A stretch of DNA of 44,605 nucleotides from Oscillospiraceae bacterium (lineage in GTDB: Bacteria > Bacillota > Clostridia > Oscillospirales > JAAYXM01), in the NCBI GenBank assembly GCA_017559985.1, contig JAFYPW010000006.1, forward strand, positions 1 through 44,605, written 5' to 3'. The notes under the pieces were generated by a model. It had not been told where the DNA came from and ran no database searches. It worked only from the letters and a program-made list of their open reading frames with translations. Shown here piece by piece: positions 1 to 44,605 of the stretch. A program made the translations under genes and the position numbers. The number at the start of each line of letters is the position of its first letter. Position 1 is the first letter of the stretch.

Positions 1-620
1 AGTGTTGTGCGCCATCCGCGGGAGATTGCGCCGGTGTTTATTTCAAACGGAACACCAAGCGAGACAAGCTCCTCTATCGCCGCAGTATATGCCGCGACGT
101 AGCGCGGATGCTTTTCGTCAAGCGCGATTTTTTTCTCAAAAAACTTCGAGACGAGGTCAAAGTGGCCGATGATATCCGGGCGGATTATTCTTCCCATTTT
201 CGCAACATCGGAGAAAAACCGCTCGCAGTATGCATACAAATCCCCGCCGAAGTATTTTTCCACACCCGCAAGAAGAAGCTCGGGCGTGTTATCGACAGGC
301 ACGCTTTCACCGTCACAGACGATGTGATGCACCGAGCCGATCACATAATCATAGCCCTCATCAGGTTTTCCCGATATTAAGTCCTGCTCTATTCCGCAAA
401 GAATTTCTATTTTGTCCTTATACTTTTCTCGGAGAGTGTGTATCTCGGCACGATAGGCAGGGATGTCTTCACGGGACATACAGTAGCGTCCGTCATATAT
501 ATGGTAGCTGTGCCCTGAAAAGCCGAGCGTTGTAAGCCCCATTTCTATTGCGCGGAGAACGGTTTTTTCTGCAACATCCGTCCCGTCACAGTAGGTTGTG
601 TGAACGTGGTAATCTGTCAT
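1..620 (-). CDS. hisJ: Histidinol-phosphatase, PHP family (3' end cut by window edge)
   Basis: Partial gene: 206 codons are visible and it runs off the left edge of the window. The product begins [15 protein letters not shown], the HxH metal-binding start of PHP-domain phosphatases. GSVHHIV and, near the cut end, [13 protein letters not shown] also fit the HisJ/HisK histidinol-phosphatases of Gram-positive bacteria, which remove phosphate from L-histidinol phosphate in the penultimate step of histidine synthesis. The ATG (618-620) overlaps the hisIE stop in an ATGA arrangement, so it is the last visible gene of the his operon and is probably translationally coupled. Family and operon context agree. 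A generic PHP phosphoesterase is the only real alternative. Confidence 0.9.
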
Positions 621-1267
621 TTCGTCATCTTCTCCTGTTTGACCTTGTGGTCAATTATGTGGCGGGATGAAAGCTCACGATGGATATCTGAAAGGTCGAT
701 TCCCGCCTCAATCATAAGCACCATTATGTGATATGCAAGGTCTGCAATCTCATAGATTGTCTCTGCGCGGTCCTCTGCCTTTGCCGCAATTATAACCTCA
801 CAGCTTTCCTCGCCGACCTTTTTGAGAATTTTATCAAGTCCCTTTTCAAAGAGGTAGGTGGTGTATGAGCCCTCTTTTTTCTCTTTCTTTCTGCCGCGGA
901 GCATCTCCATAAGCCCTTCGAGAGAAAAATCGTGGCGCTCGTCGCTTTCAAACACCTTTTCCTCAAAGCAGGAGAAAGTTCCCTTGTGGCAGGCAGGGCC
1001 GTCCGACTCAACCGTTACAACGAGTGCGTCGCGGTCGCAGTCGGCAGTTATCGAAACTATGTGCTGGAAGTTCCCGCTCGTCTCGCCTTTGAGCCAGAGC
1101 TCTTCGCGTGAGCGGCTCCAGAAGCAGGTGAGCTTTTTCTCCATTGAAATTTCAAGGCTCTCGCGGTTCATATAAGCAAGAGTTAAAACCCGCTTTGATA
1201 CCGCGTCAACAACTATTGCGGGGATAAGCCCGCGCTCGTCAAATTTAAGCTCGTCTATATTAAGCAT
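617..1267 (-). CDS. hisIE: Bifunctional phosphoribosyl-AMP cyclohydrolase / phosphoribosyl-ATP pyrophosphatase
   Basis: 216-residue HisI-HisE fusion catalysing the second and third steps of histidine synthesis. The N-terminal half is the cyclohydrolase: AYMNRESLE, the metal-binding DCDRDALVV, and the zinc cysteines of [12 protein letters not shown]. The C-terminal half (roughly from residue 125) is the MazG-like pyrophosphohydrolase, with [14 protein letters not shown] and [14 protein letters not shown] carrying the acidic Mg-binding residues. The length is normal for a fused HisIE. It lies 15 bases after the hisF stop and overlaps hisJ by 4 bases. Confidence 0.96.
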
Positions 1268-1282
1268 ATCTTTTCTCCTTAT

Positions 1283-2041
1283 CTATATTCTTGTGGGGAT
1301 GCCTGCGCGCGCCATCTCAGCTTTGAGGTCGGAAATTTTAACCTCGCCAAAGTGGAAGATTGACGCAGCAAGACCGGCATCAACGCGCGGAAGCGTATTA
1401 AAAAGTGTTATGAAGTCGGAAATTTTTCCCGCGCCGCCCGAGGCGATTACGGGGACGTTTACGGCGTTTGACACGGCATCGAGCATTTCTATGTCAAAAC
1501 CGCCTTTTACACCGTCTGTGTCGATTGAGTTGAGCACAACCTCGCCTGCGCCGAGGTCAACGCACCGCTTTATCCATTCAACCGCTTCAAGGTCTGTCGC
1601 CTCGCGGCCGCCCTTTGCAAAGACGCGGTATTTTCCGTCAACGCGCGCAACATCGGCAGAGATTACAACACACTGGTTGCCATAGAGCTTTGCCGCCTCA
1701 TAGATGAGGTTCGGGTTTCTTATCGCGCCCGAGTTTACCGATACTTTATCCGCACCGCATTTAAGCACGCGGTCAAAATCGTCGGTTGTGTTTATTCCTC
1801 CGCCGACAGTGAGCGGGATGAACACACTTTTTGCCGTCTCGCGGAGAATATCCGTAAACAATGCGCGTCCCTCGGCAGAGGCTGTGATGTCGTAGAAAAC
1901 GAGCTCGTCGGCACCGTTGTCGCTGTAAAATTTTGCAAGTTCAACAGGCGAGGAAACATCGGCGAGGTTTTCAAAATTAACTCCCTTTACAACTCTTCCG
2001 TCGCGCACGTCAAGACACGGTATGATTCTCTTTGTTATCAT
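1283..2041 (-). CDS. hisF: Imidazole glycerol phosphate synthase, cyclase subunit
   Basis: 252-residue (beta/alpha)8-barrel protein. With HisH-derived ammonia it converts PRFAR to imidazole glycerol phosphate and AICAR. The start MITKRIIPCLDVRDGR carries the catalytic Asp near residue 11. The second catalytic Asp is in VVISADVARVDG (about residue 130). GGGI and ASGGAG phosphate-binding loops are present. The ATG overlaps the hisA stop by 4 bases. Length and motifs are typical. Confidence 0.97.
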   Translation of the reverse strand: MITKRIIPCLDVRDGRVVKGVNFENLADVSSPVELAKFYSDNGADELVFYDITASAEGRALFTDILRETAKSVFIPLTVGGGINTTDDFDRVLKCGADKVSVNSGAIRNPNLIYEAAKLYGNQCVVISADVARVDGKYRVFAKGGREATDLEAVEWIKRCVDLGAGEVVLNSIDTDGVKGGFDIEMLDAVSNAVNVPVIASGGAGKISDFITLFNTLPRVDAGLAASIFHFGEVKISDLKAEMARAGIPTRI

Positions 2042-2751
2042 CGCGCCACCTCTATTGCCCGTGCAAGGTCTATCGCGCCGGTATAGTAAGCCTTGCCGAC
2101 AATCGCTCCGTAAAGTGAGAGCGCGGTGAGCTTTTCTATATCGTCAATCGAGCTTACTCCGCCCGAGGCGATAAACTGCATATTGTATTTTTCTGAAAGC
2201 TCGGAATAAAGTCTGACATTTGTTCCGAGCATCGCGCCGTCCTTTGAAATATCGGTGCAGATAATCGTTGAAACTCCGATGTCCTGCATCTTTGAAAGCG
2301 CCGCATCGCTTGTGAGCGCACTTTTCTCTGTCCAGCCCGATATTGCGGCATAGCCGTCCTTTATGTCGATTCCGACGGCGATTTTGTCGCCAAATCTTTC
2401 GACGGCTTCTTTTGTAAACTCAAAGTTTGTCACCGCGACCGTGCCGAGAATTACGCGGTCAACTCCTTCTGAAATATATTTTTCTATAACCTCAAATGAG
2501 CGTATTCCGCCGCCCACCTCAACTTTAAGCCCCGTCTCACGCTTTATCGCACAGACGACGTCGAGATTCGGCGTCTCGCCGCTCTTTGCACCTTCTAGGT
2601 CAACCGTATGTATCCACTCCGCGCCCGCGCTCTTGAAGTCACGCGCGACATCACACGGGTTTTCCGAATACACGGTCATCTTGTTATAGTCGCCGCGATA
2701 TAGCCTGACTGCCTTTTTTTCATATAAATCTATCGCAGGGAAAATAAGCAT
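2038..2751 (-). CDS. hisA: ProFAR isomerase (phosphoribosylformimino-AICAR isomerase)
   Basis: 237-residue (beta/alpha)8-barrel paralogue of HisF that carries out the Amadori isomerisation of ProFAR to PRFAR. It begins MLIFPAIDLYEKKAVRL with the catalytic Asp at residue 8. The second acid lies in CTDISKDGAMLGTN. The frame is open a further 26 codons upstream, but those codons lie inside hisH. The ATG at 2751 shares one base with the hisH TAA (TAATG) and has a GGAGGG Shine-Dalgarno about six bases upstream, which fixes the start. Confidence 0.97.
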   Translation of the reverse strand: MLIFPAIDLYEKKAVRLYRGDYNKMTVYSENPCDVARDFKSAGAEWIHTVDLEGAKSGETPNLDVVCAIKRETGLKVEVGGGIRSFEVIEKYISEGVDRVILGTVAVTNFEFTKEAVERFGDKIAVGIDIKDGYAAISGWTEKSALTSDAALSKMQDIGVSTIICTDISKDGAMLGTNVRLYSELSEKYNMQFIASGGVSSIDDIEKLTALSLYGAIVGKAYYTGAIDLARAIEVAR

Positions 2752-3365
2752 TATATACCCTCCGTTTCGCAGAATGCGGAGAGGATTGCAAGTCCTGTCT
2801 TTCCGCTCTTTTCGGGATGGAACTGGCATCCGTAAATATTGCCGCGTGCGACAGCCGCCGTAAGCGCTGCGCCGTATTCGGCAGTTGCAACAACTGCATC
2901 GTCGGTTTTTGCGTAATACGAGTGAACAAAATATACGCAGTCCCCGCTCTTTATGTTTTTAAAAATGTCACACGGACGCGTTATGGAAAGCGCGTTCCAG
3001 CCTATGTGCGGGATTTTCAGGTCTTTGGGAATCACCTCGGAAATGGGGCGTATTTCGCCTTTTATAAGCCCGAGTCCCTCGTGTTCACCGTATTCAAAGC
3101 TCTTTTCAAAGAGAAGCTGCATACCGAGGCATATGCCAAGTATCGGCTTTCCGCGGTTTACCTCGTCTTTCACGGCATCCCAGAGCCCCGAGTCATAAAG
3201 CTTTTTCGCGGCATCGGAAAACGCGCCGACGCCCGGCAGGAGAATATGGGACGCGCTCTTTATCACTTCCGCGTCCGAGGTTACCGTTACATCGGCACCT
3301 ATCTCACCAAACGAGGCTTTGAGCGAAAAGAGGTTTCCCACGCCGTAATCTACTATCGCAACCAT
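2751..3365 (-). CDS. hisH: Imidazole glycerol phosphate synthase, glutamine amidotransferase subunit
   Basis: 204-residue class I glutamine amidotransferase that supplies ammonia to HisF. The nucleophile is Cys79 in GICLGMQLLF, and the rest of the triad is His183 and Glu185 in QFHPEKSG. The oxyanion segment LLPGVGAF is present. It overlaps hisB by one base (TAATG) and is followed by hisA with the same overlap. The complex partner HisF is encoded two genes downstream. Normal length, nothing odd. Confidence 0.97.
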   Translation of the reverse strand: MVAIVDYGVGNLFSLKASFGEIGADVTVTSDAEVIKSASHILLPGVGAFSDAAKKLYDSGLWDAVKDEVNRGKPILGICLGMQLLFEKSFEYGEHEGLGLIKGEIRPISEVIPKDLKIPHIGWNALSITRPCDIFKNIKSGDCVYFVHSYYAKTDDAVVATAEYGAALTAAVARGNIYGCQFHPEKSGKTGLAILSAFCETEGI

Positions 3366-3952
3366 TAAAGAACTCCCTTCGTCGAGGGGACCTCGTCTGC
3401 AAATGCCGCGTCAACCGCAACGGCGCTCGCGAGTGCGCGGGCAAAGGCTTTGAACGCGCCTTCAATTATGTGGTGTGTGTTGTCGCCCGCAAGAGAACGC
3501 AGGTGCAAAGTTACCTTTGCCTCGCGGACAAAGCCGAGGAAAAACTCGCGCACAAGCTCAGTGTCAAAGTCGCCGACGAAAAGCGCCGGGAAGTCAAAAT
3601 CAAAACAGAGCGTGCTTCTTCCGGAAACATCAACCGCCGCAAGAATCAACGCCTCATCCATCGGCAAAGTTACGTCGCCGTAGCGGCAGATTCCGCGCTT
3701 ATCGCCGAGCGCTTCGTCAAAAGCACGGCCGAGCACGATTCCGATATCCTCAACTGTGTGGTGGTAGTCGACATTCGTATCACCCTTGCAGGTTACGGCA
3801 AGGTCAAACCTTCCGTGACGCGAAAAGAGGGTGAGCATATGGTCTAAAAACCCGCAACCTGTATCCACTTCGCTCTTTCCCGTGCCGTCAAGGTTTATGG
3901 AAAGTGCAATTTTTGTTTCTGCGGTTTCTCTTTTAATCTCTGCTTTTCTCAT
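3365..3952 (-). CDS. hisB: Imidazoleglycerol-phosphate dehydratase
   Basis: 195-residue monofunctional HisB that dehydrates imidazole glycerol phosphate to imidazole acetol phosphate. The duplicated metal-binding signatures are visible as CGFLDHMLTLFSRHG, DYHHTVEDIGIVLG and NTHHIIEGAFKAFARAL. It has no N-terminal HAD phosphatase domain, unlike the enterobacterial fusion, which agrees with the separate PHP phosphatase hisJ at the end of the operon. Its start overlaps the hisC stop by 4 bases. Confidence 0.97.
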   Translation of the reverse strand: MRKAEIKRETAETKIALSINLDGTGKSEVDTGCGFLDHMLTLFSRHGRFDLAVTCKGDTNVDYHHTVEDIGIVLGRAFDEALGDKRGICRYGDVTLPMDEALILAAVDVSGRSTLCFDFDFPALFVGDFDTELVREFFLGFVREAKVTLHLRSLAGDNTHHIIEGAFKAFARALASAVAVDAAFADEVPSTKGVL

Positions 3953-5016
3953 ACATTCATCTCCTTTAATATATCGGAAATTGTCTTTATAAGAGCTTCC
4001 ATATCGCGCCGCGCACCGACGGTTATGCGAAGATATTCCGAAAGGCGGGGTTTATCAAAGTGGCGAACGAGTATTCCGCGGCGGCGAAGCTCCTCATAGA
4101 GCATTTTCCCGCCAGCCGAATTATGGCGCGCAAAAATGAAGTTCGTGACGCTCTCCGTCGTCTCAAAACCGAGCTTTGAAAGTTCTTTTTCCGTAAACTC
4201 GCGGACCTCACATACTGTTTTGCAGTTTTTCTTCGTATATTCTTCATCAGAAAGCACGCCAAGCCCCGCTGCCATAGTCATTCGGTTTATGTTATACGGG
4301 TTTGTGGAGTATTTGATTGTATTAAGGTCGGCTATAAGCTCGCGGTCGCCCGCGCCAAATCCAAGCCTTGCGCCCGCCATTGAGCGGGACTTTGAAAACG
4401 TCTGCGTAACAAGCAGGTTTTTATACTTCGGGATGAGAGATATTGCGCTCTCGCCGCCGAAATCAACATACGCCTCGTCGATTACCACAACATTATCGGG
4501 GTTGTTCTTTAAAATCTCCTCAATGTCGGAAAGCGGAAGAGCTATCCCCGTGGGGGCGTTTGGGTTTGCAATGAAAATAGTCGCTTTTTTTCCGAAATAG
4601 TCTGACGCGCGTATTGTGAAGTCCGGAAGAAGCGGGATTTCTTCATATTTAATCCCGTTTACATCGGCAAATACAGGGTAGAAGCCATAGGTGATGTCGG
4701 GAAAAACGGCAGGCGTCTCATCGTCGCAGAACGCCATAAACGCAAAATTGAGTATCTCATCCGAGCCGTTTGTTACAAGTACCTCGGATGCGTCGAGGCC
4801 ACAGCACTCCGCAAGGCGCGCATGGAGCTCGCGGCACTCGGGGTCGGGATAAAGCTCAAGCCTCTTCGCAGCGAGTGCCGCCTCTTTCTTCGCCTTTTTT
4901 GACGGAGAGAAGGGCGATTCGTTTGTGTTAAGCTTTATGTATTTTTTGTCCTTCGGCTGTTCGCCCGGCGTATATGCCACGAGCGAGGAAAGCCTTTTTC
5001 CGCTGAATTTACTCAT
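3949..5016 (-). CDS. hisC: Histidinol-phosphate aminotransferase
   Basis: 355-residue fold-type I PLP aminotransferase that converts imidazole acetol phosphate and glutamate to histidinol phosphate. Visible motifs: LNTNESPFSPS near the N terminus, VIDEAYVDF (cofactor-ring Asp and Tyr), and TQTFSKSRSMAGARLGF, whose Ser-Lys holds the PLP-binding lysine. The C-terminal YLRITVG contains the substrate-carboxylate Arg. It lies two bases after hisD, inside the his operon, which separates it from other aspartate-aminotransferase-fold enzymes. Confidence 0.96.
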   Translation of the reverse strand: MSKFSGKRLSSLVAYTPGEQPKDKKYIKLNTNESPFSPSKKAKKEAALAAKRLELYPDPECRELHARLAECCGLDASEVLVTNGSDEILNFAFMAFCDDETPAVFPDITYGFYPVFADVNGIKYEEIPLLPDFTIRASDYFGKKATIFIANPNAPTGIALPLSDIEEILKNNPDNVVVIDEAYVDFGGESAISLIPKYKNLLVTQTFSKSRSMAGARLGFGAGDRELIADLNTIKYSTNPYNINRMTMAAGLGVLSDEEYTKKNCKTVCEVREFTEKELSKLGFETTESVTNFIFARHNSAGGKMLYEELRRRGILVRHFDKPRLSEYLRITVGARRDMEALIKTISDILKEMNV

Positions 5017-5018
5017 CT

Positions 5019-6296
5019 TTACTTATCCTCAAATCTGATAGTTGCGCTTCTTGCGTGAGCAGAAAGCCCCTCGGCTTCGGCAAAATATGCTATATCGTCG
5101 AAAACGCGGGAAAGCGCCTCTTTTGTGTAATAGGTATACTGCGATTTCTTGACAAAATCGTCAACCGAAAGCGGGCTTGAAAACTTTGCCGTGCCGCTTG
5201 TCGGAAGCGTGTGGTTCGGACCTGCAAGGTAGTCCCCGAGAGCTTCGGGGCAGTGGTGACCCATAAAGATTGACCCGGCGTGGCGAATCTTCGGGAGCAG
5301 CAGAAGCGGGTTTTCCACCGCAAGTTCGAGATGCTCCGGCGCAAGATCGTTTGAAATTTCTATTGCCTCATCTATATCCTTTACTATAATTATCTTTCCG
5401 TTATTGTCAATTGATGCGCGCGCAATCTCACAGCGCGGAAGTAAAGAAAGCTGCCTTTCTATCTCCTCTGAAACCTTCCCTGCAAGGTCTTGCGAGTCGG
5501 TGACGAGAACGGCAGACGCGAGCCTGTCGTGCTCTGCCTGAGAGAGAAGGTCTGCCGCCACGAAAGACGGGTTTGCGCTATCGTCGGCAACAACCAAAAT
5601 CTCGCTCGGCCCGGCTATCATATCAATCGCAACGCGTCCGAAAACCTGACGCTTCGCCTCGGCAACAAACGCGTTTCCGGGGCCTACTATTTTGTCAACC
5701 TTCGGAACGCTCTCCGTACCGTAGCAAAGCGCGGCAACAGCCTGCGCGCCGCCGATTTTGAAAATTCTCCGAACTCCCGCAATGCGCGCCGCGGCAAGGA
5801 TTACGGGGTTTATCTTTCCGTCGCGACCGGGCGGCGTTGTTATAACAACCTCGCCCACCCCCGCAACGAGCGCGGGGATTGAGTCCATCAGCACGGTTGA
5901 CGGATACGCCGCCGTGCCGCCCGGGACATAGAGCCCTGCGCGGTCAAGCGGGCAGATTTTCTGGCCGATAAAGCTTCCGTCTGCTTCTCTTAACTCAAAG
6001 CCCTCTCTTTTCTGTGCGCTGTGGAATTTTCTTATGTTCTCCGCCGCGCGGGTGAGGATTTCGCGAAAGCGGGGTGATACGGAGTTATAGCCTTCCTCAA
6101 TTTCCTGCTCTGTCACTTCAAGTGAGGAAAGACGCGCGCCGTCAAATTTTTTGCAGTATTCAAAGAGCGCGGCGTCGCCTCTCTCTTTAACGTTCTCTAT
6201 AATCTCCGCGACGGTGTCTCCGACGGTGGAGAGCCCCTCCACTCTTGCGAATATTTCCGAGGCAGGGACTTCCGAATATTTTAAAATCTTTATCAT
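5019..6296 (-). CDS. hisD: Histidinol dehydrogenase
   Basis: 425-residue zinc enzyme that oxidises L-histidinol to L-histidine in two NAD-dependent steps. The family signature is clear: GLYVPGGTAAYPS, IDMIAGPSEILVVAD, SQAEHDRLASAVLV (zinc Gln and His), and MGHHCPEALGDYLAGPNHTLPT with the catalytic Glu/His. The length is typical. The start overlaps the hisG stop by 4 bases. Confidence 0.98.
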   Translation of the reverse strand: MIKILKYSEVPASEIFARVEGLSTVGDTVAEIIENVKERGDAALFEYCKKFDGARLSSLEVTEQEIEEGYNSVSPRFREILTRAAENIRKFHSAQKREGFELREADGSFIGQKICPLDRAGLYVPGGTAAYPSTVLMDSIPALVAGVGEVVITTPPGRDGKINPVILAAARIAGVRRIFKIGGAQAVAALCYGTESVPKVDKIVGPGNAFVAEAKRQVFGRVAIDMIAGPSEILVVADDSANPSFVAADLLSQAEHDRLASAVLVTDSQDLAGKVSEEIERQLSLLPRCEIARASIDNNGKIIIVKDIDEAIEISNDLAPEHLELAVENPLLLLPKIRHAGSIFMGHHCPEALGDYLAGPNHTLPTSGTAKFSSPLSVDDFVKKSQYTYYTKEALSRVFDDIAYFAEAEGLSAHARSATIRFEDK

Positions 6297-6931
6297 TTCA
6301 TATCCTCCGCGGACTTTCTCATCTGCTCAACAATTCTCTCTATCTGTTGAGATTTGAACTTAAAGCTTGATTTGTTTGCGATAAGTCTTGCGCTTATCGG
6401 CACAATCGTTTCAAACACTTCGAGGTTATTTTCGCGAAGTGTTGTGCCCGTTTCAACAATATCCACTATTACATCGGAAAGCCCGAGTATCGGCGCAATC
6501 TCAATTGAGCCGTTTAAGTGGATGATGTCTATGTCACGCCCCTTCCGGCGGTAATAGTCACTTGCAATGCGCGAAAACTTTGTTGCTACTTTAAGAGTCT
6601 TTTCGGGGTTATCCCGAAAATTGCTCGGGGCAGCAACAGCCATACGGCATTTCCCGAGGTTTAAGTCAAACAGCTCGTAAACATCGGGTGCGTATTCCAG
6701 AAGGATGTCCTTTCCCGCAACGCCGATGTCTGCCGCGCCGCGTTCAACGTATATCGCAACGTCCGACGGCTTTACCCAGAAATATCTGACGCCTGTCGCC
6801 TCGTTTTCAAATATAAGCTTGCGGCTTTCCTCCAGAAGCTCGGGACAGGAAAATCCCGCCGCCGCAAACATATTATATACCTTCTCGCCGAGCCTTCCCT
6901 TCGGCAAGGCTACGTTAAGCATTGTTTTCAA
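6293..6931 (-). CDS. hisG: ATP phosphoribosyltransferase, short-form catalytic subunit
   Basis: 212-residue short-form HisG, which condenses ATP and PRPP in the committed step. It lacks the C-terminal histidine-binding domain of long HisG and so needs HisZ, encoded just upstream. Motifs: VALPKGRLGEKVY, DIGVAGKDILLE, and the PRPP-binding VDIVETGTTLRENNL. Start choice: a TTG at 6931 sits seven bases after a GAGGTG Shine-Dalgarno. The ATG three codons later (6922) is about 16 bases from it, so TTG is favoured, but initiation at the ATG would change only three residues. It overlaps hisZ by 17 bases. Confidence 0.95.
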   Translation of the reverse strand: MKTMLNVALPKGRLGEKVYNMFAAAGFSCPELLEESRKLIFENEATGVRYFWVKPSDVAIYVERGAADIGVAGKDILLEYAPDVYELFDLNLGKCRMAVAAPSNFRDNPEKTLKVATKFSRIASDYYRRKGRDIDIIHLNGSIEIAPILGLSDVIVDIVETGTTLRENNLEVFETIVPISARLIANKSSFKFKSQQIERIVEQMRKSAEDMK

Positions 6932-8018
6932 GCTGTGTCACCTCGCTGCCCGAAAGCTTCAAAAGCTTTTTATACCTGAACTTTTCGGGAATTTTTCTCA
7001 TCGCGGAAACTGACGCGCCCGTCTCTGCAATGCGCGAAACCGCACGGCTTACGTTTCCTGCATTCTCTCCCTCATCATAGAGGATGAGCGTATCAACGTC
7101 ATACTTTTCCTCGTTTGAAGAGAGCTCTTCAAGACGGTCGAGATAAACCGCAAATCCTATCGCGCCAAAGCTTTTGCCCATACGCGCGAGGAGGTTATCA
7201 TACCGCCCTCCCGAAAGCACACTCTGCGAGACTCCGTTTATAAATCCGCGGAAAACTATTCCGTTGTAATATTTTATATCGTCCGTTACGGAGAAATCTA
7301 TCCGCACATTGCCCGAAAGCCCGCGTGAAGCTATCTCTTCGGCAATCTCCGAAAGCTCTTTTATGCAGCACTCGGAAACAGAAAGGGTGCGAAGCGTCTC
7401 TATAACCTTCTTCGGCTCACCGTAAGTTGAAACAAGCGTTCTCAAAGCCTTTGCAGCATCGCTGTCTCCGCATATTTCGCCGATTCCGTGGACATTCTTC
7501 TCTGATACACATTTTAAAACTTTTCTGACATCTCCGTCCGAAAGTTCGAGCCTTCCTATAATTTCAGACACAACTCCAAGATGCGATATGTCAAGCACCC
7601 ATTCCTCGGAAATGCTCTCTAAGCTCTTCGCCGCAAGAAGAACAACTTCAAGCACGGAATATCCGTCTATATCTCCGATACATTCAAGGCCGACCTGCAT
7701 AATTTCACGGAATGTTCCGCTTCCCCCCGGACGGTAGACATTCTCGTTATAGTACATCTTCTGCACAGCGCCCTCTATGTCGTGGCAGTTCTTGATTATC
7801 GAGAGCGTAACGTCAGGCTTTAATGCCATAAGGCGTCCGTCTGTGTCGGTAAACGTGATAACCGAAGGCGAGATGAGAAAATCTTTGTTTCTGACATACA
7901 GGTCATACTCCTCAAACTTACTCATCTTATACTGCGAGTATCCGTATTTATCATAAAGCGAACGCAGGGCAAAAATTGCCCGCTCGTCGCTCTTTAAGCT
8001 CTTGTCGTTTAAAATCAT
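6915..8018 (-). CDS. hisZ: ATP phosphoribosyltransferase regulatory subunit
   Basis: 367-residue histidyl-tRNA-synthetase-like protein without an anticodon-binding tail. In this family it forms a hetero-octamer with short HisG and confers histidine feedback inhibition. Class II synthetase-like features include LMALKPDVTLSIIKN (motif 2 region) and YYNGIVFRGFINGV followed by LSGGRYDNLL (motif 3 region). The coding start overlaps the yerC stop as ATGA. Position between yerC and short hisG identifies it as HisZ rather than HisS. Confidence 0.95.
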   Translation of the reverse strand: MILNDKSLKSDERAIFALRSLYDKYGYSQYKMSKFEEYDLYVRNKDFLISPSVITFTDTDGRLMALKPDVTLSIIKNCHDIEGAVQKMYYNENVYRPGGSGTFREIMQVGLECIGDIDGYSVLEVVLLAAKSLESISEEWVLDISHLGVVSEIIGRLELSDGDVRKVLKCVSEKNVHGIGEICGDSDAAKALRTLVSTYGEPKKVIETLRTLSVSECCIKELSEIAEEIASRGLSGNVRIDFSVTDDIKYYNGIVFRGFINGVSQSVLSGGRYDNLLARMGKSFGAIGFAVYLDRLEELSSNEEKYDVDTLILYDEGENAGNVSRAVSRIAETGASVSAMRKIPEKFRYKKLLKLSGSEVTQLENNA

Positions 8019-8314
8019 TTCTTCTCTTCCTTTGCTTTGAGTTTCAGAAGTGCCGAGCGGTAACCTCCGCTGCCGTAGTTAAGACAGCGCGAAACGCGGC
8101 TTATCGTCGCCGTTGAAACGTTGACCTCTTTCGAAATTGCCTGATAATTCTTCCCCTCATCAAGAAGCACCGCAACATCAAAGCGCTGTGCCATATCCTG
8201 CACCTCGTTTATCGTGCAGATATCCTCAAAAAAGTTATAGCAATCTTCAACAGTTTCAAGACCGAGAATTATTTCAAACAGCCTGTCAAGCGATTTTGAG
8301 CGGAATGTCGCCAT
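8015..8314 (-). CDS. yerC: YerC-type TrpR-family regulator, first gene of the his operon
   Basis: 99-residue DNA-binding protein of the TrpR/YerC-YecD family. The core ICTINEVQDMAQRFDVAVLL is followed by a helix-turn-helix, YQAISKEVNVSTATISRVSR, close to the TrpR/HTH pattern. Start choice: the frame is open to a GTG at 8347, but that lies inside the promoter. The ATG at 8314 has a GAAAGGTG Shine-Dalgarno eight to nine bases upstream and sits about 27 bases from the predicted transcription start. It overlaps hisZ by 4 bases and heads the his operon. TrpR-family proteins in this position have been proposed as histidine repressors in Bacillota; I infer it controls the operon through the palindrome at 8351-8370. 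Confidence 0.88.
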   Translation of the reverse strand: MATFRSKSLDRLFEIILGLETVEDCYNFFEDICTINEVQDMAQRFDVAVLLDEGKNYQAISKEVNVSTATISRVSRCLNYGSGGYRSALLKLKAKEEKK

Positions 8315-8347
8315 AGATTTCACACCTTTCAATTTGTTCACTTTCAC

Positions 8348-8376
8348 ATATTACCACTTTATCTTGGTAAAGTCAA
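8348..8376 (-). promoter_or_regulatory. Promoter of the yerC-his operon
   Basis: On the minus strand, TTGACT (8371-8376) and TAATAT (8348-8353) are separated by exactly 17 bases. Transcription should start near 8341, giving a short leader of about 27 bases before the yerC ATG. No other comparable promoter is seen inside the his operon. Confidence 0.85.
8351..8370. promoter_or_regulatory. Palindromic operator candidate in the his promoter
   Basis: Perfect inverted repeat TTACCA-8-TGGTAA filling the spacer between the -35 and -10 boxes and overlapping the -10. A dimeric repressor bound here would block polymerase. The obvious candidate ligand-binding protein is YerC, the TrpR-family product of the first gene. 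The palindrome is seen directly; the binding protein is inference. Confidence 0.65.
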
Positions 8377-8415
8377 TAGCCGTATGCTACTTTTTTGCGC
8401 CGTTTTTAAAAAGAC

Positions 8416-8444
8416 TTGACGAATTTTTCTTCATATGATATATT
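8416..8444 (+). promoter_or_regulatory. thrS promoter
   Basis: TTGACG (8416-8421), 17-base spacer, TATATT (8439-8444). It starts the T-box leader around 8451. It is divergent from the his promoter, with 39 bases between the two -35 boxes. Confidence 0.8.
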
Positions 8445-8450
8445 AAATAC

Positions 8451-8712
8451 AATGGCGATGACGGAAAGAGTAGCGTCTGCCTGTGTATTCAGAGAGGAGC
8501 GCATTTTGCTGTGAGCGCTCTATACGCAGCTTTTGCGAAAACCCCTCCCGAGCTGCACGGCCCAAAAGCTTATGAGTAAGCCGTTGCCGCCCCACCTTGC
8601 GTTAAAGGTAAATGAGTGACGGGTTTCCCGTAATTAGGGTGGAACCGTGCAAATTGTTTTTTGCACCCCTATTCTGAGCACACGCTCGAAATAGGGGTGT
8701 TTTTATTTTTAT
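8451..8712 (+). promoter_or_regulatory. Threonine T-box leader of thrS
   Basis: tRNA-sensing riboswitch. The conserved T-box sequence AGGGTGGAACCGTG lies at 8636-8649. Stem I pairs CTGTGTAT (about 8479-8486) with ATACGCAG (about 8522-8529), with a GAGCGC/GCGCTC hairpin above it. After it, GCGAAAACCCC places an ACC (Thr) specifier at 8541-8543 in the usual specifier-loop context. The factor-independent terminator is CACCCCTATT (8664-8673) with AATAGGGGTG (8690-8699) followed by a T run. Its 5' arm can alternatively pair with the T-box. Uncharged tRNA-Thr(GGU) should therefore allow read-through into thrS. The whole gene-free stretch between yerC and thrS is explained by the two promoters and this leader. 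Confidence 0.93.
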
Positions 8713-8729
8713 TGAAAGGATTGATTGAA

Positions 8730-10484
8730 ATGGCAGAACTTAATGAACTTCAGATTTTGCGCCACTCCGCATCGCACGTTATGGCCCAGGCAGTAAAGAG
8801 ACTTTTCCCCGATGTAAAGCTTGCGATAGGCCCCGCTATTGCAGACGGCTTCTATTATGACTTTGACACAGACAAGCCCTTCACGGCAGAGGACCTCGAA
8901 AACATCGAGGCTGAGATGAAGAAAATCGCAAAGGAAAACCTCAAAATTGAACGTTTTGAGCTTCCGCGCGATGAGGCACTCGAGCTTATGAAGGACGAGC
9001 CGTATAAGGTAGAGCTTATTCGCGAGCTTCCGGAGGGTGAGGTTATCTCATTCTACCGCCAGGGCGAATTCACCGACCTCTGCGCAGGTCCTCACGTCAA
9101 CTATACCTCAAAGATAAAGGCATACAAGCTTCTCAGCGCAACGGGTGCATACTGGCGCGGCGACGAGAAGAACAAGATGTTGCAACGAATTTATGCGACG
9201 GCTTTCCTTTCAAAGGACGAGCTAAACGAATATTTAGAGCAGCGCGAAGAGGCACGCCGCCGCGACCACAACAAGCTTGGACGCGAGCTTGAGCTCTTCA
9301 CGACAAGCGAGGTTATTGGCCAGGGCCTTCCCATCCTTCTTCCGAAGGGTGCACGCATTATCCAGCTCCTCCAGCGCTTTGTTGAGGACGAGGAACAGAA
9401 GCGCGGCTGGCTTCTCACAAAGACTCCGCTTATGGCAAAGAGTGACCTTTATAAAATCTCAGGTCACTGGGACCACTATCAGGACGGTATGTTCATTATG
9501 GGTGACGAGGAGACGGACAAGGAAGTCTTTGCTCTCCGCCCGATGACCTGCCCGTTCCAGTATCAGGCATATTTGAATCGCGGCAGAAGTTACCGCGACC
9601 TTCCGATGCGCCTTAACGAGACCTCAACCCTTTTCAGAAACGAAGCATCGGGCGAGATGCACGGTCTTATCCGCGTCCGCCAGTTCACGATAAGCGAAGG
9701 CCACCTTATGTGTACGCCCGAGCAGCTTGAAGGCGAATTCAAGGGATGCCTCGAACTTGCGATTTATATGCTCAAAACACTCGGCCTTTATGAGGATGTT
9801 TCTTACCGCTTCTCAAAGTGGGATCCCGATGACCGCGAAAAGTATATCGGCACGGAGGAGCAGTGGAACGAGGCACAGGATATGATGGCAAAAATCCTTG
9901 ATCACCTCGAAATCCCCTATAAAGAGGGTATTGGCGAGGCGGCGTTCTACGGTCCGAAGCTCGATATTCAGATCAAGAACGTTTTCGGAAAGGAAGACAC
10001 GCTCATCACAATCCAGATTGACCAGATGCTCGCAGAGAAGTTCGGTATGGAATATGTCGATGCAGACGGCGTGAAAAAGAATCCCTACATTATCCACAGA
10101 ACCTCTATCGGCTGCTACGAGAGAACTCTTGCGCTTCTCATCGAGAAATATGCGGGCGCGTTCCCGGTATGGCTTGCTCCTGTTCAGGTCAAGCTTCTCC
10201 CGATTGCAGACCGCCACTTCGACTATGTATATGAAGTAAAGCGCGCGCTTGAAGCGGCAGGCATCGTCCGCGTTGAGGTTGACGAGCGCAACGAAAAGAT
10301 AGGCTACAAAATCCGCGAGGCACAGCTTGAAAAGGTGCCGTATATGATTGTTGTCGGCGACAAGGACATTGAAAACAACACGGTTTCCGTCCGTGACCGC
10401 CGCGACGGCGACATCGGCTCGATGTCGGTTTCGGACTTCGTTGCAAAAATCTGCGAAGAAGTTGCAAACAAGACAATTAAATAG
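8730..10484 (+). CDS. thrS: Threonyl-tRNA synthetase (TGS-less form)
   Basis: 584-residue class II synthetase that charges tRNA-Thr. The ATG at 8730 follows AAAGGA and is downstream of the T-box terminator; the frame is open into the terminator but cannot start there. The protein begins directly in the editing domain: H12-x3-H16 in HSASHVMAQ and C118-x3-H122 in LCAGPHV are the editing-site residues. It lacks the roughly 60-residue N-terminal TGS domain of the usual 640-residue ThrRS. The catalytic core keeps the zinc Cys (MTCPF), a His in SEGHLMC and the His-Arg of IHRTSIG. However, the common FTQDDAH is FTISEGH and the usual QLDF-type strand reads IQIDQ, marking a divergent ThrRS subgroup. 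A C-terminal anticodon-binding domain is present (about 485-584). Confidence 0.95.
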   Translation: MAELNELQILRHSASHVMAQAVKRLFPDVKLAIGPAIADGFYYDFDTDKPFTAEDLENIEAEMKKIAKENLKIERFELPRDEALELMKDEPYKVELIRELPEGEVISFYRQGEFTDLCAGPHVNYTSKIKAYKLLSATGAYWRGDEKNKMLQRIYATAFLSKDELNEYLEQREEARRRDHNKLGRELELFTTSEVIGQGLPILLPKGARIIQLLQRFVEDEEQKRGWLLTKTPLMAKSDLYKISGHWDHYQDGMFIMGDEETDKEVFALRPMTCPFQYQAYLNRGRSYRDLPMRLNETSTLFRNEASGEMHGLIRVRQFTISEGHLMCTPEQLEGEFKGCLELAIYMLKTLGLYEDVSYRFSKWDPDDREKYIGTEEQWNEAQDMMAKILDHLEIPYKEGIGEAAFYGPKLDIQIKNVFGKEDTLITIQIDQMLAEKFGMEYVDADGVKKNPYIIHRTSIGCYERTLALLIEKYAGAFPVWLAPVQVKLLPIADRHFDYVYEVKRALEAAGIVRVEVDERNEKIGYKIREAQLEKVPYMIVVGDKDIENNTVSVRDRRDGDIGSMSVSDFVAKICEEVANKTIK

Positions 10485-10494
10485 AAGTATACAC

Positions 10495-10534
10495 AAAAAA
10501 CAGCTTTGGGAAAACCCAAAGCTGTTTTTTTATT
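10495..10534. terminator. Bidirectional terminator between thrS and the 188-residue gene
   Basis: Stem AAAAAACAGCTTTGGG / CCCAAAGCTGTTTTTT with a 4-base AAAA loop (10511-10514), flanked by A and T runs so that it can serve both converging genes. The stop codon of the minus-strand gene (10530-10532) lies in the T run. Confidence 0.93.
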
Positions 10535-11096
10535 CTTTCGCTCTTTGTACGTTGCTTTTATATCTGTGCCAGAAGGTTTTTACCCGAGAGAGCTCTTCGG
10601 TCGTAAAACGCGACCTTGCAAGACGTGCCGCGTCTCTTATCTCAATCGCGGTGAATCCGCCTTTTGCATATCCCATAAGCGTGCTTATATCAGCTGCGGT
10701 AAGCCGCGAGCTTATAAGTTTTGCTATTGCTTCCTTATCCTCGCGTGAGATGCTTCCCGTGACCTTCTCTGCCGCTTGCTTTACCACATCCTTTGTCTGC
10801 GATGGGGTCTGCGGTTTTGAGGCGGGCTTTTTCTGCTGTTCGGGCTTTCCCTCTTCCGTCGGGGTCTCCGCCTCGGGCAAGGGCTCATCCTCCGGCTCTG
10901 CTATAATTTCTTCAAGCTCGGAAAGAGTAACCTCGCCTTCGGAGAGCATTGTGTTTATCTGTTCGGAAACAATTTTATTCATCGCCGTGTTTCCGACGAG
11001 GTAAAGAGCCTGGCGATAACCGAAATATCCGACGGCGGTAAGAACCAGAAGCGCAGCCACCCAGATTATAAGCTTTTTCTTTGTTTTCTTTTTCAT
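10530..11096 (-). CDS. Membrane-anchored protein of unknown function
   Basis: 188-residue protein I do not recognise. It has a lysine-rich start (MKKKTKKK), a single transmembrane helix at about residues 9-27, and then an extracytoplasmic part. Residues about 55-95 form a Glu/Pro/Lys/Gln/Thr-rich linker. The C-terminal 80 residues are predicted helical and weakly repetitive: KEAIAKLISSRLTAADISTL, then EIRDAARLARSRFTTEELSR. This suggests a small all-alpha domain held away from the membrane. It lies 98 bases downstream of the SLH gene on the same strand, past a hairpin, and ends at the bidirectional terminator. A GAGAAACA-ATG context gives a modest ribosome site. It could be a minor member of the surface operon or an independent gene. 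Confidence 0.7.
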   Translation of the reverse strand: MKKKTKKKLIIWVAALLVLTAVGYFGYRQALYLVGNTAMNKIVSEQINTMLSEGEVTLSELEEIIAEPEDEPLPEAETPTEEGKPEQQKKPASKPQTPSQTKDVVKQAAEKVTGSISREDKEAIAKLISSRLTAADISTLMGYAKGGFTAIEIRDAARLARSRFTTEELSRVKTFWHRYKSNVQRAKE

Positions 11097-11118
11097 TGTT
11101 TCTCCTTTTTATATTATA

Positions 11119-11148
11119 CAAGCGTCCGCGTATAAGCACGGACGCTTG
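11119..11148 (-). terminator. Hairpin after the SLH gene (possible weak terminator)
   Basis: Perfect 10-bp stem CAAGCGTCCG / CGGACGCTTG with a 10-base loop between the SLH gene and the 188-residue gene. On the minus strand it is followed by TATAATATAAAAAGG rather than a clean U run, so termination may be partial. Confidence 0.55.
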
Positions 11149-11194
11149 CAGAAACAAGTTAAATCAAGTATTTGGGAAATTCGCTATTGGAGGC

Positions 11195-12730
11195 CTACGG
11201 GCGCGAAGCGCTGCCGCCGCCTGAGAGACCAAACTCGGGAACTATCATAACGATTGTGTATTCTGTTCCACCGATTTTTCCTGTGAACGAAACTTCTGTC
11301 CAGTCAGAAACCTCAATTCCTCTTCCCTCGAAGATGGGTCTGAAATTATCCTGGATGTAGAACGCATATGCTGTCTCAACGGTCTCGGAAAGGTTTCCGA
11401 TTGTGAACTCTTCGTTGATGACAAACTCGCCTTCTTCTACGGTATAGTCAATTCCGATAAGGTCTGCTATTGCACCGCTTGTAGAGTTTACCATTTCTGC
11501 AAGGATGACAGAAACAGACTTTTCAACGTTTGTATTGAACGAGAGCTCATCAAAGTAGTCAGAGCCGCAGTTCACGTTCTTGTTTGCCTTGACGTAGAGG
11601 TTTTTAAGCACGGTAGCCGGATCGCTGAGACCTGAAAGGTCAAACGTGATTACCTTTCCTTCGATATCTGCAGGAACCTTTGTTTCGGAATCGCCGTATG
11701 AAATGTATGTCTTTGTTTCATCAAGCGTGAGGCTGCCGGACGGGAGTGATCCGCCGCCACCGCCGCCTGTTACCGGCTTGTCTTCTTCTTTGTCATCGGG
11801 CTCAACAGGTGTGTCAGGTTTCTGCGGGTTTTCGTTGTAGTCCTCGGGGCGGACAATCTGCATGTTTGATCCTGCCGGAATCTTTGCTTCGCCGCCGCGG
11901 ATAACAACTCTTCCTGTAACCGTAACGCCTGAAAGGTCAACCTCTGCTTTTCCGAGACCATCTACGATGTAGAGGTCGCCGTTGATTGTAACACCGTTAA
12001 GGTTGACTGATGCATCGCTCAAAATAACGCTGCCTTCGATTGTGCGGCCGCTGTAATCAACGCCGCTCTTTAAGAAGTAGCAGACAATGCGGTCGAGAAG
12101 TGCTGCCATTTCAGCACGTGTTACGTTGTCGCTCGGGCGAAGAGTGTTTGTGCTGTCGCCGAGAACGACCTTTGCATCAATAAGAGCATTTGTTGCATAC
12201 TCTGCCCATGAAGAAAGCTTTGCTTCATCGCTGAAAGATGCTGATGCATCTGCTGTCTTCGGGACGAAGAGGAATGTGCGTGCGAGCACTGCAAATGTCT
12301 GCTCACGTGTGATCGGAGAGTTCGGCATCATCTTGTTGCCGCTGCCGTTGATGAAGTTTGCTGCAACGCCGGACGAGATATAGTCGTAATACCATGAGCC
12401 GGAAGAGACGTCAACAAAAGCGGAAACGTCTGCTTTGATGTTATGTGCATCAAGGACGCGGACCATCATAGCAACCATCTCTGCGCGTGTGAGGGAATCG
12501 TCCGGACGGAGCTTATCCTCGTGTCCGTTCATAATTCCGTTGTTGACAGCACAGTTAAGACCCTGATACTTCCAGCTGTCTGCGCTCGGTGCGTCAACAA
12601 AGCTTTCGAGTCTGTCGTCGTCGTGGTGGACGGACAGTTCCACAGCTTCTGCTTCTGCTGCAAGTGCAAAGCCTGCAAGCATTGCAACTGAAATGAGAGC
12701 AACGAGCATTACCTTTAATGTTCTTTTCAT
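11195..12730 (-). CDS. S-layer homology (SLH) domain surface protein
   Basis: 511-residue secreted protein with a clear signal peptide (about 1-24, ending FALA). Three SLH domains follow, at about 44-97, 105-160 and 166-220. Each carries the TRAE/TREQ-type motif (LTRAEMVAMM, ITREQTFAVL, VTRAEMAALL). SLH domains normally bind pyruvylated secondary cell-wall polysaccharide. Residues about 225-285 have alternating Gly/Val/Ile strands (VNLNGVTINGDLYI, LSGVTVTGRVVI) like a short beta-solenoid. An acidic Pro-rich linker with a TGGGGGG run leads to a C-terminal domain (about 335-511) I cannot assign. It begins 25 bases after cpsB with a GGAAGGTG ribosome site, so it is probably co-transcribed with the tyrosine-kinase genes. 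Likely S-layer or sheath component. Confidence 0.88.
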   Translation of the reverse strand: MKRTLKVMLVALISVAMLAGFALAAEAEAVELSVHHDDDRLESFVDAPSADSWKYQGLNCAVNNGIMNGHEDKLRPDDSLTRAEMVAMMVRVLDAHNIKADVSAFVDVSSGSWYYDYISSGVAANFINGSGNKMMPNSPITREQTFAVLARTFLFVPKTADASASFSDEAKLSSWAEYATNALIDAKVVLGDSTNTLRPSDNVTRAEMAALLDRIVCYFLKSGVDYSGRTIEGSVILSDASVNLNGVTINGDLYIVDGLGKAEVDLSGVTVTGRVVIRGGEAKIPAGSNMQIVRPEDYNENPQKPDTPVEPDDKEEDKPVTGGGGGGSLPSGSLTLDETKTYISYGDSETKVPADIEGKVITFDLSGLSDPATVLKNLYVKANKNVNCGSDYFDELSFNTNVEKSVSVILAEMVNSTSGAIADLIGIDYTVEEGEFVINEEFTIGNLSETVETAYAFYIQDNFRPIFEGRGIEVSDWTEVSFTGKIGGTEYTIVMIVPEFGLSGGGSASRP

Positions 12731-12755
12731 CTGAAAACACCTTCCCTTTTAAAGT

Positions 12756-13442
12756 TTACTTATTTTCACTCTTTGCGAGTATTTTCTTTGCATTGTTTGT
12801 CATTTCCGCCATAAGCGGACCGCCTATTTTTTTTACGGCATATGCGAAATCTTTATATGAAAGGTTTCCGTCGCCGTGAACGTCACTGCCGAGCAGATGC
12901 ACGGCATCGTCGCCAATCAGTTCGAGATAGTAGTTTCTTCTTCGCCTTGTGTCCAGAAACGCGGAGGCATTTATCTGAACATCCATATTGAGGTTTAAAA
13001 TCTTATCGCGGCCGATATGAGAATATCTGTCTATATGCGCGCATATGGGGCGAAGCCGCCGCTCTCTTGCTATTTCCGTAACCGCGTCATATATCCAGTA
13101 CGGCCATGGCTCATTCGGAAATTCTAGCAGGATGTAGTTCGTTCCCTCAATGCAGAGCTTCGGAAGCTCAGGGAGCTTTTCTATTCCGAGTGATATCTGA
13201 ACCTCTGCCGCCTTTATTATCTTTATGTCTCCGTTATAGTTTGACATAAGCTCATTATATGCGGCTTCCCGTTTTTCAAGAAACTCTTCAACGCTTCTCT
13301 CGCGCGCGTAATAGTGCGGTGTTGCAACTATTGTTGAAATTCCTGCGCGCGCGGCGTTTTCAAGCTGTGCAAGGGAATTGGGGATGCCGTCGGAGCCGTG
13401 GTCGGCATTCGGCAATATGTGCGCGTGAAAATCTATATACAT
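12756..13442 (-). CDS. cpsB: CpsB/YwqE-type PHP tyrosine-protein phosphatase
   Basis: 228-residue metal-dependent phosphatase of the PHP family that dephosphorylates the BY-kinase CpsD and so regulates polysaccharide assembly. It starts MYIDFHAHILPNADHGSDG with the HxH motif, followed by ATPHYY and LEFPNEPWPYWI. Later metal ligands appear in CAHIDRY and LGSDVHGDGN. It follows cpsD by 20 bases and precedes the SLH gene by 25. The symbol is by family analogy. Confidence 0.9.
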   Translation of the reverse strand: MYIDFHAHILPNADHGSDGIPNSLAQLENAARAGISTIVATPHYYARERSVEEFLEKREAAYNELMSNYNGDIKIIKAAEVQISLGIEKLPELPKLCIEGTNYILLEFPNEPWPYWIYDAVTEIARERRLRPICAHIDRYSHIGRDKILNLNMDVQINASAFLDTRRRRNYYLELIGDDAVHLLGSDVHGDGNLSYKDFAYAVKKIGGPLMAEMTNNAKKILAKSENK

Positions 13443-13462
13443 AAATGATTACCACCTTGCGG

Positions 13463-14224
13463 CTATTCCTTTGACGGAAGGCTGTATCCGTATGTGTAGC
13501 CGTAGCGCGCCTTATATTTGCGGCGATATCTGTACTGCGAGAAGAGCGAATCTCCCACAGAATCGTTTACGATAAAACCTAAAACCTTTGCACTTACTCT
13601 TTCAAGGTTCTCTATCGACTGTTTTACAACCTCGATGAGTGTTTCATTCTCGCGGACAATAAAGACTATACCGTCGAGCTTGCTTGCGATAATTGCAAGG
13701 TCGGTTACAACGTGAATCGGAGGAGTGTCAATAAAGATATAGTCATACTCATCTTTGAGCTTTTCCAGAATCCCGTCAAGCGCGGAAGACATAAGGAGCT
13801 CAGGCGGGCTTGGCGGAATTGTTCCTACCGGAAGCACGTATAAGTTATCATACTCCGTCTTTGAGATGGGAAGCTCTTTGGTGAAGTTTCCCAGCCTGTC
13901 TGAAAGACCGGGAGAAGACGGGATTTCAAAATACCTGTGCACACGGGGCTTTCTCATATCCATATCGATTATGAGAGTTTTATTGCCTGTCTGGGCAAAA
14001 GCAATTCCCATATTGAGGCAGGTTGTTGTTTTTCCCTCGTTTGCCATTGCGCTTGTGAACGCAACAACCTTCTTGTTTTCCGAGAGCATGAACATAAGGT
14101 TTGTTCTCATTGATTTATATGCCTCGGTTATTATAAACGGACTGTCTTCGCTTAAAAGCTCACTCTTTACATATGAGCTTATTCTTTTCTTTTTAAGTTT
14201 TATTTTAAAGTTGAGAAATGACAT
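13463..14224 (-). CDS. cpsD: CpsD/YwqD-type bacterial tyrosine kinase
   Basis: 253-residue BY-kinase. P-loop motifs: Walker A SAMANEGKTTT, Walker A' TLIIDMDMRKPR and Walker B YIFIDTPPIHVVTD. A C-terminal tyrosine cluster (seven Tyr in about 17 residues, spaced as YRYRRKY and YGYTYGY) is the usual autophosphorylation tail. The kinase acts at the membrane with its activator, the Wzz-like protein encoded immediately upstream, whose stop overlaps this ATG by one base (TGATG). CpsB follows as the cognate phosphatase. Confidence 0.93.
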   Translation of the reverse strand: MSFLNFKIKLKKKRISSYVKSELLSEDSPFIITEAYKSMRTNLMFMLSENKKVVAFTSAMANEGKTTTCLNMGIAFAQTGNKTLIIDMDMRKPRVHRYFEIPSSPGLSDRLGNFTKELPISKTEYDNLYVLPVGTIPPSPPELLMSSALDGILEKLKDEYDYIFIDTPPIHVVTDLAIIASKLDGIVFIVRENETLIEVVKQSIENLERVSAKVLGFIVNDSVGDSLFSQYRYRRKYKARYGYTYGYSLPSKE

Positions 14225-14952
14225 CAGCTGACCCTCCTTTTGCCACGGCGATGCTTTTTACCTGTGCCGGAAACAGTTTTTTCGGCAAGCTTGAAGGACG
14301 GTATCATACCGATAATCGGCAGGTCAAAATTTTCGACAAGAACAAACTCGTCTTTGACGCGGGTGTCAAATATCTGAAGAAGCAGAATTACGAAAACCGC
14401 AAGCATTGCACCGAGCATCGCACCGATAACCGTGTTCTTGGGAATGTTCGGCGACGAGGGAGAAAGGGGAAGTGTCGCATAGTCGATAACAGAAACTGCA
14501 CCGGCATTCATAACACGCTTTATCTCACTCGGGGCTACTTTAAGAATTGTGTCTGCTATAATCTGCGCTTCCATCGGGTCTGAATGTGTGACGGTAATGC
14601 GGAAAACCTCGGTGTTTGAAACAGACTGTGCCGAGATCATATTTTTTATCTCTTTTGAGGAATAATCAAGCCCGGACTGCTCCGCAACCTTGTCAAGAAC
14701 CGTGCGGCTGTTCAAAATAACAACGCAGGTATCAAGAATGTCACGCGAAACGGCAACGTCGCTCGTTGTAACAATTGACGACTTTCTCTCCGACATATTT
14801 GAAACGTAAAGAAGAGTCTGAGAGGTATACATCGGCGTTATTAACAAGAGGTTTGTGAGAAAAAAGAGAATGCCGCTGACTGCCATCGCAGTAATAATTA
14901 TCCATATTTTAGAAAACAGAACCGATATGGTCTTTTTTAAATCCAGCTCCAT
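14224..14952 (-). CDS. cpsC: CpsC/Wzz-type chain-length regulator, BY-kinase activator
   Basis: 242-residue inner-membrane protein with two transmembrane helices (about 17-38 and 172-194) around an extracytoplasmic domain, the Wzz/polysaccharide co-polymerase topology. The Pro-rich segment LPLSPSSPNIPKN before the second helix is typical of the family. A short basic cytoplasmic tail (KKHRRGKRR) follows. It activates and localises CpsD and influences polymer length. It has its own promoter (14991-15018) and a GGAAGG ribosome site. Confidence 0.9.
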   Translation of the reverse strand: MELDLKKTISVLFSKIWIIITAMAVSGILFFLTNLLLITPMYTSQTLLYVSNMSERKSSIVTTSDVAVSRDILDTCVVILNSRTVLDKVAEQSGLDYSSKEIKNMISAQSVSNTEVFRITVTHSDPMEAQIIADTILKVAPSEIKRVMNAGAVSVIDYATLPLSPSSPNIPKNTVIGAMLGAMLAVFVILLLQIFDTRVKDEFVLVENFDLPIIGMIPSFKLAEKTVSGTGKKHRRGKRRVS

Positions 14953-14990
14953 TGAAAACTTCCTTCCAGCTTTTGTTTCTGTAATAAAAA

Positions 14991-15018
14991 ATTATATCAT
15001 ATTTCCCGAAAAAATCAA
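14991..15018 (-). promoter_or_regulatory. Promoter upstream of cpsC
   Basis: Minus strand TTGATT (15013-15018), 16-base spacer, TATAAT (14991-14996). It would drive cpsC-cpsD-cpsB-SLH independently of the upstream dehydratase gene. Confidence 0.75.
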
Positions 15019-15034
15019 TGCTTTTTGGAAAAAA

Positions 15035-16915
15035 TTAAACGAGTTCTTCAAAAGCATTTACATCACTTCCGCGGAGTACGCTCTCTTTGAAATCTATGCC
15101 TATAACATTGAACAGCGCCTCTTTGAGCTTTTCTTCTCCGCAGTCGACGCCGAGAAGTTCATACAGCTCCTCTATATCGCCGTCAAGACTTTCGGAAAGC
15201 GCTTCGGGGTGCATGACAAAAATTTTGTCGTGTTGGGTTTTTGTGCACTTTTCAGAGTCAAGCTTTAACTCTTCAAACATCTTCTCACCGGGGCGGAGTC
15301 CCGTAAACTCGATTTCAATGTCTTCGTGGGGGCGAAGTCCCGCAAGCTCAATCATATTGCAGGCAAGGTCATAGATGCTGACGGGCTGGCCCATATCAAG
15401 AACAAAGGTTTCTCCATTTTTTGCCGTAATTCCGGCGTTGAGCACAAGCGAAACGGCTTCCGGTATCGTCATAAAGTAGCGCATAATGTCGCGATGAGTT
15501 ACCGTGACGGGGCCGCCCTGCTCTATCTGCTTCTGAAAAATCGGTATGACGCTGCCGTTTGAGCCGAGAACGTTTCCGAATCTTACCGCACTCAACACGC
15601 AACCGAAACCGTTGTATTTCTGGACGAGAAGCTCGGCGGCACGCTTTGTCGCGCCCATAACGTTTGTGGGATTGACTGCCTTGTCCGTGGAGATGAGAAC
15701 AAACCGTTCTGTTTTGTTTTCGATGCAACACTCTATCGTGTTCTTCGTTCCGAACACGTTGTTCTTAACCGCTTCAAACGGATTGTCCTCCATAAGCGGG
15801 ACGTGCTTGTGCGCAGCGGCGTGGAAAACAACGTCAAACTTATGACGCGCAAAGAGATAGTTCATCCTCTCTTTATCACGCACACTTCCCACCCTCACGC
15901 AGAAGCGCTCTTCCGGATATTTTCCAAGAAGGTCATTTCGCAAAAAGAAAAGACCGTTTTCGTTTATATCCATAACAACAAGGTATTTACAGCCGTATTC
16001 AAGAACCTGGCGGCAGATTTCCGAGCCGATGCTCCCCGCACCGCCCGTAACGAGAACTGTCTTTCCGCGTATATATTCGCGCACAGCGTTCATGTCTGTT
16101 TTTATTGAATCACGGAAAAGAAGATCTTCTATCGAAAGGTTTTTAAGCGACTTTTTTGAGCCGCGGATAAACTCGTGAAAATCGATGGGGTTTCCGAAAA
16201 ATTTAACAGCAAGCCCTGTTCTTCTGCACTTTTCAAAAATTTCCTTCAATTCGCCTGCTGTCGCAGACGGGATAGCTATGATTATTTCCTCCGCATCAAC
16301 CTTTTTTGCAACCGAGACCGCGTCGGATATTTCCCCGCAGACGCGAACGCCCGATATCTTCATTCCCTGCTTTGCGGGGTCGTCGTCAACAACTGCGACG
16401 GGAAAGCTTTCCATTCCCCGGCTTGTCATAAGCATCTGGACAAGCATGCTTCCTGCTCTTCCCGCGCCGACTATAAGTGCTCTCCTTGCCTTTGTCTTTG
16501 TTGCACGAAGAGATGAATTGTAAAACCTTATACCTATTTCCGCAGAAATAAGGACCATTTCAAGGACGAAAAACAGCACCATAAAAATCAGCAGGATGCT
16601 CATGGAAATATTGAACTTGAATATTTCATGCAGAACAATCGTGAGAACTACCGAGCAGACACAGGAAATGCCCTTCCAGAAAACATCACGCGCGGAAAAG
16701 GTATTCTGGAGAGAGGTGTATCTTCCAAAGATGACTCCGAAAAGAATTACCGAAGCGACAAGCGCTATAAAGAAAGGTGCATTCCCCGCCATAATATATC
16801 CTTTCGCCGAGGAAAACTCCATATCAAAGCGAAGAAGCACTGCAAAAAAGACAGCAACTGCCGCACAAAAAACATCAAGCAGAAAATATGTAATTTTTCG
16901 CAAATTGATGCGCAT
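15035..16915 (-). CDS. CapD/FlaA1-like membrane nucleotide-sugar 4,6-dehydratase
   Basis: 626-residue polysaccharide-biosynthesis protein. The N terminus has four transmembrane helices (about 8-130). A first Rossmann segment follows (VGAGRAGS at 149-156), then an extended SDR catalytic domain with GGAGSIG at 291-297. The active-site stretch STDKAVNPTNVMGATKR has Met in place of the SDR Tyr, as in the WbpM/PglF/CapD 4,6-dehydratases that act on UDP-N-acetylhexosamines. It probably makes a UDP-4-keto-6-deoxy sugar for surface glycan. It lies 82 bases upstream of cpsC with its own promoter. No glycosyltransferases or flippase are adjacent. Confidence 0.9.
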   Translation of the reverse strand: MRINLRKITYFLLDVFCAAVAVFFAVLLRFDMEFSSAKGYIMAGNAPFFIALVASVILFGVIFGRYTSLQNTFSARDVFWKGISCVCSVVLTIVLHEIFKFNISMSILLIFMVLFFVLEMVLISAEIGIRFYNSSLRATKTKARRALIVGAGRAGSMLVQMLMTSRGMESFPVAVVDDDPAKQGMKISGVRVCGEISDAVSVAKKVDAEEIIIAIPSATAGELKEIFEKCRRTGLAVKFFGNPIDFHEFIRGSKKSLKNLSIEDLLFRDSIKTDMNAVREYIRGKTVLVTGGAGSIGSEICRQVLEYGCKYLVVMDINENGLFFLRNDLLGKYPEERFCVRVGSVRDKERMNYLFARHKFDVVFHAAAHKHVPLMEDNPFEAVKNNVFGTKNTIECCIENKTERFVLISTDKAVNPTNVMGATKRAAELLVQKYNGFGCVLSAVRFGNVLGSNGSVIPIFQKQIEQGGPVTVTHRDIMRYFMTIPEAVSLVLNAGITAKNGETFVLDMGQPVSIYDLACNMIELAGLRPHEDIEIEFTGLRPGEKMFEELKLDSEKCTKTQHDKIFVMHPEALSESLDGDIEELYELLGVDCGEEKLKEALFNVIGIDFKESVLRGSDVNAFEELV

Positions 16916-16953
16916 TCTGCATATTCCCCCTATAATAATCGTTAGTTAATATT

Positions 16954-16982
16954 ATTTTAACACCTTCTCATACTTTTGTAAA
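16954..16982 (-). promoter_or_regulatory. Promoter of the CapD-like gene
   Basis: Minus strand TTTACA (16977-16982), 17-base spacer, TAAAAT (16954-16959). A GGGGG ribosome site lies ten bases before the ATG. Confidence 0.7.
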
Positions 16983-16986
16983 GAAA

Positions 16987-17018
16987 AAAACCCAAAAACA
17001 GAAATGTTTCCGGGTTTT
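16987..17018 (-). terminator. Terminator of the hrcA-grpE-dnaK-dnaJ operon
   Basis: On the minus strand AAAACCCGGAAACA pairs with TGTTTTTGGGTTTT around a TTTC loop, followed by a T run. It sits just after the dnaJ stop and abuts the next promoter. Confidence 0.8.
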
Positions 17019-17022
17019 CCAT

Positions 17023-18165
17023 TTATTTCTTTTTCAGTTTTTCGAAAAAACTTTTCCTTTCGGTGTAAGCTTCTTCCCCGACAGCTTTTGAAAACTCAGA
17101 GAGAAGCTCCTTCTGCTTCTTTGAAAGGTTCTTCGGAACTTCAATGTTCACACGGACGAACTGGTCGCCGCGGCGCGACGAGTGAAGATGGGGGACACCC
17201 TTGCCGCGCAGACGGAAGACAGTTCCTGTCTGTGTGCCCTCCGGCACCGTGTATTTGACCTTTCCGTCAAGTGTCGGAACTTCAATTTCCGCGCCAAGCA
17301 CAGCCTGTGTAAACGTTATCGGGACATCGCACATAACCGACGTGCCGTCACGCGTGAGGATATGATGCGGGCGGACGGAAACCGTGATGAGAACGTCACC
17401 GTTCGGGCCGCCGTTCGTTCCCGCGTTTCCCTCGCCGCGGAGTGATACTGTCTGCCCTTCGTCGATTCCCGCGGGGATGTTTACCGAAAGCTTTCTCGAA
17501 ACGCGTTCACGCCCCGTGCCGGAGCACTTACCGCACGGCGTTTTTATAATCTTACCCGTGCCGTGGCAGGTGGGGCAGACACCCGATGATGAAATCATAC
17601 CGAGCGGTGTGCGGCGCGTCGTCTTCACCGTACCCGTGCCGTGGCAGGTGGCGCACGTTTCCGCATTCGTGCCCTTTGCTGCGCCCGAGCCCTGACACTC
17701 GGAGCATTTTTCGGTTTTCGTCACACTTATTTCCTTTGTGCAGCCAAATGCCGCCTCTTCAAACGAGAGAACGAGCGAAACCCTTATGCTCTCGCCGCGC
17801 GTTGGCGCATTGCGGCGCGCCTGGCCACCGCCAAAGCCTCCGCCGAAGAAGCTGCCGAAAATGTCGCCAATGTCGAAGTCCTCAAAGCCGCCAAAGCCTC
17901 CGCCGTATCCGCCATATCCGCCTGCACCGAAGTTCGGGTCAACGCCTGCATGGCCGAACTGGTCATACTTCTGGCGTTTTGACGCATCGGAGAGCACCTC
18001 GTAAGCTTCGTTTACTTCCTTGAACTTTTCCTCTGCTTCTTTATTGTCCTTGTTAAAGTCCGGATGATATTTTTTCGCAAGCTTGCGGTAAGCTGATTTG
18101 AGCTCTGCATCCGTCGCGGTTTTTGCTACACCCAGCACTTCATAATAATCTCTTTTTTCTGCCAT
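17023..18165 (-). CDS. dnaJ: Chaperone DnaJ
   Basis: 380-residue type I Hsp40 co-chaperone that delivers clients to DnaK and stimulates its ATPase. It has the J domain (1-70) with HPD in KKYHPDFNK, a Gly/Phe-rich region (about 75-115), and a zinc-binding domain with four CxxCxGxG repeats ([32 protein letters not shown]). The C-terminal substrate-binding beta domains follow. Last gene of the CIRCE-controlled operon, 66 bases after dnaK, with an inverted repeat in that gap. Confidence 0.98.
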
Positions 18166-18189
18166 AGAATCCTCTCCCGTGGAGAAAAC

Positions 18190-18218
18190 TGTACGGGCGG
18201 TCAGCGACCGCCCCTACA
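18190..18218. repeat. REP-like palindrome between dnaK and dnaJ
   Basis: TGTACGGGCGGTC-AGC-GACCGCCCCTACA: 13-base arms with one mismatch around a 3-base loop. It has no T run, so it is not a typical terminator. GC-rich palindromes of the form GTAGGGGCGGTC...GACCGCCCC recall dispersed intergenic palindromes I associate with Clostridia. It would form a stable hairpin in the dnaK-dnaJ mRNA. Confidence 0.7.
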
Positions 18219-18231
18219 CATTTTACTCGAA

Positions 18232-20608
<2,377 letters not shown>

Positions 20609-20622
20609 TTGTGACCTGCCTC

Positions 20623-21672
20623 CTATTCGTTAAAGAACGTATCGTGCAAAAGCTTGTTAAAGCCTGTTATGAAATAGTTCAAGTTTGCCGCAACCTTTGC
20701 ATAATCCATACGCCGCGGACCTACAATTCCGATAGCGCCCTTCAAGTTTTTGCCAAGGTCGTATGTGCCATAAACAATTCCCGCATCGCGGAGCGACTCA
20801 TCGCTGTTCTCGCTTCCTATTGAAAAATGAATCTGGCCCGGATTTTCGGAGTTGAAATGCTCCTGTGCATGGCGCATAATTCCTTCCTTATCGGTAAGGT
20901 AGGAGAGAAGCTCCTGCGCCTTTTCCGGATCGCGGTATTCGGGATGGCTTAAAATTCTCGATATTCCGTCAAGGTAAACATCGCCGCCACGCCCCTCATC
21001 AAGCACCTCGCCGGCAAAGTCCATGACCTCGCTTATCAGCGCGGAGAGCCCTCCTGCCGCAGAAGCAGCGCGCTTTATCAGAGAAAGCGGAATTTCGTCG
21101 AGCGTGCGGTTTGTGAAGTTTTCATTGAGGATGCGAACAACGAGTGCGAGTTCCTCATCCGTCGCCTCAACATTCAGTCTTATGCGCTTATTCCTCAAAA
21201 GCCCCGAGCTTGTGACGATAACGGCAATAACCGTCATTCTTTCAATGAGAAATACGTCAAACTTCTTAACCGTCTCACTAAGATCCTTCGGCATAAGCAT
21301 ATATGTCGTATAGTTCGTAAGCCGCGAAACAAGGCTTCCGAACTCGCGAAGCATTCTTTCAAGCTCGCGCATCTGCGTATTGAGCGCGGCGTTTATCGCG
21401 TCCGCCTCTCTTGTCGAGAGCGCGTAGTTCTGCATAAGCTCGTTGACGTACAGGCGGTATCCCGCAGTAGAAGGAATGCGACCTGCGCTTACGTGCGGCT
21501 GTTCGAGAAAACCGAGCTCTTCAAGCTCTGACATTTCGTTTCTTATCGTCGCGGGAGAGACATCAAGCCGGCTTCTTGCGGCAATGACCTTCGAGCCGAC
21601 AGGTTCTGCGTTTTCGATGTATTCATCTATAACCGCTTTAAGTATTCTCTTTTTTCTGTCACTTAAACTCAA
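20623..21672 (-). CDS. hrcA: Heat-inducible transcription repressor HrcA
   Basis: 349-residue CIRCE-binding repressor of class I heat-shock genes. It has the N-terminal winged helix (RKKRILKAVIDEYIENAEPVGS, split here as RKKRILKAVI and DEYIENAEPV; then SPATIRNEMSELEELGF), PHVSAGRIPSTAGYRLYV, and a C-terminal GAF-like region ending in YFITGFNKLL. Start: a TTG at 21672 lies seven bases after GGAGGG. The frame is open to a GTG at 21705, but that codon is inside the CIRCE operator, so it is rejected. Heads hrcA-grpE-dnaK-dnaJ and presumably represses itself. Confidence 0.96.
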   Translation of the reverse strand: MSLSDRKKRILKAVIDEYIENAEPVGSKVIAARSRLDVSPATIRNEMSELEELGFLEQPHVSAGRIPSTAGYRLYVNELMQNYALSTREADAINAALNTQMRELERMLREFGSLVSRLTNYTTYMLMPKDLSETVKKFDVFLIERMTVIAVIVTSSGLLRNKRIRLNVEATDEELALVVRILNENFTNRTLDEIPLSLIKRAASAAGGLSALISEVMDFAGEVLDEGRGGDVYLDGISRILSHPEYRDPEKAQELLSYLTDKEGIMRHAQEHFNSENPGQIHFSIGSENSDESLRDAGIVYGTYDLGKNLKGAIGIVGPRRMDYAKVAANLNYFITGFNKLLHDTFFNE

Positions 21673-21694
21673 TGTGTATCCCTCCCACTCCTTT

Positions 21695-21721
21695 TTAGCA
21701 CTCACGACTTCCGAGTGCTAA
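21695..21721 (-). promoter_or_regulatory. CIRCE operator
   Basis: Perfect consensus inverted repeat TTAGCACTC-N9-GAGTGCTAA located between the hrcA promoter and its start. It is the binding site of HrcA. Confidence 0.98.
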
Positions 21722-21725
21722 TTAT

Positions 21726-21753
21726 ATTTTACTCATTTTTTATTTGTTGTCAA
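21726..21753 (-). promoter_or_regulatory. Promoter of the hrcA operon
   Basis: Minus strand TTGACA (21748-21753), 16-base spacer, TAAAAT (21726-21731), directly upstream of CIRCE. The rest of the 370-base gap to the next gene (21754-22042) is AT-rich and holds an orphan CIRCE half-site (21870-21878) and the next promoter. Confidence 0.75.
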
Positions 21754-21983
21754 TACGTTTTTTTCGATATATAACAAAAAATTAACAAAACAAGCCGTGT
21801 TTTGAATGTTTTTTGTGAAAAAGTTTCAATTTTGAAAAACGTCGGTTTTGTAAAATTATGGCTCGGTTTTTAGCACTCACCGGCTCAGTTTGTCAAAAAC
21901 ATATGTCGGTCAGCTCAAATTCTGTGCCGATATGTCCGTTTTTTCTGCAATTTCCCATAAATTAAATTTTTGCCTTCCTGCTA

Positions 21984-22012
21984 TTGATAATTTTTTTGTC
22001 GGGGTGTATAAT
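21984..22012 (+). promoter_or_regulatory. Promoter of the vitamin B6 salvage pair
   Basis: TTGATA (21984-21989), 17-base spacer, TATAAT (22007-22012), about 24 bases upstream of a weak AAAGG ribosome site for the kinase gene. Confidence 0.82.
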
Positions 22013-22042
22013 TAAGCAGATAAAAAGAAAGGCGAAGCGGCG

Positions 22043-22876
22043 ATGGCAAATATGAATCTTAAAAACTGCGCTGTTATAAATGACCTGTCCGGCTTTGGCA
22101 GGTGCGCGCTCAATGTTTCAATCCCGGTTATGAGCGCACTTGGCATACGCACACTTTCCGCGCCCACTGCCGTTCTCTCAAACCACACGGCTTTTTCAGA
22201 CTATTACTTTCACGACCTTACCGACGGTATGGAGGAGTATTTCTCCGCCTGGGAAAAACTTTCGCTCTCCTTTGACGGAATCTACACCGGCTTTCTCGGA
22301 AGCGAGCGGCAGGTTGATATAATCTCTTCATTTATAAAGCATTTCCGTACAAGTGATACGCTCCTGTTTGTCGACCCCGTTATGGGCGATGACGGCAAGC
22401 TCTACACGACCTACACACCCGAGCTTGTCTGCCGTATGCGCGAGCTTATCCGCGGTGCGGACGTTATAACGCCGAACCTCACCGAGGCGTGCTTCCTGGC
22501 TGACATTTCTTATAAGCATATGGAAAACGCATCTGATGCAATGCTCTTTTCCCTTGCAAAGAAACTTTCTTCTCTCGGTGCAAGGAGAGTTTGCATAACC
22601 GGTATATATCGCAAGGGATTTGTCTATAATTTCGTGTATGACGGGGTTTCCGGCAAAACCTTCCGCACCCGCTCAAAATACGTCGGCGGGCAGTTCTGCG
22701 GAACGGGTGACCTTTTCACCTCACTTCTTGCAGGGTTTATGCTTCGCGGAAAAAGCTTCCGCCAATCGGTGCGCCGCGCCGCGAGGTTTATAGGCAAAGC
22801 CGCCCTCCTCTCAAAAAAGCTCGGCGTTTCCCCGACTGACGGAATCGCCTTTGAAACGATTTTACATAAAGCATAA
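22043..22876 (+). CDS. Pyridoxal/pyridoxamine kinase
   Basis: 277-residue ribokinase-fold enzyme of the PdxK/PdxY group that phosphorylates B6 vitamers with ATP. Family marks: VINDLSGFGRCALNVSIPVM at the start, APTAVLSNHTAF, YTGFLGS, VDPVMGDDGKLY, ITPNLTEACFL and the C-terminal anion-hole loop GGQFCGTGDLFTSLLAG. The GTGD Asp is the catalytic base. It resembles the Clostridia pyridoxamine kinases. It is followed 14 bases later by an ECF S component, supporting uptake plus phosphorylation of vitamin B6. Confidence 0.9.
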   Translation: MANMNLKNCAVINDLSGFGRCALNVSIPVMSALGIRTLSAPTAVLSNHTAFSDYYFHDLTDGMEEYFSAWEKLSLSFDGIYTGFLGSERQVDIISSFIKHFRTSDTLLFVDPVMGDDGKLYTTYTPELVCRMRELIRGADVITPNLTEACFLADISYKHMENASDAMLFSLAKKLSSLGARRVCITGIYRKGFVYNFVYDGVSGKTFRTRSKYVGGQFCGTGDLFTSLLAGFMLRGKSFRQSVRRAARFIGKAALLSKKLGVSPTDGIAFETILHKA

Positions 22877-22890
22877 AGGAGGAAAAACAT

Positions 22891-23379
22891 ATGAAAACAA
22901 AACTCAGCACAAAAACGCTCGTTCTCGCCGCGCTTTTTGCCGCAACCGTCGCCGTGACAACGGCGTTTACGGCATTCCCGATTATGGGAGGCAACGGATA
23001 TATCCACGTCGGCGACATTTTCGTTCTGCTCGCGGCTTCCGTGCTTCCCGCGCCCGTTGCAGCGATTGCCTGCGGCATCGGCGGTGCGCTTGCAGACACA
23101 ATGGCAGGATTTGCGCTCTATATTCTCCCCACAGCGCTTATAAAGGCAGCTATGGCATACACCTTTGCAAAGTCAAAAAACAGGCTTTTGGGTGTCGTCC
23201 TTGCCGTTATCATTCTCTGCGGCGGGTACTACATCACCGAAGTTTTTCTATTTGGAAGCTTCATTTCCCCGCTTTCGTGCATTCCGTGGAACCTCATTCA
23301 GGGCGCATTTGGTGCGGCGGGATATTTCCTTCTGGCTTCGCCCGTCAGAAAGCTTCTTGATAAACTCAGCATTCAATAA
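22891..23379 (+). CDS. ECF transporter S component, probably for vitamin B6
   Basis: 162-residue integral membrane protein with about five to six transmembrane segments. The N-terminal Lys-rich start and LVLAALFAATVAVTTAF have the small-residue AxxxA pattern that docks on the EcfT subunit. GGNGYIHVGDIFVLLAASVL and GGALADTMAG are typical of the ECF-S/PF07155 group. The solute is inferred from coupling with the pyridoxal-type kinase: a PdxU-like pyridoxine/pyridoxal carrier. The energising EcfA/EcfT genes are not in the window, as usual for group II ECF systems. Confidence 0.85.
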   Translation: MKTKLSTKTLVLAALFAATVAVTTAFTAFPIMGGNGYIHVGDIFVLLAASVLPAPVAAIACGIGGALADTMAGFALYILPTALIKAAMAYTFAKSKNRLLGVVLAVIILCGGYYITEVFLFGSFISPLSCIPWNLIQGAFGAAGYFLLASPVRKLLDKLSIQ

Positions 23380-23382
23380 CAA

Positions 23383-23412
23383 AAAGCCGTGTAGCTTATG
23401 CTACACGGCTTT
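23383..23412. terminator. Bidirectional terminator between the ECF and MATE genes
   Basis: Perfect 13-bp stem AAAGCCGTGTAGC / GCTACACGGCTTT with a TTAT loop, serving the convergent genes on both strands. Confidence 0.92.
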
Positions 23413-23415
23413 GTT

Positions 23416-24774
23416 TTATTTGGAGGCCACACTCTTCATCGTCTTTTTAAGGAAGATTAGGCAGAGGATAAGAGATGCAATCTCCGCTATCGGGAAAGCA
23501 AGCCATACGAGGTTGAGTATCCCGGTTTTCGAGAGAAGCCACGCCGCAGGAATAAGCACGACAAGCTGACGACATATTGATATGAACAGCGAGTGCGCGG
23601 GGTTTCCTATCGCCTGACAGACGGAGTTTGTTATGATACAGAAGCCCGCGATTATGAAGTGCGTCGCAATTATGCGGAGCGCGGGGATTCCGATTGCAAG
23701 CATTTCCTCGGACGCCGCAAAGAAGCCGAGCAGCGTTTTTGGCAGAAACTCAAAGGCAAGTGTTCCGACAGCCATTATCGACACCGCCGCAACAATTGAG
23801 AGCGTTATCGTCCTCTTCACGCGCCCGGGCTTTTTCGCGCCGACGTTATATGCAATAATCGGCACCATTCCGTTGTTCAGTCCGAAAATCGGCATAAAGA
23901 TAAAGCTCTGCAACTTGAAGTATGCGCCGAAAACCGCGGTTGCCGTGGTCGAGAAACTGATGAGGATCCGATTTAAGCAGAAGTTCATAACCGAGCCGAC
24001 CGACTGCATAAGGATTGACGGAAGGCCTATGGTGTAGATGCGCTTTGCAACGAATGTATCCCAGCGAATCTTCTTAATCGAAATTCTCACTTCGTGATTT
24101 GTTCTCCCGTTGATTATAATTGCAACAATCGCCGCAATTATCTGACCTGCAACGGTTGCGATTGCCGCGCCCGAAACACCGAGCCTCGGCATACCGAGGA
24201 GACCGAAGATGAGAATGGGGTCTAAAATTATATTTATAATCGCGCCCACAAGCTGGGTTATCATTGCAAGGTTGGTCTTTCCCGTAGACTGCAAAAGTCT
24301 TTCAAAGCAGAACTGGAAAAAAATTCCAAACGAAAAAATAAGACAGATGCTTGCATAATCAACTCCGTATTCGACGATTTCCGCAACATCCGTCATGAGA
24401 AGGAAGAACGGGCGTGTTGCAAATATGCCGATAAGAGCACAGACAATTGCCGACAAAATAAAGAGAAATATTCCCGTGTTTGCCGAGCGGTCAACCATAT
24501 CGCGGTCACCCTCGCCAAGTGCGCGGGAAAGAATGGCATTCATACCCAGTGCCGTTCCGCCTCCGAGCGCAATCATTATGTTCTGAAGCGGAAACGCGAG
24601 AGAAACCGCACTGAGCGCATTCTCGGAAATTCTCGCAACGAAGATGCTGTCCACAACATTATAAAAAGCCTGGACAAGCATTGATATCATCATAGGCACT
24701 GCCATACCCGCAAGAAGCGGCGCTATCGGCAAAACTCCCATTTTATTTTCGCGTAAAACCTTTTCGTTATCCAT
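23416..24774 (-). CDS. MATE family efflux transporter
   Basis: 452-residue multidrug/cation exporter with twelve predicted transmembrane helices in two homologous MatE halves. The N terminus has PIAPLLAGMAVPMMISMLVQ and FYNVVDSIFVARISENALSA, the family signature. AFPLQNIMIALGGGTALGMNA follows (given in two parts: AFPLQNIMIAL, GGGTALGMNA). The second half carries QSVGSVMNFCLN and PIFGLNNGMVPIIAYN. It probably uses an Na+ or H+ gradient; the substrate cannot be told. Single gene with its own promoter and terminator. Confidence 0.93.
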   Translation of the reverse strand: MDNEKVLRENKMGVLPIAPLLAGMAVPMMISMLVQAFYNVVDSIFVARISENALSAVSLAFPLQNIMIALGGGTALGMNAILSRALGEGDRDMVDRSANTGIFLFILSAIVCALIGIFATRPFFLLMTDVAEIVEYGVDYASICLIFSFGIFFQFCFERLLQSTGKTNLAMITQLVGAIINIILDPILIFGLLGMPRLGVSGAAIATVAGQIIAAIVAIIINGRTNHEVRISIKKIRWDTFVAKRIYTIGLPSILMQSVGSVMNFCLNRILISFSTTATAVFGAYFKLQSFIFMPIFGLNNGMVPIIAYNVGAKKPGRVKRTITLSIVAAVSIMAVGTLAFEFLPKTLLGFFAASEEMLAIGIPALRIIATHFIIAGFCIITNSVCQAIGNPAHSLFISICRQLVVLIPAAWLLSKTGILNLVWLAFPIAEIASLILCLIFLKKTMKSVASK

Positions 24775-24809
24775 TTACATATCCTTTCAAAAAACAAAGT
24801 AGCTTTGCT

Positions 24810-24838
24810 ATTATATAATTATTTTCCCCTGCGGTCAA
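24810..24838 (-). promoter_or_regulatory. Promoter of the MATE gene
   Basis: Minus strand TTGACC (24833-24838), 17-base spacer, TATAAT (24810-24815). A GAAAGGA ribosome site precedes the ATG. Confidence 0.82.
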
Positions 24839-24842
24839 TAGT

Positions 24843-24873
24843 AAAGCTTCAACACGTGGCGTGTTGAAGCTTT
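24843..24873 (-). terminator. Terminator after the M23 peptidase gene
   Basis: Perfect 14-bp stem AAAGCTTCAACACG / CGTGTTGAAGCTTT with a 3-base loop, immediately after the peptidase stop. The minus-strand T run is short. Confidence 0.8.
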
Positions 24874-24876
24874 TTT

Positions 24877-26505
24877 CTATTTGATATACTTCCAGGGGTT
24901 TACATATCTGCCGTTTACGTGAATCTCAAAGTGGCAGTGCGGGCCCGAGCTGTTTCCCGTGCTTCCCATTCGTGCTATCTGCTGACCCTTTGCAACCTTC
25001 TGGCCAACCTTTACAAGCACCTTCGAGTTATGCGCGTAATATGTTTCAATGCCGTTTCCGTGGTTGATGACGACGAGATATCCCCATCCGCCGCGTTTCC
25101 AGCCTGCCCACGTTACCGTTCCTCCGTCTGCCGCGGAGATCCGGCTGCCGTGGCTTGCGGCAAAGTCAACGCCCTTGTGCATACTGCCGCGGCGCATACC
25201 GTAGTTTGAAGAAATTATTCCGCCGCTTACCGGGCGCGAAAGCTTTCCTGTTGCCGCCGTCTTCGGACGTGCCTTTGTGCCGACGTGAACGACCTTCGTT
25301 TGCGGCTCCTTGGTTACAACGCTTGAAATAATCTCGCGCGAAACTTCCTTGTTGTCAACATATGTGACGTCTGCAACGACCTTTCTCGTTCCTGTTTTTC
25401 CCTGTGTGACAACCTTCTTGTCGCCCTTGTAAATGCTCGAATCGGAAACCTCGCGTGTTTCAAACGGAATTGTCTCCGTATATTCGACGTGGCGCACAGC
25501 TTCAACCGAGAGGAACGGAACCTCTTTTGCGACCGTGACCTTGCGCCCCGCGCGGAGTTTTCCGTTGCGGAGTGACGGGTTTAAGTCGAGAAGGTCTTCC
25601 TTGGTCATACCGTTTGCCTTGGCGATTGAGCTTATCGTATCGCCCGACTTTATGGTATATTCACGTGTCGAGTGTCTCTTCGAGGTGAGCTTTTCTCTTA
25701 TTTCCTCATACGAAATAAGCTTTGACGAATCGACATATTTCTGCGAAATTGAAACATCCTGTGCAAAACGGGCGCGGACATTCGGGTCATTCGTATAGAG
25801 CAGCTCATCAACCATCCTCTGAAGAGTTTCGCGGTTGCGGCTTGCTCCGACAACCTCGCCGTCAACGGTGAGTGCATAAAGCTGGGAAACCTCGTCTATC
25901 TGGGAGAAGAAATATGAGCGGATCGCATTCTTTGAAATAACCTTCTCACGGGGAACAATTCCCACTTCAAATCTCACCGGCGTCGTAACGCTGTACGGGC
26001 GCTCCAGAATCTCACTTGCACGGGCCTCAACAAAGCTTACCGCCTCGTTGTATTCCTCACGGCTGTACATATACCCGAGCTCTTCCCCGTTTGCAATAAT
26101 CTTGATTCCGACGCCGTAAAACGTCGACGCGATAATTACAAGCGTTGCCGCTAAAAGCACGGTCGCAAGAAAGATACGGTTTGCACGAACTTTTATAAGA
26201 ACAACGGTCAGAGTGTGAAAGCGACAGCGCGCCTCATCACGCGCACGGCGGAAAACATCCGCCGCAACGGCAAGACCTACCGCAGAAGCAACTCCCGCCG
26301 GGACAATAGCGCGCGAATGGAGCGTTGTCGCAAAGTTTACCGAAGCGTGAACAACCTTTGTTGCAATAAAGGAGAAAAACTCAAAAATCCAGGTAAGAAT
26401 TGCAAAGAAAAAGTCTGCAACGCGGCCTCTGCCCGACGCATATGCCTGCACTGCGGGGGAAGCCGGAAGCGCGGCGCTTTCTGCCGCCTGTGTTTCCTTG
26501 GACAT
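24877..26505 (-). CDS. Membrane-anchored LysM-G5-M23 peptidoglycan endopeptidase
   Basis: 542-residue cell-wall enzyme. Residues 1-107 are unusual for the family, with hydrophobic stretches at about 31-50 and 66-85. A strong transmembrane helix (about 110-133) anchors the extracellular part. Domains in order: an unassigned region (135-280), LysM (about 282-325; YTIKSGDTISSIAKANGM), G5 (about 330-409), and peptidase M23 (about 420-540). The zinc ligands are in HKGVDF (His443, Asp447) and GPHCHFEI (His523/His525). It should cleave peptide cross-links in peptidoglycan. Start ATG has a GAAGGTG site seven bases upstream. Confidence 0.93.
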   Translation of the reverse strand: MSKETQAAESAALPASPAVQAYASGRGRVADFFFAILTWIFEFFSFIATKVVHASVNFATTLHSRAIVPAGVASAVGLAVAADVFRRARDEARCRFHTLTVVLIKVRANRIFLATVLLAATLVIIASTFYGVGIKIIANGEELGYMYSREEYNEAVSFVEARASEILERPYSVTTPVRFEVGIVPREKVISKNAIRSYFFSQIDEVSQLYALTVDGEVVGASRNRETLQRMVDELLYTNDPNVRARFAQDVSISQKYVDSSKLISYEEIREKLTSKRHSTREYTIKSGDTISSIAKANGMTKEDLLDLNPSLRNGKLRAGRKVTVAKEVPFLSVEAVRHVEYTETIPFETREVSDSSIYKGDKKVVTQGKTGTRKVVADVTYVDNKEVSREIISSVVTKEPQTKVVHVGTKARPKTAATGKLSRPVSGGIISSNYGMRRGSMHKGVDFAASHGSRISAADGGTVTWAGWKRGGWGYLVVINHGNGIETYYAHNSKVLVKVGQKVAKGQQIARMGSTGNSSGPHCHFEIHVNGRYVNPWKYIK

Positions 26506-26546
26506 CGTTTTTCACCTTCTTTTCCGTAAAATATTTTTGCACCGCC

Positions 26547-26575
26547 GGTTACAAAGCGGTTACAAAGCAATTACA
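26547..26575. repeat. Tandem 11-base repeat at the transcription start of the M23 gene
   Basis: Two exact copies of GGTTACAAAGC (26547-26557, 26558-26568) and a degenerate AATTACA (26569-26575). On the minus strand they fall in the first ~20 transcribed bases after the TATAAT. Confidence 0.7.
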
Positions 26576-26603
26576 TTATAGTGGAAATATGTTTTTTTGT
26601 CAA
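26575..26603 (-). promoter_or_regulatory. Promoter of the M23 peptidase gene
   Basis: Minus strand TTGACA (26598-26603), 17-base spacer, TATAAT (26575-26580), a consensus match. The leader to the ATG is about 63 bases. Confidence 0.88.
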
Positions 26604-26716
26604 CCCTTTTTGTAATCATTCGTTCTCACAGAAATGCGGAAAATCGTGGAAATACGCCATTTTTCCAAAAAACCGCCACACCCTGTTCCTCTGTAACATA
26701 ACTGTAACACGAAATC

Positions 26717-26745
26717 TTGAAAGTGTTTCTTTTTTCTGCTACAAT
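26717..26745 (+). promoter_or_regulatory. Promoter of the HAD hydrolase gene
   Basis: TTGAAA (26717-26722), 17-base spacer, TACAAT (26740-26745), with a GGGAGG ribosome site before the ATG at 26777. Nothing else is recognisable in 26604-26716. Confidence 0.8.
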
Positions 26746-26776
26746 ATCAAAAGAGCAAAAACCGGGAGGATTTTTT

Positions 26777-27427
26777 ATGAAGATAAACGGCGCAATTTTT
26801 GACCTTGACGGCACGCTGACGGACTCTATGCACGTGTGGAGCACAATCGGCAGTAATTTCATAAAGAGCTGCGGAAAAACCCCGCGCGACGATGTTGACC
26901 GCCGATTTTGCAGTATGAGCGTCTTTGAAGCGGTGAGGTTCTTAAAGGTTGAATATGACCTTCCGGGCGACGAAGAGAAAATCACGGACGACATAAACCG
27001 CACCGTTGAGGACAGATATATAAAGGAAGTTCTCTTAAAAGAAGGCGTGCGGGAGTTTTTAGACTTTCTTTCAGAAAAGAATGTCCCCATGTGTCTTGCA
27101 ACGGCAACAGATAAATATATGGCAGATGCGGCTCTTCGCCGCCTCGGCATCCGCCATCACTTCAAGGACATACTGACAAGCAAGATTGTCGGCGTCGGAA
27201 AGGATATGCCCGACATTTACCTCAAAGCAGCAGAAATTCTCGGAAGCGACGTCACCAAAACGGCGGTCTTTGAAGATTCCGTCGTCGCCGTGCGCACGGC
27301 AAAGAAAGCAGGCTTTTTCGTCGCAGGGCTTTACGATTTTTCCTTTGACTATGCAACAGAAGAGGTTAAAGCAACGGCAGATGTCTATGCAGAAAAAATC
27401 CTTGCCCTTAAAAAATATTTTGAATAA
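26777..27427 (+). CDS. HAD-superfamily phosphatase / phosphoglucomutase-like hydrolase
   Basis: 216-residue subfamily IA HAD protein. Nucleophile and acid are Asp9 and Asp11 in IFDLDGTLTDS. Motif II is CLATATD. The motif III Lys is in GKDMPD, and motif IV is FEDSVVAVRTAKKAG. The helical cap (about 15-80) makes it similar to beta-phosphoglucomutase and phosphoglycolate phosphatase-like enzymes, but the substrate cannot be fixed. Start: the ATG at 26777 follows GGGAGGATTTTTT. The longer open frame begins inside the promoter and is rejected. Single gene with its own promoter and terminator. Confidence 0.9.
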   Translation: MKINGAIFDLDGTLTDSMHVWSTIGSNFIKSCGKTPRDDVDRRFCSMSVFEAVRFLKVEYDLPGDEEKITDDINRTVEDRYIKEVLLKEGVREFLDFLSEKNVPMCLATATDKYMADAALRRLGIRHHFKDILTSKIVGVGKDMPDIYLKAAEILGSDVTKTAVFEDSVVAVRTAKKAGFFVAGLYDFSFDYATEEVKATADVYAEKILALKKYFE

Positions 27428-27430
27428 AAG

Positions 27431-27457
27431 AAAAAGAGCGTCTCTGACGCTCTTTTT
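27431..27457. terminator. Bidirectional terminator between the HAD gene and rsmG
   Basis: AAAAAGAGCGTC / GACGCTCTTTTT, 12-bp stem with a TCT loop, between convergent genes. Confidence 0.92.
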
Positions 27458-27459
27458 TC

Positions 27460-28158
27460 TTACAGTGGATTGCTTTTTATCTTTGCAAAGCGGCGGGGGT
27501 ATTTTGCAGGCGTTTCGCGTACCTTTTCTATGACGAGCACGGTATGTGTTATTCCCGTGTCATAGAGGGGATAGTCGAACCGTTTTACAAGCTCACCGCC
27601 GAGAGTTTTTATGGCGTTTTTTGCACCGTTTAACTCCTCCTCACAGTTTTCCGCCTTCATTGCAAGGAACACGCCGCCGACTTTGACATAAGGCAGGCAG
27701 AGCTCGGAAAGCACGGAAAGGTCTGCCACGGCGCGCGAGGTTGCAATATCAAAGCCCTCGCGATAGCCTTTTTTTACGGCCTGTTCCTCGGCGCGCGCGT
27801 GGATACACTCAACATCCGAAAGTGCGAGAGATTCACAAACGCCGGAGAGGAAGTTTATTCTCTTTCCGAGGCTGTCGAGAAGAGTTAAAGAAATATCGTC
27901 GCGCGCAAGGCGGAGCGGAAGACCGGGGAAACCTGCTCCGCAGCCGACGTCTATAACGCGCTTTCCCGAAAAATCATATGAACCCAACAGCGCGAGCGAG
28001 TCTGCAAAGTGGCGTATGCAGACCTCACGCGGGTCGCAGATTGCCGTGAGGTTCATAACCTTGTTCGTTTCAAGGAGCATCTCCGAAAACTTCTCAAAAC
28101 GTGCGGGGTCCGCCTCAACCCGGAGGCTTTTGAAAATATCGCAAAGGAGCTCTCTCAT
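27460..28158 (-). CDS. rsmG: 16S rRNA (guanine-N7)-methyltransferase RsmG
   Basis: 232-residue SAM-dependent methyltransferase that makes m7G527 in 16S rRNA. The SAM loop is [18 protein letters not shown], followed by [12 protein letters not shown], and [19 protein letters not shown] supplies the substrate-side motif. It overlaps mnmG by 4 bases, the usual gidA-gidB pairing. Confidence 0.97.
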
Positions 28159-30038
28159 ATGCTTTTTTCTCCTTTTTCGTTTTTTAAATACAGCAGAAGC
28201 GCGGCAATATCGGCGGGGCTGACACCCGAAATGCGCGATGCCTGACCTACGGAGGCAGGTTTTATCTTCGACAGCTTCTGGCGCGCCTCGGTGCGAAGCC
28301 CCATAAGCGACATATAGTCAATGTTTTCTGGCAGCTCCTTTTCTTCAAGGCGGCGGAACTTTTCTATCTGCTCCTGCTGTCGCGCTATATATCCGTCATA
28401 TTTAAGCGAGATTTCAACGCTCTCGCACACATCTCGTGAAAGTTTGCCCCGCAAGGTGTCAAAGCGCGCAACCCCGTCATATGACAGCTGCGGACGGCGG
28501 ATGAGATCGGAAAGCCTTGCACCTGTCGTAAGCGGAGATGTTCCTCTCTCTGAAAGGAACTTATTTATCTCCTCTCCCGGCGGAATTACCGTCTTTTCAA
28601 GGCGGGAAAGCTCCTGCGCTATCGCGGCTTTTTTGCTTAACATACGGTTGTATTTTTCCTCGGAAACAAGGCCGATTTCATATCCCTTCTCCGTAAGACG
28701 GAGGTCTGCATTGTCCTGACGGAGCCAGAGGCGGTATTCCGAGCGCGAGGTCATCATACGGTACGGCTCGTTTGTGCCCTTTGTCACGAGGTCATCAACC
28801 AGTGTTCCTATATACGCGTCTGCGCGGCCGAGGACAAACGGTTCTTTCCCTGAGAGCTTTCTTGCCGCGTTTATGCCCGCAATAAGCCCCTGTGCCGCGG
28901 CTTCCTCATAGCCGGACGAGCCGCAGAACTGCCCTGCGCCGTAAAGGCCCGAAACGGCTTTTGTTTCAAGTGTCGGGTAAAGCGCGAGCGGGTCTATGCA
29001 GTCATATTCTATGGCGTACGCAAAGCGCATTATCTTCGCGTTTTCAAGCCCGCGGATTGAGTGGACTATAAGAAGCTGAATGTCCTCCGGAAGTGAGGAC
29101 GAAAGCCCCTGAATATACATCTCGTCTGTCCCGAGCCCCATCGGCTCGATAAACAGCTGATGACGCTCTTTGTCCGCAAAGCGCACCACTTTGTCCTCGA
29201 TAGACGGACAATACCTTGGTCCGACACCCGAAATGTTTCCCGAAAAGAGTGGTGAGCGGTGCAGGTTTTCGCGGATTATGCGGTGTGTTTCGGCATTTGT
29301 GTATGTAAGGTGGCAGATAGCCCGGTTTTCTGTCTTCTTTTCCGTATCAAACGAGAACGGATAGATGTCCTCGTCGCCCGGCTGCGGCTCCATTGCGGAG
29401 AAGTCGACCGAGCGCGCGTTTATGCGCGGCGGTGTTCCCGTCTTGAAACGGCGGAGCGGAAGTCCCTTTGAAAGCAGGTTCTTCGTAAGCTCAACTGCGG
29501 CAAACATACCGTCGGGCCCGCCCTCTCGGCTCACCTCGCCGACGGTTGTTCTTCCGCCGAGGTATGTGCCAGTTGCGATTATGCAGGCAGAAACAAAATA
29601 CTTTCCGCCCGAAGCGGTAAGAACATACGTTACTTTGCCGTTCTCTATTCCGACATCGACAATCTCCGCCTGGATGAGGTCAAGATTTTCCTGCTCTTCG
29701 AGAGCTCTTTTCATACGCGCCTGGTAAGCCCTGCGGTCTGCCTGGGCTCGGAGAGAATAAACCGCGGGGCCTTTGCCGCGGTTGAGCATACGGTACTGTA
29801 TGCACGTATCGTCCGCGGCGCGCGCCATCTCGCCGCCGAGCGCGTCAATCTCGCGCACAAGGTGTCCCTTTGCCGTTCCGCCTATTGCGGGGTTACAGGG
29901 CATATTGCCCACCGAGTCGAGATTTATGGCAAAGCAGGCAACGCTCGCGCCGAGCCTTGCCGCCGAAAGTGCCGCCTCGATGCCCGCGTGTCCCGCGCCG
30001 ACAACGGCTATATCATATTTTCCTGCGATGTATTCCAT
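28155..30038 (-). CDS. mnmG: tRNA uridine-34 carboxymethylaminomethyl enzyme MnmG
   Basis: 627-residue FAD protein that, with MnmE, installs (carboxymethyl)aminomethyl groups at wobble U34. The dinucleotide fold is [19 protein letters not shown]. The GidA signatures [20 protein letters not shown] and [15 protein letters not shown] carry the conserved cysteines. A C-terminal helical domain follows. mnmE is not in the window. It follows the CYTH gene by 11 bases, so it is probably expressed from the promoter at 32882-32910 with the two genes before it. Confidence 0.98.
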
Positions 30039-30049
30039 AGCTTCTTCCC

Positions 30050-30637
30050 TTATTTATATAATAATGCGCGCGCATACTTTGACAGAGCCTCCTCACGAAG
30101 AGGAAAATGCTCTTTTAATTCTTCTCCGAACTTCAAGAGCTTCTCCACATCTCCCGAAACAAGCTCAATCTCAATCTCGGAAAAAGCGGTGTCCCGTCCC
30201 AGGATCCCCTCGTCGTATGACAGGATGAATTTCATTTCCGGAAGCGTTACCTCACACTCCCATCTTGTAAACGAAACCCTTGCTACGCACACAAGCTCTT
30301 CTTTTAAAAACAGCTCTGTCGGCGCTCCCTGCTTCGAGAGAAGGGTAAGCGCTTCCTTTATATCGTCGCACTCGGCATTCCACTCCCCGCGAAGGGAGAG
30401 CGCACCTGAGCGCTTTTTGTTTACTTTTACACAGAATACACTCTTTCCGTTTTCTTCGCGGCGACGCAGCGTTATGCCGAGCCTCTTTGCAAGGTCATCC
30501 TCGGTGTCGAGATATTCTGTCCTCATCGTGAGGGTGCGTATTTCGCCGCGGTTTTCAGAAACGGGCGGATATGAAAAAAGCTCGTCCTTTGAAAACGGTG
30601 CTGCGACCGCATATTTAAGCTCAGTTTCAAACCCCAT
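30050..30637 (-). CDS. CYTH-domain (triphosphate tunnel) protein
   Basis: 195-residue protein with the CYTH ExExK signature at the N terminus (E4-T-E6-L-K8 in FETELKY). Tunnel Arg/Lys/Glu residues alternate along the strands: [28 protein letters not shown], and C-terminal [12 protein letters not shown]. Related enzymes hydrolyse inorganic triphosphate or thiamine triphosphate, or make cAMP. The sequence alone does not decide which. The start ATG has GGGAGG seven bases upstream and overlaps the end of the ATPase-like gene by 11 bases, so the two are coupled; mnmG follows after 11 bases. Confidence 0.85.
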
Positions 30638-32855
30638 TCTTCTTCCTCCCGCAAAGTGCCGCAGGAACGGTCAGCAAAAGCTCGCCTGCGGTGAGATATG
30701 CAAACGTTATCCACTGTGAAATGAATTCGGATTTCATAAAGTGCATCGAAAGCCAATATACGAAAGGTGTCAGCACGCCGAGTATCGCGCCGGAGATATA
30801 TATCGCCTTGCCGCACCGCCCGAGGCTTCTTGCCCGCGCGAGCGCAAGCGGCGGAAATGTATCCGTAATAAGGTTTACGAGGAGAATCTGCAAAGCCGTC
30901 ATCGGAAATCCGAAGCCACATACGACGGAAAGAAGAACGCCGAGTGCCTCGGCAAGATTTGCCGAAAGGAGATACTCCGATGTCCTTTCCGTTGCGCCGC
31001 GTGCCACCTTTCCGAAAACGATTGCACGGTCGGCACAGTGTTCCCCGCCCGAGATTATCGAGCACGGCTCCTTTGCGGCATCCTGTGCGCGGATATCAGA
31101 GATTCCGACGTCTGCCGCGGCAAGTGCGACAGCGTCGCTCACCTCACCACCCTGCATACACACGGTTTTGCCGAGATTTTTAAATATGTTGACGATTCTT
31201 ATCTTGTCCTGCACTGAAAGACCCGCAAAAACAAAGGTTTCCCGAAGTGCGCGGCGCAGCTCGTCATCCGGCAAAGCCGCAACATCGCGCCCGAAGAGCA
31301 TCTTTTCCGCACTTATGCCGAGCATGGATGCGCCAAGGGAAGCTCGCTTTGCATCCGCCGAGGTGAGGAGATATGTCATAACTCCCGCGCACGAAAGCTT
31401 TTCCGTGTCGGGCGCTTTTGCTTCATCACCCTCTGCCCCCGTTGCCGCAAAACCGAGAAACACAAGCCCCGTGTCACACGGCACATCGTCGCCCGAGCGC
31501 ATACCGATTGCCGTGAGGTGGTTGCCCTCGGCACGGAGCGCACGGATGCTTTCGCCAATCTCCTCACGGTCAAAGTCCGTGAGAGTTCGGATTTTGCCGA
31601 AATCCCATATGAGCTCCGAACGGTAGAGAATTTCCTCTGCATCACCGCCGGTGTATGAAACGGTGGTGTCCCCTGCGCGGTGAAGCGTTGTGTAAACCTC
31701 GCCCGAAAACTCGCCGATTTTCGGAAAATTCTCTGAAACTTCCTTCTCGTCGCACTTGTGTGCGGCATAGGCCGAAAGCGCGGGAAGCGCCATATCGCAC
31801 AACAGAAGACCGTAAATGAACGGAACTGTGTCCTCCTCCTGAGGCGAATGAATTCTGCCGTTGGTATATGTTGCCGAAACACCGAGCTTCGGAACGTCGG
31901 TAATAAAGACATCGCACTCGCCAAGAGCCTCGATGCTCTTCATATTCTTTGCCGAAAACCCTGCCTTTGAAAGCCTCTCCGCCGCGGCGGAGAGCGCAGA
32001 AAGCGCTGCTGTGAATATGCTCTCCGGAATTATTGCAGCGGCAAGTGCCACGCTCGAAAGAAGAGCCGGGAAAAATTCTGTTTTGTATATAAGCGATGCG
32101 ACAAAAACAACAACACAGACGGAAAATACCACAGCGTTTGTTCTTGTCATAAGCCTTCTTATCTTTGAAAACGTCGGCGCGCTGTCTTTTTCGGGCGTGT
32201 CCGAGAGCGTGGTGCGGCGACTCCGCTCAGTTGAGAGCCCCGTTGCGACGACAACGCCGTCGCCGCGACCGCGTATGACGACCGTTCCTTCAAACGCGCA
32301 GTTGTCACGACGCTCGGCAGGGATTTTGCCGAGGAGATAGCTCTCCGCATCCTTCCTCGAATCCGCGCTTCCGCCGAGTGCTGTCTCGTCAACAACGAGC
32401 CTTTCCGTTGAAATAAGGCGCACGTCGGCAGGGACAACCCGCCCCGGTTTTAAGGTTATAATGTCACCGACGACCAGCTCGTCTGCCGGAAGGCGCATCT
32501 TCGCGCCGTTGCGGAGCACGGTTGCATGGATTATCGACGCATTTACCGCAGAGGCAATCACGCGGTGTGCACGACGGCGGCATTCTGCCGAAAACAAACC
32601 GTTTATGACTATTACCGCAACGATGAGAGCCGCTTCAACCACGCCGCCGAGAAGCGCGGAGAGGATTGCGGCAATCGCGAGCATATATATGACGGGGCGC
32701 GAAAATGCGCCTCGCGCAAATTTAAAAAAAGAAGAATTGTCAGAGCTTTTTGCTTTCTCGGACGAGCGCAGACGCGCCTCCTTGTCTGAAAGCCCCGTTT
32801 CGGGGTTTACATCAAGCGAGCTGAGAGTTTCTTCTATGCTTAATTTGTGATACAC
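30627..32855 (-). CDS. P-type-ATPase-like membrane protein with degenerate catalytic motifs
   Basis: 742-residue protein aligned by eye along its length with P2-type cation ATPases: N-terminal HKLSIEETLSSLDVNPETGL, paired helices near 57-90, VVGDIITLKPGRVVPADVR, and later helices. The catalytic motifs are broken. TGES is replaced in VDETALGGSADS, DKTGT by TDVPKLG (Asp320 kept), the cytoplasmic TGD by LTSADAKRA, and GDGVNDAPAL by GGEVSDAVAL. Yet the TM4 Pro-Glu (277-278) and the TM6 NLITD Asn661/Asp665, ion-site positions in Ca-type pumps, remain. There is no frameshift. It is shorter than usual (about 880), with about eight helices. Start: a GTG at 32855, nine bases after AGGAG; the ATG at 32864 directly abuts that site. 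Likely a pseudo-pump with a binding or regulatory role. Confidence 0.85.
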   Translation of the reverse strand: MYHKLSIEETLSSLDVNPETGLSDKEARLRSSEKAKSSDNSSFFKFARGAFSRPVIYMLAIAAILSALLGGVVEAALIVAVIVINGLFSAECRRRAHRVIASAVNASIIHATVLRNGAKMRLPADELVVGDIITLKPGRVVPADVRLISTERLVVDETALGGSADSRKDAESYLLGKIPAERRDNCAFEGTVVIRGRGDGVVVATGLSTERSRRTTLSDTPEKDSAPTFSKIRRLMTRTNAVVFSVCVVVFVASLIYKTEFFPALLSSVALAAAIIPESIFTAALSALSAAAERLSKAGFSAKNMKSIEALGECDVFITDVPKLGVSATYTNGRIHSPQEEDTVPFIYGLLLCDMALPALSAYAAHKCDEKEVSENFPKIGEFSGEVYTTLHRAGDTTVSYTGGDAEEILYRSELIWDFGKIRTLTDFDREEIGESIRALRAEGNHLTAIGMRSGDDVPCDTGLVFLGFAATGAEGDEAKAPDTEKLSCAGVMTYLLTSADAKRASLGASMLGISAEKMLFGRDVAALPDDELRRALRETFVFAGLSVQDKIRIVNIFKNLGKTVCMQGGEVSDAVALAAADVGISDIRAQDAAKEPCSIISGGEHCADRAIVFGKVARGATERTSEYLLSANLAEALGVLLSVVCGFGFPMTALQILLVNLITDTFPPLALARARSLGRCGKAIYISGAILGVLTPFVYWLSMHFMKSEFISQWITFAYLTAGELLLTVPAALCGRKKNGV

Positions 32856-32881
32856 AAAAACCATCTCCTGACTTATATAAA

Positions 32882-32910
32882 ATTATATATGTAAAAATAT
32901 AAAGTGTCAA
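32882..32910 (-). promoter_or_regulatory. Promoter of the ATPase-like/CYTH/mnmG/rsmG operon
   Basis: Minus strand TTGACA (32905-32910), 17-base spacer, TATAAT (32882-32887), a perfect consensus. Confidence 0.9.
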
Positions 32911-32930
32911 GAAAAGCAAGCAGTAAAAAC

Positions 32931-32967
32931 AAAAAAACGACCGTCGTGACGCGACAGTCGTTTTTTT
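32931..32967 (-). terminator. Terminator after the 54-residue gene
   Basis: ACGACCGTCG / CGACAGTCGT hairpin (one mismatch), flanked by A and T runs. Confidence 0.8.
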
Positions 32968-33003
32968 GTATACAATTTTGATACTTGGCAAATCGGAATT
33001 TGA

Positions 33004-33168
33004 TTATTTGTCTTTTTTGTCAAGTTGCTTGAGAATAAAACAACCCATAGCTATAATCGGAAACAAAAGCCTTAATTCGAGAATACCAATGGGTTCAAAG
33101 CCAATATTGGCATCCAAAAACAAACCAACAATCCATGCTAAAATGGTAGTAAAAATTGCTATTGTCAT
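33004..33168 (-). CDS. Small hydrophobic membrane protein, unknown
   Basis: 54-residue protein with two probable transmembrane segments (about 3-18 and 29-47) joined by a short loop (DANIGFEPIG) and ending in a charged tail (KQLDKKDK). Start: the ATG at 33168 has AAAGGAG nine bases upstream. The frame is open 14 codons further but without a ribosome site. The gene is AT-rich compared with its neighbours. It lies downstream of the tRNA pair and its terminator and is followed by its own terminator. I do not recognise the family. It could be a recently acquired small gene. Confidence 0.6.
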   Translation of the reverse strand: MTIAIFTTILAWIVGLFLDANIGFEPIGILELRLLFPIIAMGCFILKQLDKKDK

Positions 33169-33267
33169 ACAATCACACTCCTTTGACAAATTCTTATTTG
33201 AATAATGCATCGTCCATAGCGATATGATGCGATGTTTGCCTTAATGTGCCGTAGGCAGACATCATTG

Positions 33268-33306
33268 AAAAAGACCTTAACTTTTTATCAAAGTTAAGGT
33301 CTTTTT
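33268..33306 (-). terminator. Terminator of the tRNA operon
   Basis: Perfect 17-bp stem AAAAAGACCTTAACTTT / AAAGTTAAGGTCTTTTT around a 5-base loop, one base after the tRNA-Tyr CCA. Between it and the small gene (33169-33267) there is another imperfect hairpin (about 33232-33262), but no gene. Confidence 0.93.
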
Positions 33307-33307
33307 C

Positions 33308-33392
33308 TGGTGGAGGAGGGTGGATTCGGACCACCGAAGCGAAACGCAACAGATTTACAGTCTGCCCCCTTTGGCCACTCGGGAACTCCTCC
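33308..33392 (-). tRNA. tRNA-Tyr (anticodon GUA)
   Basis: 85-base class II tRNA with the 7-bp acceptor GGAGGAG/CTCCTCC, discriminator A and an encoded CCA. The anticodon stem-loop GACTGTAAATC gives GUA. The long variable arm is typical of bacterial tRNA-Tyr. Confidence 0.97.
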
Positions 33393-33400
33393 TTATAAGC

Positions 33401-33476
33401 TGGAGCTGGTAATAGGACTTGAACCTACAACCTGCTGATTACAAATCAGCTGCTCTGCCGATTGAGCTATACCAGC
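33401..33476 (-). tRNA. tRNA-Thr (anticodon UGU)
   Basis: 76-base tRNA with acceptor GCTGGTA/TACCAGC, discriminator T(U) and an encoded CCA. The anticodon arm CTGATTTGTAATCAG gives UGU, reading ACA. First gene of the two-tRNA operon, eight bases before tRNA-Tyr. It is not the isoacceptor expected for the thrS T-box, which would be GGU. Confidence 0.97.
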
Positions 33477-33493
33477 ATTTTCACAGCCAATAA

Positions 33494-33522
33494 ATAATAT
33501 CAAAAATAATTTTGTTTGTCAA
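33494..33522 (-). promoter_or_regulatory. tRNA operon promoter
   Basis: Minus strand TTGACA (33517-33522), 17-base spacer, TATTAT (33494-33499), just upstream of tRNA-Thr. Confidence 0.88.
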
Positions 33523-33613
33523 GCCTTATTTCTAAAATATTTTAAACAGGTCTTTCTTTTTGCCTTTCGAGGAATATAGTTCAAAAAATGAGGAAAATTG
33601 TATGTTTTCTTTT

Positions 33614-33632
33614 TTTTACTTAAATGGTAAAA
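33614..33632. promoter_or_regulatory. Inverted repeat upstream of the sugar operon (operator candidate)
   Basis: TTTTAC-7-GTAAAA, perfect 6-base arms, about 37 bases upstream of the operon start codon. It overlaps a possible weak -10 (TAAAAT, 33628-33633). No strong -35 is evident, so the promoter itself is not called. Confidence 0.4.
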
Positions 33633-33669
33633 TTGTTTCAATGAAAATTAATTTGAGGAGGATATTTTA

Positions 33670-35487
33670 ATGCCCGTATATGAATCCATTAAAAATGCGG
33701 ATAACAAAATAGTCATTTCCGCACAGAACAAGGATTCCGTCGTATTCGGCTGGGACAAGGTTCTTTCTGCGCTCACAGACAAGGTTTCTGCCGGTGCAAA
33801 GACAATCGCTCTTGACGGCTGGTACGGAATCAACTACGAAAAGATTGCCGAAGCTCTTGCTGCGAAGATCAAGGCAACAGGAAAGGACGTTGTTTTAGTT
33901 CCTGCATACGAGCTTTTCGTTTCAAGAGAAGACATCATCGCTTACAATCAGCCCTACGTTACAGATGACCCCGGTTTCGGTAAGGTAAACAAGACCGGCG
34001 TTGTTGAAGACATCCTCTGCAAGGACGCAGTTGCAGCTGCAAAAGAAAAGCTCGCTGCAAAGGACGGCAAGGTTGTTATCATCTACGGTATGGCAGCTTC
34101 CATCAAGGAGTTTGAAAAGCTTCTCGATGTTAAGTGCTACATAGACAACACACACCAGAAGGTTCAGTGGGATATGTGGACAGGTAAGCTCCCGACATTC
34201 GGCTGTAAGGAGCCGACAAAGGGCTATGACTGGAAGGAATACAACTATTCCGACTACTACATGCTCAAGCGCCAGAAGGACTATATGTACGGCGCAATGG
34301 ACTTCTACGTTGAGAACTACTTCGAGGATGACCTCGTGCTTGTTCCGAGAAAGGCATATGACGAAATTATGTCCACTCTCGTTAAGTACCCGATCCACGA
34401 AGTCAAGATCTTCTCTCCGGGTCCGTGGGGCGCATACCGCTATGAGCAGATGGACTACGGCGTAGAAGGCCTTGCAAACAACGCATGGAACAAGATTGCA
34501 GGTCCGGAGCTCCGCATCCTCATCGACTTCGGCGGCGAGAGAAGCATCAACATGCCGATGCTCAACGCTATGCAGTACGGTAAGGAACTCGTTGGTGAGC
34601 TCATTGACAAGCAGTATCCGGGTCTCTTCCCGCTTGATATCTGGCTTGATGACGGCTGGCACCCGACAAAGCAGCCGGCAGAGAGAATCTCAATGCCGAT
34701 GCACATCCACCCGTCAAGCAAGTACGTTGCTGACAACTTTGACGAGCCGCTCGGCCGTTACGAAACATACTACATCGCAGAAGCTTACGAAGGCGCTAAC
34801 ACCTGGATGGGCTTTAAGGACGATGCTGATATCGAAGAGTGGGAGCGTCTCTGCGAAGAGTCACAGAACATCACTCCGATCGAAAACTGGAAGGACTTCA
34901 TCTCCACCTGGCCGTCCAAGGAAGGCGACCTCTACCTCATTCCTCCGGGGACAATGCACGGTCACGGCGGAAACCAGATGGTTCTCGAGATGGATACAAA
35001 CCCGTCTATCAACGGTACTGAGTACTCCTTCTTTGAATATGACTTTGCAAGACCGTCTTGGGACGATGACGCAAAGAGCATGACAGGCAAGCCGCTCAAG
35101 ATGCACCTTGAACACGGCAGAAATATGGAGAAGACAAGAAGAGCTTCCTGGGTTAAGGAAAACCTCCTCTCCCAGCCGCACGTTATCAAGTGGACTCCGG
35201 AATACTACATCGACCAGTACAAGACATACTCAGTTATGCCGTACCACGTTGAGAGAATCCACTTTGAGAACGTTGGTGAACTCTCCACAGAAGGCAAGTT
35301 CATGCATATGTTCACTCTTACAGTAGGTAAGAAGGTTACTGTCCGCTCCAAGAAGAACCCCGAGCTCTTTGCAGAGTGTGACAAGTTCCAGACTCTCGTT
35401 GTTCCGGCAACTTTCGGCGATTACGAAATCATCAACGAAGAGGGCGGCAGAGTTACCTGCGTAATCCAAAGATGGAAAAAAGGCTAA
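33670..35487 (+). CDS. Kinase-like domain fused to a class I mannose-6-phosphate-isomerase-like cupin
   Basis: 605-residue two-part protein. Residues about 20-235 look like a P-loop NMP/uridine-kinase fold without a working P-loop. LDGWYGINY (48-56) sits where GxxxxGKS/T belongs. VVIIYG (135-140) followed by LLDVKCYID resembles the Walker B strand and lid of uridine kinases. Residues about 275-605 resemble type I phosphomannose isomerase. The metal-site pattern is His345-x-His347 (usually Gln-x-His), Glu365 in YETYY, and His430 in GTMHGHGG. It probably isomerises a ketose/aldose or its phosphate. It has an AGGAGG ribosome site and is the first gene of the sugar operon. A 13-bp hairpin separates it from the rest and may give it higher expression. 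The kinase-like assignment is by eye; the isomerase part is firmer. Confidence 0.75.
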   Translation: MPVYESIKNADNKIVISAQNKDSVVFGWDKVLSALTDKVSAGAKTIALDGWYGINYEKIAEALAAKIKATGKDVVLVPAYELFVSREDIIAYNQPYVTDDPGFGKVNKTGVVEDILCKDAVAAAKEKLAAKDGKVVIIYGMAASIKEFEKLLDVKCYIDNTHQKVQWDMWTGKLPTFGCKEPTKGYDWKEYNYSDYYMLKRQKDYMYGAMDFYVENYFEDDLVLVPRKAYDEIMSTLVKYPIHEVKIFSPGPWGAYRYEQMDYGVEGLANNAWNKIAGPELRILIDFGGERSINMPMLNAMQYGKELVGELIDKQYPGLFPLDIWLDDGWHPTKQPAERISMPMHIHPSSKYVADNFDEPLGRYETYYIAEAYEGANTWMGFKDDADIEEWERLCEESQNITPIENWKDFISTWPSKEGDLYLIPPGTMHGHGGNQMVLEMDTNPSINGTEYSFFEYDFARPSWDDDAKSMTGKPLKMHLEHGRNMEKTRRASWVKENLLSQPHVIKWTPEYYIDQYKTYSVMPYHVERIHFENVGELSTEGKFMHMFTLTVGKKVTVRSKKNPELFAECDKFQTLVVPATFGDYEIINEEGGRVTCVIQRWKKG

Positions 35488-35530
35488 ACTTTCTCGGACA
35501 ATAACTGTCTGATTTACGATATGCCTTTGA

Positions 35531-35557
35531 GAAGGTATCCTTTCAAAGGATACCTTC
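35531..35557 (+). repeat. Perfect hairpin inside the sugar operon
   Basis: GAAGGTATCCTTT / AAAGGATACCTTC, 13-base arms separated by one base, followed by TTATATATTT. Lies 43 bases after the first gene and 36 before the second. Could be a leaky terminator or an mRNA-stabilising structure. Confidence 0.75.
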
Positions 35558-35593
35558 TTATATATTTAAAACGAAGTTTTAAGGAGAATGAGT

Positions 35594-36310
35594 ATGAATA
35601 TTCTTGCTATCGGCGCACATCCCGATGACATCGAAGAATCCTGCGGCGGAACTCTTGCAAAATATGCAAAGCTCGGCCACAAGGTTTTCACTGCAACTGC
35701 TACAAACGGAAACGTTGGCTCGTCCACACTTTCGATGGAAGAGATTGCAAAAGTCCGCAAGGAAGAGGCTCGCCGCGCAGCAGCTATAATCGGTGCGGAA
35801 TATATCTGTCTTGACTATGACGATGAAATGTTCTTTGAGGACAAAGCGGCCCGTCTTGCTTTTATAGACCTCGTCCGCTACTGCAAGGCTGATGTTATCC
35901 TCACACACAGCCCGCACGACTATAACCCCGACCACGAGCTTACTGCAAAAATCGTAAACGACATTGCTGTTATGATTCCGATTGCAAAGCTCCCGACAAA
36001 GAACAAGCCCTATGACAAGATTCCGCTCATTGCGTACTTTGAGCCGGTTAACGGTCTCGGCTTCATTCCGACGGACTATGTTGACATCTCTGAATTTATC
36101 GAAACAAAGCGCGCTATGTGCTATGAACACCAGAGCCAGATTTCCTGGATGCAGGATAACTACAAGGACACTATGGGCGGCAAGGACTTCTTTGAAGGCG
36201 TTGAAACAAGAGCAAAGTTCTACGGTCTCCAATGCGGCGTTGACTATGCAGAGGGCTTCCGCCTCTCCAACGATGCTTTCCGCGTAGTTCCGTACCGTTT
36301 CCTTCCGTAA
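35594..36310 (+). CDS. PIG-L/LmbE family deacetylase
   Basis: 238-residue zinc-dependent N-deacetylase-family protein. The metal motif is AIGAHPDDIEESCGG (His-Pro-Asp-Asp). The distal ligand region is HSPHDYNPDHELTA, with the His-x-x-His pattern typical of the family. Relatives remove acetyl groups from N-acetylglucosamine-containing lipids, thiols and saccharides; here the substrate is probably a sugar handled by the operon. Start: the ATG at 35594 is eight bases after GGAG. An in-frame ATG at 35588 is too close to that site. Its TAA overlaps the next ATG by one base. Confidence 0.9.
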   Translation: MNILAIGAHPDDIEESCGGTLAKYAKLGHKVFTATATNGNVGSSTLSMEEIAKVRKEEARRAAAIIGAEYICLDYDDEMFFEDKAARLAFIDLVRYCKADVILTHSPHDYNPDHELTAKIVNDIAVMIPIAKLPTKNKPYDKIPLIAYFEPVNGLGFIPTDYVDISEFIETKRAMCYEHQSQISWMQDNYKDTMGGKDFFEGVETRAKFYGLQCGVDYAEGFRLSNDAFRVVPYRFLP

Positions 36311-37140
36311 TGATGAAGCACGAGATTATAAATCACGCGGTTTTCGGGGAATGTCTTTTTGTAACAAACGGAACCGTTGAGGTTAAAATTCCCCTCTCTT
36401 TCGGTCTCCGCATAGGTCATTTTTCACTTGTCGGCAAAAAGAACGTCTTCTTTGAACAGCCGGATGATATGACCGACCTCACAACGCCGGAGGGTTGGAG
36501 AATCCGCGGCGGACACAGAATGTGGCTTGCGCCTGAGGGTAATTTTGACTACTTCCCGGACAACGCTCCGATAAAGTACGAGATTTCAGACGATTGCATA
36601 ACTCTCACACAGGAAGAGGACCCCTGGCTTTCCGTGATAAAAAGCTTTGTCATAAAGCTTGACGGAGCAAAGCTGCACATCACCCACAAAGTGACGAACA
36701 CGGCAAAAGAGGCGAGGACGTGCTCGCTCTGGCCCATAAGCGCGATGGCGGCGGGCGGTGTGGAATATATCGACCTCCCTCTCCGCGAAAACGGATTTGA
36801 CCCGTTCCGTCATATTGCGCTCTGGGACTACACAACCCTTGACGATGAGCGCGCAGAGTATTCGCGCAATCAGATAAAGATTTCGCATATGCCGACTGAC
36901 GAGCGTTATAAAATCGGCATCGGTCATCCTTTGTCTCCCGTGCGCTACGAGCTTTCCGACACGGTGTTTTTAAAGCACTTTGAGGTTTTAAAAGAAAAGG
37001 CTTATCCCGACGGCGGAGTCTCTCTTGAAACCTTCTTCTGCCGCCATATGGCAGAGGTTGAAACGCTCTCGCCGGTCTGCACAATTGAAAGCGGGCAGAC
37101 GGCGGAATACTCCGAAACGTGGGAGCTTTTACACAAATAA
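36310..37140 (+). CDS. DUF4380 / mutarotase-like protein
   Basis: 276-residue protein with a galactose-mutarotase-like beta-sandwich look. Features: VKIPLSFGLRIGHFSLVG, the WRIRGGHRMWLAPEG segment with the conserved Gly-Gly-His, then LHITHKVTNTAKEARTCSLW and WPISAMAAGG. It resembles DUF4380-type proteins found in carbohydrate clusters; the activity of that family is not established to my knowledge. It may interconvert anomers of the sugar consumed by the neighbouring isomerases, or bind it. Translation is coupled to the deacetylase (TAATG). Confidence 0.65.
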   Translation: MMKHEIINHAVFGECLFVTNGTVEVKIPLSFGLRIGHFSLVGKKNVFFEQPDDMTDLTTPEGWRIRGGHRMWLAPEGNFDYFPDNAPIKYEISDDCITLTQEEDPWLSVIKSFVIKLDGAKLHITHKVTNTAKEARTCSLWPISAMAAGGVEYIDLPLRENGFDPFRHIALWDYTTLDDERAEYSRNQIKISHMPTDERYKIGIGHPLSPVRYELSDTVFLKHFEVLKEKAYPDGGVSLETFFCRHMAEVETLSPVCTIESGQTAEYSETWELLHK

Positions 37141-37161
37141 ATCCGAAAGGACTAACCTGAT

Positions 37162-38466
37162 ATGAAAGTAAATATAGCAGCAGTAGGCCTTGGCTGCCCG
37201 TTTGAAATCGGCTTCGACCAGGCAGCAAGCCTTCTTGACACAACTGCCGCAACTCTTAACGCAAAGGGTATCAACTGCATTAACACAAAGGTTGTTATGC
37301 ATGACCTTGACACAGTAAAGCAGGCGGCGGAAACACTTAAATCCGTCGATGCGGATGTCCTTCTCATCTGCATCGCAACATGGAGCGAAGACCACCACCT
37401 TCTTGACCTTCTCTCCTATATCGATAAGCCCATCATCCTCCGCGCTTACCCCGCATTTGACACGGGCTCGCTCTGCTGTGCACATCAGATAGGCGCTGTG
37501 TTTACAGACATCGGCGCGGGCTATGAGTTTGTCTACGGCGAGGCGGATGACGATGCCTGTGCCGACAAGACAAAGACAATCGCAACGGCTTATGCTCTTA
37601 AAAACACTATGGGCAAGGTGCGCATGGGCGCGCTTGGCGGCAGAGTAAAGGGCATGACCGAGATTGCGTACGACGAGTTTTCCATCAAACAGAAGCTCGG
37701 CGCAAGAATAGTTAACCTTGACGAAAAGGAGCTCACGCAGAAGGTTGAGGCAATTTCTGATGCCGAAGCCGAGAAGCTTCTCGAAGAGAAGAAAAATGTT
37801 CTCGCTCCCTGCAAGGTTCTTTCAAAGCACGAGGATATGCTTGAATCAATGAAGTTCTACGGCGCTATGCGCCAGCTTGTTGACGAGTATGACCTCTCCG
37901 CGCTTTCCGTAAAGTGCTACACTACATATATGGGCAAGGTCTGCCTCGGCTATTCTCTCCTTGCAGAAGAGGGCATCGTTGCCTCCTGCGAGGGCGATGT
38001 TACAAACGCGCTTACTATGAAGCTTCTCTACGAGCTTTCAGAACAGCCCATCAACAACACTGACCTTCTCTATCCTGACGAGAAAGAGAACACCATCCTC
38101 TTTGCTCACTGCGGCTCCTCCGGCTTCTCCATTGCGGGCGGTGAGGTTGAGCTTGCTCCGGTCCGCCTTGCGGAAACAGGCGTTTGCAGCCGCTTCATCC
38201 CGAAGACCGGCACGGTTACCCTCGTTGACATCTGCGGTCACGGCGAGCAGTTCCGTATGTCTGTCATGGTTGGCGAGGCAATCCCCTGCGAAATGCTCTT
38301 CCCGGGTAACCCGGCAGTAGTTAAGTTTGAAAAGCCCGTCGCACAGATCTGCGACGAGATTATGCAGTACGGCTCGGGCCACCACTGGATGGTTGCATAC
38401 GGCGACTGGCGCAAGGAGCTTGAAAGCTTCTGCAAAATCCAGAATATGAAGTACTACGAGATATAA
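37162..38466 (+). CDS. L-fucose/L-arabinose isomerase-like protein
   Basis: 434-residue protein of the fucose-isomerase-like fold. The N-terminal part is alpha/beta (VDADVLLICIATWSEDHHLL, DKPIILRAYP) with GALGGRVKGMTE. A C-terminal catalytic-type domain follows (SVKCYTTYMGKVCLGYSLLA, ASCEGDVTNALTMKLL, HCGSSGFSIAG, and C-terminal GSGHHWMVAYGDW). The Glu in ASCEGD and the His of GSGHHW fall where metal or acid-base residues are expected, but I cannot align them with certainty. Probably an aldose-ketose isomerase for an unusual sugar. It lies 21 bases after the previous gene with a GAAAGGA site. Confidence 0.75.
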   Translation: MKVNIAAVGLGCPFEIGFDQAASLLDTTAATLNAKGINCINTKVVMHDLDTVKQAAETLKSVDADVLLICIATWSEDHHLLDLLSYIDKPIILRAYPAFDTGSLCCAHQIGAVFTDIGAGYEFVYGEADDDACADKTKTIATAYALKNTMGKVRMGALGGRVKGMTEIAYDEFSIKQKLGARIVNLDEKELTQKVEAISDAEAEKLLEEKKNVLAPCKVLSKHEDMLESMKFYGAMRQLVDEYDLSALSVKCYTTYMGKVCLGYSLLAEEGIVASCEGDVTNALTMKLLYELSEQPINNTDLLYPDEKENTILFAHCGSSGFSIAGGEVELAPVRLAETGVCSRFIPKTGTVTLVDICGHGEQFRMSVMVGEAIPCEMLFPGNPAVVKFEKPVAQICDEIMQYGSGHHWMVAYGDWRKELESFCKIQNMKYYEI

Positions 38467-38484
38467 AACGAGGAGGTTTTAACT

Positions 38485-39165
38485 ATGAAGAGATCAGAAA
38501 TCAACGCTGCTATCCGCGGCGCTCTCAAACTTTTTGACGAATACCGCATCACTCTCCCGCCGTTCCTCTCCTGGACACCGGACGAATGGAAGACAAAGGG
38601 TGAAGAGGTCCGCGAAATCAAGGACAATATGCTCGGCTGGGATATTACTGACTTTGGCTCGGGCGACTTTGAAAAGACAGGTCTTTTCCTTATCACTCTC
38701 CGCAACGGAAACCAGAAGAATCCGGAGAAGTATCCGAAGACATACGCTGAAAAGCTTATGGTTGTTCAGGAGGGTCAGATTACCCCGATGCACTTCCACT
38801 GGAACAAGATGGAAGACATCATCAACCGCGGCGGCGGCAACCTTATGATCAAGCTCTACAACTCAACAGAGGACGAACAGCTTGCAGACACAGACGTTGT
38901 CGTATCAATCGACGGTGTAACCCACACCTTCCCGGCAGGTCACGTCGTCCGCCTCACTCCGGGCGAGAGCATCACGCTCACACGCGGCCTCTACCACCGC
39001 TTCTGGGGCGAAGAGGGCAAGGGCACCGTTCTTGTTGCAGAGGTTTCAATGTGCAACGACGACTCGGCAGACAACCGCTTCTATGACACGGTTGGCCGCT
39101 TCCCCGAAATCGAAGAGGACGAAGCTCCGCTCCGCCTTCTCTGCAATGAATACGAGAGGAAATAA
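38485..39165 (+). CDS. D-lyxose/D-mannose isomerase-type cupin
   Basis: 226-residue cupin isomerase resembling D-lyxose isomerase (EC 5.3.1.15), which interconverts D-lyxose and D-xylulose and often D-mannose and D-fructose. The metal site is visible as His-x-His-x4-Glu in PMHFHWNKMEDI, with the fourth ligand His in LYHRFWGE. Full-length for the family. A strong GAGGAGG site precedes the ATG. It sits 18 bases after the fucose-isomerase-like gene and two bases before the PfkB kinase, so the isomerised product is presumably phosphorylated next. Confidence 0.88.
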   Translation: MKRSEINAAIRGALKLFDEYRITLPPFLSWTPDEWKTKGEEVREIKDNMLGWDITDFGSGDFEKTGLFLITLRNGNQKNPEKYPKTYAEKLMVVQEGQITPMHFHWNKMEDIINRGGGNLMIKLYNSTEDEQLADTDVVVSIDGVTHTFPAGHVVRLTPGESITLTRGLYHRFWGEEGKGTVLVAEVSMCNDDSADNRFYDTVGRFPEIEEDEAPLRLLCNEYERK

Positions 39166-39167
39166 CT

Positions 39168-40178
39168 ATGAAAAAAGGAATTTGCGTTGCGGGTAACCTT
39201 ATTGTTGACATTACATACCCGATAGAAAAATGGCCGAACCAGGGCGAGCTTGTCACCATCACGGAGGGCATCACGCGCTCTGTCGGCGGCGCTGTCTGCA
39301 ACGACATTGTAGACCTTGCAAAGCTTGACCCGACCATGCCGCTCACGGCGCTCGGCGTTATCGGCACCGATGCTGAGGGTGACTTCATCCTTGAAGAGCT
39401 CGGAAAGTGCAAGAACATTGACCTTTCAAACCTTAAACGCGAGGGTATTACATCCTTTACATCCGTTATGAGCAACAACGACACAAAGGCGCGCACGTTC
39501 TTCCATTACAGAGGAACAAACGCCCGCTTTGACGAGAGCTATATCGACTGGGAAAAGCTTGACTGCGACATTTTCCACATCGGATATATCCTTCTCCTCG
39601 ACGCGCTCGATGCAGAGGACCCCGAATACGGCACAAAGATGGCTCGCCTTCTTGCAAACGCACAGAAAAAAGGCCTTAAAACATCTATCGATGTCGTAAG
39701 TGAGTCGGGCAACCGCTTTAAGAAGATTGTCTCGCCCGCGCTCCGCTATACGGACTACTGCGTCATCAACGAGATTGAGGCACAGCAGATTACAGGCGTT
39801 AAACTTCGCGACGAGGATGAAAAACTCTACCCCGAGAATATGGAGGAGGCGCTCCGCGCGATTAAGGCGCTCGGCGTTTCCACCTGGGCTGTTATCCACT
39901 GCCCCGAGGGCTCATGGGGCCTTGACGAGAAGGATGAGTTCTTCTTCTCGCCGAGCCTTAAAGTTCCGAAAGACGACATCAAGGGTACCGTCGGCGCAGG
40001 CGATGCGTTCTGCTCGGGCGTTATCTACGGCGCATGGAAGGGCTGGACGCTTGCAGAGAGTGTTCGCCTTGCTACCTGCTCGGCTGTCGCCGCTCTTTCA
40101 GAGCGCGGTGCAACGGAAGGCCTTCGCGAAATCGCAGAGGTTATGAAGTTTGAGGAAAAATACGGCTACCGTTCTTAA
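39168..40178 (+). CDS. PfkB-family carbohydrate kinase
   Basis: 336-residue ribokinase-fold sugar kinase. The N-terminal Gly-Gly signature is in TRSVGGAVCNDIVDLAKL. The catalytic/anion-hole motif is GTVGAGDAFCSGVIYG with the GAGD Asp. VINEIEAQQITG lies before the ATP site. The substrate is unknown; a ketose such as xylulose, fructose or a deoxy sugar made by the adjacent isomerases would fit. Last gene of the operon, followed by a strong terminator. Confidence 0.9.
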   Translation: MKKGICVAGNLIVDITYPIEKWPNQGELVTITEGITRSVGGAVCNDIVDLAKLDPTMPLTALGVIGTDAEGDFILEELGKCKNIDLSNLKREGITSFTSVMSNNDTKARTFFHYRGTNARFDESYIDWEKLDCDIFHIGYILLLDALDAEDPEYGTKMARLLANAQKKGLKTSIDVVSESGNRFKKIVSPALRYTDYCVINEIEAQQITGVKLRDEDEKLYPENMEEALRAIKALGVSTWAVIHCPEGSWGLDEKDEFFFSPSLKVPKDDIKGTVGAGDAFCSGVIYGAWKGWTLAESVRLATCSAVAALSERGATEGLREIAEVMKFEEKYGYRS

Positions 40179-40194
40179 ATCTTATATAAAATCG

Positions 40195-40232
40195 GCGCAC
40201 TGCTTTTTACAAAAAAGCAGTGCGCTTTTTTA
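40195..40232 (+). terminator. Terminator of the sugar operon
   Basis: Perfect 14-bp stem GCGCACTGCTTTTT / AAAAAGCAGTGCGC with a 3-base loop and a T6 run. Confidence 0.95.
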
Positions 40233-40253
40233 TTGCAAACATTCCCCTTTCTA

Positions 40254-40282
40254 TTGACAAGGGCTTTTTTCGGTGATATAAT
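40254..40282 (+). promoter_or_regulatory. Promoter of the pyrC-carB operon
   Basis: TTGACA (40254-40259), 17-base spacer, TATAAT (40277-40282), a perfect consensus. Confidence 0.92.
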
Positions 40283-40288
40283 ATGTAA

Positions 40289-40404
40289 AAATAAATCTTT
40301 AAGAGACGGCCCCGTGAGGTCGGCAAGATTTGCAATATGAAGCTTCGCAGGGGGAGACCTGCGTATATTTTCGTGTGTCTTGCCGCTTTGGGCAAGATTT
40401 TTTT
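40289..40404 (+). promoter_or_regulatory. PyrR-type transcription attenuator
   Basis: The leader contains GGCCCCGTGAGGTCGGCAAG, close to the PyrR-binding loop of Bacillota pyr genes, inside an AAATCTT...AAGATTT stem. The terminator is CTTGCC (40379-40384) / GGCAAG (40391-40396) followed by a T run. GGCAAGA at 40322-40328, within the PyrR hairpin, can instead pair with TCTTGCC at 40378-40384. PyrR-UMP binding would therefore free the terminator arm and stop transcription, while antiterminator pairing allows pyrC-carB expression. A separate CGCAGG/CCTGCG hairpin lies between. Confidence 0.85.
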
Positions 40405-40424
40405 GTATAAAAAAGGAGAGGCTT

Positions 40425-41627
40425 ATGTTCGCGTTTTTAAAGACAAACAAAATACAGAAGAACATAGAAACTTTTGCGTCCTGCCGAGCTTTGGCCAAGA
40501 CGCTTATGCCTGCTTTTTCTTCCGAATATGCTGTTTTTCCCGGCTTTTGCGATGTGCATGTACACTTTCGTGAGCCGGGCTTTTCGTATAAAGAGACGGT
40601 TGACACGGGCTGTCTTTCAGCCGCGCGCGGAGGCTACACCGCCGTCTGCACGATGCCGAACCTAAACCCCGTCCCCGACAGTGTTGAAAATATTTCGCAG
40701 CAGAAGAAAATCATCGCGCGCGACGCGACGATTGACGTTTTCCCCTACGCCTCGATAACAGTCGGGCAGAAGGGCGAGGAGCTTTCTGATTTTGACGGAA
40801 TGCGGGACCTCTGCATTGCGTTTTCAGACGACGGGCGCGGAGTTCAGTCGGAAAGCCTTATGCGCGAGGCTATGGAAAAGGCGAAAAGTCTTGACAAGAT
40901 AATCGTTGCCCACTGCGAGGACAACGCGCTTCTTTTCGGTGGATATATCCACGACGGCGAGTATGCGCATCTTCACAACCACAAGGGCATCTGCTCCGAG
41001 AGCGAATGGGGTCCGATAAAGCGCGACATTGCCCTTATCCGCGAAACAGGGGTAAAATACCACGTCTGCCACATCTCCACGGCGGAGAGTGTGGAGCTTA
41101 TACGGCAGGCAAAGCGCGATGGGCTTGACATCACCTGTGAGACTGCGCCGCACTACCTCATTATGAACGATATGGACCTTTGTGAGGACGGACGTTTTAA
41201 GATGAACCCGCCAATCCGCTCCGAGCGCGACCGTGCGGCTCTCGTTGAAGGGCTCCTGGACGGCACGATCGATATGATAGCGACAGACCACGCGCCGCAC
41301 TCAGAAGAGGAAAAAGCAAAAGGGCTTTCGGGCAGCGCATTTGGCGTTGTCGGGCTTGAAACTGCTTTCCCCGCGCTTTATACTCACCTTGTTAAAAAGA
41401 AAATAATCTCTCTTGAAAAACTCATTGACCTTATGTCAAAAAACCCGCGCGAGCGGTTTAACATACCCGTGGGCGAGGACTTCACCGTCTGGGATTTAAA
41501 CCACAAGTTTAAAGTTGACCCCTCGGCATTCCTGTCAAAAGGCAGGGCGACGCCGTTTGAGGGTATGACACTTTTCGGAAAATGCTTGCTGACAGTACAT
41601 AACGGCAAAGCCGTTTACAAGATATAG
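40425..41627 (+). CDS. pyrC: Dihydroorotase
   Basis: 400-residue class I dihydroorotase converting N-carbamoyl-aspartate to dihydroorotate in UMP synthesis. Metal ligands: HxH in VHVHFREPGFSY, AFSDDGRGV (Asp as in the Aquifex-type enzymes), HCEDNALLF, CHISTAESVELI and the catalytic Asp in ATDHAPHSEEEK. TMPNLNPVPDS binds substrate. Start: the ATG at 40425 follows AAGGAG; the frame is open upstream but that lies in the attenuator terminator. Confidence 0.97.
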   Translation: MFAFLKTNKIQKNIETFASCRALAKTLMPAFSSEYAVFPGFCDVHVHFREPGFSYKETVDTGCLSAARGGYTAVCTMPNLNPVPDSVENISQQKKIIARDATIDVFPYASITVGQKGEELSDFDGMRDLCIAFSDDGRGVQSESLMREAMEKAKSLDKIIVAHCEDNALLFGGYIHDGEYAHLHNHKGICSESEWGPIKRDIALIRETGVKYHVCHISTAESVELIRQAKRDGLDITCETAPHYLIMNDMDLCEDGRFKMNPPIRSERDRAALVEGLLDGTIDMIATDHAPHSEEEKAKGLSGSAFGVVGLETAFPALYTHLVKKKIISLEKLIDLMSKNPRERFNIPVGEDFTVWDLNHKFKVDPSAFLSKGRATPFEGMTLFGKCLLTVHNGKAVYKI

Positions 41628-41640
41628 GAGGATAAAACAA

Positions 41641-44605
41641 TGGCAAAACGAACAGACTTAAAGAAAATTCTCATCATCGGCTCGGGTCCTATCGTCATCG
41701 GTCAGGCTGCCGAGTTTGACTATGCGGGAACCCAGGCGTGCCTTGCTCTTAAAGAAGAGGGCTATGAGGTTATCCTCTGCAACTCAAACCCCGCAACGAT
41801 TATGACTGACACAACAATTGCCGACAAGGTTTATATGGAGCCGCTCACGCTCGAATATGTCGCGAAAATACTCCGTCACGAGCGCCCGGACGCAATCGTC
41901 CCCGGCATCGGCGGTCAAACGGGCTTAAACCTCGCGATGCAGCTTGAAAAGAAGGGCGTTCTTCGCGAATGCGGCGTAGAGCTTCTCGGCACATCGAGCG
42001 AAAGCATCGAGCGCGCAGAAGACCGCGAGCTCTTTAAGGAGCTTTGCGAGAGTATCGGCGAGCCGACAATCCCCTCCGAAATTACATACTCACTCGATGA
42101 GGCAAAGGAGGCCGCAAAGAGGATAGGCTATCCTGTCGTTCTTCGCCCTGCGTTCACGCTCGGCGGAACAGGCGGCGGCTTTGCATATAACGAAGAGGAG
42201 CTTATTGACGTCGGCACAAACGCCTTTAAGCTCTCCCCCGTGCACCAGGTTCTTATTGAGAAGAGCGTCCGCGGCTATAAGGAGATTGAGTTTGAGGTTA
42301 TGCGCGATAGTAATGACCACGCGATAACCATCTGCGGTATGGAAAACATCGACCCCGTCGGTGTTCATACGGGCGACTCTCTCGTTGTCGCGCCAATTAT
42401 GACGCTCTCAAAAGAAGACGAGAAGATGCTCAACGACAGTGCTATAAAAATCATCCGCGAGCTCAAAATTTCAGGCGGCTGCAACGTTCAGTTTGCATTA
42501 AACCCCGACACGAGCGAGTATTACCTCATCGAGGTTAACCCGCGCGTTTCGCGCTCATCCGCTCTCGCTTCAAAGGCATCGGGATACCCGATTGCGCGCG
42601 TTACGGCAAAAATCGCCGTCGGCATGGCTCTTGAAGACATCGAAATCGCAAATACAAACGCCGCGTTTGAGCCGAGCCTTGACTATGTTATAGCAAAGTT
42701 CCCGCGCTTTCCGTTTGATAAATTCGCTACCGCGCCGAACACGCTCGGTACACAGATGAAGGCAACAGGCGAGATTATGGGCATCGGCTCAGACCTCACC
42801 GAATGTCTTTTGAAATCCGTCCGCTCCCTTGAAACGGGCGCGTGCCACTTCCACCTTCCGAAGTTTGACGGTATGAAGACAGACGAGCTTCTTTCATACA
42901 TAAAGGACTTCCGCGACGACAACATCTTCGCCGTTGCAGAAGGCTTCCGACGCGGCGTCTCCGTTGACGAGATTTTTGAGATTACGAAAATCACGCGCTA
43001 CTTCCTTGACGCGGTAAAGAAGATTGTCGATGCCGAAAAGGGAATAGCAGAAAAGAAGTTTGACACGAAAACGCTTAAAGCCGCAAAGAAGATGGGCTTT
43101 TCCGACAAGTATATCGCAACGCTCTGGGAAACAGACGAGCTTTCCGTCTACAACCTCCGCCGCGAGGAGAAGCTTTTCCCTGTTTATAAAATGGTCGACA
43201 CCTGCCACACAAACGCATATATCCCGTATTTCTATTCAAGCTACTCGGGCGAGAACGCCTCGCGCCTTACCGACAGAAAGAAGATTGTCGTTCTCGGCGC
43301 AGGACCTATCCGTATCGGTCAGGGCGTTGAGTTTGACTATTCAACCGTTCACGCCGTTGCAACAATCAAGAATTCGGGCTATGAGGCTATCATCATAAAC
43401 AACAACCCCGAAACGGTTTCTACGGACTACACAACGGCAGACAAGCTCTACTTTGAGCCGCTTACAGCGGAAGATGTTATGAACATCATTGAGTTTGAGA
43501 AGCCCGAGGGCGTTATCGCCTCGCTCGGCGGCCAGACGGCAATCAACCTTGCCGAGCCGCTCCGCGCAAGAGGTGTCAACATCATCGGCACGGATTGCGA
43601 CGCGATTGAGCGCGCAGAAAACCGCGACAGCTTTGAAAAGATTCTCCGCGAGCTTGACATTCCGCAGCCGAAGGGCCGCGCCGTCACAAAGATTGAAGAC
43701 GGCATTGCAGCCGCGGCAGAGATAGGATATCCCGTGCTCGTCCGCCCGAGCTTCGTTCTCGGCGGCCGCGCAATGCAGATTGTGTCCCACGAGGAGCAGC
43801 TGCGCCAGTATCTCAAAACAGCTGTTGAGATTGACGAGGACAAGCCCGTTCTCGTTGACAAATACATCCAGGGCAAGGAGGTTGAGGTTGACGCTATCTG
43901 CGACGGCCGCGACGTCTTCATCCCCGGTATTATGGAGCTTGTTGAGCGCACGGGCGTTCACTCGGGCGACTCCATAAGCGTTTACCCCACCTTCTCAATC
44001 TCCGATAAGGTAAAGGGAATTATCCTGCAATATGCAAAGAAGCTCGGTCTCGGTATCGGCATCGTCGGTCTTTTTAACATCCAGTTCATCGTCGACGAGA
44101 ACGACAATGTATTTATCATCGAGGTTAACCCGCGCTCATCGCGCACGGTTCCCTTCCTCTCAAAGGCTACAGGCTATTCACTTGCCGACATCGCAACAGA
44201 GGTAATCCTCGGCAAGAGCCTCAAAGAGCAGGGCATCTTCGACATATACCCCGAAGAGAAGAAGCGCTGGTATGTAAAGGTTCCGGTATTCTCGTTTGCA
44301 AAAATCCGCGGCCTTGACTCTTACCTCTCTCCCGAGATGAAGTCAACCGGTGAGGCAATCGGCTATGACGATAAGTTAAATCGCGCGCTCTATAAGGCAT
44401 TACAGGCAAGCGGTATGCACCTGCAAAACTACGGCACGGTCTTTGCAACGATTGCCGACAAGGACAAAGAGGAAGCTCTCCCGCTCATCCGCCGCTTCTA
44501 TAAGCTCGGCTTTAACATTGAAGCAACAGAGGGAACTGCCCGCTTCTTAAAAGAGCGCGGCATCCGCACACACATCTTAAAGAAGCTCTCCGACGGAAGC
44601 GAGGA
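41641..44605 (+). CDS. carB: Carbamoyl-phosphate synthase large subunit (3' end cut by window edge)
   Basis: 988 codons are visible of the usual ~1070; the C-terminal allosteric domain is incomplete. It makes carbamoyl phosphate from bicarbonate, 2 ATP and ammonia. The duplicated halves are clear: [17 protein letters not shown] and [27 protein letters not shown] and [12 protein letters not shown], each followed by an ATP-grasp domain ([47 protein letters not shown]). A GGAGG site lies eight bases before the ATG, 13 bases after pyrC. The glutaminase subunit gene carA is not in the window. Confidence 0.97.

Follow-up and report, generated by a model that had tools for sequence, protein, structure and literature searches.

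Probable conversion of an operon calcium pump into a non-pumping regulator or scaffold in one ruminant-gut genus

What could keep a P-type ATPase gene intact once its catalytic motifs have degenerated? This question is raised by a locus in the window, by which we mean the whole stretch of 44,605 nucleotides of Oscillospiraceae DNA that was analysed. A first-pass annotation had described an unbroken frame of 742 codons behind a perfect promoter, with the motifs of the phosphorylation cycle altered and the cation-coordinating residues of the membrane kept, and had suggested selection for ion sensing, ion binding or a partner-protein role. The description of the gene holds. The frame runs on the minus strand from a GTG codon at 32855 to a TGA stop ending at 30627 with zero internal stops, the promoter scores 12/12, and the start is backed by AGGAG 9 nt upstream and by homologous start codons in the orthologs of three other species (TTG, TTG and ATG). 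The gene, which we call a pseudo-ATPase, opens an operon with the following features.

32929 to 32969, minus strand: terminator-like hairpin upstream of the promoter, setting the pseudo-ATPase unit apart from the upstream sequence
32882 to 32910, minus strand: sigma-70 promoter, TTGACA-17-TATAAT
30627 to 32855, minus strand: pseudo-P2-ATPase gene, 742 aa, GTG start, 8 predicted transmembrane (TM) helices
30050 to 30637, minus strand: CYTH-domain protein, its start overlapping the end of the pseudo-ATPase gene; same order in sister genera; a remnant in species G003
28155 to 30038, minus strand: mnmG, conserved neighbour in the operon
27460 to 28158, minus strand: rsmG, conserved neighbour in the operon

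Elsewhere in the window, two long ORFs (33670-35487 and 36310-37140) with no Pfam match at 1e-3 flank a PIG-L deacetylase gene (35588-36310).

The protein belongs to the P-type superfamily (P2 subgroup) by descent, given homology across its A, P/N and TM domains and the overall P-type fold. Pfam, NCBIfam and PDB searches identify it as a P2-type ATPase relative whose closest solved structure is LMCA1 (lmo0841; PMR1/SPCA type; 7.4e-57 by sequence). PF00122 (5.7e-34) and PF00690 (7e-8) both score above gathering, and TIGR01494 is passed with 94.2 bits against a cut-off of 62.3, so automatic annotation would label this presumably dead pump as a pump. It fails the P2A Ca2+-ATPase equivalog TIGR01522 (197.6 bits against a cut-off of 798.3). 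Structure prediction, one of the checks proposed in the first-pass annotation, returned a P-type fold: an AF2 model built from 18 sequences, which replaced an earlier model from 6 sequences (pLDDT 65.7), has a mean pLDDT of 81.7, N-domain blocks at 84-93 and eight TM helices. Its best structural match is LMCA1 in the E1-Ca state (Z 30.8, 708 residues aligned, rmsd 7.0), and a chain of the MgtA dimer is also among the best matches (Z 30.2, rmsd 9.1). By synteny the pseudo-ATPase derives from an LMCA1-type pump, with which it shares fold, domain order and, in most members, the TM4 PE and TM6 NxxTD motifs. It differs from such a pump in lacking the DKTGT, TGES, ATP-site and DPPR residues as well as TM9-10, in being 742 rather than about 865 aa long, and in having its constraint moved to the A and N domains. 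The sites at issue in the window copy are these, all on the minus strand.

32364 to 32375, minus strand: TGES site of the A domain, degenerate (GGSA)
32022 to 32027, minus strand: TM4 Pro-Glu, kept; the Glu is Tyr in G001
31881 to 31898, minus strand: DKTGT site, degenerate (DVPKLG, with a 6-residue deletion common to five species)
31641 to 31649, minus strand: KGA nucleotide site of the N domain, degenerate (GGD)
31425 to 31436, minus strand: DPPR site, degenerate (AEGD)
31356 to 31364, minus strand: TGD site, degenerate (TSA)
31128 to 31151, minus strand: GDGVNDAP hinge, degenerate (GGEVSDAV); relatives have GDGISDAP, GDSISDAP, GDKMSDVP and GDRISDAP
30948 to 30959, minus strand: TM5 Asn/Glu (NLAE, N-x2-E), kept; gone in G001
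30861 to 30875, minus strand: TM6 NLITD, kept; SLITD in G001

All of the motif changes reported at first pass were recovered, and the FDSxRK motif of the window copy is likewise deleted or altered. In SERCA numbering, which we use for all catalytic positions, E183, K352, T353, G354, T355, F487, R489, K492, K515, R560, DPPR, D627 and N706 are gone in all five species examined in the genus, and the GDPTE loop is absent from all five copies. Where a phosphorylatable DKTGT would stand, motif I reads D[VIM]P with the 6-residue deletion (ELP in G003). The position of the dephosphorylation Glu of TGES is occupied by S, R, S, R and F across the five species, and ATP-site F487, K492, K515 and R560 are respectively deleted, E, G or A, and H, T or S. 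Relatives of the window copy keep D703 and D707 in the hinge and replace N706 by S. Four of the copies extend to the C-terminus, and in these the TM6-7 loop is shortened and TM9-10 is missing. From the established mechanism of P-type ATPases, the loss of these residues (TGES Glu, DKTGT, the ATP site, DPPR and TGD) should make ATP binding and the phosphorylation cycle impossible. The cytoplasmic chemistry was said to have been lost uniformly, but the loss is not quite complete: all five copies retain equivalents of T625, K684 and D707, and the relatives of the window copy still have D703.

The loss is shared across the genus. Orthologs, 48-57% identical to the window copy, are present in 5/5 species examined in the genus; four of the five contigs have named records, all of them MAGs of Oscillospiraceae, and goat colon or rectum is the source of three. 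The DKTGT and ATP-site deletions are common to five separate species-level assemblies, which excludes chance, and no congener has a normal-motif version at this locus. In all four species examined from the family's other three genera, the same slot, directly before CYTH-mnmG-rsmG, is filled by a canonical DKTGT pump of 862-866 aa. In a phylogenetic tree, the dead copies of the five species group as a single clade with 100/100 support beside the operon pumps, on a stem so long (1.92) that the tree does not settle which of the operon copies lie closest to it. A single dead clade beside operon pumps of the same slot means that the loss happened once, and in place. No further members of the clade turned up among 394 searched genomes of the order. 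Descent from the active P2 paralog of the genus is rejected, since that paralog falls in a different clade of the tree from the dead copies, which lie next to the operon pumps. Viral spread is likewise rejected, as none of the viral contigs contained the pseudo-ATPase. Separately, 35 contigs filed as viral (IMG/VR; L076-L110) encode P-type ATPases; all 15 of those translated contain DKTGT, the contigs are probably prophage flanks or host DNA, and a few exceed 300 kb.

Selection on the pseudo-ATPase is purifying. The tree-wide omega for the clade is 0.160 (2dlnL 873 against omega = 1), which rules out a pseudogene, and unsaturated pairwise estimates lie between 0.11 and 0.20. These values come from only five species, none more than 57% identical to the window copy, so that dS is near saturation; for the canonical pumps dS is saturated and absolute omega is unusable. 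In a neutral simulation, 0.5 substitutions per site brought identity down to 38% and introduced no fewer than 6 stops, against the 0 stops and 48-70% identity seen. With its catalytic residues lost and purifying selection in 5/5 species, the protein qualifies as a pseudoenzyme by sequence and selection. The first-pass annotation had named normal motifs in close relatives, or dN/dS near 1, as grounds for abandoning a selected pseudo-enzyme. Homologues throughout the genus carry the same altered motifs, normal ones occur only in the family's other genera and omega is far below 1, so neither ground was found at genus level.

The target of this selection has also moved, from the membrane and the P domain to the N-terminus and the A and N domains. 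Within the clade, omega is lowest in the A and N domains (0.105 each) and highest in TM3-4 (0.26) and TM7-8 (0.32); values of 0.18-0.26 across TM1-6 are relaxed but still selected, which leaves room for a membrane role. Identities among G001-G003, given for the pseudo-ATPase and then for the active paralog of these three species, are nearly equal in the A domain (0.78 and 0.81) and the N domain (0.65 and 0.71) but far apart in the P domain (0.59 and 0.90) and in TM1-6 (0.40 and 0.92). In four comparisons, each against a canonical set, 0/1000 permutations matched the shift of constraint between the N domain and TM1-6. The dead clade even exceeds the operon pumps of the sister genera, which are presumably active, in conservation of the N-terminus and N domain. 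Examples of conserved surface residues are C186, C368, R334-T343 and G385-V387.

We therefore favour, as the probable explanation, a true pseudoenzyme: a membrane-anchored pseudo-pump kept for interactions of its cytoplasmic A and N domains. In this model, the capacity to bind ATP and to be phosphorylated and dephosphorylated would have disappeared from the Ca2+-type P2-ATPase of an ATPase-CYTH-mnmG-rsmG operon a single time, in the common ancestor of the genus; all known species still carry the protein. The pump fold would persist as an anchor of eight TM helices bearing folded A and N domains. The protein would neither transport ions nor turn over ATP; through the surfaces of these domains it may bind a cytoplasmic or membrane partner and act as a scaffold, tether or regulator. 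Since selection today is strongest on these two domains, partner binding through their surfaces is the most likely action, and a tightly held N domain without its nucleotide site points to a protein-binding role. The origin in place, the shared loss, the purifying selection and the shift of constraint are results of the analysis; the loss of activity is deduced from the residues, and the partner is a proposal. The partner-protein part of the functional suggestion made at first pass fits our results.

Precedents exist for such use of the pump fold. Na,K-ATPase binds Src, and its non-pumping or scaffold pool uses cytoplasmic A/N regions for protein binding without transport (PMC6152704). In that case an active enzyme moonlights, whereas the pseudo-ATPase is dead throughout its genus. 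MgtA, a top-ranking structural match, forms dimers through its N and P domains, which can thus serve as an interaction surface (PMC10925321); unlike the pseudo-ATPase, MgtA is active. The trypanosome AdoMetDC prozyme (PMC5201418) is likewise a catalytically dead relative kept by selection, but its fold is unrelated and its partner is known.

No partner of the pseudo-ATPase was found, and the operon offers no obligate one. The CYTH protein, which evolves at a similar speed (50-59% identity), is rejected in that capacity because an in-frame deletion has reduced it to a remnant in G003, where the pseudo-ATPase is full length and the operon is left in place; the locus thus tolerates gene loss while the pseudo-ATPase is kept. 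The remnant (L034, G003:C34, about 5780-5960) joins MASEIEL to ELVSGSEEE, and the deletion apparently lies between two EIEL-coding repeats. A defence role is also rejected, as PADLOC gave no match.

A narrower form of our best model would make the protein a regulatory subunit that pairs with a working pump, as in a prozyme-like heterodimer, and tunes it through N-, P- and A-domain contacts. Canonical active P2 paralogs of 891-893 aa, 79-83% conserved, are present in G001 (C79), G002 (C11) and G003 (C8) (L021-L023), and the N domain of the pseudo-ATPase is conserved despite the lost ATP site. Homodimerisation of MgtA via the N and P domains (PMC10925321) and the enzyme-activating dead paralogs known elsewhere (PMC5201418) also agree with such pairing. 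However, the searches of G000 and G004 (86% and 84% complete) turned up the pseudo copy as the sole P2-ATPase, the paralog comes from a different P2 clade (near families f2/f10), rather than being the operon copy, and was possibly acquired by the genus, and the A and N domains are both better conserved than P. We consider this form unlikely, though it is the main variant of our model.

Ion sensing, the first-pass reading in which TM4-TM6 ligands bind a cation and signal through the cytoplasmic domains, is disfavoured and appears improbable. The TM4 Pro-Glu and TM6 Asn-x3-Asp on which it was built are present in the window copy, as is the TM5 N-x2-E, and the full set (PE, TM5 N/E and TM6 N/T/D) is complete in three species, with only PE visible in G004, where the contig ends. 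The window copy keeps 6/6 ion ligands against 9/18 other invariant TM residues, a borderline difference (Fisher p = 0.05) that is not significant in the other species. Against this reading, G001 has replaced the TM4 Glu by Tyr and lost the TM5 Asn and Glu and the TM6 Asn, and the membrane segments are the least conserved region and have lost the most constraint. Retention of the ion site as the main target of selection is therefore not supported, on omega by segment, on the ligand statistics and on the TM1-6 identity of 0.40.

Residual HAD chemistry, or another activity of the P-domain pocket such as that of a phosphatase, is very unlikely. The invariant T625, K684 and D707 are accompanied by D351 and D703 in four of five copies each, and this core is intact in G001, G002 and G004. 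However, motif I is DxP with a deletion, and the P domain shows a strong loss of constraint. The four copies are not the same: D703 is gone in the window copy and D351 is E in G003, and this loss of different acids in different species argues that phosphoryl chemistry is dispensable.

We give even less credence to a slowly decaying pseudogene whose frame survives solely because of the polar effect that stops would have on mnmG-rsmG. The gene is the first in an operon with conserved housekeeping neighbours, and in the species that carry both it has changed more quickly than the active paralog. Polarity, however, bars stops and not missense changes, and it does not account for an omega of 0.10 in the A and N domains; moreover, CYTH was cut out in-frame in G003 with the operon still in place. 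Neutrality is rejected on omega and on the simulation. An assembly or binning artefact can be dismissed, since, even though all named relatives are MAGs, the same deletions recur, within a syntenic operon, in five independent assemblies.

Pseudokinases and pseudophosphatases are familiar from textbooks, but we know of no conserved pseudoenzyme in the P-type ATPase superfamily. No report of a conserved P-type pseudo-ATPase was found in the literature searched, whose coverage stops short of subscription journals, and no paper in the library searched combines 'P-type ATPase' with 'pseudoenzyme'. It is thus a tentative proposal that this former Ca2+ pump represents the first-described P-type pseudo-ATPase lineage, a dedicated membrane-anchored regulator in ruminant-gut Oscillospiraceae whose A and N domains, no longer binding nucleotide, would read or tether a partner. 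With the pump dead throughout one genus and an active ortholog at the corresponding position in sister genera, the locus offers a clean natural experiment on what these two domains contribute outside catalysis, and it makes functions of P-type ATPases other than pumping open to test.

The A domain (C186) and the N domain (C368) each contain a cysteine that is invariant in the dead clade and specific to it; the position of C186 is Met in all canonical pumps compared.
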